Of a stretch of DNA of 64,000 nucleotides, positions 1 to 64,000 are shown piece after piece. The DNA comes from an uncultured Flavobacteriaceae bacterium (GTDB lineage: Bacteria > Bacteroidota > Bacteroidia > Flavobacteriales > Flavobacteriaceae). The stretch spans positions 1 to 64,000 of the forward strand of contig CALGLR010000015.1 in the NCBI GenBank assembly GCA_937959395.1, read 5' to 3'. Within the stretch, counting starts at the first letter, position 1. Each line of letters starts with the position of its first letter. The translations under genes were made by a program, and so were the position numbers. A model generated the notes under the pieces. The model saw only the letters and a list, made by a program, of their open reading frames with translations, had not been told where the DNA came from and searched no databases.

Positions 1-70
1 GTTCTTGCTTAAAATGTAATCGACAACTCTGCTCGTCTGTAAAATGAACTCCAAAAGAAAATATATTCAT
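1..70 (-). CDS. IS1595-type transposase, N-terminal fragment cut by window edge
   Basis: The minus strand from position 70 reads an ATG followed by 23 open codons to the window edge. They encode a start of the form MNIFSFGVHFTDEQSCRLHF. The pattern of an aromatic/acidic stretch followed by a single Cys and a charged helix resembles the N-terminal zinc-ribbon region of IS1595-family transposases. The rest of the gene lies outside the window, so intactness cannot be judged. The bases after the start (about 71-150) include a segment around 120-140 that could belong to the element's terminal inverted repeat, but the partner end is not visible. The call rests on only 23 residues. Confidence 0.45.
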   Translation of the reverse strand, partial: MNIFSFGVHFTDEQSCRLHFKQE

Positions 71-285
71 GGTTAACTATTTAAAAATCAATTAAATATA
101 CGTAATTATAATGAAATTAGGGATGTTTACGGACATACAATAAAAAAGGTCAATGTAACACAAATAGAAACGTATTTAATCGATTTTATTTACTTTTAAT
201 CTGTTTTTGTGAAAATTTTACTTATCTTTTGTAATGGCTTTTTTAAAGCTTTATTTTTTATTTTGAAACCCAAATCAAAAATATC

Positions 286-2559
286 ATGAAAAAAATTCTT
301 TTTTTCTCACTTTTGTGTGTTTATATTACCAATGGTCAAGTGGGCATAGGCACAACAACACCAGATCCTTCTTCAATTTTAGATGTTACAAGCACCAATA
401 AAGGAATGTTAGTTCCTAGAATTAACATAATATCTTCTACCGATAATACAACAATAGCATCACCTGCCACTGGTTTGTTAATTTATAATAATGCAACCGT
501 TGGAGACGTTACACCCGGGTTTTATTTTTGGGACAGTTCTACATGGTTACAGTTAACAACTAATACCGTAAACACAAAATGGGATATTCTAGGAAATTCA
601 GGTACAGACCAAACCATAAATTTCATGGGTACAATAGATGACCAAGATTTAGTTTTTAAAAGAAATAACGTTTTAGCTGGTAGCTTAAATACTCTTAACA
701 CCTCATTTGGTGTTAATGCTTTATTTTCAAATACTACTGGAAATTATAATACAGCAAACGGAGTAAATTCTCTTTATTCGAATACAACAGCAAACTACAA
801 TACGGGAATTGGATACGCTTCTCTTCGATTTAATACTACAGGAACTCAAAATACTGCTAATGGTTCAAATTCTCTTTACAGTAATACAACAGGAAATTAT
901 AACACTGCAAGCGGTATGAATTCTCTTTATGCGAACACAACAGGGAATCACAATACAGGAACAGGGCGTACCTCTCTTAGATTTAATACTACAGGAACTC
1001 AAAATACTGCTAATGGTTCAAGTGCTCTATACAGTAATACTACAGGAAATTATAACACTGCAAACGGTATGAATTCTCTTTATGCGAATACAACTGGGGA
1101 TTACAATACAGGAACAGGTCGTACCTCTCTTAGATTTAATACTACAGGAACTCAAAATACAGGTACAGGAGTAAATGCTCTTTACAGTAATACAACTGGT
1201 AGTTATAATACTGCGAGCGGCGTAAATTCACTATATGCTAATACAACTGCAAACTACAATACCGCAACAGGAACAGCTGCTCTTAGATTTAATACAACTG
1301 GAACTCAAAATACTGCTAGTGGTTCAAATTCACTTTACAATAATACAACTGGGGATTACAACACGGCAAATGGTGTAAACTCACTTTATGATAATACTAC
1401 AGGTAATTATAATACAGCAATAGGTCGTGTTTCTCTTAGATTTAATACCATAGGGCTACAAAATACTGCTACGGGAGCTAATTCTCTTTACTCTAACACT
1501 ACTGGAAATAATAACACAGCAACAGGAATGAATACACTTCGGTTTAATACAACAGGAAATAATAATACAGCAACTGGTATTAATGCACTTTATGCTAATA
1601 CAACAGGGAATAGCAATACAGCGGTAGGAAATACTTCATTGCGTTTTAATACCACAGGAAACAATAATACAGCAACTGGTATAAACGCTCTTCGATCTAA
1701 CACAACTGGAGAAAACAATACAGCAAGTGGTTTAAATTCTCTTTATGCAAATACAACGGGAATTAATAATACGGCAATGGGAAATTCTTCGTTACGCTTT
1801 AATACTACAGGAATTAATAATACCGCAACAGGTACAAACGCACTTCGATCCAATACTACAGGAGAAAATAATACAGCAAATGGTATAAATTCTCTTTATG
1901 ATAGCACAACAGGATCTGCAAATACAGCAGCTGGACATGCAGCTCTTAGATTGAATACCACTGGAAGCTTCAATTCAGGATTGGGTCGTCAATCACTAAG
2001 GTTAAATACAACGGGAAGTAACAATACTGCCGTTGGTTTTAGAGCTTTAGATAATTCTACAACAGGAAGTAACAATACAGCAATTGGCTACTTTGCTGTA
2101 GTGCCAGATGGCACCTTAAGTAATCAAGTACGTATAGGTAATAATGCTATTACTTATGCAGGATTACAAGTGGCTTGGTCTATTACATCAGATATGAGAT
2201 GGAAAAATAATATTAAAGACTCAAATTTGGGTTTAGATTTTATAAACGAATTACGTCCGGTTTCTTATTATAGAAATAACGATGACACTAATAAAATTGA
2301 ATATGGGTTTATTGCTCAAGAATTAAAAGAGGCTTTAAAAAACAAGGGCATAAAAAGTAGTGGAATTATAACTGAAGATACTGAAGGCATGCTAAGTGTT
2401 CGTTATAACGATTTAATGTCTCCAATGGTTAAGGCCATTCAAGAACAAACTGATGAGATTGCACTATTAAAAAAAGAAAACGAAGCTTTAAAATTGAAAC
2501 AACAAACTTTTGAAAAGGAGTTGAAAGAAATTAGAACTCTCTTATTGAATAAAAACTAA
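286..2559 (+). CDS. Secreted repeat protein with C-terminal S74 intramolecular chaperone domain
   Basis: This 757-aa protein starts with a signal peptide (residues 1 to about 17, ending NGQ). Residues about 138-613 are 28 units of a 17-residue repeat of the form NTAxGxxSLxxNTTGxx (51 bp, nt 697-2124), very rich in Asn and Thr. Such repeats normally build elongated trimeric beta structures. From about residue 635 a peptidase S74 domain begins with the Ser-Asp-x-Arg-x-Lys motif (S635, K640), the known self-cleavage site in phage endosialidase and tail-spike chaperone domains. A YGFIAQEL motif and a terminal coiled coil of about 40 residues follow. I infer a surface fibre or adhesin folded as a trimer and then released from its chaperone. 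No T9SS sorting tail is present, so the export route is unclear. It is a single gene with no obvious operon. Confidence 0.85.
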   Translation: MKKILFFSLLCVYITNGQVGIGTTTPDPSSILDVTSTNKGMLVPRINIISSTDNTTIASPATGLLIYNNATVGDVTPGFYFWDSSTWLQLTTNTVNTKWDILGNSGTDQTINFMGTIDDQDLVFKRNNVLAGSLNTLNTSFGVNALFSNTTGNYNTANGVNSLYSNTTANYNTGIGYASLRFNTTGTQNTANGSNSLYSNTTGNYNTASGMNSLYANTTGNHNTGTGRTSLRFNTTGTQNTANGSSALYSNTTGNYNTANGMNSLYANTTGDYNTGTGRTSLRFNTTGTQNTGTGVNALYSNTTGSYNTASGVNSLYANTTANYNTATGTAALRFNTTGTQNTASGSNSLYNNTTGDYNTANGVNSLYDNTTGNYNTAIGRVSLRFNTIGLQNTATGANSLYSNTTGNNNTATGMNTLRFNTTGNNNTATGINALYANTTGNSNTAVGNTSLRFNTTGNNNTATGINALRSNTTGENNTASGLNSLYANTTGINNTAMGNSSLRFNTTGINNTATGTNALRSNTTGENNTANGINSLYDSTTGSANTAAGHAALRLNTTGSFNSGLGRQSLRLNTTGSNNTAVGFRALDNSTTGSNNTAIGYFAVVPDGTLSNQVRIGNNAITYAGLQVAWSITSDMRWKNNIKDSNLGLDFINELRPVSYYRNNDDTNKIEYGFIAQELKEALKNKGIKSSGIITEDTEGMLSVRYNDLMSPMVKAIQEQTDEIALLKKENEALKLKQQTFEKELKEIRTLLLNKN
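697..2124 (+). repeat. Coding tandem repeat, 28 units of 51 bp (17 aa)
   Basis: The repeat sits inside the S74 protein. Units 1-15 follow a three-unit higher-order period (SLYS, SLYA, SLRF types), giving a 153-bp super-repeat. After unit 15 the SLRF type recurs irregularly (units 17, 19, 22, 25). Synonymous positions vary between units, so the array is not freshly amplified. Confidence 0.9.
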
Positions 2560-2652
2560 TTACTTAGAATTATTTAATCTAATTTTTTAAATTAAATAAA
2601 TCGTTTCAAAAAAACACAAACTCTTCTAAATACTTTTATTACTTATGTCGTT

Positions 2653-3741
2653 TTAGTTCTTTTTAGCACTCGTTAACGATAGCGTTAATAACTCATTAGC
2701 AACAGGATCAACAATGGACTGTGCTCTTGATGTATTCGCTAGTATTACACTTACCGTCTTTTTACTTGGAACTATAAAAAGAAATGATGTATTTCCTGTT
2801 TGGCCTCCTGGATGCCCAATTAAAGCGCCTTCATTTGGTTTTTTAGCATAAAGAAACCATCCAAAGCCATAAGCGTTATTTTCTTTTTCTAGACTATGAT
2901 GTTGTCGCATAATGTTTAGTGTGTTTTCTTTTACAAAAACATTGTTCAATAATGCATTACCAAACTTTAGCATGTCTTCTAAAGTTGTATAAAAACCTCC
3001 TGCTGGGATTCGGTTGCTTAAATTATTTTCTTTAGCAATTTTTGCTTTTCCTTTTCCGTTATTACGAGAGTATAACTCAGATTTATTACTCATTTTAACT
3101 CCAAATTTTTCAACACCTGTATTGGTCATTTCCGCCTTATTCCAAATGTTATTTTGCATGTAATTTTCAAAAGTATTTCCAGAAATTTTTTCAATAACCA
3201 CACCTAGAACGGTATAACCATAAGTCGTGTAACTATATTGAGTGCCTGGTTCAAATAATAAATCATGATCTTTAAATAAACTTAATGCATCATAGAGCGT
3301 TGGATAATTAACAGTAGTATTAGACTCGCGTCCATCTTTATATCCTTCAATACCAGAAGTATGCGATAATAAATGCCTTATTGTAATTTGAGTTTTTTCG
3401 TGTATTGGATAATCTAGAATATAAGTTTGAATAGACGCATCTAAATCTATTAAGCCTTTTTCTACAAGTTGCATTATGGCTAAAGCTGTCATAGATTTTG
3501 CAATAGAGCCCATTCTTAATTTGGTATCTAGTTTAAACTTTTTATTTTCTTTTATATTTGAATAACCTGCTGAAGATTGCCCTATTGTTTTTCCCTCAAC
3601 AGAATATCCCGCTACCACTCCAGCAACCTCTTTTTCTGATACTATTTTTTCTAATAATAGATTAACTTCTTTATCCTTATTTTGTGTGACACTTAGGAAG
3701 GATATTAAAAAAGCAGCTAATAAGATGATATGATTTTTCAT
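2653..3741 (-). CDS. Serine hydrolase, beta-lactamase (class C / LACTB-like) family
   Basis: This 362-aa protein has an N-terminal signal peptide (residues 1 to about 20), so it probably acts in the periplasm or is lipid-free exported. The PF00144 fold is shown by the SxxK nucleophile motif SIAK (S79, K82), a YSYTTYGY segment (residues 169-176) at the place of the Tyr-x-Asn motif, and HPG (residues 310-312) as the third element. The Asn of Tyr-x-Asn is replaced by Thr, as in some LACTB-like and esterase/peptidase members, so a beta-lactam hydrolysing role is doubtful. A peptidase or esterase acting on peptidoglycan peptides or small esters is more likely. The substrate cannot be told from sequence. 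It stands alone, convergent with the S74 gene. Confidence 0.85.
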   Translation of the reverse strand: MKNHIILLAAFLISFLSVTQNKDKEVNLLLEKIVSEKEVAGVVAGYSVEGKTIGQSSAGYSNIKENKKFKLDTKLRMGSIAKSMTALAIMQLVEKGLIDLDASIQTYILDYPIHEKTQITIRHLLSHTSGIEGYKDGRESNTTVNYPTLYDALSLFKDHDLLFEPGTQYSYTTYGYTVLGVVIEKISGNTFENYMQNNIWNKAEMTNTGVEKFGVKMSNKSELYSRNNGKGKAKIAKENNLSNRIPAGGFYTTLEDMLKFGNALLNNVFVKENTLNIMRQHHSLEKENNAYGFGWFLYAKKPNEGALIGHPGGQTGNTSFLFIVPSKKTVSVILANTSRAQSIVDPVANELLTLSLTSAKKN

Positions 3742-3813
3742 TATTTATTTTATTTATTAAGTTTACACTGATGCGAAAAATAGAAACGAAAGTTACACTA
3801 AACATTTATTCTA

Positions 3814-4092
3814 CTAGGATTGTGGCGAACTATTCATTTTTAGGGACGAACGATTAATAGCTAATATCGCTTTTTTGTTATTCTTAGAAACAGGTGCTTC
3901 TATTTGAGTTAATAATACTGTATTTGAATTCTTCCATTCTTTAAAATGAATTGGATTAATAAGATGAGAACGATGTACTTTCACTAATTTAGGTAATTGA
4001 GATTCTATGTTTTTTTAAAGTAATTCTTAATAATTTCTTACTTAATGTGCCATTCATTAAATAGGCTACTGTTAAATAATTATCTATTTTAA
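3814..4092 (-). pseudogene. Remnant of LytTR-family regulator, 3' half with frameshift
   Basis: Translation of the minus strand from about 4092 to the TAG at 3814-3816 gives the core of a LytTR DNA-binding domain in two frames. Upstream is NYLTVAYLMNGTLSKKL and LRITLKK (nt about 4020-4080). After a one-base shift near the A-run at 4010-4017 comes LPKLVKVHRSHLINPIHF, the characteristic HRS-LIN part of the domain, followed by a short tail. No start codon or intact 5' part adjoins. The missing 5' half matches the remnant at 5294-5533, on the other side of the propeller gene. I call this a decayed gene split by an insertion or duplication. Confidence 0.75.
4032..4087. repeat. 56-bp direct repeat, copy A
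   Basis: This segment matches 5294-5349 in the same orientation with three mismatches by eye (positions 4064, 4071 and 4075). It encodes the LytTR segment around YLMNGTLSKKL on the minus strand. The two copies bracket the propeller gene and the acs-tail copy. Confidence 0.85.
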
Positions 4093-4107
4093 TCTATTAG
4101 GTGACAG

Positions 4108-4283
4108 TTATTTCTTTATGAATTTAAGTGCGCTTTTATTCTCAAATTTCAATAAATATAATCCACTAGCTAAGTCTCTTACATCAATTATTTTTTGATG
4201 AGATACTTTTCCCTTTTTTATTTTATTACCTAAAATATCATAAATAATATAGTTTTCTGTTTTTTTTAATTCTGAAGCTATTA
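4108..4283 (-). pseudogene. Frameshifted T9SS sorting tail of the propeller gene
   Basis: Directly after the stop at 4281-4283 the minus strand continues in another frame with IIASELKKTENYIIYDILGN, then DVRDLASGLYLLKFEN and a final KFIKK before a TAA at 4108-4110. This is the usual second half of a type A T9SS C-terminal sorting domain, whose first half (IYPNPTSN) ends the upstream ORF. One missing base near 4284-4288 would explain the break. As written, the protein would lose most of its secretion signal. Confidence 0.8.
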
Positions 4284-5153
4284 TAAGTTTGAAGTGGGGT
4301 TAGGATAGATGTTAAATGGACTCGTTTTCAAAAAATCGTTAATAAATAGTATTTTAGAAGACTTGGATACTTTATTACCGTCAAACTCCGCAATATATAA
4401 GTCATTATCAATGGCCATTAATCCAGTTGGCCCTGATAAATCCAGTAAAACATCTGTAGCAATTGGTGAAGGGTCAGTAATATCTATTTTAGAAATTTTA
4501 TTACCTCCATATTCGGCTATATAAAGGTCATTCCCCTTAAGCATAAGTCCAGTTGGATCAACTAAATCTATAACTACGTTTTCGACAACAGGAATTATTT
4601 CGGTGATATCTATTTTAGAAATTTTATTGGAATCTAATTCAGAAATATATAAATCATAACCATTTAATGCCAAACCAAGAGGGGTGTTTAAGCCAGTAAC
4701 TACATCTACAGCAACAGGCATAGTTGCACTAATATTTATTTTAGAAATCTTATTTGCATTACGTTCTGATACATATAAATCATTTCCATTCAAAACTAAT
4801 GAGTAAGGACCAGTTAAACCATTTACAAAGTCGTTAACCGCTGGTGGATCTACACTAAGATCTATTTTAATAATTTTATTTCCAGTAAATTCAGCTACGT
4901 ATAAATCGCTACCATTAATTACCATTCCTCTAGGGTTATTTAAATTTGTAATAAAATCAGTAGCTATCGGAGCTGCACTTGTAAGATCAATTTTAGAAAT
5001 TTTATTTCCACTACTTTCAGACACGTACAAGTTGTTTTCAATTAAAATTAAACTAAAGGGGCTATTTAAATTAGTAACTATATCTGTGATTTGTGCGTTA
5101 ATTTTTAAACAACACAAAAGTAGAATTCGTATTAAAAAGTATCTGAGTTTCAT
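4281..5153 (-). CDS. Secreted NHL/SMP-30-like beta-propeller, T9SS tail broken by frameshift
   Basis: The 290-aa ORF begins with a signal peptide (residues 1-21, ending NAQ). It then has six repeats of about 41 residues with the pattern LNxPxGLxLxGxDLYVAExxGNKISKIDI, typical of six-bladed NHL or YVTN-type propellers. It ends at IYPNPTSN plus Leu, the first strand of a T9SS sorting domain. The remaining part of that domain lies in another frame at 4108-4283, so the gene originally covered 4108-5153. Its ligand or partner is unknown. The gene is flanked by 56-bp direct repeats made of LytTR coding sequence, so it sits inside a former regulator gene. Confidence 0.8.
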   Translation of the reverse strand: MKLRYFLIRILLLCCLKINAQITDIVTNLNSPFSLILIENNLYVSESSGNKISKIDLTSAAPIATDFITNLNNPRGMVINGSDLYVAEFTGNKIIKIDLSVDPPAVNDFVNGLTGPYSLVLNGNDLYVSERNANKISKINISATMPVAVDVVTGLNTPLGLALNGYDLYISELDSNKISKIDITEIIPVVENVVIDLVDPTGLMLKGNDLYIAEYGGNKISKIDITDPSPIATDVLLDLSGPTGLMAIDNDLYIAEFDGNKVSKSSKILFINDFLKTSPFNIYPNPTSNL

Positions 5154-5188
5154 AACAAACTATTATTTTTAGACTTATTTATATTTAT

Positions 5189-5293
5189 TTAGCGGGCAAA
5201 ATTATTAAAGTATTATCAATAATACTCTCTACTACCTCAAGATTTAATAACGCACTTATATCTCCCAAATTATCATTTTTATTATGTGCAATT
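5189..5293 (-). pseudogene. Duplicated 3' end of acs, fused in frame to a LytTR fragment
   Basis: The minus strand here encodes IAHNKNDNLGDISALL, then NLEVVESIIDNTL and a TAA at 5189-5191. This closely matches the C-terminus of the intact acs product (IAHNEADNLGDISTLLNPEV and following, nt 7464-7570). The nucleotide match covers about 83 bp (5211-5293 against about 7485-7567). Reading upstream, it is in frame with the LytTR segment GTLSKKL of copy B, so a chimera was made. It is too short to function as an enzyme. Confidence 0.8.
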
Positions 5294-5349
5294 AATTTCT
5301 TACTTAATGTGCCATTCATTAAATAAGCTACTATTACATAATTATCTAT
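5294..5349. repeat. 56-bp direct repeat, copy B
   Basis: This is the partner of 4032-4087, same orientation, 53 of 56 bases equal by eye. It encodes DNYVIVAYLMNGTLSKKL on the minus strand and joins directly to the acs-tail copy. Confidence 0.85.
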
Positions 5350-5533
5350 ACTAGAAATAACAAATTAAACCTTCATCTTTAATTTGTAACATATCCAATT
5401 TATGATCGCTGTTAAAATTATTTTTTTTAACTTTTTGATGAACTACTTTTCTAATTATAATCCATCTTGCAAAGATAATGATTGCTAATAATGCAAAGAA
5501 AATAGAATAACATATTTCAAGTATAAATTTCAC
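5294..5533 (-). pseudogene. Remnant of LytTR-family regulator, 5' part (membrane segment and start of LytTR domain)
   Basis: An ORF of 60 codons (5351-5533) encodes one strong transmembrane helix (residues about 4-28) followed by a basic linker and LQIKDEGLICYF before a TAG. Past the stop, in a shifted frame, the text continues SSIDNYVIVAYLMNGTLSKK, the middle of a LytTR domain. Membrane-anchored LytTR regulators are common in Flavobacteriia, and this would be their last helix plus domain start. Together with 3814-4092 it appears to reconstitute one regulator gene. If read as a free-standing 60-aa membrane protein it has no recognisable function. Confidence 0.6.
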
Positions 5534-5575
5534 AAAAGAATAGTCTCTATTAACTATACTAGAATTTATAATAAA

Positions 5576-5734
5576 GAAGTCATTTAAACTTTTTACATTC
5601 GCTAAAAAATTGCTCTTTTAGGCCCATTTTTGTCTTTTTTTATTTCCGTAGCGATGCTATGCAACTCAAAAAAGCCTTCAAATGAACATAAAAATTCTAA
5701 TTTTCGCTTAAATTCTAAAAGTTTAAATCACTTC
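5576..5734. repeat. Dispersed inverted-repeat element, copy 1 (159 bp)
   Basis: The outer arms read GAAGT-ATTTAAACTTTT on the left and its near complement on the right (5717-5734). The centre carries CCGTAGCGATGCTATGCAAC (5646-5665). The same architecture and core recur at 58552-58710 and 59469-59624. It fills most of the 343-bp gap 5534-5876. There is no coding capacity. It resembles a MITE or REP-like element. Confidence 0.7.
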
Positions 5735-5876
5735 AAATATAACTACCAATTAAAATAAGAATATTGACTAAAATATCAAATTCATAAAAAAAGAGGATCT
5801 AATTTATCTAAAGTTTTGATAATCATCAATAAAACAATTAATTTTATACATTAATTTTTTATAAACACACTATAAA

Positions 5877-7367
5877 ATGAAATATATTAATTTATTGTTA
5901 GGGCTTTTTATGAGCATTTACGGTAGTGCTCAAATCCAAATAGGGACTACTTTGTTTGGTGAAGAATATACTGGTGGTAATTCAGATGGTTTTGCAAGTG
6001 CAATTAGCTTAAGCGCAAATGGTAATATTTTAGCTATAGGCTCAAATGGTCATGGTGAAAATAATGCCAGTTATGGAAGAGTACAAATATTTTCAAACGA
6101 AAATGGAACTTGGACTCAAATGGGAGAAGATTTAATTGGTACTACTATAAGAAAATCACTAGGCAATTCAGTTGCTTTAAACGATGCTGGTGATGTTTTA
6201 GTGGTTTCTGCTTTTGACGCTCTTAGCGCAGATTCTGTTGGGGAAATATATGTATATAATAAAACAGAGAACGATACATGGGAAGAAATAGCCCGATTCG
6301 ATGATGGTGCCTCTTTTGAAGGTTTTGGAAGGAAAGTTAGTATTAACGGAAAAGGCAATGTCATTGCTGTAAGTGCTTGGGGCGAATTTGGGGGTTCAGG
6401 TTTTGTGAACATATATAGACCTGATGCCAGTAAGCAATGGCAACAAATTGGTCAACGTATTTATGGAGAACAAGCTTTTGAAGACTTTGGTACATCTATC
6501 GATTTAAATGATGAAGGGAATATTATTGCAATTGGAGGCCCATTCAAAGATGTTAATGGGAATAATGCTAGAGGATATGTAAAAGTATATGAGAATATTA
6601 ATGATCAATGGGTTCAAATAGGTAGAAGTATTGAAGGTAAAGAAGATGAAGAAGAGTCAGGTCACGCAGTAAGTTTAAATGCTGAAGGCAACATATTAGC
6701 CATAGGCGCTCCTTTAAACAAAGAAACAGTTGACAACGGAATAGCAAGAGTTTATAAAAGACAAAGTAACGATTCATGGGAGCAAATAGGGCAAGGAATA
6801 ATTGGAGATAGCGGTGATTTTATTGGTCAATCTGTAAGTTTAAATGATGATGGAAATATTCTCGCAATTGGAGGTATGTTTGCTGATAATAATGGTCAGG
6901 ATAAAGGCGTAGCAAAATTATATAAAAATATTAATAACGCTTGGCAATTAATAGGTTTGCCAATATATGGAGACAATAATTTGGATTACTCTGGAGCAAG
7001 TATTAATTTAAGCGATGATGGTACTCATATTGCCATTGGTGGTACTAATATTGATTTTAACTTAACGACGATTGGCCATGCAAGAGTTTTTACTTTAGAT
7101 AATATACTAGGGGTTGATAATAATAATATTGATTTAAATCTTAACATTTATCCTAATCCAGAAAAAGATAAACTTTCTATTAGTAGTAACTCTAAATTAA
7201 ATTTACAGAAAGCTATAATTTATGATGTAGGTGGAAGACTAATTTCACAGTTTAAACTACATAATAATAATAATACATTTGATATTTCAGAACTCAGTGC
7301 CGGAACTTATTTTTTAAGTGTTTATGCAAATAATGGTCATAAAACTTTTAAATGGACTAAAGAATAA
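5877..7367 (+). CDS. Secreted FG-GAP-like beta-propeller protein with T9SS sorting domain
   Basis: This 496-aa protein has a signal peptide (residues 1-19, ending SAQ). It then has about seven repeats of roughly 50-55 residues with the pattern GxSVSLNxDGNILAIGxPxxxxNGxxxGxVxVYxxxxxxWxQIG, the integrin-alpha/FG-GAP type of propeller. Residues from about 418 form a type A T9SS sorting domain beginning LNIYPNPEKDKLSIS and ending FKWTKE, so it should be exported by the type IX system and attached or released at the surface. The function is unknown, and adhesion or protein binding is a reasonable guess. Unlike the nearby propeller at 4281, its sorting domain is intact. It appears monocistronic. 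Confidence 0.85.
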   Translation: MKYINLLLGLFMSIYGSAQIQIGTTLFGEEYTGGNSDGFASAISLSANGNILAIGSNGHGENNASYGRVQIFSNENGTWTQMGEDLIGTTIRKSLGNSVALNDAGDVLVVSAFDALSADSVGEIYVYNKTENDTWEEIARFDDGASFEGFGRKVSINGKGNVIAVSAWGEFGGSGFVNIYRPDASKQWQQIGQRIYGEQAFEDFGTSIDLNDEGNIIAIGGPFKDVNGNNARGYVKVYENINDQWVQIGRSIEGKEDEEESGHAVSLNAEGNILAIGAPLNKETVDNGIARVYKRQSNDSWEQIGQGIIGDSGDFIGQSVSLNDDGNILAIGGMFADNNGQDKGVAKLYKNINNAWQLIGLPIYGDNNLDYSGASINLSDDGTHIAIGGTNIDFNLTTIGHARVFTLDNILGVDNNNIDLNLNIYPNPEKDKLSISSNSKLNLQKAIIYDVGGRLISQFKLHNNNNTFDISELSAGTYFLSVYANNGHKTFKWTKE

Positions 7368-7398
7368 GTTTAGATTACCCCATATCATTTCATACAAA

Positions 7399-7432
7399 AA
7401 TAGCTCAAGATTGAATTCAACCTTGAGCTATT
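7399..7432. terminator. Terminator between convergent propeller gene and acs
   Basis: AATAGCTCAAG at 7399-7409 pairs with CTTGAGCTATT at 7422-7432, with the arms extending inward. On the minus strand a TTTTTG run follows, which fits termination of acs. It may act in both directions. Confidence 0.75.
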
Positions 7433-7463
7433 CTATTATGATTTATTAAATTTAGATCATTTC

Positions 7464-9383
7464 TTATTCTATAAGAAACAACGAATTATCAATAATACTC
7501 TCTACTACTTCGGGGTTTAATAACGTACTTATATCTCCCAAATTATCAGCTTCATTATGTGCGATTTTGCGTAAAATACGTCTCATTATTTTACCACTTC
7601 TTGTTTTAGGTAAGCCTTGAGTAAACTGTACTTTTTCTAATTTAGCAATGGGCCCAATACGTTCTGTTATTAACTGGTTTATCTCTTTTCGTAGGTTATC
7701 ATGATCTCTGTCTTCTCCAGCACTTTTTAGAGTGACATAACCATACAAAGCATTTCCTTTAATATCATGAGGAAAACCTACAATAGCACTTTCGGCAACA
7801 GCCGGATGTTCATTTATAGCATCTTCAATTGGAGCTGTACCTAAGTTATGGCCAGCAACAATAATTACATCGTCTACTCTACCAGTAATTCTGTAATACC
7901 CAACTTCATCTCTTAATGCGCCATCTCCTGTAAAATATTTATTATCGAAAGCCGAAAAATACGTGTTTTTATAACGCTCATGATTTCCCCAAATGGTTCT
8001 AGCAATACTTGGCCAAGGAAATTTAATACACAAACGACCTTCTACTTGATTTCCTTTTAATTCATTTCCATTTTCATCCATTAATGCTGGTTGAATTCCT
8101 ATAAAAGGTAAGGTTGCATAGGTTGGTTTTGTTGGTGTTACATAAGGAATTGGTGTTAACATAATACCACCATTTTCAGTTTGAAAAAACGTATCTACTA
8201 TTGGCGCTTTATTTTTACCTACATTATCATCATACCAATGCCAAGCTTCTTCATTTATGGGTTCTCCTACTGTTCCCAATACTTTTAAAGATGATAAATC
8301 ATACTTTTCTACATAACTTAAATCTTCTTTTGCTAAAGCTCTTATTGCTGTAGGTGCAGTATAAAACTGAGTGACTTTATGTTTCTGTACCACTTCCCAA
8401 AAACGACCATAATCTGGATAGCTAGGAACACCTTCAAAAAGAACAGATGTGGCTCCATTTGCTAACGGGCCATAAGCAATATAACTATGTCCTGTTATCC
8501 ATCCAATATCTGCAGAACACCAATAAATATCATTTTCTTTATATTGAAATACGTTTTTAAACGTATAAGCTGCATAAATCATATAACCAGCTGTAGTATG
8601 TAACATTCCCTTTGGCTGCCCCGTAGATCCTGAAGTATATAAAATAAATAAAGGGTCTTCAGCATCCATTATTTCAACATCGCATATATGAGAAGTTTTA
8701 TCTAGTAAAGGTTGTAACCAATAATCCCGATTTGGTTTCATTTCTATTTCAGAAGCTATTCGCTTTACTACCAATACATTTTCTACACTTGGACATTCCT
8801 TTAATGCAACATCTACGATTCCTTTTAAATCTATGGTTTTATGCCCTCTAAAAGAGCCATCACTAGTCACGACTAATTTACAATCACTATCATTAATTCG
8901 TGTTGCTAATGCAGCAGAAGAAAAACCTGCAAATACTACAGAATGTACCACGCCAATTCGCGCACAAGCTAGCATAGAAACCACCAACTCTGGAATCATT
9001 GGTAAATACAAACAAACACGATCTCCTCTTTTAAGACCATGATCTTTAAGTACGTTTGCCATTTTACAAACACGCTCATATAATTCATTATAAGTAATAT
9101 GTAAAGCGTCTTCTTCTGGATTGTTAGGCTCAAATATTATAGCTGTTTTATCACCTCTTGTAATTAGATGTCGATCTAAACAATTCTCGGTAATATTTAA
9201 TTTAGCGCCTTCAAACCATTTCACTTCTGGTTTTCTAAAATCCCAACTTAATACTTTATCCCATTTTTTTCGCCATAAGAAATGTTCTTCAGCTATTTCT
9301 TCCCAAAATAACTCTGGTTCGTTAACCGACTTTCTATAGATTTGGTAATATTCTTCTAAATGTTTTATATGATAATTACTCAT
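7464..9383 (-). CDS. acs: Acetyl-CoA synthetase
   Basis: This cytoplasmic enzyme makes acetyl-CoA from acetate, ATP and CoA through acetyl-AMP. The 639-aa length is normal for AMP-forming ACS. The signature YTSGSTGQPKG is at residues 249-259. GDGALRDEVGYYRITGRVDD holds the adenylation/hinge region. The C-terminal PKTRSGKIMRR contains the catalytic Lys (about K598) that is acetylated in known enzymes. It lies 13 bp downstream of a sodium:solute symporter gene and a DUF4212 gene on the same strand, a common acetate uptake and activation arrangement in Bacteroidota. A short copy of its 3' end exists at 5211-5293. Confidence 0.95.
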   Translation of the reverse strand: MSNYHIKHLEEYYQIYRKSVNEPELFWEEIAEEHFLWRKKWDKVLSWDFRKPEVKWFEGAKLNITENCLDRHLITRGDKTAIIFEPNNPEEDALHITYNELYERVCKMANVLKDHGLKRGDRVCLYLPMIPELVVSMLACARIGVVHSVVFAGFSSAALATRINDSDCKLVVTSDGSFRGHKTIDLKGIVDVALKECPSVENVLVVKRIASEIEMKPNRDYWLQPLLDKTSHICDVEIMDAEDPLFILYTSGSTGQPKGMLHTTAGYMIYAAYTFKNVFQYKENDIYWCSADIGWITGHSYIAYGPLANGATSVLFEGVPSYPDYGRFWEVVQKHKVTQFYTAPTAIRALAKEDLSYVEKYDLSSLKVLGTVGEPINEEAWHWYDDNVGKNKAPIVDTFFQTENGGIMLTPIPYVTPTKPTYATLPFIGIQPALMDENGNELKGNQVEGRLCIKFPWPSIARTIWGNHERYKNTYFSAFDNKYFTGDGALRDEVGYYRITGRVDDVIIVAGHNLGTAPIEDAINEHPAVAESAIVGFPHDIKGNALYGYVTLKSAGEDRDHDNLRKEINQLITERIGPIAKLEKVQFTQGLPKTRSGKIMRRILRKIAHNEADNLGDISTLLNPEVVESIIDNSLFLIE

Positions 9384-9396
9384 TGGTTGCTATTAT

Positions 9397-11124
9397 TTAA
9401 TGATTGACTGCCTCTCCTACTCCACTAGGAATTCTAATATTTTCTACAATTTCTTGCACGTCTTTTGGTGGTGCTTTGGTAAACTTCATAACAATAAAAG
9501 AGACTATAAAGTTAAACAACATCGCAATGGTTCCAAAACCTTCTGGAGAAATACCAAACCACCAATCGGCTTTAGTACCACCACCAAACCAATTAAATTT
9601 AAATTTGGTCATATAAAATAGCATTAATACAATGCCTGCTATCATTCCAGAAATGGCACCTTCTTTATTCATTCGTTTGTAAAAAATACCTAATACAATC
9701 GCTGGAAAAAAGGAAGCCGCCGCTAAACCAAAAGCTAAAGCTACAACAGCTGCGACAAAACCTGGCGGATTAATACCAAAATAACCTGCAACGCAAACGG
9801 CTCCAACTGCAGATAAACGCGCAGCTACTAACTCTCCTTTATCAGAAATTTTTGGGTTTATTATTTTCTTTATTAAATCGTGCGATACCGAGGCCGAAAT
9901 CACTAACAATAAACCTGCTGCTGTAGATAAAGCTGCAGCTAAACCACCAGCTGCGACTAAAGCAATTACCCAGTTAGGCAATTTTGCTATTTCTGGGTTT
10001 GCTAATACCATAATATCTCTATCGATAACCAGTTCATTAATAGTTTCATTAGCAACATATTGAATGATACCATCATTATTCTTATCTCGAAAAGTAATAA
10101 GCCCTGTGGTTTCCCATTTTTTAAACCATTCTGGAACATTCGCATAAGGTTGGTTAGAAACCGTTTCTATCATATTTGTTCTTGCAAATACTGCGACTGC
10201 AGGAGCTGTAGAGTATAAAATGACAATAAGTAACAAAGCAATTCCTGCCGATTTTCTGGCGTCACGAACTCGTTTTACTGTAAAAAAACGAACAATAACA
10301 TGTGGCAAACCTGCAGTACCTACCATTAATGCAAATGTAATCGCAAATACATCTACTAAAGACTTAGAGCCTTTTGTGTATTCAGCAAAACCTAAATCTG
10401 TGCTCAGTCCATCTAGTTTATCTAATAAATACGTTCCAGAACCGTCTGCTAATTGACCTCCAAATCCAAATTGAGGAATAGGGTTTCCTGTCATTTGAAT
10501 AGAAATAAAAATAGCAGGAACCATAAACGCAAAAATTAAAACACAGTACTGTGCAACTTGCGTATAAGTGATCCCTTTCATTCCTCCAAGAACAGCATAA
10601 AATAAGACGATAATCATTCCTATAATAACACCTGTATTTATTTCAACTTCTAAAAATCTAGAAAATACAATACCTACACCTCGCATTTGTCCTGCTACGT
10701 ATGTAAAAGAAACAATAAGCGCACAAAAAACTGCTACAATTCTAGCCGTTTTCGAATAATATCTATCTCCAATAAAATCTGGGACAGTGAATTTTCCAAA
10801 CTTACGCAAATAAGGTGCTAAAAGTAATGCCAGAAGAACATAACCACCTGTCCAGCCCATTAAATATACAGCTCCGTCATAACCTGCGAATGAAATAATT
10901 CCAGCCATTGAAATAAATGAAGCCGCACTCATCCAATCGGCTGCAGTCGCCATGCCATTAGCTAATGGTGATACGCCACCACCAGCCACATAAAACTCTT
11001 TTGTTGAGCTTGCTCTAGACCATATAGCGATACCTATGTAAAGTGCAAATGTAATCCCTACCAATATATATGTCCAACTTTGAACACTAATCTCTGTAAT
11101 TAATAAACTAGTCGTCATAGCCAT
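9397..11124 (-). CDS. Sodium:solute symporter, acetate/VC_2705-type
   Basis: This 575-aa inner-membrane protein has about 13 predicted helices and the SSS family fold. An inserted hydrophilic loop (residues about 310-370) contains an acidic DKNNDG stretch, typical of the VC_2705 subfamily paired with DUF4212 proteins. Its start overlaps the DUF4212 gene by 17 nt, and acs follows immediately, so Na+-coupled acetate or other short carboxylate uptake is likely. The start could be the second Met (MTTSLL) two codons later. The substrate is inferred from context, not from residues. Confidence 0.88.
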   Translation of the reverse strand: MAMTTSLLITEISVQSWTYILVGITFALYIGIAIWSRASSTKEFYVAGGGVSPLANGMATAADWMSAASFISMAGIISFAGYDGAVYLMGWTGGYVLLALLLAPYLRKFGKFTVPDFIGDRYYSKTARIVAVFCALIVSFTYVAGQMRGVGIVFSRFLEVEINTGVIIGMIIVLFYAVLGGMKGITYTQVAQYCVLIFAFMVPAIFISIQMTGNPIPQFGFGGQLADGSGTYLLDKLDGLSTDLGFAEYTKGSKSLVDVFAITFALMVGTAGLPHVIVRFFTVKRVRDARKSAGIALLLIVILYSTAPAVAVFARTNMIETVSNQPYANVPEWFKKWETTGLITFRDKNNDGIIQYVANETINELVIDRDIMVLANPEIAKLPNWVIALVAAGGLAAALSTAAGLLLVISASVSHDLIKKIINPKISDKGELVAARLSAVGAVCVAGYFGINPPGFVAAVVALAFGLAAASFFPAIVLGIFYKRMNKEGAISGMIAGIVLMLFYMTKFKFNWFGGGTKADWWFGISPEGFGTIAMLFNFIVSFIVMKFTKAPPKDVQEIVENIRIPSGVGEAVNH

Positions 11125-11365
11125 ACTTTTTATCTAGTTTATTCATTAGCCTTATGTAAACGAAAATGAGAATTACAAAGACATACATAGATCCCTGCTG
11201 TGCAAACCAAAATCCCAGTTTAAACCCACCAATTTTAATTTTATCTAGTGCGTCTTTAAACATAATTCCTGCACCAAAAGAGACTAAAAACCATATCGCA
11301 AGTAAAATAATAACGTACTTAATATTTTCTTTCCAATAGGCAACAGCCTTATTTTTTTCTGTCAT
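11108..11365 (-). CDS. DUF4212 small subunit of solute symporter
   Basis: I place the start at the Met of MTEKNKAVAYW (nt 11363-11365), giving 85 aa. An upstream in-frame Met would give 102 aa (to 11416), but the extra residues are not family-like. The protein has two transmembrane helices (around VIILLAIWFLVSFGAGIMF and MYVFVILIFVYI) and is the usual small partner encoded directly before VC_2705-type symporters. It overlaps the symporter gene by 17 nt, which points to coupled translation. Its precise role in transport is not settled. Confidence 0.85.
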   Translation of the reverse strand: MTEKNKAVAYWKENIKYVIILLAIWFLVSFGAGIMFKDALDKIKIGGFKLGFWFAQQGSMYVFVILIFVYIRLMNKLDKKYGYDD

Positions 11366-11612
11366 ATTTTGTTTTTTTATAGTCCTAAATAAATGATAAT
11401 AACTGTTATTATTCAAATATGTTTACCTAGAGGCTTCTAATGAATAAGGCTTAAATTATTTTCTATTATCAAATGGCAGTTCTAATATACAATACTAAAC
11501 GACTTCATAAATAAACAAAAAATGAATAGTTAAACACAAAACACACTTTATCGTAAAAAAACAACGTTTTGTCGAAAAAATGAATTATATTAGCATCCCA
11601 AATCTACTTGTA

Positions 11613-13535
11613 ATGACAAAAAAAATAATCTACATTTCATTTGCAATTTTTGTTTTTCAATTTTCTTTCAGTCAAAAAAAGGCCGCTCCAATTGAAGAAG
11701 ATATAACACTCGCAAAAGAATTAAAAGAACAGTTTCCTAAAGACCATATTGCCTTAGTGCGCAGTGCAGACTATTTAAGTTTCGGTTATGATAAAAAAAA
11801 TAATAAAGTCACTGTAGATCATAATTTAGAAGAAACGCTAATTAATCTAGACTCCCGTTCAGATATTCAGCTCTATACTTTTTATGACGGTCAATCTAAA
11901 ATTACCAATTTTAATGTAAAATATAGAACTCAAAAAGAAATGTATATTTATCCTAAAGATGAAGCTTACACGAGTAATGACTTGTTTCATAATGATAGCC
12001 GCGTAAAATATCTCTCTTTAGATTTTCCGCTTCTTGGCTATAAATACCATACCACAATAAATAAAAAATATCTTGACGTAAAATATCTAACAAAACTATA
12101 TTTTAATGGCTCATACCCTATCATTAATAAGACTATTAAAGTAGAAGTGCCAGTTTGGCTGAACTTAGAGTTAAAAGAAATGAATTTTGAAGGATTCTCA
12201 ATTGAAAAAACAGTAGAAACAAATTCAAAAACAAACTTTAAAACATATACTTACACGCTTAATGATATTCCAGCGATGTATAAAGAAAAAAATGCACCTG
12301 GCCCCACTTATATTTACCCGCATGTTTTAATTCTTGCCAAATCATTCACATATAATGATATAACTTCAAATTTATTTAATAATACGCAGGATTTATACAA
12401 TTGGTATGTCTCTTTAACTAATGCGCTTGAGAATGATAATTCTGTTATAAAAAACAAAGTTATTGAGCTTACCAAAACAGCAAAAACTGATCAAGAAAAG
12501 ATAAAAAACATCTATTATTGGGTGCAAGATAATATTAGATATATAGCATTCGAAGATGGTATTGCTGGATTTAAGCCAGATGAAGCTTCTTCTGTATTTA
12601 ATAAACGTTATGGCGATTGCAAAGGTATGGCAAATCTTACCAAACAAATGCTTATTGAAGCCGGTTATGATGCGCGTTTAACTTGGATTGGAACAAAACG
12701 AATTGCTTACGATTATTCTATTCCTAGTCTTTCTGTAGATAATCATATGATTTGTACTTTATTTAAAGATGGCAAAACAATATATTTAGATGGCACAGAG
12801 AAATTTAATGCTTTTGGTGAATATGCAGATCGCATACAAGGAAAACAAGTATTAATAGAAAATGGAGAGGATTATATCATTAAAACAGTACCTAATAGTA
12901 ATGCTGGTTTTAATAAAGAAATAACAGATTATGAGTTTTCTATTACTGGAGAAAAAATCGTAGGCAAAGCTTCTAAAAAATACCAAGGAGAAAGTAGATC
13001 GAGTTTGCTTTATTATCTTAATAGTATTAAAAATGATAAAAAAGAGAACTTCTTAGAGTATTATTTAAATAATGGTGATGGCAATATTAAAGTTAATAAT
13101 ATTAACACTTCAAATTTAGAAAATAGAGAATCTGATATTGATTTCTCTTATGACATCACCTTAAATAGCGCTATTTCATCTTTTGACAATATTTATTATA
13201 TAGATCTCGATTTTGATAAAGAATTTTCAGGTTACAATTTTGAAGATAGAAATACAGACTATGTTTTAACTTCAAAAAAACACATAGAATCTAAAACCAC
13301 TTTAAAAATACCTGAAGGCTATACAGCTTCTGAACTACCACAAAATATTAGTTTTAAAAATGATAATTATGACCTTTCTGTACAATTTAAGAAAGGAGAC
13401 AATAGTATTGTTTATACTAAGAAATTCGTTATAAATAATTCAAAAATAAATAAACAAGATTTTGAAGATTGGAATTCATTTAACTCAAAATTAAATAAAC
13501 TATATAAAGAACAAATAATACTAACTAAACAATAA
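11613..13535 (+). CDS. Exported DUF3857 / transglutaminase-like protein, catalytic triad present
   Basis: I prefer the start at MTKKIIYISF (nt 11613), which gives a clean signal peptide ending FSQ. The longer ORF from 11580 adds 11 residues before it. The 640-aa protein has an N-terminal DUF3857 beta domain (about residues 50-220), a transglutaminase-like core (about 280-400) and a C-terminal beta region. The core shows the papain-type triad: Cys336 in GDCKG, His378 in DNHMIC and Asp393 in LDGTEKF. It may act as a periplasmic peptidase or cross-linking enzyme, substrate unknown. Its stop shares one base with the next gene's ATG, so the two paralogues form an operon. Confidence 0.85.
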   Translation: MTKKIIYISFAIFVFQFSFSQKKAAPIEEDITLAKELKEQFPKDHIALVRSADYLSFGYDKKNNKVTVDHNLEETLINLDSRSDIQLYTFYDGQSKITNFNVKYRTQKEMYIYPKDEAYTSNDLFHNDSRVKYLSLDFPLLGYKYHTTINKKYLDVKYLTKLYFNGSYPIINKTIKVEVPVWLNLELKEMNFEGFSIEKTVETNSKTNFKTYTYTLNDIPAMYKEKNAPGPTYIYPHVLILAKSFTYNDITSNLFNNTQDLYNWYVSLTNALENDNSVIKNKVIELTKTAKTDQEKIKNIYYWVQDNIRYIAFEDGIAGFKPDEASSVFNKRYGDCKGMANLTKQMLIEAGYDARLTWIGTKRIAYDYSIPSLSVDNHMICTLFKDGKTIYLDGTEKFNAFGEYADRIQGKQVLIENGEDYIIKTVPNSNAGFNKEITDYEFSITGEKIVGKASKKYQGESRSSLLYYLNSIKNDKKENFLEYYLNNGDGNIKVNNINTSNLENRESDIDFSYDITLNSAISSFDNIYYIDLDFDKEFSGYNFEDRNTDYVLTSKKHIESKTTLKIPEGYTASELPQNISFKNDNYDLSVQFKKGDNSIVYTKKFVINNSKINKQDFEDWNSFNSKLNKLYKEQIILTKQ

Positions 13536-15706
13536 TGAGAAAATTACTATTTATAACATTCGCTATAATTTGTTCTGCAAGCTTATTTAGTCAAACAAAA
13601 ACTGAAGAAGAAGCTAAAGAATTCTTCTGGGGAAAAGAAGACAAATACAAAACTGCAAATACCATTCCTAATGAATGGAAAAATGAGTCGGCGATAATTA
13701 TTTATAAAAATGAAAACTATGATTTTCATAAATATGGAAAACGAGTAACCTATAAAACCTCAATAAGAAAACGTATAAAACTACTAGACAATGCTGCTGT
13801 GAAAGAATTCTCTGAGTTTTCTTTCGTTAAGCGTTTTAATACCAATAAAGGAAGATATACTTGGAAAAAGAAAGGGGATAATGTTGTTGGAGTAAAAATT
13901 ATTAAACCTAATGGAGATGAAGTAATTATAGATGTTACAAAAGATGCTGTAGAAGAAAAAGGCGAAACTAAAGTTGCTATTCCTAATCTAGAAATTGGAG
14001 ACATTATTGATTACTTTTTTTATAAAGTAGAACCATTTAAATCTACTACACCGTTTACTTTTAAAGCTGTAGAGACGACTTTAGCAGAAGAGTATCCTAT
14101 CCTGGATTTTAAACTTTATTTTGAAACTGAAAACGACTTTTTTGTTAATTTTAAATCGTTTAATGGTGCACCAGAATTAAAAGAAATCATTACCGATAAA
14201 AACAATTTTAGACGTTATTCATTAGAATCTTCAAATATAGAAAAAAGAGAAGGTGCAAGATGGTCTTACCCACTATTAGAAATGCCTTGCTACAAATTTC
14301 AAGTTTATTTTGCTCGAAGATCCTATTACGAAGATGATATCTTAGGTTTCCTTTCTGAAAAAGAAAAAATTATTAAAACTGAGGTCTCTCAAGATGAAGT
14401 CTTAGATCTTTATAAAGCACGGTTTTCCTCTAAAGCAAAAATAAGTGATATTAAAGGGTTTTTAAAAGATAAAACCTTTTCTAGTGAAGAAGAAAAAGTT
14501 AAAGCTGCTTATTACTATATGAGGCATCATTACTTAACACGATTTATTGAAGCCTATATTGTAAAGCAAGCAGATATTGTTTATTATCCCTATGAATATT
14601 ATGAAACAAAGGCCATTTCTATTCAAAATAGAAATAGGTTTATACGCTATTTTACAGCATTTTTAAAACGTCAAAAAATAAGTTACGACATCGTAATTGC
14701 TAAAAAAAGATACGATGGAACTATTAATGATCTTTTAATAGAAGACAATGTCAATCTTGTTTTAAAAGTAAAAACAAGCACACCTATATATCTTGACCTT
14801 TTTAGTCCTCATACAAGTATTAATGAGTTTCCTGCTTTACTTGAAGGAACACAGGCTTATTTATTAGAAACTGAAAAAGGCAAAATAGAATCAATAAATA
14901 AAGAAACTCTTCCTATTTCTACATACAAAGACAACGTTAGTCATAAATCTCTTACTCTAGAATTAAATGACTCATTTTCAAAAATAAATGTTAACTCTCT
15001 TAATAAATACAAAGGACATCTTAAAAAAGAAATTCAATATGATAAAATGATTTATAGTGATTATGTACATGAAGACTATAAGAAATATGAAACAATACAA
15101 TTCATCGATTTAGTAAAGAAAAAGAAACTTAAAGCTAAATATAGTAAAGAGATAGATGCTTTAATTAAAAAATATAAAGAGCGAATAAAAGAAAGCCTTA
15201 TAAAAAGTGCTAAGCAAGAGTATAGCGTGTCAAAAATTAGTAATTATGATTATGACATTAAATCTACTGGGAGATATGGTTTAGATTCTTATTTTTCTTA
15301 TAGGGAATCTTATGCAATTGAAGATCAATTTATAAAAAAAGCTGGTCCTAATTATATTATTGAAATAGGAAAATTTATTGGTGGTCAAATTGAAATAAAG
15401 GAAAATCAAAAAAATAGAAGCGAAAATATAAACATGGCCTATGCTAGAACTTTCAATTACGATATAAAATTACAAATTCCTGAAGGCTATACTGTGAACG
15501 GTTTGGATAAGTTAAATAAATCTGTAGATAACATTACAGGTTCTTTTATTAGCACAGCTGTTCTAGATGGTGAAACATTAGTTATTAAAACAAAAAAAGA
15601 ATACAAGAGCACTTATGTTCCTAGTAAAAACTGGAGTTTAATGGTAAAGTTTATTGAAGAAGCTTATCAATTTACCAATGAAAAAATATTATTAAAGAAA
15701 AAATAA
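13535..15706 (+). CDS. Exported DUF3857 protein, transglutaminase core without catalytic Cys
   Basis: This 723-aa paralogue of the preceding gene overlaps it by one base. It has a signal peptide (residues 1-19, ending LFSQ), an N-terminal DUF3857 region with WKNESAIIIYKNENYDF, and a helical middle that aligns in position with a transglutaminase core. There the GDCKG motif is absent (the region reads YYPYEYYETKAISIQNRNRF), so it is probably inactive as a protease or transglutaminase. It may be a regulatory or structural partner of the active neighbour. The C-terminal part is Lys-rich and beta-structured. The function is unknown. Confidence 0.8.
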   Translation: MRKLLFITFAIICSASLFSQTKTEEEAKEFFWGKEDKYKTANTIPNEWKNESAIIIYKNENYDFHKYGKRVTYKTSIRKRIKLLDNAAVKEFSEFSFVKRFNTNKGRYTWKKKGDNVVGVKIIKPNGDEVIIDVTKDAVEEKGETKVAIPNLEIGDIIDYFFYKVEPFKSTTPFTFKAVETTLAEEYPILDFKLYFETENDFFVNFKSFNGAPELKEIITDKNNFRRYSLESSNIEKREGARWSYPLLEMPCYKFQVYFARRSYYEDDILGFLSEKEKIIKTEVSQDEVLDLYKARFSSKAKISDIKGFLKDKTFSSEEEKVKAAYYYMRHHYLTRFIEAYIVKQADIVYYPYEYYETKAISIQNRNRFIRYFTAFLKRQKISYDIVIAKKRYDGTINDLLIEDNVNLVLKVKTSTPIYLDLFSPHTSINEFPALLEGTQAYLLETEKGKIESINKETLPISTYKDNVSHKSLTLELNDSFSKINVNSLNKYKGHLKKEIQYDKMIYSDYVHEDYKKYETIQFIDLVKKKKLKAKYSKEIDALIKKYKERIKESLIKSAKQEYSVSKISNYDYDIKSTGRYGLDSYFSYRESYAIEDQFIKKAGPNYIIEIGKFIGGQIEIKENQKNRSENINMAYARTFNYDIKLQIPEGYTVNGLDKLNKSVDNITGSFISTAVLDGETLVIKTKKEYKSTYVPSKNWSLMVKFIEEAYQFTNEKILLKKK

Positions 15707-15857
15707 CATGTCATTTTAATGAGCTATTAAAAATATAATAGGATAAGGTAAATATCTCATTAAAAATAGTCGAAATTCTTTTTAATACAAAACATTAGAC
15801 TTCGACTGTCTTCCCTTAAGCAATTAAATATTGTTTTTTAGGCAGTCACTTTGTTTT

Positions 15858-17243
15858 TTAAGTATTAATATTATTTTTTTTTAATCCACCAAAGTAGATT
15901 TTTGCTTCTTTTAATACTTTTGGAGCCAATAATATAGTCGCTAACATTGTAGGAATAGCCATTAAAGCAAAAACACCATCAATTAGGTTTAACATTAAAC
16001 TTAATGAAGTAGTTGCTCCAAGAATAATACTCGCGATATAAAAATAGTTAAAATAATGTTTGTTATGCGCCCCGAAAAGAAAAGAAGTACACTTCATTCC
16101 ATAATATGAATAACTAAATAAAGAAGAAATACTAAAAACGGCGACGCAAAGCATTAGTAAATAATTCCCGCCATAGGGTATCGCTTTTGCAAATGCCGAA
16201 GCTGTTAGACTTACACCATTGGCATCACTTGTTTGCCACACTCCTGTTACTAAGATTACTAAAGCTGTAAGCGTACATACTATTAAAGTATCTATCGCTG
16301 GTCCTAACATTGCAACAAGGCCTTCGCGTATAGGTTCTGCTGTTTTTGCTGCGCCATGTGCCATTGGTGCTGTACCAATACCTGCTTCGTTAGAAAAAGC
16401 GCCACGTCTTATTCCTAAAAGGATTAGACCTCCTAAAACACCTCCAAAAAAAGCATCTCCTTTATAAAATAAAGCTGAAAATGCATCTGTAAATATTAAA
16501 CCCAAATATTTTGGAACCTCGTTTATGTTTGCTGCAAGAATAATTATAACTAATACAAAGTAGAGCAAAACCATACTTGGTACTAATTTAGAAGCTACTT
16601 TACTTATTCTATTTAACCCTCCAAGAATAACTATTGAAGTCATAATAACTAATAACAAACCAATAATTAAGTTGCTATAAAAACTAATCTTAAATCCGTT
16701 TGGTATTAATACAATGTCATTAATTGCTTGTGTGAGTTGATTCACATTAAATACAGGTAAAACTCCTATAAGTCCACAAAGACAAAAGAAAACAGCCAAT
16801 GGCTTCCATTGCTTTCCTAATCCTTCAGTGATAAAATACATGGGACCACCTTGAAGGTCTCCATTACTATCTTTACCACGAAACATAACGGCTAATGTCG
16901 ATGTAAAAAACTTGGTACTCATACCAATTATAGCACTAATCCATAACCAAAAAACAGCTCCTGGTCCTCCAACAGCTATAGCCACAGCGACACCTGAAAT
17001 ATTTCCCATACCAATAGTTGTAGACAAAGCTGTTGTTAAAGCTTGAAAATGTGATATTTCTCCAGGATCATCTGGGTTATCATACTTTCCTCTCAATACT
17101 TGAATGGCATGACCAATATATCGAAATGGCAAAAAACGAGAATATATAATAAGAAACAATCCGCCTCCAATAAGTATAATTAATAAAGGTAGCCCCCATA
17201 CAAATGAGGCGAAATCTGCAATAAACTGATCTAGTTTTTCCAT
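15858..17243 (-). CDS. Alanine/glycine:cation symporter (AGCS family)
   Basis: This 461-aa inner-membrane protein has about 11 helices and family motifs such as LQGGPMYFITEGLG and RRGAFSNEAGIGTAPMAHGA (the latter the AGCS signature). It imports alanine, glycine or related small amino acids with Na+ or H+. Length is typical. It is a single gene, convergent with the DUF3857 pair. No regulatory motif is evident upstream. Confidence 0.92.
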   Translation of the reverse strand: MEKLDQFIADFASFVWGLPLLIILIGGGLFLIIYSRFLPFRYIGHAIQVLRGKYDNPDDPGEISHFQALTTALSTTIGMGNISGVAVAIAVGGPGAVFWLWISAIIGMSTKFFTSTLAVMFRGKDSNGDLQGGPMYFITEGLGKQWKPLAVFFCLCGLIGVLPVFNVNQLTQAINDIVLIPNGFKISFYSNLIIGLLLVIMTSIVILGGLNRISKVASKLVPSMVLLYFVLVIIILAANINEVPKYLGLIFTDAFSALFYKGDAFFGGVLGGLILLGIRRGAFSNEAGIGTAPMAHGAAKTAEPIREGLVAMLGPAIDTLIVCTLTALVILVTGVWQTSDANGVSLTASAFAKAIPYGGNYLLMLCVAVFSISSLFSYSYYGMKCTSFLFGAHNKHYFNYFYIASIILGATTSLSLMLNLIDGVFALMAIPTMLATILLAPKVLKEAKIYFGGLKKNNINT

Positions 17244-17371
17244 TATCTAATAGAAGTTAATTCATCTTATAAATGTATTAAAAGCAAGTAAATTCTCAAC
17301 TATTAAACGAATTAAAATGATGAATCTAGAATGAGGTCAATAAATAGTACTATTTCCAAATAGATTAATAC

Positions 17372-17414
17372 AAAAAAAGACCTTACTATTTATAAATAAT
17401 AAGGTCTTTTTTTA
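17372..17414. terminator. Terminator downstream of the AhpD-like gene
   Basis: AAAAAAAGACCTTACTATTT at 17372-17391 pairs with AAATAATAAGGTCTTTTTTT ending at 17414. T-runs on both strands make it usable in either direction. It follows the minus-strand gene ending at 17428. Confidence 0.85.
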
Positions 17415-17427
17415 AATTAAATAAAAT

Positions 17428-18000
17428 TTATACTGCTGCCATCGTGGCTCCAGCAAATTCTAGATCAATATTAACTTTAGTTGCATCTGCCAAGTGATTA
17501 TAAAAAACACCTAGTCCCGACATTGCTATAATTTCCATAACTTGAGATTTGGTATAACCTAAACTCATTAAATGCTTAAAATCTTCTTCACTAGAACTAG
17601 AAGCATTATAAGATAACTTTACCGCAAAATCTATAGCTGCTTTAGCTTTTTCATCGTCAGATTCTGAAAGTGTATTATCTGTTTGTAATGATTTGATTTG
17701 TTCTTCTGTTCCTCCCATCATACCACTAAATGCAGAGTGAGCCGTTTCACAATAACTACAACATTGCTTTGAAGATATTGCAATCATTATCATTTCTTTA
17801 AGGTTGCGATCTAACTTCCCACTCGTAAGAATATGTTGCATTGCTGGAAATATTCCTTTAAGAGCTTCTGGAGCAGTCCCCCATATTTTGAAAAAATTAG
17901 GTACGAAAGGTGCTTTCAATTCTTTTTTTATACCTTCAAAAGTAGTCTTTAACTCTGGCGTTAAGATAGGATCATCAATAATTGTGCTTATAGTTCTCAT
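17428..18000 (-). CDS. Carboxymuconolactone decarboxylase / AhpD-like peroxidase-family protein
   Basis: This 190-aa all-helical protein carries the AhpD-type motif CSYCETAH (C81, C84, H88), preceded by another Cys at 80. The redox-active CxxC and nearby His are those used by alkylhydroperoxidase AhpD-family proteins to reduce peroxides. The rest matches the CMD fold with two helical repeats. No partner AhpC or regulator is adjacent, so its electron donor is unknown. It is transcribed alone, between purC and the AGCS gene, with a terminator after it. Confidence 0.88.
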   Translation of the reverse strand: MRTISTIIDDPILTPELKTTFEGIKKELKAPFVPNFFKIWGTAPEALKGIFPAMQHILTSGKLDRNLKEMIMIAISSKQCCSYCETAHSAFSGMMGGTEEQIKSLQTDNTLSESDDEKAKAAIDFAVKLSYNASSSSEEDFKHLMSLGYTKSQVMEIIAMSGLGVFYNHLADATKVNIDLEFAGATMAAV

Positions 18001-18067
18001 TGTTTCCTGAATTTAATTAATTACGGTAAGTTACTAAATATCAATAATTTTAACTGTTAAGAAAACA

Positions 18068-19027
18068 TCAAATCTGCACTCCTTTTAAATAAGATTCTAC
18101 ATTTTCTTTAACTCTAGTTTCTATGCTAGAGACATCTGCCTTTATAAATTTTTCACCCATTATATTCTCGTACAACTCAATATAACGTTCACTTACAGTT
18201 TCAATATAAGCATCACTCATTTCGGGAACTATTTGACCTTCTAATCCTTGAAAATCGTTAGCAATTAGCCATTGGCGAACAAATTCTTTAGACAATTGTT
18301 TTTGTGGTTCATTTGCGTTTTGACGGTCTTGATAGCCTTCAGTATAAAAATAACGTGAAGAATCTGGCGTATGAATTTCATCAATTAATACTATTTTTCC
18401 ATCTTTAGTTTTACCGAATTCGTACTTCGTATCTACTAATATTAATCCGCGAGAAGCCGCAATTTCTGTTCCGCGTTGAAATAATTTTCGAGTATAGTCT
18501 TCTAAAATTAAATAGTCTTCTTCGTTAACTATTCCTCTTTTAAGAATATCTTCTCTCGAAATATCTTCATCATGATCACCCATTTCAGCTTTGGTAGCTG
18601 GAGTAATTATAGGTTCTGGAAATTTGTCGTTTTCTTTCATGCCTTCTGGCATAGTTACACCACAAAGTAATCGCTTGCCCGCTTTATACTCTCTTGCTGC
18701 ATGACCAGACATGTAGCCACGAATAACCATTTCTACTTTAAAAGGTTCGCATAAGTGCCCAACAGCTACGTTAGGGTCTGGAGTAGCGATTAACCAATTT
18801 GGCACAATATCTTGTGTTTGTGCCATAAATTTAGTCGCTATTTGGTTTAATATTTGTCCTTTATAAGGAATTCCCTTTGGCATCACAACATCGAAAGCAC
18901 TTAGTCTATCTGTTGCTACCATTACCAAAACATCATTTTCTAAACTATAAACCGCTCTTACTTTTCCTTTATAAAGACTTTTTTGCCCCGAAAAATTAAA
19001 ATTGGTGTCTATTATTGTATTACTCAT
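18068..19027 (-). CDS. purC: Phosphoribosylaminoimidazole-succinocarboxamide synthase (SAICAR synthase)
   Basis: This 319-aa cytoplasmic enzyme of purine synthesis joins CAIR and aspartate with ATP. Recognisable parts are [20 protein letters not shown] near the N-terminus, [15 protein letters not shown], and [20 protein letters not shown] with the nucleotide/metal acidic residues. The length is that of the longer (yeast-like) SAICAR synthases usual in Bacteroidota. It lies 157 bp downstream of phoH on the same strand, a frequent neighbourhood in Flavobacteriaceae. Confidence 0.95.
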
Positions 19028-19184
19028 TCTATTCTATATAGTTTATATGTTTATTTGTTTAAAAGGTTGTATTAAACTCAAAAAATGGATATTTAACAAG
19101 TTCAACATATTCTTTAGTATTCATTTTTAAATACTAAAAGTAAAATTACACCTCATAAACAAATAAACAAATACACTTTAAACT

Positions 19185-20138
19185 TTATTCTGCATTTTCA
19201 ATATGTCTATAAGCTGCAATAATCTTTTTAACCAGTTTATGACGAATAACATCTTTATCATCTAAAAACACCATCCCAACACCTTCTACATCTTTTAAAA
19301 CTAATAATGCTTCTTTTAAACCAGAAACAGTGCGTCGTGGTAAATCTATTTGTCCAGGATCTCCTGTTAATAAAAACTTCGCGCTTTTACCCATACGGGT
19401 TAGAAACATTTTCATTTGGTTATGCGTTGTGTTTTGACCTTCATCTAAAATCACAAAAGCATTATCTAAAGTACGACCACGCATAAACGCTAACGGCGCT
19501 ATTTGTATTGTACCATTTTCTATGTATTGAGTTAATTTTTCAGGAGCAATCATATCTCTTAATGCATCGTATAGAGGCTGCATATAAGGATCTAATTTTT
19601 CTTTTAAATCTCCTGGTAAAAATCCTAAATTCTCTCCGGCTTCAACAGCAGGACGTGTTAATATAATTCGTTTAACTTCTTTGTTTTTTAAAGCTTGTAC
19701 AGCTAGCGCAACACCTGTATATGTCTTTCCTGTTCCTGCTGGACCAATAGCAAAAACCATATCATTCTTACGCATTAATTCTACTAAACGTCTTTGATTA
19801 GCCGTTTGTGCTTTAATAAGCTTTCCATTAACACCATGTACTATCGTTTCTCCACTTTTCTTTGAAGTCGTATAATCATCACTACTCTGGCTAGTTAAAA
19901 CACGCTCAATAACGTTTTCGTCTAATTTATTATACTTTGCAAAGTGTTTTAATAACATCCCCATCCTACGATCAAACTCCTCTAAAAGTTCTTCATCTCC
20001 TAAGGCTTTAATTTTATTTCCGCGGGCAACTATTTTAAGTTTCGGAAAATATTTTTTTAATAATGCGATATTAGTGTTTTGAGCTCCAAAAAACTCTTTT
20101 GGACTTATCTCTTCAAGTTCAATTACTATTTCGTTCAA
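19185..20138 (-). CDS. phoH: PhoH family ATPase
   Basis: This 317-aa cytoplasmic protein has an N-terminal KH-like region (about residues 1-100) and a PhoH/superfamily-1-helicase-like ATPase domain with Walker A GPAGTGKT (residues 132-139) and Walker B FVILDEGQN. It is the YbeZ type, which is linked to RNA metabolism and ribosome maturation with the YbeY RNase. The start codon appears to be TTG (nt 20136-20138), giving MNEIVIELEEI, a family-typical beginning with no in-frame ATG nearby. It is divergent from the SAM hydrolase-family gene. Confidence 0.92.
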   Translation of the reverse strand: MNEIVIELEEISPKEFFGAQNTNIALLKKYFPKLKIVARGNKIKALGDEELLEEFDRRMGMLLKHFAKYNKLDENVIERVLTSQSSDDYTTSKKSGETIVHGVNGKLIKAQTANQRRLVELMRKNDMVFAIGPAGTGKTYTGVALAVQALKNKEVKRIILTRPAVEAGENLGFLPGDLKEKLDPYMQPLYDALRDMIAPEKLTQYIENGTIQIAPLAFMRGRTLDNAFVILDEGQNTTHNQMKMFLTRMGKSAKFLLTGDPGQIDLPRRTVSGLKEALLVLKDVEGVGMVFLDDKDVIRHKLVKKIIAAYRHIENAE

Positions 20139-20227
20139 AAGCTATACGATTAAGTTAAATTTATATGTTCAATTTTATTAGTTTTGTTATCGTAAAACTA
20201 ATTAATGTGATATACACCAAATTTACA

Positions 20228-20235
20228 TAATTTTG
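20228..20235 (+). promoter_or_regulatory. Bacteroidota -7 promoter element for the SAM hydrolase-family gene
   Basis: TAATTTTG matches the Bacteroidota -7 consensus TAnnTTTG exactly and lies 34 bp before the ATG at 20270. A clear -33 TTTG is not visible at the usual spacing. Confidence 0.45.
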
Positions 20236-20269
20236 TGTGTACTAACTTAAAAACAGATCAAAATAATTT

Positions 20270-21100
20270 ATGCCGATTATCACATTAACAACAGATTTTG
20301 GTGAAAAAGATCATTTTGCTGGTGCGATAAAAGGAGCTATTTATAGTGAAATACCTGATATACAAATCGTTGATATTTCTCACAGCGTTTCTCCTTTTAA
20401 TATTCCTGAAGCTGCTTATATTATTCAGAATGCTTACAGAAGTTTTCCTGAAGGTTCTATTCATATTATTGGTATCGATTCTGAATTAAATGAAGAAAAT
20501 AAACATATCGCTATAAAACTAGACGGTCATTATTTTGTATGTGCTAATAATGGTATTATGAGTATGATTTGTGCCGAAATTACTCCCGAACAAATTGTAG
20601 AAATTAACATTCATGATAAAATTAAAAGTAGTTTCCCTGTATTAGATGTCTTTGTAAAAGCAGCTTGCCACATCGCAAGAGGAGGCGCTTTAGGTATTGT
20701 TGGAAAAGTAATCCAAAGCATAAAACCTATAAAAAACATTAAACCCTACGTAAACGATGATAAAACACAAATCATTGGTAGTATCATTTATATTGATAAC
20801 TACGGAAATGTGATTACCAATATTAAAAAAATCTTTTTTGAAGACATACAAAAAGGACGCCCCTTTGAAATTTCTGCTCGTAATTATAAGTTTAAACGTA
20901 TCTTTTCTAAATATAGCGATATTGTGAATTTTGAAATTCCCGAAGACAAACGTAATGATGAAGGAAGAGGCCTTGTCGTATTTAATTCATCTCAATATTT
21001 AGAAATTGCCATTTACAAAAGTGATAGCCATTCTGTAGGAAGTGCAACTACATTAATGGGATTAAAGTTAAGAGATACGGTTACCATTAATTTTAAGTAG
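20270..21100 (+). CDS. SAM hydrolase (SAM hydroxide adenosyltransferase, DUF62 family)
   Basis: This 276-aa protein of the DUF62/SAM hydroxide adenosyltransferase family splits S-adenosylmethionine to adenosine and methionine. The N-terminus ITLTTDFGEKDHFAGAIKGA has the family's TDFG-D motif, and VDISHSVSPFNI follows. The C-terminal domain starts near GSIIYIDNYGNVITNI. The large loop found in fluorinases and chlorinases is not apparent, so hydrolysis rather than halogenation is expected. In this family the cell role is poorly known. It heads a plus-strand run toward gldF/gldG. A TAGACAG microsatellite starts at its stop codon. Confidence 0.88.
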   Translation: MPIITLTTDFGEKDHFAGAIKGAIYSEIPDIQIVDISHSVSPFNIPEAAYIIQNAYRSFPEGSIHIIGIDSELNEENKHIAIKLDGHYFVCANNGIMSMICAEITPEQIVEINIHDKIKSSFPVLDVFVKAACHIARGGALGIVGKVIQSIKPIKNIKPYVNDDKTQIIGSIIYIDNYGNVITNIKKIFFEDIQKGRPFEISARNYKFKRIFSKYSDIVNFEIPEDKRNDEGRGLVVFNSSQYLEIAIYKSDSHSVGSATTLMGLKLRDTVTINFK

Positions 21101-21123
21101 ACAGTAGACAGTAGACAGTAGAC
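21098..21123. repeat. TAGACAG microsatellite
   Basis: A 7-bp unit TAGACAG is repeated about 3.7 times, starting with the stop codon of the preceding gene. There is no coding role. Slippage here would only alter the intergenic spacer. Confidence 0.8.
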
Positions 21124-21197
21124 AAAAATTAAAAATTCGAGTTTTTGTATCAATAGATATAAAAAATAAATAATAACAATAGAAAATAAGGAACGAC

Positions 21198-21494
21198 TTG
21201 TTAGTAAGAATTGTAAAATTGAGTTTGGCAGAAGAACATATCAACACTTTTCTAGCTAACTTTGAAAAACAGAAAGAAAATATACGAAACTTTGAAGGTT
21301 GTCGTTTTCTAGAATTATACAGGGACAAAACCAATACGAATGTATTTTTTACTTATAGTTATTGGAATACTGAAGCTGATCTTGAAAATTACAGGCATTC
21401 TGAATTATTCAAAGGTATTTGGGCAGTAACAAAACCCATGTTTAACGATAAGCCACAAGCTTGGAGTGTTGATAAATTGGCTACTTTAGATTAA
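21198..21494 (+). CDS. Antibiotic biosynthesis monooxygenase (ABM) domain protein
   Basis: This 98-aa single-domain protein has a dimeric alpha/beta ferredoxin-like fold (ABM, PF03992). The pattern is VRIVKLSLAEEHINTFL, then FEGCRFLELYRD, TYSYWNTEADLENY and the ending KPMFNDKPQAWSV. Members act as heme-degrading enzymes, small monooxygenases or have no known activity. The start is probably the TTG at 21198-21200, preceded by AAGGAA at 21187-21192 as ribosome binding site, because no in-frame ATG comes before the first strand. It lies between the SAM hydrolase-family gene and gldF, as often seen in this family. Confidence 0.85.
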   Translation: MLVRIVKLSLAEEHINTFLANFEKQKENIRNFEGCRFLELYRDKTNTNVFFTYSYWNTEADLENYRHSELFKGIWAVTKPMFNDKPQAWSVDKLATLD

Positions 21495-21507
21495 CGATTT
21501 TTGAATT

Positions 21508-22149
21508 ATGAATAAAACCTTATTTATATTATTTTTTTTATGCCTCAATATTTTATTGGCACAAGAAATTTCGCTTGAAAATAGACGAGACAATATAATG
21601 TATAGAGGTGTCCATAATCCAGTTAGTGCTCTTATAGAAAATGTTGATTGTGATTCTATTTTTTTAAAAGTACCAGATGCTAAAATTCTTTCTAAAAGAG
21701 GTTGTTTTTTTAATATTGTTCCTATTTCTGATAGAAAAGAAATTGATATAAATTTCTATAAAATAACTAATAAAGATACTGTTTTTATAAAAAAAAGAGT
21801 CTTAAGAGTTAGAGATGTTCCAAATCCGACATTTGTAGTCGCTGGAAGAAATGAGGGAAAAATGAAAGTCAGTTATTTCAAAACTCTAAGTATAGCATCA
21901 TTTAACGCAACCAGTGATTCTAGTTTTTTCTGCATGTCATATTATGTAGAAGAATTTAAGATGATTGTACTTCGAAATAATACTTCAGTTGGTGTATCTA
22001 AAAATATTGGCCGTAGAGCTTCATTAGAAACGAAGGAATTAATACAAAAAGTCAAACCTGGAGATATAGTTTATATTCTAGATATAAAATGCGAATTTTT
22101 AAATAATATTGTAGAATTAGACCCTGCTAAATTTGAAATTATCGAATAA
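21508..22149 (+). CDS. Exported protein with GldM C-terminal-like domain
   Basis: This 213-aa protein has a signal peptide (residues 1-19, ending LLAQ) and a first beta domain. A second domain begins VPNPTFVVAGRNEGKMKVSY, which resembles the VPxPxAxVAGKxGG start of the GldM C-terminal domain (PF12080), part of the type IX secretion motor periplasmic arm. The protein is far shorter than GldM and lacks its N-terminal helix and helical bundle. Its position two genes before gldF suggests, but does not show, a link with gliding or T9SS. It could bind a GldM or GldN partner, or be unrelated. Confidence 0.65.
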   Translation: MNKTLFILFFLCLNILLAQEISLENRRDNIMYRGVHNPVSALIENVDCDSIFLKVPDAKILSKRGCFFNIVPISDRKEIDINFYKITNKDTVFIKKRVLRVRDVPNPTFVVAGRNEGKMKVSYFKTLSIASFNATSDSSFFCMSYYVEEFKMIVLRNNTSVGVSKNIGRRASLETKELIQKVKPGDIVYILDIKCEFLNNIVELDPAKFEIIE

Positions 22150-22189
22150 CAAAACTAATTACTAACGACTAGAAACTAACAACTGCTAA

Positions 22190-22909
22190 ATGTTTGCATT
22201 ACTAAAAAAAGAATTTAACTCATTTTTCGCCTCACCAATTGGTTATTTGGTGATTGCTATTTTTTTGTTATTAAATGGCTTGTTTTTATGGTTATTTAAA
22301 GGAGAATTTAATGTTCTTGATTATGGTTTTAGTGATTTATCCTCCTTCTTTTTAATTTCCCCTTGGATTTTTATTTTTTTAATTCCAGCCATTACCATGC
22401 GCAGCTTTAGTGACGAAAAAAAACAAGGAACATTAGAGTTATTATTAACTAAACCTATTTCTCATTTTCACATTGTTTTAGGCAAGTATTTAGGAGCTTT
22501 ATCATTAATAATAATAGCATTAATACCTACATTATTATATGTCTATACTGTACATCAACTAGGAAAACCTGTTGGTAATTTAGATACAGGAAGTACTGTA
22601 GGTTCTTATTTTGGTTTATTATTTCTAGCGGCGGCTTATACTGCTATTGGCATATTTGCTTCTACCCTATCTAATAATCAAATTGTAGCCTTTATAATTG
22701 CTGTATTTCTATGTTTCTTTTTTTATATTGGTTTTGAAGGTATTGCTGGTTTTACCTCTAGTGGTTTCATAGAACAATTAGGAATGAGTTCACATTACAA
22801 AAGCATAAGTAGAGGTGTAATAGACTCTAGAGATATTATTTATTTTTTGAGTATTACCATTTTATTTTTAGTCCTTACCAAACTTAATATTAACAGAGAA
22901 GTTAAATGA
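22190..22909 (+). CDS. gldF: Gliding motility ABC transporter permease GldF
   Basis: This 239-aa inner-membrane protein has six helices of the ABC-2 permease type. It starts MFALLKKEFNSFFASPIGY and contains PAITMRSFSDEKKQGTLELL, the conserved loop of this family. GldF works with GldG and the ATPase GldA in a transporter needed for gliding in Flavobacterium johnsoniae. GldA is not encoded in this window. It overlaps the next ORF by 4 nt and is in the same run as gldG. Confidence 0.93.
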   Translation: MFALLKKEFNSFFASPIGYLVIAIFLLLNGLFLWLFKGEFNVLDYGFSDLSSFFLISPWIFIFLIPAITMRSFSDEKKQGTLELLLTKPISHFHIVLGKYLGALSLIIIALIPTLLYVYTVHQLGKPVGNLDTGSTVGSYFGLLFLAAAYTAIGIFASTLSNNQIVAFIIAVFLCFFFYIGFEGIAGFTSSGFIEQLGMSSHYKSISRGVIDSRDIIYFLSITILFLVLTKLNINREVK

Positions 22910-23391
22910 TAATTACCTACAAATTAGTCATTTTTTTAATTATTGTTTTTGTTTTACTTTGGTTATTTATTAGAACTATAGATGAGCGGAAATGGTTGAC
23001 TTTACTATTAACAATTATTTTTACACCAATTGTATATTTTTATTTATTTTATCCATTACTTAATATTTTTAGTAGTTACCATCATGAAAAACATTTTAAT
23101 GCTGAACAATGGATTGAAAAACCAAATTTAAGATACGAAATGGCTGATGAAATGATAAAAAACAAACTATTAATTGGTAAAACCAAAGCAGAAATAGAAA
23201 CCTTACTTGGCAACTATGAATGGTTAACTTGGGATGAAACATTAAAAGCCAAATCGCAAAAAAAATGGAATTATAATCTTGGTTTTGTACCTGGTGCTTT
23301 TAATAACATGCAAGAATGTATTGAGCTTAATTTTAATAACGAACAAGTAATCGCTATAAGACGCTATCAAATGAAAAAAGAATTTGAATAA
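22906..23391 (+). CDS. Membrane-anchored SmpA/OmlA-like protein between gldF and gldG
   Basis: This 161-aa protein has two N-terminal transmembrane helices (about residues 5-22 and 29-50) and a soluble C-terminal half. That half contains NKLLIGKTKAEIETLLGNYE followed by a short beta region ending VIAIRRYQMKKEFE, resembling the SmpA/OmlA/BamE fold (a G-x-T-xx-E-V-xxxLG start). It overlaps gldF by 4 nt and the TTG start of gldG by 8 nt, so it is translationally coupled to both. No function is known. Insertion of a gene between gldF and gldG is unusual. Confidence 0.75.
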   Translation: MIITYKLVIFLIIVFVLLWLFIRTIDERKWLTLLLTIIFTPIVYFYLFYPLLNIFSSYHHEKHFNAEQWIEKPNLRYEMADEMIKNKLLIGKTKAEIETLLGNYEWLTWDETLKAKSQKKWNYNLGFVPGAFNNMQECIELNFNNEQVIAIRRYQMKKEFE

Positions 23392-25051
23392 AAACATAAA
23401 ACACATAGCCATTTTATTCATCGCATTAATTGCTGTGAATTTTATAAGTTCTCGAGTATACAAACGTTTCGATTTAACTTCAGACAAACGCTATACACTT
23501 AACCAATCAGCACTTAATGTAATTACTGATATTGATTCCCCTATAGCTATAGATGTTTTTCTGGAAGGCAAAGATTTTCCTTCAGAATTTAGGCGTTTAC
23601 AAACTGAAACTAGGCAATTACTCGAGGAGTTTTCTGCAAACAATAATAACATTACATTTAATTTCTTAAATCCCATTGAAGACGATGCGACTAGAGATAG
23701 AAACATAAAGCAATTACAAGCAAGAGGCTTAACTCCCATGCAAGTTAATGTTCAGGAAAATGGAAAATCTTCTCAAGAAATTGTTTTTCCTTGGGCGCTT
23801 GCAAGCTATAACGACCAAACCGTTATTATTCCATTAATAAAAAATAAAATTGGAGCTTCTCAACAAGAATTAGTAACCAATTCTGTACAACATTTAGAAT
23901 ATGCTTTTGCTGATGGTTTTAGCAAATTAGTTAACCCCAAGCGCCGTAAAATAGCCGTATTAAAAGGTAACGGGCAGTTAGAAAACAAAAATATTGTAAG
24001 TTTTTTAAAAACCATAAAAGACTATTATTTTATAGCACCTTTTACTTTAGATAGTGTCGCAAAACGACCTCAAGAAACATTAGAAGAAATTAAAGAATAC
24101 GATTTAATAGTTTCTGCCAAACCAACAGAAGCCTTTAGCGAAGAAGAAAAGCTAGTTCTTGATCAATACACGATGAATGGTGGTAAAAGTCTTTGGTTAA
24201 TTGATGCTGTAGCCATGGAAAAAGATAGTTTGTATAATGCTTCAGGAAGAAATTTTGCAACTGCTAGAGATCTTAATTTAACCGATTTCTTTTTTAAATA
24301 TGGTGTACGGATAAACCCAGTTTTAGTAAGTACGCTATACTCTGCTCCTATAACGTTAGCTGTGGGTGAAGGCAGTGAATCTCAATTTCAACATTTGCGC
24401 TGGCCCTACTCTCCCCTAGCAAATAGCACTAGCAAACATCCAATTGTAAATAATTTAAATTTAGTAAAGTTTGATTTTGCTAATCAAATAGATACTTTAA
24501 AAAACAACATTTCTAAAACTATTTTATTACAAAGCGGGTCACTTACCAAATTAGAAGGAGCTCCGCGAGAGATTAGTTTAGAAATGGTAACTAAAGACCC
24601 ACAAAAAGAAACCTTTAATAAAGGTCCTCAAAACCTAGCTGTATTGTTAGAAGGTGAATTTACTTCAGTTTACAACAATAGAATTAAGCCCTTTAAGCTT
24701 TCAGAAGAAAAAAATAAAAGTGTTCCTACTAAAATGATTGTTATTGCAGATGGAGATGTTATTAAAAACGAAATTGGAAGAAAAGGACCTGAGGAATTAG
24801 GTTTTGATCGTTGGACTGGAAAATCGTATGGAAACAAAGAATTTTTGCTTAACGCCATTAATTATCTTTTGGATGACGACGGACTTATAAACATTCGTTC
24901 TAAAGAAATTAATGTTGCATTTCTTGATCAAGAAAAAATCATAAAAACGAAAACAAAATGGCAACTTATTAATATCCTCCTTCCGCTCTTATTTTTAGGT
25001 GCTTTTGGATTTGTTTTTAATTATCTACGTAGAAAAAAATATTCAAAATAA
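23384..25051 (+). CDS. gldG: Gliding motility-associated ABC transporter substrate-binding protein GldG
   Basis: This 555-aa protein has an N-terminal signal anchor (about residues 7-22), the SDKRYTLNQSALNVITDIDS segment typical of GldG, a long periplasmic part of the ABC-type uncharacterised domain, and a C-terminal transmembrane helix before YLRRKKYSK. It is the second membrane component of the GldA-GldF-GldG transporter. The start is a TTG at 23384-23386, which overlaps the preceding gene by 8 nt and gives MNKNIKHIAI, as expected for the family. The next gene, dnaN, has its own promoter. Confidence 0.93.
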   Translation: MNKNIKHIAILFIALIAVNFISSRVYKRFDLTSDKRYTLNQSALNVITDIDSPIAIDVFLEGKDFPSEFRRLQTETRQLLEEFSANNNNITFNFLNPIEDDATRDRNIKQLQARGLTPMQVNVQENGKSSQEIVFPWALASYNDQTVIIPLIKNKIGASQQELVTNSVQHLEYAFADGFSKLVNPKRRKIAVLKGNGQLENKNIVSFLKTIKDYYFIAPFTLDSVAKRPQETLEEIKEYDLIVSAKPTEAFSEEEKLVLDQYTMNGGKSLWLIDAVAMEKDSLYNASGRNFATARDLNLTDFFFKYGVRINPVLVSTLYSAPITLAVGEGSESQFQHLRWPYSPLANSTSKHPIVNNLNLVKFDFANQIDTLKNNISKTILLQSGSLTKLEGAPREISLEMVTKDPQKETFNKGPQNLAVLLEGEFTSVYNNRIKPFKLSEEKNKSVPTKMIVIADGDVIKNEIGRKGPEELGFDRWTGKSYGNKEFLLNAINYLLDDDGLINIRSKEINVAFLDQEKIIKTKTKWQLINILLPLLFLGAFGFVFNYLRRKKYSK

Positions 25052-25133
25052 TAGTATTGCTTCTTCTTAAACTCTTGCTTTTTTAACAAAAAACATGTTA
25101 ATAAGTTTGTTTCTGTTTTAGACGCTTTAGCGA

Positions 25134-25141
25134 TATATTTG
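25134..25141 (+). promoter_or_regulatory. Bacteroidota -7 promoter element of dnaN
   Basis: TATATTTG is an exact TAnnTTTG match, 25 bp before the dnaN ATG. A TTTG at 25106-25109 may serve as the upstream element, though the 24-bp spacing is longer than the usual 19. Confidence 0.5.
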
Positions 25142-25166
25142 TATTAATTAATCTGACATCTACACA

Positions 25167-26285
25167 ATGAAATTTATAGTATCAAGCACATATTTATTAA
25201 AACAATTGCAAGTTTTAGGAGGCGTTATTAATAGCTCAAACACATTACCTATTTTAGATAATTTTCTTTTTGAATTAGATAAAAATAAATTAACGGTTTC
25301 TGCTAGCGATCTAGAAACAACAATGTCTACAACTTTAGATGTAGAAAGTGACGAAAACGGTAATGTGGCTATTCCTGCTCGTTTGTTATTAGATACTTTA
25401 AAAACATTTCCAGAACAACCTCTAACATTTGTTATAGAGGAAAACAATACTATAGAAATTAGCTCAAACCATGGTAAGTATGCATTAGCATATGCCGATG
25501 GTAAAGAGTTTCCTAAGGCTGTAGAACTAGAAGATCCTAGCTCTACTACAATAGCAGGGAATATATTAGCTACTGCCATTAGCAAAACTATTTTTGCTGC
25601 CGGTAATGATGATTTAAGACCAGTAATGAGCGGTGTGTTTTTTCAATTCTCAACAGATAACTTAACTTTTGTAGCTACAGATGCGCATAAACTTGTAAAA
25701 TACACAAGAGAAGATGTTAGCGCTTCTCAAGTAGCAGAGTTTATTATGCCAAAGAAACCATTAACACTTTTAAAAGGAATTTTAGGAGCAAGCGATGAAG
25801 ACATTACTATAGAGTATAATGAATCTAATGCAAAATTCACTTTTGACAATACAATATTAATATGTCGCTTAATTGATGGAAAATATCCAAATTATGAAGC
25901 GGTAATTCCTAAAGAGAATCCTAATGTATTAAGCATAGATAGAACACAGTTTTTAAACTCTGTTAAGCGTGTGAGTATATTCTCAAATAAAACAACACAC
26001 CAGATACGTTTAAAAATTGCTGGAGCAGAGTTAAATATTTCTGCAGAAGATATCGATTATAGCAATAAAGCAGAAGAACGTTTAACTTGCGATTATCAAG
26101 GTGATGATATGCAAATTGGTTTCAACTCTCGTTTCTTAACAGAAATGCTTAATAATCTTAATTCTACAGATGTTCAGCTAGAAATGAGTATGCCAAATAG
26201 AGCTGGGATATTAACCCCAGTAGATGGCGTTGAAGAAGGAGAACATGTTACCATGCTGGTTATGCCAGTAATGCTGAATAGTTAA
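25167..26285 (+). CDS. dnaN: DNA polymerase III subunit beta (sliding clamp)
   Basis: This 372-aa protein forms the ring-shaped dimer that holds the replicative polymerase on DNA. Three clamp domains of about 120 residues are visible. Markers include LLDTLKTFPEQPL, FVATDAHKLVKY in the second domain and MLVMPVMLNS at the C-terminus (the usual MPMRL region). It ends with a strong terminator at 26321. No dnaA or oriC motif cluster is seen here, so this is not evidently the chromosome origin. Confidence 0.97.
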   Translation: MKFIVSSTYLLKQLQVLGGVINSSNTLPILDNFLFELDKNKLTVSASDLETTMSTTLDVESDENGNVAIPARLLLDTLKTFPEQPLTFVIEENNTIEISSNHGKYALAYADGKEFPKAVELEDPSSTTIAGNILATAISKTIFAAGNDDLRPVMSGVFFQFSTDNLTFVATDAHKLVKYTREDVSASQVAEFIMPKKPLTLLKGILGASDEDITIEYNESNAKFTFDNTILICRLIDGKYPNYEAVIPKENPNVLSIDRTQFLNSVKRVSIFSNKTTHQIRLKIAGAELNISAEDIDYSNKAEERLTCDYQGDDMQIGFNSRFLTEMLNNLNSTDVQLEMSMPNRAGILTPVDGVEEGEHVTMLVMPVMLNS

Positions 26286-26320
26286 GCTATTATAAAAACA
26301 AATACATTACTATATTTACT

Positions 26321-26348
26321 AAAACCACAATTAAAATTGTGGTTTTTT
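26321..26348 (+). terminator. Rho-independent terminator of dnaN
   Basis: AAAACCACAATT, a short AAA loop and AATTGTGGTTTTTT form a strong hairpin with a T-run, 36 bp after the dnaN stop. Confidence 0.9.
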
Positions 26349-26378
26349 GGTTTAAAAACTTACTGTAAATCGTTTATA

Positions 26379-26891
26379 ATGCAAATACAAACAAGTATAC
26401 TACAAGATATAGATATTATTTTTGAACTATATGACAAAGCTATTACCTACCAAAAAGAACGCTACAGACTTCATTGGCCAGTATTTAAACGTACTCTTGT
26501 CGAAAATGAAATTAAAGAAAAACGCCAGTTCAAAATTGTAATTAATAATAGTGTAGTTTGTGTATTTGCTATTACTTATGAGGATCCATTTATATGGGAA
26601 GAAAAAAATAAAGATACTGCAGTTTACATTCACCGTATTGCAACACATCCAAATTTTAGAGGACAAAATTTTGTTTCTCAAATTGTAGAATGGGCAAAAA
26701 ACCACGCTATTAAAAATAATAAAGATTTTGTACGATTAGATACTACTGGAGAAAATAAAAAGCTTATTACTCACTATTGTAAAAGTGGGTTTTCTTTTCT
26801 TGGCATGATTTATTTAAAAAGTACAACTCATCTACCAAAACACTATCAAAACGGAGAACCTGTATGCTTATTTGAGATTAAAACTAGATAG
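26379..26891 (+). CDS. GNAT family N-acetyltransferase
   Basis: I place the start at MQIQTSILQD (nt 26379), giving 170 aa. An upstream in-frame ATG at 26337 lies inside the dnaN terminator and adds residues not typical of the fold. The GNAT acetyl-CoA motif A is visible as AVYIHRIATHPNFRGQNFVS, followed by the C-terminal strand pattern LDTTGENKKLITHYCKSGFS. The acyl acceptor is unknown. It stands alone, between the dnaN terminator and the response regulator genes. Confidence 0.82.
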   Translation: MQIQTSILQDIDIIFELYDKAITYQKERYRLHWPVFKRTLVENEIKEKRQFKIVINNSVVCVFAITYEDPFIWEEKNKDTAVYIHRIATHPNFRGQNFVSQIVEWAKNHAIKNNKDFVRLDTTGENKKLITHYCKSGFSFLGMIYLKSTTHLPKHYQNGEPVCLFEIKTR

Positions 26892-27062
26892 TAGTTTAAT
26901 TCGTACAAAGTGATGAATAATCAGATAAAACGTTTAAAAAACATGCTTAAATACAAAATTAAATGCACTTAATCGATAAAAAAAGCATTTCAGCTATTAA
27001 ATGATTGTTCTCAGAATCTAAAAATTTAACTTAGCATTGCTGACCCCAAAAACTCCCTAACC

Positions 27063-27494
27063 ATGACAAAGACTATCGAATGCGTTCTATTAATTGATGA
27101 TGATGTTGCAACAAACTTTTACAACAAAAGAGTAATAGACAAACACGAAAAATTTAAAGAAATAGTTATTGCTAACAGTGCTCGAAAAGCACTATTTTAT
27201 TTACTAGAATCTTCACTAGGCAAATGTAAAAAGCCTAGTATTATTTTCTTAGATATTAACATGCCAGGCATGAATGGTTGGGAATTTTTACAAGAATATA
27301 AAGAACTAGATGAAACAATTACTCATGATATCAAATTAATAATGCTAACAACATCTAATAGTATAGATGATTATAATAAATCATTAACCTATGATTTAGT
27401 AAATGATTTTATAAACAAACCATTATCCGGAGATTTACTAGATAATTTAATTGAAACTCACTATAATGTTATAAATAATAGAAAAATAATTTAA
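27063..27494 (+). CDS. Single-domain response regulator (CheY-like), first of pair
   Basis: This 143-aa receiver domain has no output domain. Acidic pocket residues are in LLIDDDVATNFY, the phospho-acceptor is D64 in IIFLDINMPGMNGWEF, the Thr switch lies near MLTTSNS and the conserved Lys is in FINKPLS. The DD-xxN-xxx start is the type found in Bacteroidota receivers that serve hybrid-like phosphorelays. It is followed at 40 bp by a paralogous receiver, then by a TonB-dependent receptor and a histidine kinase, which is the likely phosphodonor. Confidence 0.9.
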   Translation: MTKTIECVLLIDDDVATNFYNKRVIDKHEKFKEIVIANSARKALFYLLESSLGKCKKPSIIFLDINMPGMNGWEFLQEYKELDETITHDIKLIMLTTSNSIDDYNKSLTYDLVNDFINKPLSGDLLDNLIETHYNVINNRKII

Positions 27495-27534
27495 ACAAAA
27501 AGCAATTTTTTAGTCCCAAAAAAACCTCAAACTT

Positions 27535-27933
27535 ATGAATACTCAAACTTATAATTTTTTATTGGTAGATGACAATAACGCTACTAATTTTTTAAACAAA
27601 ATGATTCTTAAAAAATCAGGACTAGCAAGTACAGTTACTATAGCCAAAAATGGTTTAGAAGCCATAAATATTGTTAAAGAAAACACTCCCGACTACATTT
27701 TTCTAGATATAAATATGCCTGTTATGAACGGCTGGCAGTTTCTTGAAACTTATGAAAAATTAAATTTGGAATTTAAAAATAGTACTATTATTCTTATGAT
27801 AAGTGAAAAGCTAGATAAAGAAACCCTTACAATGGCTAGAACTAAATATGAATTAATAGAATATAATAATAAAATATTAAATAATACTTTTTTAGATAAC
27901 TTGATTGATACTAATTTAGTACATTTAGCCTAA
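27535..27933 (+). CDS. Single-domain response regulator (CheY-like), second of pair
   Basis: This 132-aa receiver has LLVDDNNATNFLNK and phospho-acceptor D58 in YIFLDINMPVMNGWQF. The switch region reads LMISEKLD in place of the usual T(S/T) and the conserved Lys-Pro is weakened to EYNNKIL, so phosphorylation output may differ from the first receiver. There is no DNA-binding domain. The likely kinase is the YfiR-HK encoded two genes downstream. The gap to the receptor gene is about 120 bp. Confidence 0.88.
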   Translation: MNTQTYNFLLVDDNNATNFLNKMILKKSGLASTVTIAKNGLEAINIVKENTPDYIFLDINMPVMNGWQFLETYEKLNLEFKNSTIILMISEKLDKETLTMARTKYELIEYNNKILNNTFLDNLIDTNLVHLA

Positions 27934-28053
27934 CAACTAATTTAATAAGCAGGACAGATTCAATCCTAAATTTTGTCTTTAAAAAATACTTAATTTGTGT
28001 ATTCTATAATCCCTCTTAGACATAAGATTAGAGTATCATTTATTGAGATAATA

Positions 28054-30774
28054 TTGAAGTTTTCTTACATAAAAAAAAGAATTATTCTTCTATTATTTAT
28101 CTTATTTAATGTAACTTTATTTTCTCAAAATTCTAGCCCTAGAGCTACTATTAGTGGTATCGTTTCTGATCAATTTGGCGCTTTACCTGGATCTAAAATC
28201 TCAATAGAAGGAACCAATCTAATTACGACTACAGATGTTAATGGCGCTTTTTCTTTTTCTGTAGATGAAGGCGATTATGTTATTACAGCCTCTTTTGTAA
28301 TGTACAAATCGCAATCGATTTCTGCCATAGCTAGAGTGGGACAAACTACAGAAGTAAATTTTACATTAAAAACAAGTTTTTCTATTGATGAAGCTGTATC
28401 CATAGGTTCTAGAGGTAATCCAACTTCTATTTTAAAAACAATAGTTCCTGTAGATGTTTTTTCAAATAAAGAATTAAATAATTCATCGCAATTAGAGCTT
28501 TCTCAAGTTTTACATTATTTAATACCCTCTTTTCATTCTACGCACCAAACAATTTCTGATGGTACAGACCATGTAGACCCTGCTACATTACGTGGTTTAG
28601 GTCCAGATCAAGTTTTAGTATTAGTAAATGGGAAAAGAAGACATAATAGTGCATTACTAAATGTGAATGGTACTATTGGAAAAGGTACTGTAGGCACCGA
28701 TTTTAATGCCATTCCTTTGGCTTCAATAGATAGAATTGAAGTATTACGAGACGGTGCAACGTCACATTACGGATCAGATGCCATTGCTGGAGTTATTAAT
28801 ATTGTATTAAAAAACCAAGCTAATGCTACAGATATTGATGTTAGGGGAAGAATTAACAATGAAGGAGATGGTGAATCCACGAATTTCTCTGCTAATTTTG
28901 GTTTAAAGATTGGAAAAAAAGGATTTATAAATCTTACAGGAGAGTTTAGAGAACGAGGCGCTACAAACAGAGCAGGAAACTATACTGGTCATGTTTATTC
29001 TGATGACCCAACTGAAGACGCATTACTTATTCAACAAAATAATTTCTTCTCAAAGACCGGCTTTAAAAACAATAGAGTGATGGAAATTGGTAGTGCAGAA
29101 ACCCAAAACTTATCTCTCTTTTTTAATAGTGAGATTCCTTTATCTGATACTTCTGGTTTTTATTTACATGGCGGAAGAAATTATAGAGAAGGTATAGCAA
29201 AAGGGTTTTATAGATTCCCAAAAAATAAAGATCGTGTTGTTTTAGATATATTTCCAAATGGATTCTCTCCAGAAATTCAAACAGACATTAGAGATGATGC
29301 CATAGTAGCTGGTTTCGAAGGTATTAAAAACGGTTGGAAATTAGATTTTAGCCATAGTATTGGGTCTAATGGCTTAGATTACACAATTAACAATTCTAAT
29401 AACGCATCTTTGGGAATTGCATCACCTAAAACGTTCTATTCTGGCGGATTTGCTTACAGACAAAATACTACAAATTTTGATGCTTCTAAATCTTTCGATT
29501 GGTTGAAAGGTATTAATGTTGCTTTTGGAGGTGAAATTAGAGTAGAAAATTATGAAATTATAGCAGGAGAAGAAGATTCTTATATAAATGGAGGTGAAAC
29601 CTATATTGATGATGCAGGTATAGAACAACCTAAAATACCAGGAGTACAAGTATTTCCGGGGATTCAACCAGAAAACGAACTAAGTCGATTTAGAACAAAT
29701 AGTTCTTTATATGCAGATATAGAAACCTCATTAACTGATGCTTTTATAATAAATACTGCTGCACGTTATGAAGCTTATAATGATTTTGGAGGGCAAGCGA
29801 TATGGAAATTGTCTGGACTTTATTTGCTTAATGAAAATTTAAGTTTAAGAGCTGGTTATTCAACTGGTTTTAGAGCCCCTTCTTTACACCAAGTGTTCTT
29901 TCAAAATATTAGCTCACAATTTATAAATGGAGAAATTGTGCAAGTAGGAACTTTTAATAATGAAAGCTCTGTTGCTAATGAAGCTTTTCGTATTGGAAAA
30001 TTAAAACCAGAACTATCTAAACACATTAGTATTGGTGTTAGTGGTAAAATAAAAGATAATTGGACTTATTCTTTCGATTATTATAATATAAATATTGAAG
30101 ATAGAATTGTTCTTTCAGGGCGTTTTGCTGAAGGTTACGAAACCATTCTTGCGCCTTTTAATGTAGGTGCAGCACAATTCTTTACAAACGCTATAGATTC
30201 TAAAACTTCTGGAGTAGACTTGGCTGTTAATTATAAATATAACCTTGGGAATGGAGAATTAAATGCTTCATTAGCCGGGAATTTCACAAGAACCAAGGTA
30301 GATGGACCAATTAAAGTCACTTCTGCACTTTTAAATCAAGAAAATGTGTTATTCAATAGAGAAGAAATTGGTCGTGTTGAATCTGCTCAACCCAATTATA
30401 AAATAAATAGTTTAATTTCATACGAATGGAAGAAATATAAAGTTAATATGAGAAATAACTATTTTGGAGAAGTAATATACATACATCCTGAGGATGAATT
30501 GTCTTCAAATTGGGTTGTAAATAATTTAACAGGCCAAAAAGAAACGAGAGATCAAACGTTTACTCCAAAATTAGTTACAGATTTGGGGTTTACCTATCAA
30601 GCTTTAGATTTCTTAAAAATAACTGTTGGAGGAAATAACATTTTTAATGTTTATCCAGATAAACATAAACATTCATCAAATATAAATAATGGTAATTTCG
30701 TTTATAGTAGACGCGTACAACAATTTGGAGTAAATGGCGCCAATTTCTATACACGAATAATGATGCGTTTATAA
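28054..30774 (+). CDS. TonB-dependent receptor with carboxypeptidase-regulatory-like domain
   Basis: I prefer a TTG start at 28054, which yields a clean signal peptide (MKFSYIKKRI, hydrophobic core, LFSQ). The ORF also opens upstream at a GTG (27997), but that region looks like promoter (TAATTTG at 27991). The mature protein has a CarboxypepD_reg-like beta domain (about residues 25-105), a plug with LRGLGPDQVLVLVNGKRRHN and IEVLRDGATSHYGSDAIAGV, and a 22-strand barrel ending TRIMMRL. It imports or senses a ligand at the outer membrane using TonB energy. No SusD follows. Its stop overlaps by one base the ATG of a histidine kinase, so a receptor-kinase functional link is likely. Confidence 0.88.
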   Translation: MKFSYIKKRIILLLFILFNVTLFSQNSSPRATISGIVSDQFGALPGSKISIEGTNLITTTDVNGAFSFSVDEGDYVITASFVMYKSQSISAIARVGQTTEVNFTLKTSFSIDEAVSIGSRGNPTSILKTIVPVDVFSNKELNNSSQLELSQVLHYLIPSFHSTHQTISDGTDHVDPATLRGLGPDQVLVLVNGKRRHNSALLNVNGTIGKGTVGTDFNAIPLASIDRIEVLRDGATSHYGSDAIAGVINIVLKNQANATDIDVRGRINNEGDGESTNFSANFGLKIGKKGFINLTGEFRERGATNRAGNYTGHVYSDDPTEDALLIQQNNFFSKTGFKNNRVMEIGSAETQNLSLFFNSEIPLSDTSGFYLHGGRNYREGIAKGFYRFPKNKDRVVLDIFPNGFSPEIQTDIRDDAIVAGFEGIKNGWKLDFSHSIGSNGLDYTINNSNNASLGIASPKTFYSGGFAYRQNTTNFDASKSFDWLKGINVAFGGEIRVENYEIIAGEEDSYINGGETYIDDAGIEQPKIPGVQVFPGIQPENELSRFRTNSSLYADIETSLTDAFIINTAARYEAYNDFGGQAIWKLSGLYLLNENLSLRAGYSTGFRAPSLHQVFFQNISSQFINGEIVQVGTFNNESSVANEAFRIGKLKPELSKHISIGVSGKIKDNWTYSFDYYNINIEDRIVLSGRFAEGYETILAPFNVGAAQFFTNAIDSKTSGVDLAVNYKYNLGNGELNASLAGNFTRTKVDGPIKVTSALLNQENVLFNREEIGRVESAQPNYKINSLISYEWKKYKVNMRNNYFGEVIYIHPEDELSSNWVVNNLTGQKETRDQTFTPKLVTDLGFTYQALDFLKITVGGNNIFNVYPDKHKHSSNINNGNFVYSRRVQQFGVNGANFYTRIMMRL

Positions 30775-32624
30775 TGAATGCTATATTTTACAGATCGAAT
30801 CAATTTTTAAAATCTACAATTAAATTTATTTTAATTGTATTGGTATTACTGACTTCTATTAATACTAAAGCTCAAGAAGAAAATAATGAACAAGTAAAAC
30901 GACTACAACGTTCTATTTTTATTTTCACTTTTGCACAACAAATACAATGGGAAAATAGTGAATCGTTTAATACTTTTAAAATTGGAGTATTGGGTAATGA
31001 TCGTACTTATATAGATCTTAAAGGCTTATCTCAAAAACGAAAAATTCAGAATAAAAAAGTTTCTGTAAGCCGATTTAACGCTGTTAAAGACATTAATGAC
31101 GTCCAGCTATTATATGTTAATAAACAACTTAGCTTTGATATAGACTATATACTTAGTAAAATATCTGGTAAAAACATTCTTTTAATATCTGAAGATTACA
31201 ATTTTAATTCATCCATGATAAACATTGTAAATGTTGGAAATTCATTTGAGTATGAAATTAATTCAGAATTACTTAAACAAGAAAACTTTAAAGTCGCTAA
31301 TGCTTTAAAGGCTTCTGCTGTTTCTAATTCTCAAAAGTGGAAAGATCTATATCAAGCTACAGAACAATCTTTAAATGAAGTAAAAAAAGAAAATGAGCAA
31401 AAAGAGAAAATCATAAAAACAAAAGAAGTCTTAATCAAAACAAAAGATGAAGCGATTAATATACAACAAGAAAAGATTAGCACTCAAGATTCAAAACTAG
31501 ATACTTTTAAACTCAAGGTTTCAAAACAAAACCAATCCATAAATGAGTTAGGAGATCTTAATTTACTTCAGCAAAAAAAATTCGAAGAAAAATTAGTTTT
31601 AGAACGCAAGCTAAACGATACCATTAAGGCACAAATTAAGCTAGCAAATAAACAAAAAGAAGCTATAGAATCTAGTCGTTTAAAAATTGATGAGCAAACT
31701 AAATACTTAAAAACACAAAGTTTAGAAATTGAAAACAATAAATTAATACTTAAGAGTAAAGAAGAAAAAATAAAAAGACAACAAACGATAAACTATTTAT
31801 TAGGTTTTCTGGTATTATTAACCATTATAGGAGGGTTTTTAATGTATAAAAACTATCGTACTGAAAAAAAATTAGCTACAGCTTTAGACGAAAAGAATAA
31901 AGCTATCGAAGAAAACTCGAAATTAATTAAGGCTAAAAATGAAGAATTAGAACAATTCGCTTACATCGCTAGTCATGATTTAAAAGAACCTTTAGTTACT
32001 ATTTCTGGTTTAATTACGCTATTACAAGAAGACTACGATCCATTGCTTGATGAAACAGGAAAGAAAACATTAGAATACATTAGTAAATCTAGTGATAGAA
32101 TGAAAGATTTAGTAGATGCCCTTTTAGATTATTCTAGACTAGGAAAAACTAAAGAACACACTGAAGTAAATTGTAACGAACTTGTTAATACCATAAAATC
32201 TGATTTAGCCAATATAATTGAGCGAACGCAATCAACACTAAATATTAATAAACTACCAATTGTTGAAGGTTCTCAAGTCGAGTTACGGTTACTTTTTCAA
32301 AACTTAATTAGTAACGGAATTAAATTTGTGAAACCTGGTGTGAAACCAATAATAGAAATTAATTGTGTAAAGAAAAACGATGATAACGACAAATCGAAAT
32401 CGTTTTGGGAATTCTCAATTAAAGATAATGGTATTGGTATAGCCGAAAAGCATAAAGAAAAGATCTTTTCAATTTTTCAAAGGTTACACTCTAGAGAGGA
32501 GTATGAAGGAACAGGAATTGGTTTAGCACATTGTAAAAGAATCATTGAAGCACATAACGGAAGAATTAGACTAGAATCGGAAGTTGGTATAGGTACTACT
32601 TTTTATATCTCTATTCCTGCTTAA
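30774..32624 (+). CDS. YfiR-like domain (DUF4154) histidine kinase fusion
   Basis: This 616-aa protein starts with a signal peptide or anchor (residues 1-34, ending KAQ). A periplasmic YfiR/DUF4154-type domain follows (about residues 40-175), then a long coiled coil (about 190-340), one transmembrane helix (about 341-360) and a cytoplasmic kinase. The H-box is YIASHDLKEP with His401. The ATPase has N-box LFQNLISNGIKF and G-boxes DNGIGI and GTGIGLAHCKRI. YfiR in Pseudomonas is a periplasmic switch for c-di-GMP synthesis with redox-active cysteines, but no Cys is seen in this domain. It is translationally coupled to the TonB-dependent receptor, and receivers lie upstream. Confidence 0.88.
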   Translation: MNAIFYRSNQFLKSTIKFILIVLVLLTSINTKAQEENNEQVKRLQRSIFIFTFAQQIQWENSESFNTFKIGVLGNDRTYIDLKGLSQKRKIQNKKVSVSRFNAVKDINDVQLLYVNKQLSFDIDYILSKISGKNILLISEDYNFNSSMINIVNVGNSFEYEINSELLKQENFKVANALKASAVSNSQKWKDLYQATEQSLNEVKKENEQKEKIIKTKEVLIKTKDEAINIQQEKISTQDSKLDTFKLKVSKQNQSINELGDLNLLQQKKFEEKLVLERKLNDTIKAQIKLANKQKEAIESSRLKIDEQTKYLKTQSLEIENNKLILKSKEEKIKRQQTINYLLGFLVLLTIIGGFLMYKNYRTEKKLATALDEKNKAIEENSKLIKAKNEELEQFAYIASHDLKEPLVTISGLITLLQEDYDPLLDETGKKTLEYISKSSDRMKDLVDALLDYSRLGKTKEHTEVNCNELVNTIKSDLANIIERTQSTLNINKLPIVEGSQVELRLLFQNLISNGIKFVKPGVKPIIEINCVKKNDDNDKSKSFWEFSIKDNGIGIAEKHKEKIFSIFQRLHSREEYEGTGIGLAHCKRIIEAHNGRIRLESEVGIGTTFYISIPA

Positions 32625-32628
32625 TAAA

Positions 32629-32653
32629 AAACGCGTACTAAAAGCACGCGTTT
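32629..32653 (+). terminator. Hairpin after the kinase gene
   Basis: AAACGCGT at 32629-32636 pairs with ACGCGTTT at 32646-32653. It lies 5 bp after the kinase stop. There is no long T-run, so termination strength is uncertain. Confidence 0.5.
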
Positions 32654-32679
32654 CACCTTATCTTAAAAAAGTAAAATCA

Positions 32680-33027
32680 TTAACTAATAAAATTAAAAGA
32701 TAAAGGGTAACTTGTTTCTTCTCCATTACTGGCCTTTATAGCATTTATAATTGGAAAAGCTATTGCTATTAATCCTAATAAAACGAATCCTAAGATCCCT
32801 AATCCAAATAATAGAATTAATGGCACGCAAATAAAGGCGTATGCTATTAAACTTAATTGAAAATTAATTATTTGTTTACCATGGTTGTCCATTTTAAGAA
32901 CACTCTCTTTTTGAGTTACCCATATTACTAATGGTATTAATAAACTACCAAAACCTGTAAGTAAGGTTATTAATTGGCTTAAATGGGTAACAACTAGTAA
33001 TTGTTTGTCTTCACGCATCATATTCAT
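32680..33027 (-). CDS. DUF4870 domain membrane protein
   Basis: This 115-aa protein matches the DUF4870 (Tic20-like) pattern: an N-terminal amphipathic segment with LSQLITLLTGFGSLLIPLVI, a conserved KMDNHGKQIINFQLS motif, and three to four helices in total. Function is unknown for the family. The start may be the first Met or the third Met (MREDKQ). It is a single gene, convergent with the kinase. Confidence 0.85.
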   Translation of the reverse strand: MNMMREDKQLLVVTHLSQLITLLTGFGSLLIPLVIWVTQKESVLKMDNHGKQIINFQLSLIAYAFICVPLILLFGLGILGFVLLGLIAIAFPIINAIKASNGEETSYPLSFNFIS

Positions 33028-33096
33028 AGATTTATTGATTGATACTTATATGACGGTCAACGACTTGAATTGTTACATTTTTTTTGAAATTATTTT

Positions 33097-33513
33097 TTAA
33101 TGCGGCAATTTGTTTTTTAGAAGGCCATATACGAAAGTGCCTAAAAGCGCTCCAAAGATTAAAATAAAAACACTAATAAAACCAGAACTTAATAAGACAT
33201 ACATTGGCCCAGGGCAAGCACCAGCTAACGCCCAGCCCAAACCAAAAATAGTACCTCCTAATATATAACGAATAAAACCTTTATCCTTTGGTTGAATAAT
33301 TATTTTATCTCCATAAATATCTTTCGCATTAGTTTTTTTTAAATAGTAAGTAATAATAATCCCTATAACTACTGCAGAACCAATAATGCCGTACATATGA
33401 AAGCTTTTAAATAAAAACATTTCATAAATTCTAAACCATGAAGCCACTTCAGATTTAATAAATATGATCCCTAATGATACGCCTATCAAAAATAAATAAA
33501 GTGTTTGTCTCAT
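33097..33513 (-). CDS. YeeE/YedE family membrane protein, small subunit (DUF6691-like)
   Basis: This 138-aa protein has four helices. It contains IFGLGWALAGACPGPMYVLL, the conserved Cys-containing helix of YeeE/YedE thiosulfate or sulfur-compound channels. It pairs with the 33515 gene (1-bp gap), the larger half of a split transporter. Together they are predicted to move thiosulfate-like or persulfide sulfur across the inner membrane. The locus includes a CstB-like enzyme and a TSUP exporter, which supports a sulfur role. Confidence 0.85.
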   Translation of the reverse strand: MRQTLYLFLIGVSLGIIFIKSEVASWFRIYEMFLFKSFHMYGIIGSAVVIGIIITYYLKKTNAKDIYGDKIIIQPKDKGFIRYILGGTIFGLGWALAGACPGPMYVLLSSGFISVFILIFGALLGTFVYGLLKNKLPH

Positions 33514-33514
33514 C

Positions 33515-34069
33515 TTAAAAAATTAAAGGAAATATTAAATGAATCATAATTAGGCCGCCAATAAAAAAACCTATTACTGCAATGAGTGATGGTAATTGTA
33601 AATTACTTAAACCAGATATGGCATGACCAGAAGTACAACCTCCAGCATATCGCGCTCCAAAACCTACTAAAAAACCTGAAATGAGTATTATAAAAAATCC
33701 TTTAATAGTTAATAGATTTTCTATGTTAAATAATTCTAACGGTAAAAAAGATTGGTTTGTACTGTTAATTCCATATTCTTTTAATTTTAAAACTGCGTCT
33801 TCATGTATTTGAGGCGCTTGGGGTGTTAAAAATTGAAAAGCAATAAAACCACCTACAATGACACCAAATACGATCCAAAGGTTCCATTTACTCGATTTCC
33901 AATCGAATTTAAAAAAGTCTGAAAATTGTCCAGCCCCGCCAATAGCGCATAATGTTCTTAAATTAGAAGACATTCCAAACTTTTTACCCATTATTAGTAA
34001 TAAGAATAAAACGCATGCTATTAAAGGTCCAGCCACATACCAAGGCCAAGTATTGTATATTAATTCCAT
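33515..34069 (-). CDS. YeeE/YedE family sulfur transporter, large half
   Basis: I place the start at MELIYNTWPWYV (nt 34067-34069), giving 184 aa. The ORF is open 11 codons further upstream, into the persulfide dioxygenase gene. The protein has about five helices, the first Cys motif in LRTLCAIGGAGQFSDFF, and the second in VGFGARYAGGCTSGHAISG, the diagnostic YeeE/YedE sequence with a Cys in the pore. It follows the CstB-like gene by 11 bp, in the same operon. Confidence 0.88.
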   Translation of the reverse strand: MELIYNTWPWYVAGPLIACVLFLLLIMGKKFGMSSNLRTLCAIGGAGQFSDFFKFDWKSSKWNLWIVFGVIVGGFIAFQFLTPQAPQIHEDAVLKLKEYGINSTNQSFLPLELFNIENLLTIKGFFIILISGFLVGFGARYAGGCTSGHAISGLSNLQLPSLIAVIGFFIGGLIMIHLIFPLIF

Positions 34070-34080
34070 AAATTTTGTAA

Positions 34081-35493
34081 TTATTTTAATGTAGTAGGGC
34101 AAACAAAATCTGTAATTGGGATCTCGGCATTTTTAATTGCTTCCATTCCTCCTGCTACATCTATTAAATTATGAATTCCACGACTTTTTAAAATCGAAGA
34201 CGCTATTACAGAACGATAACCGCCTGCGCAGTGCACGTAAAAAGTTTCGTTTTCAGGAAACTCACCTAAATGAATATTTAAACTCCCTAAAGGCGCTGAT
34301 ATTGCTTTTTCTATATGTCCGGCTACAAATTCGCCTTCATTCCTTACATCAAAAACAGGAATATTATTTGCTTCTAAACGTTCTTTAAAGGTTAAAGCGG
34401 TAATTGATTCCATACTATCAACTTCTCTTCCAGAAGCTTTCCACTTTTCAATGCCCCCTTTTAAATACCCTTTGGTATTATCAAAACCAACACGAGATAA
34501 ACGTGTAATAGCTTCTTCTTCTTGTCCTTCTTCAACAACTAATAATATTGGCTGATGAACATTAGCAATTAAAGCACCAACCCAAGGTGCAAAGCCTCCT
34601 TTTAAGCCTATAAATATAGATCTAGGAACAAAGCTTTTAATAAAATCTGCTTGATGTCTTACATCTAAAATTAAAGCTTCTGTACTATTAGCGACTAACT
34701 CAAACTCTTCAGGAGATAATGCTTTAGTTCCTTTCTCTATTATAGAATCTATATGTTCGTAGCCCTCTTTATTCATCTTAACATTTAAAGGAAAATATTT
34801 TGGTGGTGGCAATAGGCCATTTGTTAATTCTTTTATAAACTCTTCTCGTGTCATGTTTTCACGAAGTGCATAATTCATCTTTTTTTGATTTCCAAGAGTA
34901 TCTACTGTTTCCTTCATCATATTCTTTCCACAAGCAGAACCTGCGCCATGTCCTGGATAAACGATTACATCATCTGCTAAAGGCATAATTTTAGATCGTA
35001 AACTATCAAAAGATAATCCTGCTAAATCTTCTACAGTTAAATCATCCACCTTTTGAGCAAGGTCTGGTCTTCCAACATCTCCCAAAAACAAAGTATCACC
35101 ACTAAAAATAGCGTAATCTTTTCCGTTTTCATCTTTAAGCAAATACGTTGTACTTTCTAGGGTGTGACCTGGTGTATGCAATACTTTTATTGTTATATCT
35201 CCTAATTTAAACTCTTCATTATCTTTTGCTATAATTGCTTTAAATGAAGGATTAGCAGTAGGGCCATATATAATTGGAGCTCCAGTCTCTTCAGATAATG
35301 TTATATGACCGCTAACAAAATCTGCATGAAAATGTGTTTCAAAAATATACTTAATTTTTGCTTTACCAGTTTTAGCTTTTGCGATATAATCTTTAACTTC
35401 TCTTAACGGGTCTATGATAGCGACTTCTCCATTACTTTCTATATAATAAGCACCTTGAGAAAGGCAGCCTGTATATATTTGTTCTATTATCAT
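34081..35493 (-). CDS. Persulfide dioxygenase-rhodanese fusion (CstB-like)
   Basis: This 470-aa cytoplasmic enzyme has an N-terminal metallo-beta-lactamase domain of the ETHE1 type (residues about 1-250), with ETHFHADFVSGH, HTPGHT and SGDTLFLGDVGR supplying iron ligands. Two rhodanese domains follow. The first (about 260-360) lacks the catalytic Cys (the loop is VVEEGQEE), and the second (about 365-465) has CAGGYRS with Cys422. This order, dioxygenase, pseudo-rhodanese and rhodanese, is that of Staphylococcus CstB, which oxidises persulfides and forms thiosulfate. It heads an operon with two YeeE/YedE genes. A GTAAC-N4-GTTAC palindrome lies 57 bp upstream of its start. Confidence 0.9.
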   Translation of the reverse strand: MIIEQIYTGCLSQGAYYIESNGEVAIIDPLREVKDYIAKAKTGKAKIKYIFETHFHADFVSGHITLSEETGAPIIYGPTANPSFKAIIAKDNEEFKLGDITIKVLHTPGHTLESTTYLLKDENGKDYAIFSGDTLFLGDVGRPDLAQKVDDLTVEDLAGLSFDSLRSKIMPLADDVIVYPGHGAGSACGKNMMKETVDTLGNQKKMNYALRENMTREEFIKELTNGLLPPPKYFPLNVKMNKEGYEHIDSIIEKGTKALSPEEFELVANSTEALILDVRHQADFIKSFVPRSIFIGLKGGFAPWVGALIANVHQPILLVVEEGQEEEAITRLSRVGFDNTKGYLKGGIEKWKASGREVDSMESITALTFKERLEANNIPVFDVRNEGEFVAGHIEKAISAPLGSLNIHLGEFPENETFYVHCAGGYRSVIASSILKSRGIHNLIDVAGGMEAIKNAEIPITDFVCPTTLK

Positions 35494-35549
35494 ACTATTT
35501 TATTAATACATTTACGATGCTAATTTAATTCAATTTTATATTAAATTGT

Positions 35550-35563
35550 GTAACAAATGTTAC
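35550..35563. promoter_or_regulatory. Predicted Crp/Fnr-type operator upstream of the persulfide operon
   Basis: GTAACAAATGTTAC is a perfect 5-4-5 palindrome. It is 57 bp upstream of the CstB-like start. The reverse complement of the site at 36420 is identical, and a weaker one precedes the regulator. Confidence 0.65.
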
Positions 35564-35566
35564 TTA

Positions 35567-36370
35567 TCAAAAAAATGCCAATTCTTTAATCAAAATAAAT
35601 ATTGCAATAGTTAACACCAACCATCCAAAGCCTTTTTTTAATTTTTCTCCTTCTATAAAATTGTTAATATACATTCCTATAAAAATCCCAGCAATAGAAA
35701 AACTTGTGAAGCTTAATAAAAATACCCAATCTATATCTAGGTTTTCAATATCCCCAATAAAACCTATCAAAGATTTAATTGCAATAATAAGTAATGATGT
35801 AGCAATAGCATTTTTCATTGGGAGTTTTGCCATTAATACTAAAGCTGGAATAATAAGAAACCCACCTCCTGCACCTATAATTCCAGTAATAACCCCAACA
35901 ATAATGCCTTCAATAGTTATTAATAAATAATTAAAACTGACTTTAGAACTCTGTTTATTTACTATAACTTTTTTACGTAACATAGCTATCGAAGTAAACA
36001 CCATTATTAAGCCAAAAAACACCATTATTGCAATGTCTTTTGTTATTTCTATGTCAAATACAATAAATAATTTATCAGGAATTGCAGGTATTAAATACTT
36101 TCGAGTACTATATACCGCGATGAATGCTGGCATAGAAAAAACTAAAGCTATTCTAAAATCGACTAATCCTTTTTGAATATTTTTAAGTGCCCCGATTAAG
36201 GAAGAAACACCTACTACAAATAATGAATACGCTGAGGCTATTATTGGATTTAATGCCATTCCATAAACCAATATAGGAAGCGTTAAAATAGATCCTCCTC
36301 CTCCAATTAATCCTAATATCACTCCAACCAAAAGCGCTCCAAAATACCCAATAAAATCTATTCCACTCAT
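35567..36370 (-). CDS. TSUP family (TauE/SafE-like) anion transporter
   Basis: This 267-aa inner-membrane protein has about eight helices. Two internal repeats, each starting with a Gly-rich helix, are seen: FGALLVGVILGLIGGGGSIL near the N-terminus and EGIIVGVITGIIGAGGGFLI in the middle. The family exports sulfite and related sulfonates or sulfur oxyanions. Next to a persulfide-oxidising enzyme, sulfite or thiosulfate export is the likely job. It has its own GTAAC-N4-GTTAC site 50 bp upstream and lies downstream of the Crp/Fnr gene. Confidence 0.87.
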   Translation of the reverse strand: MSGIDFIGYFGALLVGVILGLIGGGGSILTLPILVYGMALNPIIASAYSLFVVGVSSLIGALKNIQKGLVDFRIALVFSMPAFIAVYSTRKYLIPAIPDKLFIVFDIEITKDIAIMVFFGLIMVFTSIAMLRKKVIVNKQSSKVSFNYLLITIEGIIVGVITGIIGAGGGFLIIPALVLMAKLPMKNAIATSLLIIAIKSLIGFIGDIENLDIDWVFLLSFTSFSIAGIFIGMYINNFIEGEKLKKGFGWLVLTIAIFILIKELAFF

Positions 36371-36419
36371 TTTATATTAAACTAGGACGCTAAATTAGTA
36401 TTACTATTTTAGTTAGTAC

Positions 36420-36433
36420 GTAACATTTGTTAC
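36420..36433. promoter_or_regulatory. Predicted Crp/Fnr-type operator upstream of the TSUP gene
   Basis: GTAACATTTGTTAC is a perfect 5-4-5 palindrome. It is 50 bp upstream of the TSUP start and just past the regulator stop. Fnr-type sites have the same half-site spacing. Confidence 0.65.
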
Positions 36434-36435
36434 AG

Positions 36436-37068
36436 TTAGAGGTCTATTACTTTTATAAAATTACGTTGAAGTTCAATTTTACCGTTATTTTCTAGTACTT
36501 TTAATAATCTTGAAACTACTACTCTAGAGGTATTTAAATCGTTAGCAATGTCTTGATGAGTCGTTTTTATTATATCATTATGGTTTACTTTTGCTTTATC
36601 CTGCAAATGTCGCAATAAACGTTGATCCATTTTAAAGAAAGCAATAGTATCAATAGTTTCAAGTAATTCCATCATTCTATCTTTATAGCTTTGCAACATA
36701 AAATTTCGCCATGATTTATATTTGCCCATCCAATTCTCAATAACCTCTATGGGAATTAAAATTAGCTCTGTATCCGTTTCGGCTATAGCTCTAATTTCAC
36801 TTTTCGTTTGTCCAGAACAACAAGTAATAGTTATGGCACAAGTATCTCCTTGTTCTATGAAATATAAAAGGAGCTCATTATTATCATCATCTTCTCGTAA
36901 TACTTTTATAGCGCCATCTAGTATTAAAGGAACCCATCTAATTGGTTCTCCTAAATCTATTAATTTATCTCCTTCTTTTATTTTTTTTACCCGACCAACA
37001 TGCCTAATCTCATTAAGCAGCTCTTCTTCAAATAAATAACCGTAATTCAAATCTATTATATCTCCCAT
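36436..37068 (-). CDS. Crp/Fnr family transcriptional regulator of the sulfur locus
   Basis: This 210-aa protein has an N-terminal cyclic-nucleotide-like beta-roll sensor (about residues 10-120), a dimer helix and a C-terminal winged helix with THQDIANDLNTSRVVVSRLL as recognition region. The sensor holds Cys77, Cys83 and Cys84 (in TCAITITCCSG), a cluster absent from cAMP-binding Crp. These could sense persulfide, oxygen or a metal, which is inference. It is the only regulator in the module, and 5-4-5 palindromes precede all three transcription units including its own, pointing to autoregulation and control of the CstB-like operon and TSUP. Confidence 0.88.
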   Translation of the reverse strand: MGDIIDLNYGYLFEEELLNEIRHVGRVKKIKEGDKLIDLGEPIRWVPLILDGAIKVLREDDDNNELLLYFIEQGDTCAITITCCSGQTKSEIRAIAETDTELILIPIEVIENWMGKYKSWRNFMLQSYKDRMMELLETIDTIAFFKMDQRLLRHLQDKAKVNHNDIIKTTHQDIANDLNTSRVVVSRLLKVLENNGKIELQRNFIKVIDL

Positions 37069-37111
37069 TGAAAAATTATTATAACGTAAATTTAATTATT
37101 AGTCGAGATTA

Positions 37112-37125
37112 ATAACATTTGTAAT
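37112..37125. promoter_or_regulatory. Degenerate Crp/Fnr-type operator upstream of the regulator
   Basis: ATAACATTTGTAAT matches the GTAAC-N4-GTTAC form imperfectly (the right arm is GTAAT) and shares the ATTT centre with the site at 36420. It is 44 bp upstream of the regulator ATG on the minus strand and also upstream of the divergent HAD gene. Confidence 0.4.
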
Positions 37126-37166
37126 TGTTAACTTTGTAAGAATTTTTTTATATAAAACTTAAATTT

Positions 37167-37826
37167 ATGCTTAAAGCTATACTTTTTGATATGGATGGTG
37201 TTATTGTAGATACCGAACCTTTACACCATAAAGCCTATTATATAATGTTTGATGCTTTTAATATTAATGTATCTGCAGAAATGTATGAATCTTTTACAGG
37301 CCAGTCTACTATTAATATTTGCAAAAAACTATGTACTCATTTTAATTTAGAGAATACCCCTGAAGAACTTGTTATGAGTAAACGAAGTAGTTTTACAACT
37401 TTGTTTCATAACGACCCTAGTTTACAACTTATAGATGGTGTATTAGAACTTATTAAAAACTATTATAATAATGGTCTTACATTAATATTAGCTTCTTCTG
37501 CTTCTATGTTTACTATCAATAATGTTTTTACTCGTTTTGAATTAGATCAATATTTTAAAGCAAAAATTAGTGGGGCAGATTTAAAAGCATCAAAGCCTAA
37601 TCCAGAGATATTCGAGAAAGCTGCTAGTTTAGCTGAAGTCGAACGATCTGAATGTATAGTTATAGAAGATTCTACCAATGGTATAAAAGCAGCTAAATCT
37701 GCTAATATATATTGTATAGGTTACGACAGCTTAAATTCAAAAAATCAAGATTATAGTCTTGCCGATATAGTAATTTCTAATTATAAAGATATATACTATA
37801 AAAAAGTAAAAGAATTAATGACTTAA
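37167..37826 (+). CDS. HAD family phosphatase (beta-phosphoglucomutase-like)
   Basis: This 219-aa cytoplasmic enzyme has HAD motif I in LFDMDGVIVDTEPLHH (nucleophile Asp and acid/base Asp), motif II Ser/Thr near LASSASMF, motif III Lys in ASKPNPEIF and motif IV in CIVIEDSTNGIKAA. The cap is the alpha-helical type 1 cap between motifs I and II, as in beta-phosphoglucomutase and phosphoglycolate phosphatase. The substrate cannot be predicted and no sugar operon adjoins. Confidence 0.88.
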   Translation: MLKAILFDMDGVIVDTEPLHHKAYYIMFDAFNINVSAEMYESFTGQSTINICKKLCTHFNLENTPEELVMSKRSSFTTLFHNDPSLQLIDGVLELIKNYYNNGLTLILASSASMFTINNVFTRFELDQYFKAKISGADLKASKPNPEIFEKAASLAEVERSECIVIEDSTNGIKAAKSANIYCIGYDSLNSKNQDYSLADIVISNYKDIYYKKVKELMT

Positions 37827-37835
37827 AACTTATTA

Positions 37836-38048
37836 TTAAGTCCTGCCTTTTAAACGTTTATCTATTTTCTTTTTTACTTCAGTTAATCTTTTCATTAAAT
37901 CCATTATAGATTTTTCGTTATCTTTTTTAAAAACTTCAAATAAAGATAAGTTCAAATCTTTTATAGCTCTAGAAGTTACTATTCTTTCATTAGTAGTTTT
38001 AGGGTATGGCGCATCTAATATTTTATTCGCCTGCTCAATTAAATCCAT
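37836..38048 (-). CDS. Short helical protein of unknown function
   Basis: The 70-aa product (MDLIEQANKI start, ending KRLKGRT) is predicted mostly helical with many Lys and Glu. It has no signal peptide or membrane segment and no motif I recognise. It is convergent with the HAD gene at 9 bp spacing. The ORF length and codon content match neighbours, so it is probably real. Confidence 0.6.
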   Translation of the reverse strand: MDLIEQANKILDAPYPKTTNERIVTSRAIKDLNLSLFEVFKKDNEKSIMDLMKRLTEVKKKIDKRLKGRT

Positions 38049-38214
38049 TAGTTAGTATTTTTGTCAAATTTACAATAAAATTCATTTTGTTCAATAACTT
38101 TAACATTTAGTTAAACAAAAAAAAGTTTTTTTTTAAATGAATTTGCGAAAATATATATTTAAATTGAACTATATTAATATAATTATATCTTTTATATAAC
38201 CTTTTTAGACAAAA

Positions 38215-38349
38215 TGATTAAGAAACCCGATCAAGTCATTTACAACAAAGAGAAAACAAGTATGATACTTCTTTAAAGTCTAACAGTACTAAGGTTATAG
38301 CTTCATCAAATCAAGTTTGGAAAAAAATTGAAGACTCAAAACAGATTTA
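38215..38349 (+). pseudogene. Possible small frameshifted ORF
   Basis: An ATG at 38215 opens a short ORF (MIKKPDQVIYNKEK) that stops at 38275-38277. In a frame shifted at about 38255-38260 the text continues KYDTSLKSNSTKVIASSNQV and stops at 38347-38349. Restored, it is about 45 aa and unrecognised. The gap 38049-38346 otherwise holds nothing I can support. Confidence 0.25.
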
Positions 38350-39402
38350 GACTATTTCTATTTCTTCATTTTTATTAGAAACACCTGCACTATCAAAGCT
38401 TGCCATTTCATTTAAAAATAAAATAGCCGATTTTATTATTGGATAAGCAATTGCTCCCCCAGTTCCTTCTCCTAATCGCATACCAATATTAAGTAAAGGC
38501 TTTGCTTTTAAATACGCTAACATTTTTTGATGCCCTTTTTCATGAGAAGTATGCGTGAAAACACAATAATCGAGTACGTTTTTATTAATTTTAGAAGCTA
38601 CTAATAAAGCAGAAGTCACAATAAACCCATCTACCATAATAGTGATTTGCCTTTCTGCTGCCTTTAAAAAAGCACCTACCATCATAGCAATTTCAAAACC
38701 TCCAAAAAGAGCAAGAACCTCTATTGGATCTTTTAGAATAAAATGTGAATTTATCGCCTTTTTTAAAACCTCTTTTTTATGAGATATTCCTACCCCATCT
38801 AGCCCTGTTCCAGCTCCTACACAATCTTCTATTGGGATTCCTGTAATTACAGACATTAAAACGGAAGCTGAAGAAGTGTTGCCTATTCCCATTTCTCCAA
38901 ATCCTACAATATTTGAACCGGCATCAATTATTTTTGAAACACAATTTGCGCCTTTTTCAATTGCTTTTTCACAAACTTTAATATCCATTGCTGAAGAATT
39001 AGCGAAATTTTTTGTTCCAAATCCCATTTTCGCCTTAATAAGGTTTTCATGATCATCAAAATCAAAATTAACACCAGCATCAACCACTTTTAAGTCGATT
39101 CCATTTTGCTTCGAGAATACATTAATTGCAGCTCCTCCTTTCAAAAAATTAAAAACCATTTGGTAGGTAACCTCTTGCGGATATGGGCTAACACCTTCTT
39201 CTGTAATACCATGATCGCCTGCAAAAACAATAATATATGGTTTTTGTAAACTCGGAGATAGTGTGTTTTGAATACGCCCTACCTGTAAAGCGATAGATTC
39301 CAACTGTCCTAAAGCGCCTACTGGCTTTGTTTTTAAATCTATTTTTTCTTTTAAAGTAGCGGTTAAAAAATCACTTATGGGTTTTATATCTATTGTTTTC
39401 AT
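38347..39402 (-). CDS. cobT: Nicotinate-nucleotide--dimethylbenzimidazole phosphoribosyltransferase
   Basis: This 351-aa cytoplasmic enzyme activates the lower base of cobalamin by transferring ribose phosphate from nicotinate mononucleotide to dimethylbenzimidazole. Typical segments are TKPVGALGQLESIALQVGRI, VFAGDHGITEEGVSPYPQEV and the catalytic-Glu motif RLGEGTGGA (about E312). Length is normal. It overlaps the next upstream gene by 4 nt. The other cobalamin nucleotide-loop genes (cobU, cobS, cobC) are not adjacent, so it may serve salvage only. I saw no cobalamin riboswitch upstream of the operon. Confidence 0.93.
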   Translation of the reverse strand: MKTIDIKPISDFLTATLKEKIDLKTKPVGALGQLESIALQVGRIQNTLSPSLQKPYIIVFAGDHGITEEGVSPYPQEVTYQMVFNFLKGGAAINVFSKQNGIDLKVVDAGVNFDFDDHENLIKAKMGFGTKNFANSSAMDIKVCEKAIEKGANCVSKIIDAGSNIVGFGEMGIGNTSSASVLMSVITGIPIEDCVGAGTGLDGVGISHKKEVLKKAINSHFILKDPIEVLALFGGFEIAMMVGAFLKAAERQITIMVDGFIVTSALLVASKINKNVLDYCVFTHTSHEKGHQKMLAYLKAKPLLNIGMRLGEGTGGAIAYPIIKSAILFLNEMASFDSAGVSNKNEEIEIV

Positions 39403-40250
39403 TCAGTTTTTTTCTTTAGAAAAATATGCTCTGGATTATCATAAACATATTTATAACCTAGTATTTCTTTAGATTTCGAATTGTCAATTATTTTAATTTT
39501 TGAATTTAGTATAGGCGCATCAAAATGGGGTAGTTTTAAATTTAAAAATGTTGCAGCTTTCACATAAAAAGGCTTGCGTAATGAATGTACAGAAGCACAA
39601 CCATTTATTATTTCACCAAAACAATTCTTATTAATAATCGCTTCAATTAAACCAATACAATCTTCGCGATGTATTAAATTAATTGGAACATTAGCATTTT
39701 TTAAGTTTTGTTTTCCTGCTAAAAACTTGCCAGGATGGCGGTCTGGCCCTATTAATCCTGCTAATCTTAAAATTGTTAATTCCCTTCCAAAGTGATCTCT
39801 TAACAATCCTTCTGCTTTTAAAACAGCTTTACCCGATGCTTTTATAGGATTGGTATTTATCGTTTCTTTAAGCGGTGTTTCACTTGTACCATAGACCGAG
39901 GTAGAGCTTACAAAAATCACTTTTACAGTCTTTGGCGTATGTGCTATTATTTGTTTAATTTGATTTGGATAAACCGTTTCTATATCTGGAATTCGTTTAG
40001 GAGGGAAATTAATAACAAGAATTGATACATTTTTTATAAAAGTTATCCAATCTCCTGTAATTGAATGTGCTTCAACTTTTATTTTTTCAACATTAGGAAA
40101 ATGTTTAGAAAGCTGTTCTTTTTTTTCGGGTGATGTTGTAGAGCCTTTTAAATTTGATCCTGTACTTATCATTTTTTTAGCTAAAACTTCTCCAAGCCAC
40201 CCTAAACCTAATACAGCAATTCTATTATTCTTTAGCGTTTTATCTAACAT
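39399..40250 (-). CDS. NAD-dependent epimerase/dehydratase-like SDR (YeeZ type)
   Basis: This 283-aa protein has an N-terminal Rossmann motif LGLGWLGEVLA and the FVSSTSVYG strand-loop of extended SDRs. The active-site Tyr falls in TSVYG and the usual YxxxK Lys is not at the standard spacing, as in YeeZ-type atypical SDRs. The substrate is unknown. It is translationally coupled (ATGA overlap) to cobT, though no known cobalamin step uses it. Confidence 0.78.
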   Translation of the reverse strand: MLDKTLKNNRIAVLGLGWLGEVLAKKMISTGSNLKGSTTSPEKKEQLSKHFPNVEKIKVEAHSITGDWITFIKNVSILVINFPPKRIPDIETVYPNQIKQIIAHTPKTVKVIFVSSTSVYGTSETPLKETINTNPIKASGKAVLKAEGLLRDHFGRELTILRLAGLIGPDRHPGKFLAGKQNLKNANVPINLIHREDCIGLIEAIINKNCFGEIINGCASVHSLRKPFYVKAATFLNLKLPHFDAPILNSKIKIIDNSKSKEILGYKYVYDNPEHIFLKKKTE

Positions 40251-40352
40251 TTATCAATATGCTTTTTTAAAAAGCTCAAAAATAATACTAAAATCAGGAA
40301 CAATTAATACATTAATAGTGATTAAAATTTTTAATATAGATCTTTATTAAAC

Positions 40353-40381
40353 AAAAAGCCACCCGAATATGGGTGGCTTTT
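40353..40381. terminator. Terminator downstream of the T9SS protein gene
   Basis: AAAAGCCACCC, a GAATAT loop and GGGTGGCTTTT form an 11-bp stem with a T-run on both strands. It lies after the minus-strand gene ending at 40429. Confidence 0.85.
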
Positions 40382-40428
40382 ATTCACTTAAATTTTAAGT
40401 GAAGTTATTTAGTTTTAGAGAGCGTTAA

Positions 40429-41232
40429 TTATTTTTTAATCAATTTAATCGTTTTTGTAGCTACTGCAGTTTCTAATTTAACAAAATACACACCACTATT
40501 TAAGCTGCTTACATTAATTGTTTCTAAATTAGAATTAAAACTCATTACACGTTGTCCATTTACGTTCATAACTTCAACTCTTTGTAAGTCGTTAACGCCT
40601 TTAATAGATACATTCCCATTTGTTGGGTTTGGATATAAAGACACACCTGTTAATTCTGATTTTTGAGTGCTTAGTGTTGCGAAACTATAAGAAGTTGTTC
40701 CTGTTTGCCCATCATAAACATTTGCTGCTGTATTTCCACCAGTAATATCAGCTCCTAAAAAACTATCAAAAGCTCCGCCAGCAGCAATAGCCAATCCTGA
40801 ATTATTATCGAGTATACTAATTTCACCAATTGTTGGAATATTTAACACATCAAATGTTACTAAATTTACAACATCTCCAATTAAATGTTCTGCAATAAGA
40901 GAAGATCCATTATTACTAACTATAGCAGTAGCGCTTCTATCATAACCAGGATCTGCACCATCTAATGCAGCCGCCCCAGTTACTGTTGCTGAATCAAATG
41001 CTAAATGATGGAAATTAATTGTAGATTGGTCTACAGAAGCTCCATCTTGAAGCATTATTACAAAATTGTATTGAATTGCATTGGGTTCCACACCTGTTCC
41101 AGAATCAAAGTCTGGTATTGCTGCAACAGTATAATTACTTCCTGTATTTTGTATAAGAGTAAATTTATAAGTTTGAGATTGACTAAAACAGGTTGTTAAA
41201 GCTATTAGTAATAAAAGTAGATTTGTTTTCAT
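40429..41232 (-). CDS. Secreted beta-rich (cohesin-like) protein with T9SS sorting domain
   Basis: This 267-aa protein has a signal peptide (residues 1-20, ending FSQSQ). A beta-sandwich of about 160 residues follows, with alternating patterns such as FTLIQNTGSNYTVAAIPDFD and ISILDNNSGLAIAAGG, reminiscent of cohesin-like domains, though this is weak. It ends with a type A T9SS sorting domain (VSLYPNPTNGNVSIKG through ATKTIKLIKK). It is transcribed in the same direction as, and 43 bp after, a gene with dockerin-like repeats, so the two may interact at the cell surface. Confidence 0.75.
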   Translation of the reverse strand: MKTNLLLLLIALTTCFSQSQTYKFTLIQNTGSNYTVAAIPDFDSGTGVEPNAIQYNFVIMLQDGASVDQSTINFHHLAFDSATVTGAAALDGADPGYDRSATAIVSNNGSSLIAEHLIGDVVNLVTFDVLNIPTIGEISILDNNSGLAIAAGGAFDSFLGADITGGNTAANVYDGQTGTTSYSFATLSTQKSELTGVSLYPNPTNGNVSIKGVNDLQRVEVMNVNGQRVMSFNSNLETINVSSLNSGVYFVKLETAVATKTIKLIKK

Positions 41233-41275
41233 TTTTTTAAGATTTAAAGATTTGTTAAGATTTATAAGTAACTTT

Positions 41276-42316
41276 TTAATTATTTGTTCCTTCTGGCAGC
41301 CTTTGAACGAATTTGTAAGTGGCTATTGGTGGCCCTCCAAATATTGAATTAGCTGGATTATTTAATATATTATCTCTTATCTGGTTAACATCACTCGAAG
41401 CACCTGCATATTTTGAAAAACCATTCAAATCAACATCTGTATCATGATAACCTTTAGAAGCGTAAGTAGCTATTGGTGGCCCCCCAAATATTGAATTATC
41501 TGGATCATTAAATACCTGATCTCTAACCTTATTAACATCCGAAAAAGAGCCTGCATAGACTATTTGCCCATCTTCATTGCTATCACCTGCCCACATAGCA
41601 ATATCACCTGATGGTACTCCATTAACGGTTTGCGCATGTTGCCCCCACGTTATTTCATTATTAGCATCTGTAAAATCTAAAGTTAGAGTTGTAGTCGATA
41701 AGCTTACAGTCGTGGCCGTCATAATGCCTAAATGGTTTCTATGTCTAATGGCTACATAATAATCATCGACATTAGCATCAATAGTCATAACCGAAATCCC
41801 ATCTACATCTACAATATCACCATCTCTTTGTAAAAGTGCAGATCTACCTGTTATAACATTAGTATTGTCATTTTTATCTCTTAATTCTACATAAATCCAA
41901 TCTACAATATTATCACTTAAAGCCCCTGTTCCTGAAGCACCACCATCTAAAAATGTAAAAATATCGCAAGTTAATGCATCTGTATAAGGAGAAATTGTAG
42001 GTAAGTACAATTGTCTTAAATCGTCTCGCATTAAATTCTCTTCGCTTGTTCTAGGACTTAATAAGGCACCTTGTAAAAAAACTACTGGGTTAATTCTAAT
42101 TCCTAAAGAAATAAAAGAGTTATGAAATCCTTGAGACAATGAAATTGATTCATTAGATACGTCTCCAACTACTGTTTCACCGACTGTAAAATCTAATATA
42201 ATGTTACCATTAGATATGGTTTCTCCAGCAGTTCCAATAACCTGGCGTTCTATTTGTTGCGTATAGCCAATGGCTATAAATAACAACATTAAATAAGTAG
42301 GTATTCTGTTGTTCAT
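41276..42316 (-). CDS. Secreted protein with dockerin-like internal duplication
   Basis: This 346-aa protein has a signal peptide (ending YTQQ). The N-terminal domain contains GTAGETISNGNIILDFTVGE and SLSQGFHN, a pattern common in Bacteroidota surface proteins called hemagglutinin-like. A central beta domain has FLDGGASGTGALSDNIVDWI. The C-terminal half has two related stretches, GDSNEDGQIVYAGSFSDVNK and DVDLNGFSKYAGASSDVNQI, each followed by NSIFGGPPIATY. The GDxNxDGxIxYxG form is like a calcium-binding dockerin loop. No T9SS tail is apparent at the C-terminus. The partner may be the next gene (40429). Confidence 0.72.
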   Translation of the reverse strand: MNNRIPTYLMLLFIAIGYTQQIERQVIGTAGETISNGNIILDFTVGETVVGDVSNESISLSQGFHNSFISLGIRINPVVFLQGALLSPRTSEENLMRDDLRQLYLPTISPYTDALTCDIFTFLDGGASGTGALSDNIVDWIYVELRDKNDNTNVITGRSALLQRDGDIVDVDGISVMTIDANVDDYYVAIRHRNHLGIMTATTVSLSTTTLTLDFTDANNEITWGQHAQTVNGVPSGDIAMWAGDSNEDGQIVYAGSFSDVNKVRDQVFNDPDNSIFGGPPIATYASKGYHDTDVDLNGFSKYAGASSDVNQIRDNILNNPANSIFGGPPIATYKFVQRLPEGTNN

Positions 42317-42415
42317 TTTTAAATTTGGGTTTTGTTATTGTATCGATGAAATACATATAACATCGACAAATATAACAATTTTATATAAATAAACTATTTT
42401 TTCAAGTATTTTTTT

Positions 42416-42450
42416 AACACAAAAGGCCTAATGATTAGGTCTTTTGTGTT
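42416..42450. terminator. Terminator-like hairpin after the RES toxin gene
   Basis: AACACAAAAGGCCTAA at 42416-42431 pairs with TTAGGTCTTTTGTGTT ending at 42450, with one G-T pair. The AAAAG/CTTTT ends resemble other Flavobacterial terminators. Confidence 0.55.
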
Positions 42451-42507
42451 AATTTAAGTGTATTTTTAATCTAATTTTTAAGATTTTTTATTAAAAATTG
42501 CTTGAGC

Positions 42508-42966
42508 TTATTTTAATACCCTTCCATCAAAAGAAAATGGAGTCACACTTTTTAACTCAATTTTTATAGAATCCTCATGAAATGGATTAATTATATAATT
42601 AAATTCTTGTGGTACAATGATGCTAGGCACTTTTAGAACAAGAGCTTCTTGATCTTTTACCCATTGATAAGACAATTCTTTTAAAATTTTTGGTGAAGGT
42701 ATTGCTCTCCAACTCTCTGGCAGATCTGATATATGAATTTCTTTAATAAGAACACTTTTAGGAATTACTATAGTTGCAATTGCCATGTCTTTTGGTGCAA
42801 AAGCAATTGGGAAATGTGCTAAACACTCTAACATACTCAAAGAGATAGAACTACTGGTATACAAAACTGCAACGCCTTTAAAATTCCATCTACCCCCTAC
42901 TGCTTTAGCTCCAATACCCGTTAAATCATTAATGTATGCCTTTTTGGCTATTCTATAAACTTGCAT
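42508..42966 (-). CDS. RES domain NAD+ phosphorylase toxin
   Basis: This 152-aa protein is a RES-domain toxin, a class known to cleave NAD+. Conserved residues are Arg26 in GGRWNFKG, Tyr36 in VLYTSSS and Glu47 in MLECLAH, which fit the known Arg-Tyr-Glu active set. Its start overlaps the stop of the upstream antitoxin by one base (42966), so it forms a two-gene toxin-antitoxin operon. Length is typical. The toxin is likely neutralised by binding to the Xre protein. Confidence 0.9.
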   Translation of the reverse strand: MQVYRIAKKAYINDLTGIGAKAVGGRWNFKGVAVLYTSSSISLSMLECLAHFPIAFAPKDMAIATIVIPKSVLIKEIHISDLPESWRAIPSPKILKELSYQWVKDQEALVLKVPSIIVPQEFNYIINPFHEDSIKIELKSVTPFSFDGRVLK

Positions 42967-43418
42967 TATGAAAAAACACCGTATTCAATTTTTATTAATT
43001 CTTCATTTAATAGCTGAAAACCAAAAGTAGTATCTAATAAATCTTTAGGTTTTTTCATTCCTAAAGCCATACTAGGATATGCCATCCATTTTTTAAATTG
43101 CTCAAGATCTCCAAAAACATCTTCACCTTTACAATATAAACGTGCCAATTGTATAACGCGTTGACTAACTTCTGAGCTTAAAGCCTTTGAAGGCGCATAA
43201 CGCTGTAATGTTCTTTCTGAAATATGAAGCACATTGGATAATTCTTTTAACTCAAAATCTATTTTCTTTGCTAAAAATAAAAGGTTTTTTTTATTAATAC
43301 CATTTCTTGATAGTTCGATAAAATCATAGATATTATGTAACGGAATATCTAAATTTAAATAACGTAATATTCCTTCATTTTTATCATCAGAGAAAGAATG
43401 TTGAATAGCTGTACTCAT
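42966..43418 (-). CDS. Xre/MbcA/ParS-type antitoxin
   Basis: This 150-aa antitoxin has an N-terminal Xre-like helix-turn-helix (around IELSRNGINKKNLLFLAKKI and LSNVLHISERTLQRYA) and a C-terminal toxin-binding domain with EDVFGDLEQFKKWMAYPSMA and LGMKKPKDLLDTTFGFQLL, the MbcA/ParS/Xre pattern. It likely represses its own operon and binds RES. It lies immediately upstream of the toxin (one-base overlap). Confidence 0.9.
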   Translation of the reverse strand: MSTAIQHSFSDDKNEGILRYLNLDIPLHNIYDFIELSRNGINKKNLLFLAKKIDFELKELSNVLHISERTLQRYAPSKALSSEVSQRVIQLARLYCKGEDVFGDLEQFKKWMAYPSMALGMKKPKDLLDTTFGFQLLNEELIKIEYGVFS

Positions 43419-43478
43419 GGTTTCATTGTTTTACACATGACAAATATACAAAAATAAACGACAAATGTCTATTTTGAA

Positions 43479-44459
43479 TTAAGAAGAACATTCTATAACA
43501 ACTTTCCCTTTAACATTTCTTGCCATCATTTCTTCTAGAGCATGAGTAGCTTCATTTAAAGGATACACTTTATGAATATGCGGATTTAGTTTTCCTTCGG
43601 CATACCATTTCATAAGTTCCATTGTATTCTGCCCATTTTTTTTAGGCGTTTTCATAGCAAAACTTCCCCAGAACACACCAACTATCGAACATCCTTTTAA
43701 TAATGCTAAGTTCAAAGGGATTTTAGGAATTTCACCAGCGGCAAAACCAACAACTAAGTAACGTCCTTCCCATGCCATACCACGAAGCGCCTTTTCAGAA
43801 TAGTCTCCGCCTACGGGATCATAAACCACATCTACTCCCTTACCATTCGTTAATTCTTTAATGCAAGATTTTAAATCGTCTTCATTATAATTAATAACGC
43901 TATCTGCACCATAAGACTTGCACAATTCTAATTTTTCTGAAGACGATGCAGCTGCTATAACATTTGCTCCCATTAATTTACCTAATTCTACAGCTGCTAA
44001 TCCCACTCCACCAGAAGCTCCCAAAACTAAAAGAGTTTCCCCTTCCTTAAGTTTAGCTCTATCTTTTAAAGCGTGATATGAGGTTCCGTATGCCATCATA
44101 AATGATGCAGCTATTGGATAATCCATTTGAGGTGGCTTTTTAAAACAAGCGCTAGCAGAAACAATAACTTCTTCGGCATAACCACCATTCATTACAAAAC
44201 CAAAAACAGCGTCTCCTTTTTTTAGATGAGAAACAGCCTCCCCTACTTCTTTTACAATACCTGCTATATCACTACCAGGTGTAAATGGTAATTCTGGTTT
44301 AAATTGATACAACCCTTGAATAATAAGCGTATCAGGAAAATTTAAACCACAAGCTTTTACACTAACCAAAACTTCATTGGCCTTGGGTTTAGGACTCTCT
44401 ATATCCTCTAGAACCAAGTTTGAAGGCGGTCCAAATTCTTTACATACAATTGCTTTCAT
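43479..44459 (-). CDS. NADPH:quinone oxidoreductase family (MDR) protein
   Basis: I take the start at MKAIVCKEFGPPSNL (nt 44457-44459), giving 326 aa. The ORF extends upstream to 44510, but those residues (MGIQGNEKRSLFSKG) come from repeat-like intergenic sequence. It is a medium-chain dehydrogenase/reductase without zinc ligands. It has GroES-like N-terminal domain features such as GLNFPDTLIIQGLY and the nucleotide motif GASGGVGLAAVELGK. Members reduce quinones or enoyl compounds with NADPH. It is the last gene of the minus-strand catabolic cluster. Confidence 0.88.
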   Translation of the reverse strand: MKAIVCKEFGPPSNLVLEDIESPKPKANEVLVSVKACGLNFPDTLIIQGLYQFKPELPFTPGSDIAGIVKEVGEAVSHLKKGDAVFGFVMNGGYAEEVIVSASACFKKPPQMDYPIAASFMMAYGTSYHALKDRAKLKEGETLLVLGASGGVGLAAVELGKLMGANVIAAASSSEKLELCKSYGADSVINYNEDDLKSCIKELTNGKGVDVVYDPVGGDYSEKALRGMAWEGRYLVVGFAAGEIPKIPLNLALLKGCSIVGVFWGSFAMKTPKKNGQNTMELMKWYAEGKLNPHIHKVYPLNEATHALEEMMARNVKGKVVIECSS

Positions 44460-44570
44460 ATTTATTCCCTTTGAAAAAAGGGATCTTTTTTCATTTCCTT
44501 GAATCCCCATAGTTATCGGGAGGAAATCTCATTAATAATTAATTAAATTCGTTTTTTACTGTTAGCTTTT

Positions 44571-44828
44571 CGCCTTTGTTGGTGTTTTTCACCATCAAAC
44601 CATGAGTTGTAAAACAGATTCTGTTTTACTGTTACAAAATGTTGGTGAAAAACACCAACATTGGCATCAGTTTTTGGTTTATATCTTCAGTCTATTTTTC
44701 GCCTTTGTTAGTGTTTTTCAACAACAAACCATGAGTTGTAAAACAGATTCTATTTTACTGTTACAAAATGTTGGTAAAAAACACCAACATTGGTATCAGT
44801 TTTTGGTTTACATCTTCAGTCTATTTTC
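44571..44828. repeat. 129-bp tandem duplication with hairpins
   Basis: Two copies (44571-44699 and 44700-44828) start CGCCTTTGTT and end TCTTCAGTCTATTTT. Each holds an inverted repeat around ATGTTGGTGAAAAACACCAA and a segment beginning CATGAGTTGTAAAACAGATT. The same GTTGGTG/CACCAAC hairpin occurs in the array at 46.8-47.4 kb. A 93-codon ORF runs across it but its repeated content makes it a chance reading. It fills most of the gap 44511-44856. Confidence 0.8.
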
Positions 44829-44856
44829 TATGCTCTCTTTTCTTGATTCAACTAAA

Positions 44857-45861
44857 TTAATTCTCAGAAATCTTAAGTACTAGTTTCCCCATTTTATCTC
44901 CTGAGAAAAGGCGTAAAAACGTGTCATGAAAATTCTCAATACCTTCATAAACATCTTCTTTGCTTTTTAGTTTCCCTTCAGCTATCCATTTTCCCATTTG
45001 TGCAGCTGCTTTTCCATAATTTTCCGCATAATCAAAAACCACCATACCTTGCATTGTTGCACGGTTTACTAATAATGACAAATAATTGCTCGGTCCTTTC
45101 ACTGCTATTTTATTATTATATTGAGAAATAGCGCCACATACAACTATACGTGCATGCATTCTTAATCTTCCTAAGGCAGCATCCAAAATATCACCTCCTA
45201 CATTATCGAAATAAACATCTATTCCTTTTGGGCATTCTCTTTTTAAAGCGGTATTTATCTCTTCATTTCTATAATCTATAGCGCCATCGAAACCCAATTC
45301 TTCAGTAATGTATTTACATTTTTTTTCGCCTCCGGCAATTCCTATAACACGACAGCCTTTTATTTTAGCTATTTGCCCAACTATACTTCCTACAGCTCCA
45401 GCAGCTCCAGATACTAAAACGGTTTCTCCTTCTTTAATTTTCCCAACTTCAAGAATACCAAAATAGGCAGTCATTCCAGGCATTCCTAAAGTGCCAATAT
45501 ACATTGGTAATGGCGCTAAATTAGGATCTACTATATGACAATTGGTTCCGTTCGATACTGCATATTGTTGCACACCTCCATAATTGGATAGGAAATCTCC
45601 AACTTTAAATTTTGGATGGTTGTTTACTTTCACCACTTTACCTACTGCTCCTGCACGCATCACATCATTAACCTGTACGGGTTCTATATACGACTTCCCT
45701 TCGTTAATCCATCCACGCATTGCTGGATCTAGAGAAATGAAATGTTGTTCAATTAGTACTTCTCCTTCTTTAAGTTCTGGTATTTCATTAGATTGTAATT
45801 CCCATGTATCTGCATCTGGCAAACCTACTGGGCGTTTTTTTAAAATGAGTTGCTTATTCAT
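44857..45861 (-). CDS. NADP-dependent oxidoreductase (CurA-like MDR)
   Basis: This 334-aa MDR protein has the N-terminal LKKRPVGLPDADTWELQ and LISLDPAMRGW-like segments typical of leukotriene B4 dehydrogenase/CurA (curcumin reductase) proteins, and the cofactor motif SGAAGAVGSIVGQIAKIKGC. It would reduce alkenals or enones with NADPH. It belongs to a minus-strand cluster with SDR and acyl-CoA dehydrogenase genes. The substrate in this cluster is unknown. Confidence 0.88.
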   Translation of the reverse strand: MNKQLILKKRPVGLPDADTWELQSNEIPELKEGEVLIEQHFISLDPAMRGWINEGKSYIEPVQVNDVMRAGAVGKVVKVNNHPKFKVGDFLSNYGGVQQYAVSNGTNCHIVDPNLAPLPMYIGTLGMPGMTAYFGILEVGKIKEGETVLVSGAAGAVGSIVGQIAKIKGCRVIGIAGGEKKCKYITEELGFDGAIDYRNEEINTALKRECPKGIDVYFDNVGGDILDAALGRLRMHARIVVCGAISQYNNKIAVKGPSNYLSLLVNRATMQGMVVFDYAENYGKAAAQMGKWIAEGKLKSKEDVYEGIENFHDTFLRLFSGDKMGKLVLKISEN

Positions 45862-45997
45862 TGTGTTTTGTTTTTGGCTTTTAATAATTTCGATTATATA
45901 TTCAGCTATATCAGCTTTTTTTCTGTTTTTTTTTCTTATTTCTTTATTCTCGACTCATGAATCTAGGATCTATACTCTAATATCTTATATTTTGTTT

Positions 45998-46753
45998 TTA
46001 TAATGAGGTTCCCCCATCTAAAGTTATCGTTTGTCCTGTAATAAATTTTGTTGAATCTGAAGCCAACCAAACAACAGCTTCTGCTATTTCGTTTGCTTGA
46101 CCAAATCGTTTCATTGGTATTGATTTCTTTAAAACAGCATCCATATCTGGTCTTACCGATAATAATTTATCTAATAAAGCAGATTCTGTGTAACCTGGGC
46201 AAACAGCATTTACACGAATATTTTTATGTGCATATTCCATTGCTGCCGATTTCGTCATTCCTACCACGGCAAATTTACTAGCACTGTATGATAAATTATT
46301 AGGTGATGCTTTTAAACCTGCCAACGAAGCAATATTTACAATATTTCCATACCCTTGTTTTACCATTTGTTGAAGAGCTAGTTTCATACAATAAAAAACA
46401 CCTGTTTGGTTTACTGCAATCACATTATCCCAATCGTTTAATGTGTATTCTGCAGTTTTTTGCATTTCTCTTGGGCCAATTCCAGCGTTGTTTACAATAA
46501 CATCAATACGACCAAAATCTTTAACCGTTTTTGCAACCAAATTTTCAACCTCATTAAATTGAGTTACATTTGCCTTAATTACTGTTGCTTTTCCACCAGA
46601 TTCAATAATCGCATCTACTGTTTTTTGAGCTTTCTCTTCTTTATAATCTGAAACAATAACATGAGCGCCGTGATTCGCAAAATACTGAGATGTCGCCGCT
46701 CCAATTCCTGAACCTGCTCCTGTTACTATTACTATTTTATCTTTTACTTCCAT
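45998..46753 (-). CDS. Short-chain dehydrogenase/reductase (SDR)
   Basis: This 251-aa classical SDR has cofactor motif VTGAGSGIGAATSQ, NNAG motif in VNNAGIGPRE, and catalytic Tyr-Lys in YSASKFAVVG preceded by the Ser in IASLAG. The C-terminal GQTITLDGGTSL is typical. The substrate is unknown, but its location between a CurA-like reductase and acyl-CoA dehydrogenases points to oxidation of hydroxy intermediates. The repeat array follows upstream. Confidence 0.88.
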   Translation of the reverse strand: MEVKDKIVIVTGAGSGIGAATSQYFANHGAHVIVSDYKEEKAQKTVDAIIESGGKATVIKANVTQFNEVENLVAKTVKDFGRIDVIVNNAGIGPREMQKTAEYTLNDWDNVIAVNQTGVFYCMKLALQQMVKQGYGNIVNIASLAGLKASPNNLSYSASKFAVVGMTKSAAMEYAHKNIRVNAVCPGYTESALLDKLLSVRPDMDAVLKKSIPMKRFGQANEIAEAVVWLASDSTKFITGQTITLDGGTSL

Positions 46754-46789
46754 ATGGATATATCTTTCTTCTTTATTGTAATTTAAAAT

Positions 46790-47425
46790 TTATTTATTCC
46801 TAACAAAAAACATCCATCACCAACTCTTCCTTCAAAGAGAACTCAAAAGGTCTCCCTTTAAATATGGCAATTTTTGCCGATGTTCGTATTTTTCACCAAC
46901 ATCTATTTCAATAAAATACACTCCTAAATAAATGATTTGTTGGTAAAAAACACCAACAAAGGCAGAGGTTTTTATTTAAATTGCTTTTATTTATTCCTAA
47001 CAAAAAAAACATCTATCACCAACCCTTTCTTCAAAAGGAACTCAAAAGGTCTCCCTTTGGATATGGCAATTTTCGCCGATGTTGGTGTTTTTTACCAACA
47101 TCTATTTCAATAAAACACACTCCTAAATAAATGATTTGTTGGTGAAAAACACCAACAAAGGCAAAGGTTTTTATTTAAATTGCTTTTATTTATTCCTAAC
47201 AAAAAAAAACATCTATCACTAACCCTTCCTTCAAAGGGAATCCAAAAGGTCTACCTTTGAATATGGCAATTTTCGCCGATGTTGGTGTTTTTCACCAACA
47301 TCTATTTCAATAAAATACACTCCTAAATAAATGATTTGTTGGTGAAAAACACCAACAAAGGCAGAGGTTTTTATTTAAATTGCTTTTATTTATTCCTAAC
47401 AAAAAACATCCATCACCAACCCTTA
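46790..47425. repeat. Tandem array of about 199-bp units with paired hairpins
   Basis: About 3.2 units share TTTATTTATTCCTAACAAAA starts (near 46785, 46985, 47185 and 47385; boundaries approximate). Each unit has two hairpins: GATGTTGGTGTTTTTTACCA with its complement and TTGTTGGTGAAAAACACCAA. Units differ by a few base changes and small indels in A-runs. There is no coding capacity. It fills the gap between 46754 and 47505, and I see no CRISPR-like spacing. Confidence 0.8.
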
Positions 47426-47505
47426 CTTCAAAGGAAGGGAGGGTTAGAGAGATATTGTATATCTTAAATACTGTTCAATATTAGAACCATGCCATTTTAT
47501 TGATC

Positions 47506-47889
47506 TTAAGAGTTACATAAAATTAATCTCGAATCTTCTAAAGCTCGGCTTCTCATTTCCGCTGGGTAACCATCAGCAGTTATCATCTCTAAAAAACTCT
47601 TTTTATTTGTGTATTCAAGAATCAATATCTTATCCCATTCTTTTTCATCTGGTCCAATACATGTTAAAACTGGTTTTCCTTGATAGATCAATTTTGCTTT
47701 AGATTTTTCAATAAAAGGCATAACTGCTTGCATATATTCGGCATAAGCCTGCGCACCAGATAATGAAGTGCCTTCTACTTCTTCTTTAAATTTCAATAAG
47801 TTTAGCATTTGAAAAGGGCCATTAATAGGCAACTCTATTAATTCTTGAAATTGCCCTGGCATTACAGTAATATGATTAGTGTCTATCAT
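47506..47889 (-). CDS. DUF1330 family protein
   Basis: This 127-aa single-domain protein has a dimeric ferredoxin-like fold of the DUF1330 type, shown by FQMLNLLKFKEE, AYAEYMQAVMPFIEKSKAKL and KILILEYTNKKSFLEMITAD. The reaction is unknown. It lies 3 bp after the APH-like kinase gene in the catabolic cluster, hinting at a role with the acyl-CoA enzymes. Confidence 0.85.
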   Translation of the reverse strand: MIDTNHITVMPGQFQELIELPINGPFQMLNLLKFKEEVEGTSLSGAQAYAEYMQAVMPFIEKSKAKLIYQGKPVLTCIGPDEKEWDKILILEYTNKKSFLEMITADGYPAEMRSRALEDSRLILCNS

Positions 47890-47892
47890 TTT

Positions 47893-48966
47893 TTAATCTA
47901 TTTTTTTCTTTTGAATGGCTTGGTATGCTAAATTACAAAGTAATTCTGAAGCTTTATCTAAGTTTGCAAAACGCGGATCGGTTGTTAATCCTTTGTTATA
48001 TCTATAATAAATTTGCTGAGCAATAACTGCTATTTTAAAAAGTCCGTACACATAATAAAATACTAAATGATTTACTGGTCTTTTACTTTTTAAAGCATAA
48101 CGCTCAACAATTTCACTACGACTAGGATTACCATCCATTAATGTAGCAGAAGGAATACCTTGTTTTACAAAATTAGGATCACTTGCCATCGTCCAATATC
48201 CTAAAGACGTTCCTAAATCCATTAATGGATCTCCTAAGGTTGCCATTTCCCAGTCTAGTACTGCTGTTATCTCATTCCAACTATCGTCTTTAAATACGAC
48301 ATTGTCATACTTAAAATCATTATGAATGAGACTGTATCCATAGTCTTTAGGTTGGTTCTCTTCCATCCATTTCATAACTTCTTTTGCTGCTGGCACATCA
48401 CTAGTAGCAGCTTTAAGATATTGCTTTCCCCAATTTAAAACCTGGCGTTCTACATAACCTTCTGGTTTTCCTAAATCGATTAAACCAGCTGCTTTATAAT
48501 CTACATTATGAAGTTCTACGAAAGAATCTAACCAAGTAGCGCTTATTTTTTTATAATCTGAAGGTGATATGGCTCTTTTCTTCGCTTCTTTTAAATTTAA
48601 AATAATACCATCCATTTTTTCCATGATATAAAACGGACAACCCAAAGTCCTTTCATCATTACTAAAAGCATACATTTTTGGCACTTTAGGGAAATGATTT
48701 TGCAATTGCGATTGCACTTTAAATTCTCTTCCCATATCATGACCTCGCTTAATAGCTCCAAAAGGCGGTCTTCTCAAAACATACTCGACATCTTCAATTT
48801 CTATTAAATAGGTTAAATTAGAATACCCATGTGTGTATTGAGTGACTTTCCAATTGCTTTCAACGGCATTAATAAGGTCTTTCTCTTTTAGAAACTTTTT
48901 TAACAAAGACTCATTTAACTCTTCTCCTTTACGAACGTTTTGAATTGATTTTATAACGCTTTCCAT
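47893..48966 (-). CDS. APH-like phosphotransferase (ACAD10/11-type kinase)
   Basis: This 357-aa protein has a kinase fold of the aminoglycoside phosphotransferase superfamily: GYSNLTYLIEIEDVEYVLRR (nucleotide loop), SLIHNDFKYDNVVF (catalytic HxD-N) and LDWEMATLGDPLMDLG (DxE/D metal). In eukaryotes this domain is fused to an acyl-CoA dehydrogenase in ACAD10/11, which phosphorylate 4-hydroxyacyl-CoA. Here the matching dehydrogenase is encoded next door. Activity on hydroxyacyl-CoA is inference from this neighbourhood. Confidence 0.88.
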   Translation of the reverse strand: MESVIKSIQNVRKGEELNESLLKKFLKEKDLINAVESNWKVTQYTHGYSNLTYLIEIEDVEYVLRRPPFGAIKRGHDMGREFKVQSQLQNHFPKVPKMYAFSNDERTLGCPFYIMEKMDGIILNLKEAKKRAISPSDYKKISATWLDSFVELHNVDYKAAGLIDLGKPEGYVERQVLNWGKQYLKAATSDVPAAKEVMKWMEENQPKDYGYSLIHNDFKYDNVVFKDDSWNEITAVLDWEMATLGDPLMDLGTSLGYWTMASDPNFVKQGIPSATLMDGNPSRSEIVERYALKSKRPVNHLVFYYVYGLFKIAVIAQQIYYRYNKGLTTDPRFANLDKASELLCNLAYQAIQKKKID

Positions 48967-48971
48967 GGATT

Positions 48972-50186
48972 TTATTTTGAATAATTATTAATCACACTTT
49001 TTCCTAATTGATGAAGGTGAACCTCATCTGGTCCATCTGCCAAACGAAGTATTCTTGCTGCTACAAAAAAGTGAGCTAATGGCGTATCTGGTCCTACTCC
49101 TTTTCCTCCATGAATTTGAATGGCTCTATCTATAACTTTTAATGCCATTTTTGGAGCAATTATTTTTATCATAGCTATTAATTCTTTTGCCTTTTTATTT
49201 CCTTCTTTATCCATTTTATCGGCAGCAGAAAGCGTTAATAATCGTGCTTGCTCAACCTCGCATTGCGATTGTGCAATTTCTTGACGAATACTACTATACT
49301 CTTTAAATGCTTTTCCAAAGGCAATACGCTCTGAAGCCCGTTGAGACATTAACTCTAAAGACCGTTGGGCCATTCCTATTAAACGCATACAATGATGAAT
49401 CCTTCCAGGTCCCAAACGTCCTTGAGCAATCTCAAAACCTCTTCCTTCTCCTAAAATTAGATTCGATTTTGGTACTCTAACATGATCTAATTCAATTTCA
49501 GCATGTCCTTCAGGGGAATCATAAAAACCAAAAACAGATAATGGACGAATCACTTTTAAACCTGGCGTATTCATAGGTACCAAGACCATACTCTGTTGTT
49601 GGTGTCTATGAGCAGTAGGATCTGTTTTCCCCATAACTATAGCCACTTTACAATGCGGATTCATTCCACCTGAAGACCACCATTTACGCCCGCTAATGAT
49701 ATAATCATCACCATCACTAACAATTCTCGTTTCTATGTTTGTAGCATCAGATGATGCCACTTGAGGTTCGGTCATTAAAAAAGCAGATCTAATAGCTCCA
49801 TTTAAAAGTGGTTTTAGCCATTCTTCTTGCTGTTCTGGTGATCCATATTTAGCAAGTACTTCCATATTCCCTGTATCTGGCGCGCTACAATTAAACACTT
49901 CTGAAGACCACAAAACACGTCCCATAATTTCTGCTAAAGGTGCATATTCTAAATTCGATAAACCAGGACTCAATTCACCATAACTATTTGGCAAGAATAA
50001 GTTCCATAACCCAGCTGCTTTGGCCTTTTCTTTTAACCCTTCCATTCCTGGCCATTGTTTCCATCTATTTTCTGGATTAAAAGTAAAAGCAGCCACTTCT
50101 TCTTCTACTGGTAAAATATAGGTTTCAAAAAAAGCATTAAGTTTTTCTTGTAATGATTTTACTTTATCTGTGTATTCGAAATTCAT
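48972..50186 (-). CDS. Acyl-CoA dehydrogenase (ACAD11-like)
   Basis: This 404-aa FAD enzyme has family segments including [56 protein letters not shown] and [20 protein letters not shown]. It is of the ACAD10/11 lineage by these signatures and by its neighbour kinase (6 bp downstream gene). It probably handles 4-hydroxyacyl-CoA or branched substrates after phosphorylation. Two hairpin repeats lie between its start and the upstream SDR. Confidence 0.88.
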
Positions 50187-50208
50187 CTTTTAAATATCAA
50201 ATTATCTA

Positions 50209-50298
50209 TGTCTGTTCGATCCCTTCAACTGCACTCAGGACAGGCTAAAATCGAGAACTATATAGCTAAAAAAGGTCTCGACTGCGCTCGACCAGACA
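50209..50298. repeat. Imperfect inverted repeat (TGTCTG...CAGACA)
   Basis: TGTCTGTTCGA at the left pairs imperfectly with TCGACCAGACA at the right. The right arm contains CTCGACTGCGCTCG, similar to the neighbouring element at 50330-50399. Confidence 0.5.
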
Positions 50299-50329
50299 AT
50301 TAAGCATTCAATTTATTATCCAGCAATCA

Positions 50330-50399
50330 TGTCACATTGCGCAGTCGAAAACCTTAAGTTTTTGTTTTCAATTGCATTTCGACTGCGCTCAATGTGACA
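50330..50399. repeat. Inverted repeat with TTTCGACTGCGCTCAATGTG core
   Basis: TGTCACATTGCGCAGTCGAA at 50330-50349 pairs with TTTCGACTGCGCTCAATGTG ending at 50399. The core is one I have seen, from memory, as a common intergenic repeat in Flavobacteriaceae. It could act as a transcript-end hairpin. Confidence 0.65.
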
Positions 50400-50408
50400 A
50401 TATAATTA

Positions 50409-51182
50409 TTACCCTGCGATCATATAACCACCATCTGCCGTATAAACACCGCCAGTCATATAAGCACCTGCACTAGAGGCTAATAAACCAACTATCCCAT
50501 TCATTTCATTAGGCATTCCCATGCGTCCTGCAGGAATACTTTTTTCTAATTTTTGAAGCATTTTTTCATTTTGCCACAATGCAGCACTAAATTTTGTTTT
50601 AATCAACCCTGGACATAACGCATTAGAACGCACACCATATTGTCCCCATTCCTTTGCTTGGTTTTTAGTTAACATAACTAAAGCGGCCTTACTAGCACTA
50701 TATAATCCTAACCCTGAACCTGGGTGAAGTGCTTCTACTGAAGCGATATTAATTATGCTTCCACCACCTCTCTCTTTCATTGATGGTAATGCTAAATTTG
50801 AAAGTATCCACGGTGCTTTTAAATTAACACTCATTATTTTATCGAAAGCGTCATCTCCTGCATTTTCTAAAGGTCCAAAAACGGGGTTTATTGCGGCATT
50901 ATTTACCAAAATATCTACACCTCCATAATGCGCTATCGTTTTTTGTATTAACTGCTCTCTTTCCTCTGTTTTTCCAATATGGCAAGCAATTCCTACTGCT
51001 TCATAACCTTCTGCTTTAAATTCTAGAGCTACTTCATCTACAGACTCTTGACTACGGCTACTAATGACAACTTTTGCACCTTGTTCAGCTAAAGCCTGTG
51101 CTATAGATTTACCTATTCCTTTACTAGACCCTGTAACTATTGCTACTTTGCCCTCTAAGCTTAATGCTTGTTTTATACTCAT
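50409..51182 (-). CDS. Short-chain dehydrogenase/reductase (SDR)
   Basis: This 257-aa classical SDR has VTGSSKGIGKSIAQALAEQG, NNAAINPVFGPLE, YSASKAALVML and GGVYTADGGYMIAG. It is similar to 3-oxoacyl reductase or glucose dehydrogenase-type SDRs. It sits directly downstream (9 bp) of a large acyl-CoA dehydrogenase on the same strand, so an acyl-chain oxidation role is likely. Confidence 0.88.
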   Translation of the reverse strand: MSIKQALSLEGKVAIVTGSSKGIGKSIAQALAEQGAKVVISSRSQESVDEVALEFKAEGYEAVGIACHIGKTEEREQLIQKTIAHYGGVDILVNNAAINPVFGPLENAGDDAFDKIMSVNLKAPWILSNLALPSMKERGGGSIINIASVEALHPGSGLGLYSASKAALVMLTKNQAKEWGQYGVRSNALCPGLIKTKFSAALWQNEKMLQKLEKSIPAGRMGMPNEMNGIVGLLASSAGAYMTGGVYTADGGYMIAG

Positions 51183-51191
51183 TATATAATT

Positions 51192-53006
51192 TTATTTAAA
51201 GACTTCTTGCTTTCCTGCTACGGTTAGCACTTCTTCGTTCATTAGTATTTCTGCTTGACCACTCGTTTTTGGTAATTCATACTTATAGTAAAAACGCATC
51301 GCATGAATTTTACTTTCATAAAAATCTTGAGCATGAGTTTTATCTCCTGTTAAAATGGCTTGTTTTGAATGTGTAGCAATATCTAACCACAGCCAGGCTT
51401 GTGTTATGGTACTGAAAAACGTCATAAAAGGAGTCGCGTCAGAAAGAAAACGTTCGTAATCCCCTTTCTTAGCAAAACCAACTAGAAAACCAATTACTTG
51501 TTTCGCTAATTGTAACTTCTCGCCTAACTTTCCTGCATATTTTTTTAAGTCATCATATTGCATCGCCTTTTGAATGCTTTCCATGATTTCTGCAGTTAAT
51601 AGTTCTAAAGCTTTACCGTTTTCCATTAACAGCTTTCTCCCTAATAGATCTTGAGATTGAATTCCTGTTGTGCCTTCATAAATCGAATAAATTCGAATAT
51701 CTCTATGGTATTGTTGTAAAATAAAATCGGAACAAAAGCCATAACCGCCTAATACTTGTACACCATTAGAAACCGCTTCTGCTCCCATTTCGGAAGGATA
51801 GGTTTTCACCATTGGAATAATAAGCTCTAGTAACAAGCTGTATTTTTCTTTTTCGGCAGGATCTTGAAGTGATTCTTTTAAATCGAAATATTTTGAAGCC
51901 AATAACACCAAACTTAATGCGCCTTCTGCTACTACTTTTTGAAGTAACAACATACGTCTCACATCTGGGTGATTAATAATTAAGGTTTGTTCTTGATTTG
52001 GATTTTTCTTTCCATCACTAGATAATTTACGCCCTTGTGCACGCTCTTGTGCATATTGTAACGACGCTTGATAGGCAGCCATAGTAATTGCTGCTGCACC
52101 ACGACCAACAGCAATACGAGCACCATTCATCATTAAAAACATATAATTTAAACCTTTGTGAGGTTCTCCTACTAACCAACCTTGACAATCGTTAGTATCT
52201 CCAAACCCTAAATGTGTGGTACAATAACCACGTTGTCCCATTTTTTGAAAATCGGCTACAGTCATCACATCATTAGGTGTTAATCCGCCCTTACCGTCTG
52301 GACGGTTTTTAGGAACTACAAATAAAGAGATCCCTTTTGTTCCTGCTGGAGCGCCTTCAATTCTTGCTAATACTAAATGTACTATGTTTTCAGCATATTG
52401 GTGATCGCCACCAGAAATGAATATTTTTTGTCCAGATATTTTATAAAAACCATCGTTTGTTGGCGTGGCTTTCGTTGTTAAATCTGATAATGAACTACCA
52501 GCTTGAGGTTCTGTTAAACACATAGTACCTCCCCAGTTGCCTGATAACATCTTTGGTACGTATGTTTCATTTAACGCTTTATTACCAAAATGAATAATTA
52601 GTTCGGCAGAACCATAAGTTAACATGGTATAGCCTGGCAAAGCATTGTTAGCTGCTTCTTGAATGTATGTTGAAGCAGTTTGTATCATTATTGGTAATTG
52701 CAGCCCTCCTGCTTCATAATCTAAAGGTCCTGCAATTAATCCCATTTCTCCTGCTTTTTTCATAAACACATCAACTTGTTTATGAACGATCACTTCACCA
52801 TCTTTAAAATGTGCAGGATTTTCATCCATTTCTTTTACATAAGGAAACAATTCTCTATCAGAAAATTCTTTAACAGAATCTAAGAAGAGGTTTAAAGATT
52901 CCTTATCGTGGTCTTTATAGCGGTCTTCTTTTAATAAACTTTCTAATTCATGTACGTCGTATAATAGGTATTTGAGGGTTTCAAAATCGATATAGTTTTT
53001 AGCCAT
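51192..53006 (-). CDS. Acyl-CoA dehydrogenase with extended C-terminal domain
   Basis: This 604-aa enzyme has FAD-binding and catalytic motifs TEPQAGSSLSDLTTKA, FQKMGQRGYCTTHLGFGD and IRIYSIYEGTTGIQSQDLLG, which includes the catalytic Glu region. The long C-terminal part (residues about 450-604) is the helical extension found in the large bacterial acyl-CoA dehydrogenase subgroup. It starts the minus-strand cluster that runs down to 43.5 kb. The preceding promoter region (53007-53142) shows no clear motif. Confidence 0.9.
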   Translation of the reverse strand: MAKNYIDFETLKYLLYDVHELESLLKEDRYKDHDKESLNLFLDSVKEFSDRELFPYVKEMDENPAHFKDGEVIVHKQVDVFMKKAGEMGLIAGPLDYEAGGLQLPIMIQTASTYIQEAANNALPGYTMLTYGSAELIIHFGNKALNETYVPKMLSGNWGGTMCLTEPQAGSSLSDLTTKATPTNDGFYKISGQKIFISGGDHQYAENIVHLVLARIEGAPAGTKGISLFVVPKNRPDGKGGLTPNDVMTVADFQKMGQRGYCTTHLGFGDTNDCQGWLVGEPHKGLNYMFLMMNGARIAVGRGAAAITMAAYQASLQYAQERAQGRKLSSDGKKNPNQEQTLIINHPDVRRMLLLQKVVAEGALSLVLLASKYFDLKESLQDPAEKEKYSLLLELIIPMVKTYPSEMGAEAVSNGVQVLGGYGFCSDFILQQYHRDIRIYSIYEGTTGIQSQDLLGRKLLMENGKALELLTAEIMESIQKAMQYDDLKKYAGKLGEKLQLAKQVIGFLVGFAKKGDYERFLSDATPFMTFFSTITQAWLWLDIATHSKQAILTGDKTHAQDFYESKIHAMRFYYKYELPKTSGQAEILMNEEVLTVAGKQEVFK

Positions 53007-53142
53007 TTTTTTTTACTGAGGGTTGTTTATGGATTATCCAATAAAGTTAGGGGTTATTTATTAAACTCTCAAAATTGTTTACAAACAATGTAAGTATTAT
53101 TTCAGAAGATTTTATTTGACTAAAATCAAGTAGCAAAAACTG

Positions 53143-53985
53143 TTATTCTATACGCTTTCCTTTAACTACAACATTTAAAGTTAAGCCTGCAATAATTAAA
53201 AGGATACCTAATACGCTCCAAAAAGTATAAATTTCTTCTAGCCAAATAACACCAATTATTAAAGTAAAGACTACTTCTATATATTTTAAAGGGGCCACTT
53301 GGTTAATTTCTGCTCCCTGAAATGCTTTAGTCATATAGAATTGCCCATAATAACCAAAAACGCCTAAACTAAGTAATAGTAGCCATTCTATTCCTTTAGG
53401 AGTTATCCAGTTGTTAATGGCCAATGCTCCTCCAAGAATAGTGGCAATGATCATAAAATAATTAACTATGACAAGTGGGTGATCACTATTTCCTATTTTT
53501 CTAATAATTATAAAAACAATACCGCTAAAGATTGCAGACAAAACCGCATACAATAACCCCATATTATTAATTTGACTATCAAAACCTTTTAGAATCACTA
53601 CACCTAAGAATGCTATTGCAAAACACGCCCATTGCGCGTTTTTAATTTTTTCTTTAAGCAAAAACAAAGCAAAAATAGCTGCGAATATTGGAGAAATATA
53701 ACGAATGGAAACGGCCGAGCCCATAGACATGTATTTTAGTGACATAAAAAAAAGTGTCATTGAAGTAAACCCGAAAACACCTCTAAATAAAAGCAATCCT
53801 TTTTTATTTCCCAGTATTGGAATTTTTTGCTTTATTAAAAAGGGAAGCGTAAAAAATAAAGAGCCTGCTGCTCTAAAAAACACAACTTGATATACATTAA
53901 ATTGATTTAAGTTTTTAACAAACACATTAAGTAATGCAAATGCCAAAGCGCTTATTATCATGAATTTAATTGCCGATTTTGGCAT
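53143..53985 (-). CDS. DMT superfamily (EamA) transporter
   Basis: This 280-aa inner-membrane protein has ten helices in two EamA repeats. Typical parts are VVFFRAAGSLFFTLPFLI, YISPIFAAIFALFLLKEKIK and APLKYIEVVFTLIIGVIWLE. The substrate is unknown; the family exports metabolites such as amino acids. It lies 22 bp downstream of the LacI-like gene and could be the last gene of the alginate catabolic operon or independent. Confidence 0.88.
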   Translation of the reverse strand: MPKSAIKFMIISALAFALLNVFVKNLNQFNVYQVVFFRAAGSLFFTLPFLIKQKIPILGNKKGLLLFRGVFGFTSMTLFFMSLKYMSMGSAVSIRYISPIFAAIFALFLLKEKIKNAQWACFAIAFLGVVILKGFDSQINNMGLLYAVLSAIFSGIVFIIIRKIGNSDHPLVIVNYFMIIATILGGALAINNWITPKGIEWLLLLSLGVFGYYGQFYMTKAFQGAEINQVAPLKYIEVVFTLIIGVIWLEEIYTFWSVLGILLIIAGLTLNVVVKGKRIE

Positions 53986-54007
53986 AATTAGCTTTTGTTG
54001 GAGGGAA

Positions 54008-54538
54008 TTAGTCTATACGAGTTACTAATTTAGAAAAACTTTTAATACAATCCTCCTTTAATCGCTCTATAGATAAGTCGCTAGTAATTTGCATGTACTC
54101 AATAGGTAAACTACTATTTTTTTTATACTGTTTTGTATGAAACTTATTTTTAGAAAGTATAATAACACCATCTATACTTCCATCGTTACTAGTTCTTATA
54201 AATTCTTCTTCTTTAACATCTTCCTCAAAAGATTGAAATAAAAAAATCTTGTAACCAAATGAATATGCTACTTTTTGAATATTATAAAGAAAACAGCTAA
54301 AGAGTGGCGTTTTTGCATTTGGTATAATTACAGATATGGCTTTAGTTCTTTTTTTTCTTAAAGCTACTGCGTAATTATTGGGTACATAATTATACGCTTC
54401 TGCTGTGTTTTTAATTTTTTGCCTCGTTTCATAACTAATATCTAATTTATCATTTAGAGCTTTAGATATTGTAGATATTGAATACCCAGTAACTTTTGAA
54501 AGCCCTTTTAATGTAATCGTTGATACTAATTGATTCAT
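54008..54538 (-). CDS. Half-length LacI-type transcriptional regulator
   Basis: The 176-aa product has a full LacI helix-turn-helix (TLKGLSKVTGYSISTISKAL) and the start of the ligand-binding domain (AISVIIPNAKTPLFSCFLY, GYKIFLFQSFEED, GSIDGVIILSKNK). It then ends after about 115 residues of that domain, whereas LacI proteins are usually 330-340 aa. The final residues SFSKLVTRID are clean and no continuing frame is seen, so a genuine short form is possible. Its ATG overlaps the eda stop by four bases, so it is made with the KDG pathway enzymes. It may bind a uronate catabolite weakly or none. Confidence 0.75.
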   Translation of the reverse strand: MNQLVSTITLKGLSKVTGYSISTISKALNDKLDISYETRQKIKNTAEAYNYVPNNYAVALRKKRTKAISVIIPNAKTPLFSCFLYNIQKVAYSFGYKIFLFQSFEEDVKEEEFIRTSNDGSIDGVIILSKNKFHTKQYKKNSSLPIEYMQITSDLSIERLKEDCIKSFSKLVTRID

Positions 54539-55203
54539 GATTTTAAAGCTTTGATGGTATCAAGGACAAATTTTGTTGTGGTTTCAATCTCTTTATAATT
54601 ATAACCCTCTGTACTCTCTTTTTTTATTAGTTTAGAACCAATCCCAACGCAAGTTGCTCCTGCGTTAAACCACTGTTCTAGATTTTCTTTAGTTGGAGAA
54701 ACACCTCCAGTTGGCATAATACTAGTCCAAGGCTGTGGCCCTTTAATAGCTTTTATAAAGTTTGGTCCATATATGCCTCCAGGAAATAGTTTTACAATTT
54801 CACAACCTAACTCTTCGGCTCTAGCAATCTCAGATAAAGAGCCACAACCTGGAGACCAAAGTACTTTTCGTCTATTACAAATAACAGCAATGTCTTCTCG
54901 TAAAACTGGAGTCACTATAAAATTAGCTCCTAAAGCCATATAATTAGATGCTGAAGCCGCATCTGTAACAGAGCCTACTCCTAAAATCATTCCTGGTAAT
55001 TCTGCTAACACATGTTTGCTTAATTGTGAAAAAACATCTTCTGAGAAATCACCACGTGCTGTAAACTCAATTAATCTAGCACCTCCTATGTATAAAGCAT
55101 TTAAAATTGATTTACACTTAGTAATATCACTATCATAAAATAATGGAACAAGACCCGTTTGAGTCATTGTATTTACCACCTCTATTCTTGAATATTTTGC
55201 CAT
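54535..55203 (-). CDS. eda: KDPG/4-hydroxy-2-oxoglutarate aldolase
   Basis: This 222-aa cytoplasmic class I aldolase splits 2-keto-3-deoxy-6-phosphogluconate to pyruvate and glyceraldehyde 3-phosphate. It has LIEFTARGDF (Glu), the Schiff-base Lys in CEIVKLFPGG and the phosphate-binding MPTGGVSP. It ends the alginate DEH pathway with the kinase encoded 9 bp upstream. It overlaps the LacI-like gene by 4 bp. Confidence 0.93.
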   Translation of the reverse strand: MAKYSRIEVVNTMTQTGLVPLFYDSDITKCKSILNALYIGGARLIEFTARGDFSEDVFSQLSKHVLAELPGMILGVGSVTDAASASNYMALGANFIVTPVLREDIAVICNRRKVLWSPGCGSLSEIARAEELGCEIVKLFPGGIYGPNFIKAIKGPQPWTSIMPTGGVSPTKENLEQWFNAGATCVGIGSKLIKKESTEGYNYKEIETTTKFVLDTIKALKS

Positions 55204-55212
55204 ACTTTTTAT

Positions 55213-56235
55213 TTATCTAGAGACTTTACCTGTACTTTCTCCGCCTAAAAACTTATTAATATCTTCTATTGATACCAAATTATAATCTCCGTATATCGTA
55301 TGCTTTAAACAGCATGATGCTACTGCAATATTAATTGCTTTTTGCTTATCTAATTTATGATTAAGTAATCCATAAATAAGGCCACCCATAAAAGCATCTC
55401 CACTTCCTACACGATCTACTACTGGTGTGACTTCTTTAATATCGGCATCATAAATATTTTTCTTGTCATATAAAACCCCACCTATTCTTTGGTGTGAAGC
55501 ACTAACTGAATACCTTAAAGTGGTCGCAATTAATTCTAGATTAGGACACTTTTCAAAAATTTTATCATACAAATTGGGTAGTGATTTTAAATCTTGATAA
55601 TTAGGGTTCTTCTTATTCTCGCCAAGCATATAATATGCGGTATCTATATCTCCTAAAATAACATTACTATATTTTAAGAGTTCTGGCATTATCTCTGAAG
55701 GCTCTTTACCGTACTTCCATAGTTTTGATCTATAATTTAAATCACATGAAATCGTAATTCCTAATTTACTTGCTACTTTAATCGCTTCAAGGCATTCTTC
55801 TGCTGCCGATTTTGATATCGCTGGCGTAATACCACTCCAATGAAACCAAGTTGCACCTTCTAATATTTTCTCCCAATTAAAAGTTCCTTTCTTTATATTC
55901 GCCATGGCACTATTAGCTCTGTCATAAACGACATTACTAGATCTCGTACCAGCTCCTGTTTCTAGAAAGTAAATACCCAATCTATCTTCACCAAAGAGCA
56001 CATTATTAGAAATCACGTTTCTTTTTCGCATTTCCATTAAAGCACTTTCTCCAATTTCATTATTAGGCAATTTTGTAATGAATTCTGATTGTATTCCAAA
56101 ATTTGCCAGAGAAACGGCTACATTAAATTCACCACCACCATAAGTTGCATTAAAAGATTTTGCTTGTGAAAACCTAAGAAATCGCTCGGTTGATAGTCGT
56201 AACATGATTTCACCAAAAGTTACAACTTTATTCAT
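55213..56235 (-). CDS. kdgK: 2-keto-3-deoxygluconate kinase (PfkB family)
   Basis: This 340-aa ribokinase-family enzyme starts VVTFGEIMLRLSTERFLRFS. It has the substrate segment ATYGGGEFNVAVSLANFGIQ and the catalytic VDRVGSGDAFMGGLIYGLL with the Asp base. In this locus its job is KDG to KDPG. It is between the SDR and eda genes with short spacing, a typical alginate-catabolism order. Confidence 0.92.
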   Translation of the reverse strand: MNKVVTFGEIMLRLSTERFLRFSQAKSFNATYGGGEFNVAVSLANFGIQSEFITKLPNNEIGESALMEMRKRNVISNNVLFGEDRLGIYFLETGAGTRSSNVVYDRANSAMANIKKGTFNWEKILEGATWFHWSGITPAISKSAAEECLEAIKVASKLGITISCDLNYRSKLWKYGKEPSEIMPELLKYSNVILGDIDTAYYMLGENKKNPNYQDLKSLPNLYDKIFEKCPNLELIATTLRYSVSASHQRIGGVLYDKKNIYDADIKEVTPVVDRVGSGDAFMGGLIYGLLNHKLDKQKAINIAVASCCLKHTIYGDYNLVSIEDINKFLGGESTGKVSR

Positions 56236-56258
56236 TTTGTATTTTATTAGTTATAATT

Positions 56259-57023
56259 TTATATACCTAAAGCTTGTCCACCTCCAATTTGAATAGTTTC
56301 GGCTGTTATAAAAGAAGCATCTTTACTTGCTAAAAATGAAATAACACCTGCTACATCTTCTGGTTGACCTAATCGTCCTAACATAATATTATTTGCCCAA
56401 GATGCAAAAACTTCTGGTTTAGTTGATTTAATTTGAGCATGGAATGCTGTATCTATAGTACCAGGAGATACTGCATTTACTCTAATACCATATTCAGCCA
56501 AATCTTTTGCTAATGCTCTTGTTATTGCGTGTACACCTGCTTTAGATGTACCGTAAATTCCAGCTCCTGGTCCTCCTGCAGTCCATCCTGCATTTGATGT
56601 ATAATTAATTATAGATGGGTGTTCTCCTTTTTTAAGAAAAGGTATAGCCGCTCTAGAAGCAAAAAATACAGAATCTAAGTTTAATGCCATTACAAATCTG
56701 TAAAAATCAGTTGTCATTTCTTCAAATCGAGATCTTCCACCTAAACCACCTGCATTATTTACAAGAACGTCAATTCTACCATATTTCTCACCTATTTTGG
56801 TAATGTTAGAAGTTACAGCTTCTTCTTTTGTAACGTCAAAACTACAATATTCTGCTGTAATACTTTGTGCAGTAAGTTCTTTTACTCTTTCTGCTCCTGC
56901 ATCATCTTCAATACCGTTTAATACTACGATATATCCATCTTTACCTAGTCTTTTTGCTACTTCAAAGCCTATTCCTCCAGTTGCTCCTGTTACGACAGCC
57001 ACTTTTCCGTTATTTTTATTCAT
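56259..57023 (-). CDS. SDR, probable DEH reductase of alginate catabolism
   Basis: This 254-aa classical SDR has VTGATGGIGFEVAKRLGKDG, VNNAGGLGGRSRF and YGTSKAGVHAI. In the alginate loci of Bacteroidota an SDR in this position reduces 4-deoxy-L-erythro-5-hexoseulose uronate (DEH) to 2-keto-3-deoxygluconate. The following kdgK and eda fit that. Its cofactor preference cannot be fixed from sequence. An alternative uronate reductase role is less likely. Confidence 0.85.
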   Translation of the reverse strand: MNKNNGKVAVVTGATGGIGFEVAKRLGKDGYIVVLNGIEDDAGAERVKELTAQSITAEYCSFDVTKEEAVTSNITKIGEKYGRIDVLVNNAGGLGGRSRFEEMTTDFYRFVMALNLDSVFFASRAAIPFLKKGEHPSIINYTSNAGWTAGGPGAGIYGTSKAGVHAITRALAKDLAEYGIRVNAVSPGTIDTAFHAQIKSTKPEVFASWANNIMLGRLGQPEDVAGVISFLASKDASFITAETIQIGGGQALGI

Positions 57024-57059
57024 CTTTTAATATTGTATTTTAATATGTTATAAATATTT

Positions 57060-58346
57060 TTAATTTTCTGTATTTACTACTAGTTTTACTTTTTTAATTA
57101 AAAATAAAATAGATAGTACACCTAATAACACAAATACTGTAATTGCTATGAATGCTGGTGTATATGACGATCCGCCATCTGTTATTTTTCCTATGAACCA
57201 ATTCATTATAATTGGAGAAATTGCAGCTACAGTTCCAGCTAATCCTGCCAATGTACCTACTGATGGCCCTCTAAATAAATCGCTAGATAACGTTTGAATA
57301 TTACCTATGGCAAATTGAAATCCAAAAAGCGCTAATCCTGCTAAATATATGAACGTCATATAATTTGAGTCGTTTACAAAAGATATAATTGAAACAAAAC
57401 CAATTATAATTAAAAGACTTCCTAAAACTATACTTGCTTTTCTACCAATATCTACAGAAGTACGTTTTATTATTGCTTCTGTAAATAATCCACCTAATAT
57501 TCCTCCAGCTGCAGCCATTAGATAAGAAATCCACATCGTTTTTCCTATCTCTTCTATACTTAGTCCAAATTTCGAATTTAGATAGATTGGCATCCAACCC
57601 GCAAAGAACCACCAGATAGGTTCTATAAAAAATCTGCATAACAAAACTCCCCAAGGCTGTTTGTAACTTAATATTCTCCCAACACTTAAACTTTTAGCAC
57701 CTTCAACAACAACGTTATTGTTTTCTATTCTATCATTAAGTATCATACTTTTTTCCTCTTCAGTAATCCAAGGATGATCTTCTGGTTTTGATTTATTAAG
57801 AATAAACCAAGGTATTACCCAAATTAATCCTAATACACCCAATATTATATAGGTAGACTTCCAACCAAATTGAGCATATAGATAAACTATAATAACTGGA
57901 GCAATAACATTACCTATAGACGCTCCAGAGTTAAAAATACCCTGCGCCAATGCGCGTTGTTTTACAGGAAACCATTCTCCATTGCTTTTTACAGCTCCAG
58001 GCCATAAACCCGCTTCACCTAAACCAAGTAAACCGCGAGCAATTGACAAGGAAACGACTCCTCTTGCTAATGCATGAAAAGCTGCAGCTAAAGACCAAAC
58101 GACTATAGATAAAACAAAACCTATTCTAGTACCTATTTTATCGTATAGCCTTCCTGATAAAAATTTACTAGCAGCATAGGTTATCATAAAGATATTAAGC
58201 ATTAATGCATAATCAGAATTATCCATTCCTAGATCTTTACCCATTTGCGGCCATAGTAAAGCAAAAGCTGTTCTATCGATATAATTTATTACAGTTGCAA
58301 TGAAGATTAACGTTATAATCCACCATCTTAATCCTTTTACTTTCAT
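57060..58346 (-). CDS. MFS transporter, uronate (ACS family) type
   Basis: This 428-aa inner-membrane protein has 12 helices and MFS motif A in GRLYDKIGTRIGF. The segment GLGEAGLWPGAVKSNGEWFP and the overall form are like hexuronate/anion transporters of the ACS family (ExuT-like). In this locus it likely imports DEH or other alginate-derived uronates. It is the first gene of the minus-strand operon. A palindromic ATTATTAACAATAAT (58367-58381) lies about 20-35 bp upstream of the start. Confidence 0.9.
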   Translation of the reverse strand: MKVKGLRWWIITLIFIATVINYIDRTAFALLWPQMGKDLGMDNSDYALMLNIFMITYAASKFLSGRLYDKIGTRIGFVLSIVVWSLAAAFHALARGVVSLSIARGLLGLGEAGLWPGAVKSNGEWFPVKQRALAQGIFNSGASIGNVIAPVIIVYLYAQFGWKSTYIILGVLGLIWVIPWFILNKSKPEDHPWITEEEKSMILNDRIENNNVVVEGAKSLSVGRILSYKQPWGVLLCRFFIEPIWWFFAGWMPIYLNSKFGLSIEEIGKTMWISYLMAAAGGILGGLFTEAIIKRTSVDIGRKASIVLGSLLIIIGFVSIISFVNDSNYMTFIYLAGLALFGFQFAIGNIQTLSSDLFRGPSVGTLAGLAGTVAAISPIIMNWFIGKITDGGSSYTPAFIAITVFVLLGVLSILFLIKKVKLVVNTEN

Positions 58347-58366
58347 GCTTTAATATATTCAATCGT

Positions 58367-58381
58367 ATTATTAACAATAAT
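58367..58381. promoter_or_regulatory. Candidate operator upstream of the MFS gene
   Basis: ATTATTAACAATAAT is an inverted repeat (ATTATT-AAC-AATAAT) similar in content to TGTTAATTAACA before the GntR gene. The similarity is partial and could be due to AT-richness. Confidence 0.25.
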
Positions 58382-58551
58382 ATAGCTAGTGATAACCCAT
58401 TATTTTGGAACGATTTATTTTTATGAAAAGTAGTAGTAAATATGACTATATATGACAATGCTATCTTAAGCCTATTACTTCCCTCCTAGTTTTATATTTA
58501 TAATTTTCAAAAAAATAAATTGTGCACTTTATTTTTTTGTCTTTTTTTAAT

Positions 58552-58710
58552 GAACTCATCTTGACTTTTTCTATTTCCTAAAAAACGGCCAAAATTCGCT
58601 CATATTTCGTTACTTTTTTTATGCGTAGCTAGGCTATGCCTTGCAAAAATTGCCTCATCTGTACTAATTTTATCTCATTTTCGATTAAAACAAAAAGTCA
58701 AGATCAGTTC
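58552..58710. repeat. Dispersed inverted-repeat element, copy 2 (159 bp)
   Basis: The outer arms GAACTCATCTTGACTTTTT and its near complement (58692-58710) bound the element. The centre reads GCGTAGCTAGGCTATGCCTT. It fills the gap between the GntR gene (58714) and the MFS start region and shares core and arm layout with the copies at 5.6 and 59.5 kb. Its right end lies 3 bp from the gntR stop. Confidence 0.75.
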
Positions 58711-58713
58711 GAT

Positions 58714-59415
58714 TTAAATATTGTAGCAATATTGATAAAGCACACTAAAATGTTCTTTCATTTTTTGTTTTGCTAATTTTGGATCTTTCATTTTTATAGC
58801 ATCAAAAACTTCTTGGTGCTCTCTAATACCTTGTTTAGATAAATTATTATCACAAACATGATATTTTTCAAAATTGGTTATAATCTCTGGGGTAATAATT
58901 AACATAAACGTATTCATTGTACTATTACCACTTGCCTTAGCTATAGCTAAATGAAATAACAAATCTTCCTGTACAGCATCTTCATCATTATTAACTTTTT
59001 CTGTATAAGCATCTAAAGCTGCTTTCATTTTAACCAAATCTTCATCAGTTCTTCTTAATGCTGCTAACCTTGCCGTTTTTAATTCTAATAGAATTCTTGT
59101 TTCTACTAACGATTTAAAATCTGGATCTTCTAACCTTAAAATATCTGCTATCATCCCATTCATAGCTATAACACCTATGTTAGCTACAAATGTTCCACTT
59201 TGAGGCATTGACTTTAATAGGCCATAAAACTCTAGTTTTTGAATAGCCTCTCTCACGTTACCTCTTGATACTTCAAATTTTTCTGAAAGCATACGCTCAG
59301 AAGGTAATTTATCTCCTGGCTCAAGATTTTTTGCATTTATTAAATCTTTAATGCCCTCAATAATGTGATTTTGAACATTTATATTTTCAGTTTTCGTTAT
59401 TACTTCTATTTTCAT
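58714..59415 (-). CDS. FadR/GntR-type transcriptional regulator
   Basis: This 233-aa protein has an N-terminal winged helix with LPSERMLSEKFEVSRGNVRE and a C-terminal all-helical FCD ligand-binding domain (about residues 85-233), whose His/Asp metal residues are partly seen in ETRILLELKTARLAAL and DLLFHLAIAKASGN. Such regulators respond to uronate or organic acid ligands. Its position in the alginate locus suggests control of the uptake and catabolism genes by DEH or KDG. A perfect palindrome precedes its start. Confidence 0.9.
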   Translation of the reverse strand: MKIEVITKTENINVQNHIIEGIKDLINAKNLEPGDKLPSERMLSEKFEVSRGNVREAIQKLEFYGLLKSMPQSGTFVANIGVIAMNGMIADILRLEDPDFKSLVETRILLELKTARLAALRRTDEDLVKMKAALDAYTEKVNNDEDAVQEDLLFHLAIAKASGNSTMNTFMLIITPEIITNFEKYHVCDNNLSKQGIREHQEVFDAIKMKDPKLAKQKMKEHFSVLYQYCYNI

Positions 59416-59423
59416 AAACTCAT

Positions 59424-59435
59424 TGTTAATTAACA
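59424..59435. promoter_or_regulatory. Palindrome before the GntR gene, possible autoregulatory operator
   Basis: TGTTAATTAACA is a perfect 12-bp palindrome 8 bp upstream of the gntR ATG on the minus strand. It is a candidate binding site but may also be chance in AT-rich DNA. Confidence 0.35.
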
Positions 59436-59468
59436 GGTTATTCCAAAAGTATTAAATTTTATATATGT

Positions 59469-59624
59469 ACTCGTTTAAACTTTTCCAATTTGCTAAAAAA
59501 TTGCCCTTTTGTCTCTAATTTTATCCTTTTTTTCATTCCGTAGCTAAGCTATGCAACTCATAAAAGTCGTCAATCAAAGCCAAAATGACTAATTTTCGCT
59601 TAAATCTAAAAAGTTTAAACGAGT
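59469..59624. repeat. Dispersed inverted-repeat element, copy 3 (156 bp)
   Basis: ACTCGTTTAAAC at 59469-59480 pairs with GTTTAAACGAGT at 59613-59624. The core CCGTAGCTAAGCTATGCAAC matches the copy near 5.6 kb except for a few bases. It fills much of the gap 59416-59750, with the hairpin at 59677 being the other feature there. Confidence 0.8.
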
Positions 59625-59676
59625 TCATTACTAGCTAAACTTATTCGTTGTTATTCTTATCAGTTTTTATAGTTTT

Positions 59677-59716
59677 GCTAAATTTTACTGATCAATTAAG
59701 ATCAGTAAAATTTAGC
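59677..59716. promoter_or_regulatory. Perfect 17-bp inverted repeat downstream of alginate lyase
   Basis: GCTAAATTTTACTGATC at 59677-59693 pairs with its exact complement at 59700-59716 across a 6-nt loop. It lies 35 bp after the PL7 stop. There is no T-run in either direction, so it may be an mRNA-stabilising hairpin, a terminator without U-tract or a protein site. Confidence 0.6.
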
Positions 59717-59750
59717 TTAAAGACAGACTAGGAACAATTCAAATAAAAAC

Positions 59751-60656
59751 CTAATGTCTAACTTCTAAACTATAATATCTAACTTTAGCAAAAGCACCTT
59801 CATCTCTTGTTTGAAAATAATTTCCTGCTTTGAAATAATTTTCAAAAACACCCCATTTTTTCATATGCATGTTTTCATACACTTTAAATTCATTATTATT
59901 CAATACTATTACCATTTTACCATCAGAAACTTTTACTTCTAAAGTAAATTTTTTAAATCCAACTTCTTCTTTAAAAGTAAACCCTTCATCATCACCCCAA
60001 GCACCATCATGTAATAACTGTTCTTGAGTAGCATTAAAATTCTTAAGTATTTTAGTTTTTACTCTTATTTTTCCTTCTTTCCAATATATTTTAAGCATTG
60101 GCGGCGCATTATTATCATCTTCACCTATTAAATCTCTTTGTTCATTGGTTAACCTTCCATGAATTTGCATGATAATTACTTTATGATACTTTCCTTTTTT
60201 ATCACGTGTTATTTCATCTATTGCTAATTTCCCTTTCATTGTTCCTCCTTGTTTGAAAGTCCAATTCACATTATTATTTCCAGAAACCATTTGTTCTCGC
60301 AACTCAGATCTTGAGTATTTCGTGTTTCTTGTAGTAGATTTAGTAGGGGAAGCATGAAAAACCAAAGCGCCTCTAACCGAATCGTTATACATGTGCGGAA
60401 TTAGCTCTTCATTTGTTCCATAATCTAAAATTTCTGGATATTCTACCTCCAGTGGTTTGTTACCTTTTAATGCAGGTGTTGTTAGTTTCCAATGTGTTAA
60501 ATCTATTTCTGGGAGCTTTACCTTTTTTCTGTTTTTATCCTTTTTTGATTTCTTAGTTTTAGTTTTCGTCTTTACGACTTCATTTTGTGCTTGACAATTA
60601 AAACTAAAAGCTGAAATCAATACTAATAAAGATAAAATTTTAATTTTTTGATACAT
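59751..60656 (-). CDS. Alginate lyase, polysaccharide lyase family 7
   Basis: This 301-aa exported enzyme depolymerises alginate by beta-elimination. After a signal peptide (ending CQAQ, possibly a lipoprotein with Cys21) comes a Lys-rich linker (residues about 29-47). The PL7 jelly-roll follows with the three signature motifs SRSELR (115-120), QIH (164-166) and YFKAGNY (274-280). QIH rather than QVH is associated in the literature with poly-guluronate or mixed activity rather than poly-mannuronate. It follows the PKD lipoprotein gene in the sus-like operon by 28 bp. It is the only lyase in this window. Confidence 0.93.
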   Translation of the reverse strand: MYQKIKILSLLVLISAFSFNCQAQNEVVKTKTKTKKSKKDKNRKKVKLPEIDLTHWKLTTPALKGNKPLEVEYPEILDYGTNEELIPHMYNDSVRGALVFHASPTKSTTRNTKYSRSELREQMVSGNNNVNWTFKQGGTMKGKLAIDEITRDKKGKYHKVIIMQIHGRLTNEQRDLIGEDDNNAPPMLKIYWKEGKIRVKTKILKNFNATQEQLLHDGAWGDDEGFTFKEEVGFKKFTLEVKVSDGKMVIVLNNNEFKVYENMHMKKWGVFENYFKAGNYFQTRDEGAFAKVRYYSLEVRH

Positions 60657-60684
60657 TAATTTCAGCTTTTATCTATTTTATAAA

Positions 60685-61671
60685 TTAGTTCACAGCTGTA
60701 ATAATTACAGAATCAGCTCGTATTTCTTCATCTCCACCAGTATATAAGAAATCACCAATACTATCACCTCCTATACCTCTTATGAAAAGAGCAACACTAT
60801 CATTAGCTCCTGCATTAAATGTATAGGTCTTAGTAAAATAACCATCATCACTTGGGTTATCTTGTACTTCAACTAAAAGATTATTTGTAGCATCCTCTAC
60901 CTGTGAAATTGTTGTATAACCCCAATCTTCTTGAGGAAAGTCTGCAGTATCTGTATAATAAGTTGGAGTGTAACCAGCTGCATAACCAGAACCTGTTAAA
61001 ACTCTTAACTCGAGCATACTAGGAAACGGACCACCTGTTGGGCTTTTAAAAGATGTAACTATTGCAATTGTATAATCTGCGTTTGGTGTAACTGCAAACT
61101 CTTGATATACATGATCTGGCTCATTATTATCAAATTTAACAACATTATCAGTACCTCCATTACCAGAACTAGATTCGCCTTGTTCTCCTATGTCTTTGTT
61201 AATCCAACCAGCACAAGAACAATCAGAACCTGAAGATTTAGGAAGCTTATCAAAATCAAAATTAATTAAAACTGGATCTGGAACTAATGGTTCATCTGGC
61301 TCAATAACTTCTATTGTTTCAGAAAAAGTACTTGAAACACCAAGATTATCTTTTGCTACTAATGTAACGACAAAAGTACCTTCACCAGGATAAGTAGTGG
61401 CACTATCAACATCTGTTGAAGTACTTCCGTTTCCAAAATCCCATGAGTAACTTGTTGCGCTAGTAGACCCGTTTCCAAATGTATAATTTTTCCACTCCTC
61501 GTCTGGTCCTGCACCTTGCGTAGCTGTAAAACTAGCTAATGGCGGCGTTTCATCTGCTATAGAATTAGCATCTAATGGTTCGAACTTTTCAAAATCTTCA
61601 CAACTATTAAATGCGAAGACCGCTATAATTGATAATATAGCATAAAAACTGTTTTTAAATTGCTTTTTCAT
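60685..61671 (-). CDS. PKD-domain surface lipoprotein of the alginate locus
   Basis: This 328-aa protein has a lipoprotein signal (MKKQFKNSFYAILSII... with Cys25 in FNSCED), a PKD domain (about residues 45-125, including SYSWDFGNGSTSTDVDSATT) and a C-terminal beta domain (about 130-328) that could bind carbohydrate, with Cys pair SDCSCAGW near its start. It fits the SusE/SusF-like or surface glycan-binding position: just after SusD, before PL7. Binding to alginate is inferred from place only. Confidence 0.82.
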   Translation of the reverse strand: MKKQFKNSFYAILSIIAVFAFNSCEDFEKFEPLDANSIADETPPLASFTATQGAGPDEEWKNYTFGNGSTSATSYSWDFGNGSTSTDVDSATTYPGEGTFVVTLVAKDNLGVSSTFSETIEVIEPDEPLVPDPVLINFDFDKLPKSSGSDCSCAGWINKDIGEQGESSSGNGGTDNVVKFDNNEPDHVYQEFAVTPNADYTIAIVTSFKSPTGGPFPSMLELRVLTGSGYAAGYTPTYYTDTADFPQEDWGYTTISQVEDATNNLLVEVQDNPSDDGYFTKTYTFNAGANDSVALFIRGIGGDSIGDFLYTGGDEEIRADSVIITAVN

Positions 61672-61688
61672 GACTCGTGTTTTTTTAA

Positions 61689-63128
61689 TTAATAACCTGG
61701 ATTCTGTGACATTACCCCTCTACTAAGGTTAATTTCTCTTTGTGGTATAGGCAGTAACAAATCTGAAGTATTAAAACTTCCACCTGTTGCTGCTGAAAAT
61801 TGAGAAAGTATACTTTGAGCTTCACCAAAACGAATTAAATCGAATAATCGATGATTTTCAAATGCCAACTCTACGCGCCTCTCGTCTAACAATTCTTCTT
61901 TTGTAATAGTAGTTACCACATCAGTTAAACCTGCTCTGTTTCTAACTTCTTGAAAAGAAGACAATGCAGCTGGCACTGAAGTATCATTACCTCCTGCCAT
62001 TATAGCTTCGACATGCATTAATAGTACATCTGAATATCTTAGAACAATCCAATCGTTTCCTGCTTTTGTAGGATCGATTGATGTTTCTTCTATATCTAAG
62101 GTTTCGTCACCATCTGGAATGTATTTTACGACTTGAAATTGTGAAGGTTGATCTGTATCTACTCTATAAGAGTAAAGTGTTCTATTTCCTCCTAAAGCGT
62201 CTAATGCATCTCTTACATCTTGTGTTGTATAATTAACGCCACTTGTTCTTCCTACTGCATTTAACCATTCTGCAGAAAAATTTTGACTATCTAATCCATC
62301 TTTCTCATACCCAATAGCAAAAATAATTTCATCATTTAATTCGTTAAAAAACACATCTTTAAAATTAGGCTCTAATGCAAATCCTGCAAGCATAATATCT
62401 TCACATAAACTTTGTGCTTCGACATAATTTGTTCCTAATGTTAAATATACTTTAGCTAATAAAGCTTGGGCTGCAGATTTAGATGCTCTTGTAATGTAGC
62501 TATTATCTAAACCATCAACCGCAGTTACTAAATCACTTACTATTAGCTCATAAATCTCAGCAGTATCAACTCTTGTATAAGAAATGGCTTGGTAACCAGG
62601 ATCGGTAATATCCAATACTTGATTAACTAATGGAATATCTCCATATAATCGTACTAAGTTAAAATAAGCATAAGCTCTTACGAATTTTGCTTCAGCTTCA
62701 ATATTTGCTCTATTAGCATCAGATGCTACGTCTATATTAGCGAGTACAACATTCGCTCTAAAAACAACATTATAGAAACTCCTATAATAATCTTCAACAA
62801 TACCATTAGTTGCTTGAACGGTATAGTTTTCGAATTGAGCAGCCTCTCCTTCGCTACTTTTTGTTCTGGTATTATCACTACGCATTTCTGTAAGATAGAA
62901 TTCAACTTGTAAGGAGTGATTATCATTTGAAGATGTAGAATTAACACCTTGAATACCGTCATACATATTTATAACACCTTTTAAAAGCTCTTCTTCATTA
63001 TTATAATATATCTCTGCATTAACTAAAGATTCTAAATCTGGAGATAAAAAGTCTTTTTCACAAGAGGAAAGAGAAATTCCCATTACAAACAAGACTATTA
63101 TTTTTATTGATTTCATACTATTTTTCAT
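61689..63128 (-). CDS. SusD/RagB family glycan-binding lipoprotein
   Basis: This 479-aa lipoprotein (Cys in SLSSCEKDFL) has the helical SusD fold: TPR-like segments such as AEAKFVRAYAYFNLVRLYGD and the C-terminal ERRVELAFENHRLFDLIRFG and LLPIPQREINLS, both family signatures. It binds oligosaccharides on the cell surface and works as the lid of the SusC channel, whose gene lies 14 bp upstream. In this locus the ligand should be alginate oligosaccharide. Confidence 0.93.
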   Translation of the reverse strand: MKNSMKSIKIIVLFVMGISLSSCEKDFLSPDLESLVNAEIYYNNEEELLKGVINMYDGIQGVNSTSSNDNHSLQVEFYLTEMRSDNTRTKSSEGEAAQFENYTVQATNGIVEDYYRSFYNVVFRANVVLANIDVASDANRANIEAEAKFVRAYAYFNLVRLYGDIPLVNQVLDITDPGYQAISYTRVDTAEIYELIVSDLVTAVDGLDNSYITRASKSAAQALLAKVYLTLGTNYVEAQSLCEDIMLAGFALEPNFKDVFFNELNDEIIFAIGYEKDGLDSQNFSAEWLNAVGRTSGVNYTTQDVRDALDALGGNRTLYSYRVDTDQPSQFQVVKYIPDGDETLDIEETSIDPTKAGNDWIVLRYSDVLLMHVEAIMAGGNDTSVPAALSSFQEVRNRAGLTDVVTTITKEELLDERRVELAFENHRLFDLIRFGEAQSILSQFSAATGGSFNTSDLLLPIPQREINLSRGVMSQNPGY

Positions 63129-63142
63129 TTTAGTTATTGTTA

Positions 63143-64000
63143 TTAAAATTCAAGATTTAACCCTAATGTTACCGTTTGCTGTATGGGAGATCCCGCTCTT
63201 TGATAACCATAAGTCGTGGCACTTGTATTATTTATAGACTCTGGATTAAAACCTGTATAATCACTTGCCGTGAAATACAATAAATTAGCACCCGAAGCAT
63301 ATATTCTAGCTTTAGATAGTCTTATTTTCGATGCTATATCTTTCGGGAAACTAAATCCTACATTTATATTACGTAATGCCACATATGAGGCATCTTGTAT
63401 TTGATCATCAGTAAAAATCTTTTCTTTAATAAATTCTTGATCTGGAGTTGTCGCTAAATCAAAATCTTGAGAACTATTAAATTGATTAAATAAATATTGA
63501 TCTCCTATATTTCTAATCTCAGCGCCATGACTTCCTTGAAACATAAAACTTAAATCAAATAATCCTATTTTAAAATCATTGGTAATACTCCAAATAAAAT
63601 CTGTATAAGGATCTCCTAAAATAGTTTTATCATCATCATCTATTAAACCATCACCATTTAAATCTTTTACGTAAACATCTTGTGCAGATCCACCTACTGG
63701 ATGGTATGGATTATTTATAAACTCTAAAGGTATTTCTCTATCTACTACCCAACCATAGAATGAAGATATTGGATTACCTACCAAATTAATCCACTCTGCA
63801 GCTCTTTTAGAATCTACATTTTGAATTTGTCCATTAGAATCTGCAAAATCTAATAGTTCATTTTTATTTCTAGAAGCTAAAAGAGTAGTACTCCATCTAA
63901 ATTTCTCTTTACTTAAATTTCTAGTTCTTAATTCTAATTCAAATCCTGCATTCTCAACTTCACCTATATTAACTAGTGCACTATTAAAACCTGTAGTACT
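63143..64000 (-). CDS. SusC/RagA TonB-dependent transporter, C-terminal part (cut by window edge)
   Basis: The frame is open from the TAA at 63143 to the window edge (286 codons) and encodes the C-terminal barrel of a SusC-like outer-membrane transporter. It contains VGNPISSFYGWVVDREIPLE, VYVKDLNGDGLIDDDDKTIL and YVALRNINVGFSFPKDIASK, ends VTLGLNLEF, and further upstream shows ENAGFELELRTRNLSKEKF. SusC partners with SusD (14 bp downstream) to import alginate oligosaccharides. The N-terminal signal, plug and promoter are outside the window. Confidence 0.93.
   Translation of the reverse strand, partial: STTGFNSALVNIGEVENAGFELELRTRNLSKEKFRWSTTLLASRNKNELLDFADSNGQIQNVDSKRAAEWINLVGNPISSFYGWVVDREIPLEFINNPYHPVGGSAQDVYVKDLNGDGLIDDDDKTILGDPYTDFIWSITNDFKIGLFDLSFMFQGSHGAEIRNIGDQYLFNQFNSSQDFDLATTPDQEFIKEKIFTDDQIQDASYVALRNINVGFSFPKDIASKIRLSKARIYASGANLLYFTASDYTGFNPESINNTSATTYGYQRAGSPIQQTVTLGLNLEF

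Follow-up and report, generated by a model that had tools for sequence, protein, structure and literature searches.

TonB-dependent receptors (TBDRs) of the outer membrane are mostly viewed as transporters, and signalling by them is known mainly via STN domains and sigma factors. In the FecA-FecR-FecI system and the FpvA transducers, an outer-membrane TBDR signals across the periplasm, while SusCD systems associated with an HTCS link a Bacteroidota TBDR to a histidine kinase. In the YfiBNR (TpbB) system of Pseudomonas aeruginosa, a periplasmic YfiR domain joins an outer-membrane component, the OmpA-like lipoprotein YfiB, to an inner-membrane effector, the diguanylate cyclase YfiN, which carries a CHASE8 domain. 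YfiR binds outer-membrane YfiB by a surface that overlaps the predicted YfiN site (PMC4655355). The distance between the two membranes limits signalling from the outer to the inner one, and RcsF-type signalling depends on a component of sufficient length for the periplasm (PMC5736177).

The locus described here, from an uncultured Flavobacteriaceae bacterium, lies within a stretch of 64,000 nucleotides that was analysed as a whole (the window), and in its general layout it resembles each of these systems. Unlike FecA-FecR-FecI and FpvA, it lacks both an STN domain and an anti-sigma/sigma pair, and the proposed target of the signal is a kinase. Unlike SusCD/HTCS loci, it has neither SusD nor a one-protein DNA-binding HTCS, and the sensor of its kinase is YfiR. 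In comparison with YfiBNR, the gene for the outer-membrane partner encodes a TBDR rather than the lipoprotein, a histidine kinase with free receivers is present in place of a diguanylate cyclase, and YfiR is fused to the kinase through a coiled-coil stalk, CHASE8 having been dropped. While the length-critical part of RcsF signalling resides in an outer-membrane lipoprotein, here it resides in the kinase. The four genes constitute a conserved signalling cassette of marine flavobacteria that is apparently undescribed.

Organization of the four-gene locus

The locus comprises four open reading frames on the + strand: RR1 (27063-27494; 143 aa), a canonical single-domain receiver (R type); RR2 (27535-27933; 132 aa), a degenerate single-domain receiver (D type); the TBDR (27997-30774; 925 aa, GTG start); and a YfiR-histidine kinase (30774-32624; 616 aa) in which Pfam identified DUF4154, HisKA and HATPase_c. 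All four reading frames and their Pfam domains agree with the coordinates and gene order of a preliminary description of this DNA (receiver, receiver, TBDR, YfiR-kinase), and the one-base overlap that it reported between the TBDR stop and the kinase start corresponds to base 30774, common to the stop codon and the kinase ATG. A GNAT-like gene lies upstream of the four genes and a DUF4870 gene lies downstream on the opposite strand. The flanking reading frames were translated or scanned with Pfam, and here too the preliminary description was correct: SusD is not encoded adjacent to the cassette, and no anti-sigma/ECF sigma pair or transporter was found among these frames. A DNA-binding hybrid sensor (HTCS) is likewise absent from the adjacent genes. 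A perfect inverted repeat (AAAACCACAATTAAAATTGTGGTTTT, 26321-26346) comes after the gene at 25167-26285 and is followed by T-rich sequence, the two together likely forming a terminator.

Within the TBDR, Pfam placed a CarbopepD_reg_2 domain at 28150-28395, a Plug domain at 28435-28794 (2.1e-18) and a beta-barrel at 29149-30642 (1.2e-29), all on the + strand; no STN signalling domain was detected in this protein by the same method. The fold of an AF2 model (pLDDT 77) matched PfeA, FepA and BtuB, the PDB matches being siderophore and B12 receptors of approximately 15% identity. Alignment of homologs revealed a conserved SxDExVSxGSR-like segment ahead of the plug that resembles a TonB box. The same comparison indicated that a signal peptide begun at a TTG codon (28054) would be cleaner than one begun at the GTG (27997), and the true start of the receptor probably lies downstream of the GTG, perhaps at this TTG.

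At its N terminus the kinase carries a signal sequence whose last residues are AQ. This is followed by a periplasmic YfiR domain (30870-31343, + strand; Pfam DUF4154, 1.5e-18, 67.7 bits against a curated cut-off of 24.9), a charged coiled-coil stalk of approximately 149 aa (31341-31787, + strand; residues 190-338, about 22 nm if fully helical), a single transmembrane helix (31788-31847, + strand; residues ~339-358, with a hydropathy maximum of 2.17 at residue 339) and a kinase core of HisKA and HATPase_c recognized by Pfam and by motifs (31947-32618, + strand). The H box, N, G1 and G2 motifs are intact (H401, N510, N514, DNGIGI and GTGIGL), and the position of H401 is occupied by histidine in 81 of 81 kinase homologs. 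No other DUF4154 protein was found in the genome to which the window belongs. While the lone YfiR domain sequence had no match among PDB sequences, a profile of the domain and its Bacteroidota relatives found P. aeruginosa YfiR in the PDB (3e-9). An AF2 monomer model of the kinase had a pLDDT of 79 overall and of about 90 in the YfiR domain; among the matches listed by a Foldseek search with this model there were kinase cores only, and the search therefore says nothing about YfiR.

Counted from where the YfiR domain ends up to the transmembrane helix, the stalk measured 142 ± 5.5 residues in 75 homologs, or approximately 21 nm as a coiled coil at 0.1485 nm per residue. This length is close to the usual width of the Gram-negative periplasm. 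The stalk contains no proline and has a hydrophobic period of 6.95-7.0, or the 3.5 harmonic, in the seven sequences inspected. A heptad pattern was also observed in its length: the distance between N163 of the YfiR domain and H401 was 217, 224, 231, 238 or 245 residues, all multiples of seven, in 67 of 81 homologs. Of 21 changes in stalk length inferred from the phylogeny of the kinases, 15 were steps of ±7 or +14 (p ~5e-9 against 1 in 7); four of the six non-heptad changes amounted to 3 or 10 residues, shifts that can be accommodated within a coiled coil. These lengths point to a continuous helical path whose register is important all the way between the sensor head and the phosphorylated histidine. 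In the AF2 model helices span residues 187-252 and 264-420, with the stalk broken at low confidence between 252 and 264. Heptad-phased signalling helices are a known theme among kinases; what is unusual here is a heptad-phased helix of periplasmic length that bears a YfiR head.

Linkage and co-evolution of the receptor and the YfiR domain

A scan of 84,980 genomes was anchored on the TBDR and the closest 80 loci were kept, these being the best 80 of a larger number. Their TBDRs are 46-70% identical to the TBDR of the window over nearly the full length. By the preliminary description's own criterion, a lack of linkage in other genomes would have spoken against its reading; instead, a YfiR-kinase was encoded immediately downstream of the TBDR in 76 of these 80 best-matching loci, far more often than chance would give. 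The four TBDRs listed without one (one from Microscilla, three from Saprospiraceae) are all among the more distant relatives. The receptor and kinase genes overlap in 50 of the 76 listed loci, with a junction of -4 in 42 and of -1 in eight. The commonest arrangement among the 76 was that of the window (RD-TBDR-HK, 23 loci), followed by R-TBDR-HK (18), loci with no adjacent receiver (17), RDRD (8), TBDR-HK-R (5), RRD (3), and RDD and TBDR-HK-D (one each). Because 17 of the listed loci were counted without an adjacent receiver, receivers cannot be regarded as obligatory members of the cassette. The genes flanking the cassette vary from genus to genus. One Dokdonia isolate (807) encodes two paralogous TBDR-kinase cassettes (L119 and L144), of which one is receiver-less and the other has an RD pair.

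Co-occurrence was assessed in the genome of the window and 149 genomes of the same family. A DUF4154 kinase was found in seven of these genomes and a TBDR ortholog (at least 1179 bits) in six, all within the kinase-bearing seven (6 with both, 1 with the kinase only, 0 with the TBDR only; Fisher p ~5e-10, uncorrected for shared ancestry). The cassette was absent from the single genome of the same genus that was sampled. Across this set the cassette is therefore patchy, yet its parts travel together. The kinase-only exception is G072, in whose genome no TBDR ortholog was found; at its locus (L042, 8121-10517) a receiver adjoins the YfiR-kinase, with only a short gap at the usual site of the TBDR. 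Since this genome keeps the receiver and the kinase, the kinase can persist without the TBDR. The kinase stalk of G072 has a length of 218, which is off the heptad series.

The next-best TBDRs in the same genomes scored at most 559 bits and belong to a sister family. This family (L171-L174 among others; about 40% identity, 516-559 bits) is present in a dozen Flavobacteriaceae genomes, all of which except G072 lack DUF4154. Because nearly all of them lack it, the sister family would be a natural comparison for effects of YfiR coupling on the TBDR.

Corrected distances were then compared among 67 non-redundant loci, with the 46 closer loci taken as an ingroup. Across the 67 loci, distances of the YfiR domain correlated more closely with those of the TBDR (barrel 0.88, plug 0.85, carboxypeptidase-like domain 0.87) than with those of its own kinase core (0.63). 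In the ingroup the respective values were 0.84, 0.68 and 0.63, compared to 0.50 for the kinase core. The bootstrap 95% confidence interval for the difference between the YfiR-barrel and YfiR-kinase core correlations was 0.10-0.38 in the full set, compared with 0.03-0.48 among the ingroup loci. The corresponding interval for the carboxypeptidase-like domain excluded zero in the full set only and touched 0 in the ingroup. Contact between YfiR and the TBDR would yield correlations of this kind, an indirect indication drawn from sequence divergence to which rate differences could contribute.

The pairing of a TBDR with YfiR extends beyond this receptor family. At 20-21 of 34 other Bacteroidota DUF4154 loci the immediate neighbour was a TBDR on the same strand, and at most of these a kinase is either fused to YfiR or follows it. 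Plug and barrel domains were present in nine of ten upstream genes checked at other Bacteroidota YfiR loci; these TBDRs are of other families and match the TBDR of the window weakly. Where YfiR is encoded separately in Bacteroidota, four of four kinases checked carry CHASE8-HAMP-PAS. On proteobacterial plasmids the order TBDR-YfiR-effector was found in four of four matches, with effectors of composition CHASE8-HisKA-HATPase-REC in Sphingobium and CHASE8-GGDEF-EAL in Caballeronia and Pseudoalteromonas. The TBDR-YfiR-CHASE8 operons of these plasmids and of many Bacteroidota share the outer-membrane and periplasmic parts of the cassette, with the TBDR directly 5′ of YfiR, and differ from it in having a separate YfiR and an effector with CHASE8 (and PAS/HAMP in several). 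In their CHASE8 effectors, these separate-YfiR relatives resemble YfiBNR, and the TBDR-YfiR-effector loci imply a YfiBNR-like circuit with a TBDR in the place of YfiB. At two Bacteroidota loci (L058 and L059) a YfiR gene is paired with a kinase and no TBDR was detected; these YfiR proteins may use another outer-membrane partner.

These comparisons qualify the statement of the preliminary description that no described system of this composition was known to it. A literature search for YfiR or DUF4154 together with TBDRs, with most subscription journals and preprints outside its reach, found no paper describing TBDR-YfiR operons, and in this respect the statement stands; however, TBDR-YfiR-effector operons are themselves common in Bacteroidota and present in Proteobacteria. 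The parts of the cassette belong to known families, and it is their arrangement that is a new variation on YfiR-based envelope signalling.

Operon linkage alone would produce the same pattern if the receptor and the kinase were co-regulated without physical coupling, such that the kinase by itself responds to conditions in the periplasm (redox, envelope stress or a small ligand bound by YfiR) and the TBDR is either its target or a co-expressed transporter of the same ligand. The presence of the kinase without the TBDR in G072 would fit such an explanation, as would the apparent completeness of the TBDR as a transporter, with a plug and barrel that match PfeA and BtuB. We nevertheless regard it as unlikely, while granting it some weight: the receivers have no DNA-binding output able to regulate the TBDR, the divergence of the YfiR domain follows that of the TBDR better than that of the kinase core to which it is joined, the stalk is of periplasmic length with conserved register, and YfiR is also found paired with TBDRs of other families and in loci whose output is c-di-GMP. 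Taken together, operon linkage, co-occurrence, co-evolution and stalk geometry strongly support the initial proposal that the TBDR signals via the YfiR-like domain to the kinase.

Canonical and degenerate receivers

Both receivers were recognized by Pfam as Response_reg (1.6e-15 for RR1 and 2.2e-15 for RR2). RR1 has all of the residues of a canonical receiver (DD, D, T and K-P), its phospho-acceptor being D64 (codon 27252-27254), and in a quick tree of the receivers it groups with the receiver that stands alone upstream in Lacinutrix modules. RR2 retains DD, D58 and K and lacks the full canonical set: the switch threonine and the cis-proline are gone, the former being replaced by I or by S according to the alignment used and K-P by K-I, as expected from the weakened switch motif noted at the outset. 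RR2 is 47% identical to a D-type receiver of Aquimarina (L128_up1) versus 38% identical to its neighbour RR1, and it falls within a D-type clade of 44 members (SH-aLRT 95), a placement that carries a long-branch warning (branch 1.92).

DD, D, T/S and K-P are all retained by the 76 cassette-adjacent sequences of R type. A further 46 sequences make up the D type, whose defining feature is that no proline follows the lysine; DD and K are retained in 44-46 of the 46 and the phosphorylatable D in all 45 that align there, while the switch residue is mostly lost (G in 40) and the proline is replaced by M or I in 42. In each of the 35 listed loci with at least two upstream receivers it is a D-type receiver that adjoins the TBDR, and in eight listed loci the RD pair is repeated in tandem as RDRD. 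Because the D-type group shares the same losses, the weakened switch of RR2 is a conserved trait. Having kept the phosphorylation site and lost the switch, the D type would most naturally serve as a sink for phosphate or as a modulator of the kinase, and judging from these residues RR2 most likely acts in one of these ways. A precedent, though only for a receiver that is phosphorylatable yet locked, is offered by SsoR, a different, transcription-activating regulator (PMC12442407). The initial proposal, in which receiver-only proteins form the output of the kinase, is thereby qualified: the two receivers are not equivalent, RR2 being one of a conserved degenerate class whose members are probably modulators and not outputs, and at about 17 of the 76 listed loci no single-domain receiver is adjacent.

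The long branch of RR2 and the many modules with a single receiver, including the 18 R-TBDR-HK loci, would also be expected if RR2 were a dying duplicate with no role and RR1 alone served the cassette, a situation otherwise compatible with control by the TBDR. Decay of this kind seems quite improbable, however, given that these losses are conserved among the D types of Aquimarina, Dokdonia and the window, which in multi-receiver loci invariably adjoin the TBDR, that their acidic pair, phosphorylatable aspartate and lysine are so consistently retained, and that RD pairs occur in tandem.

A proposed model of TBDR-gated signalling

That the TBDR no longer transports and acts instead as a ligand-gated, chemoreceptor-like transducer is very unlikely: its near-obligate pairing with the kinase and its strong conservation (mean column identity 66% in 35 sequences versus 47% in 36 sequences for the kinase) speak for such a role, but the intact plug and barrel and the conserved TonB-box-like segment (DE-x-V-S-x-G-S/T-R) suggest that TonB-driven transport persists.

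The explanation that we favour, and consider probable, is that in this cassette a two-component sensor following YfiR logic is gated by the TBDR. The receptor would reside in the outer membrane and the YfiR head would be carried on a coiled-coil stalk of approximately 20-22 nm, presumably two-stranded; a stalk of this length would bring the head to the side of the TBDR that faces the periplasm, either at the plug or at the N-terminal CarboxypepD-like domain. Changes in the TBDR driven by ligand or by TonB would alter its hold on the YfiR domain, and sequestration as seen for YfiB-YfiR is, by analogy, a mechanism that the TBDR could copy. The altered posture of YfiR would then be transmitted along the register-locked stalk and through the single transmembrane helix to the DHp domain, a shift of which would set the balance of kinase and phosphatase activity. 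Phosphoryl groups would pass to the canonical receiver RR1, while the degenerate receiver RR2 would compete for phosphoryl groups or for the kinase and thereby temper the RR1 signal. Whereas gene order, domain content, sequence conservation (that of the R and D types included), the heptad steps of the stalk and co-evolution were observed, we infer the physical contact between TBDR and YfiR, the way in which control runs, the transfer of phosphoryl groups, the part played by D and an output made by receivers only, through protein contact; our confidence in the exact roles of R and D is lower than in TBDR-gated control itself.

A more specific version of this model is put forward tentatively, as one that could well be right without being the expected outcome. 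Here the kinase would physically read the TBDR by means of a rigid stalk of approximately 21 nm that serves as a periplasmic ruler, with the same register maintained between the sensor and the phosphorylated histidine. It would feed a conserved receiver pair, of which one is switch-competent and the other, switchless, acts as an in-built phosphate sink. The cassette would then belong, as a single branch, to a wide class of TBDR-YfiR signalling in Gram-negative bacteria that has no name.

The cassette and the wider TBDR-YfiR operons would constitute a second route from outer-membrane receptors to the cytoplasm, one that connects TBDRs to two-component and c-di-GMP signalling. Moreover, the heptad-stepped stalk of periplasmic length opens the question of how a signal crosses the periplasm to direct testing.
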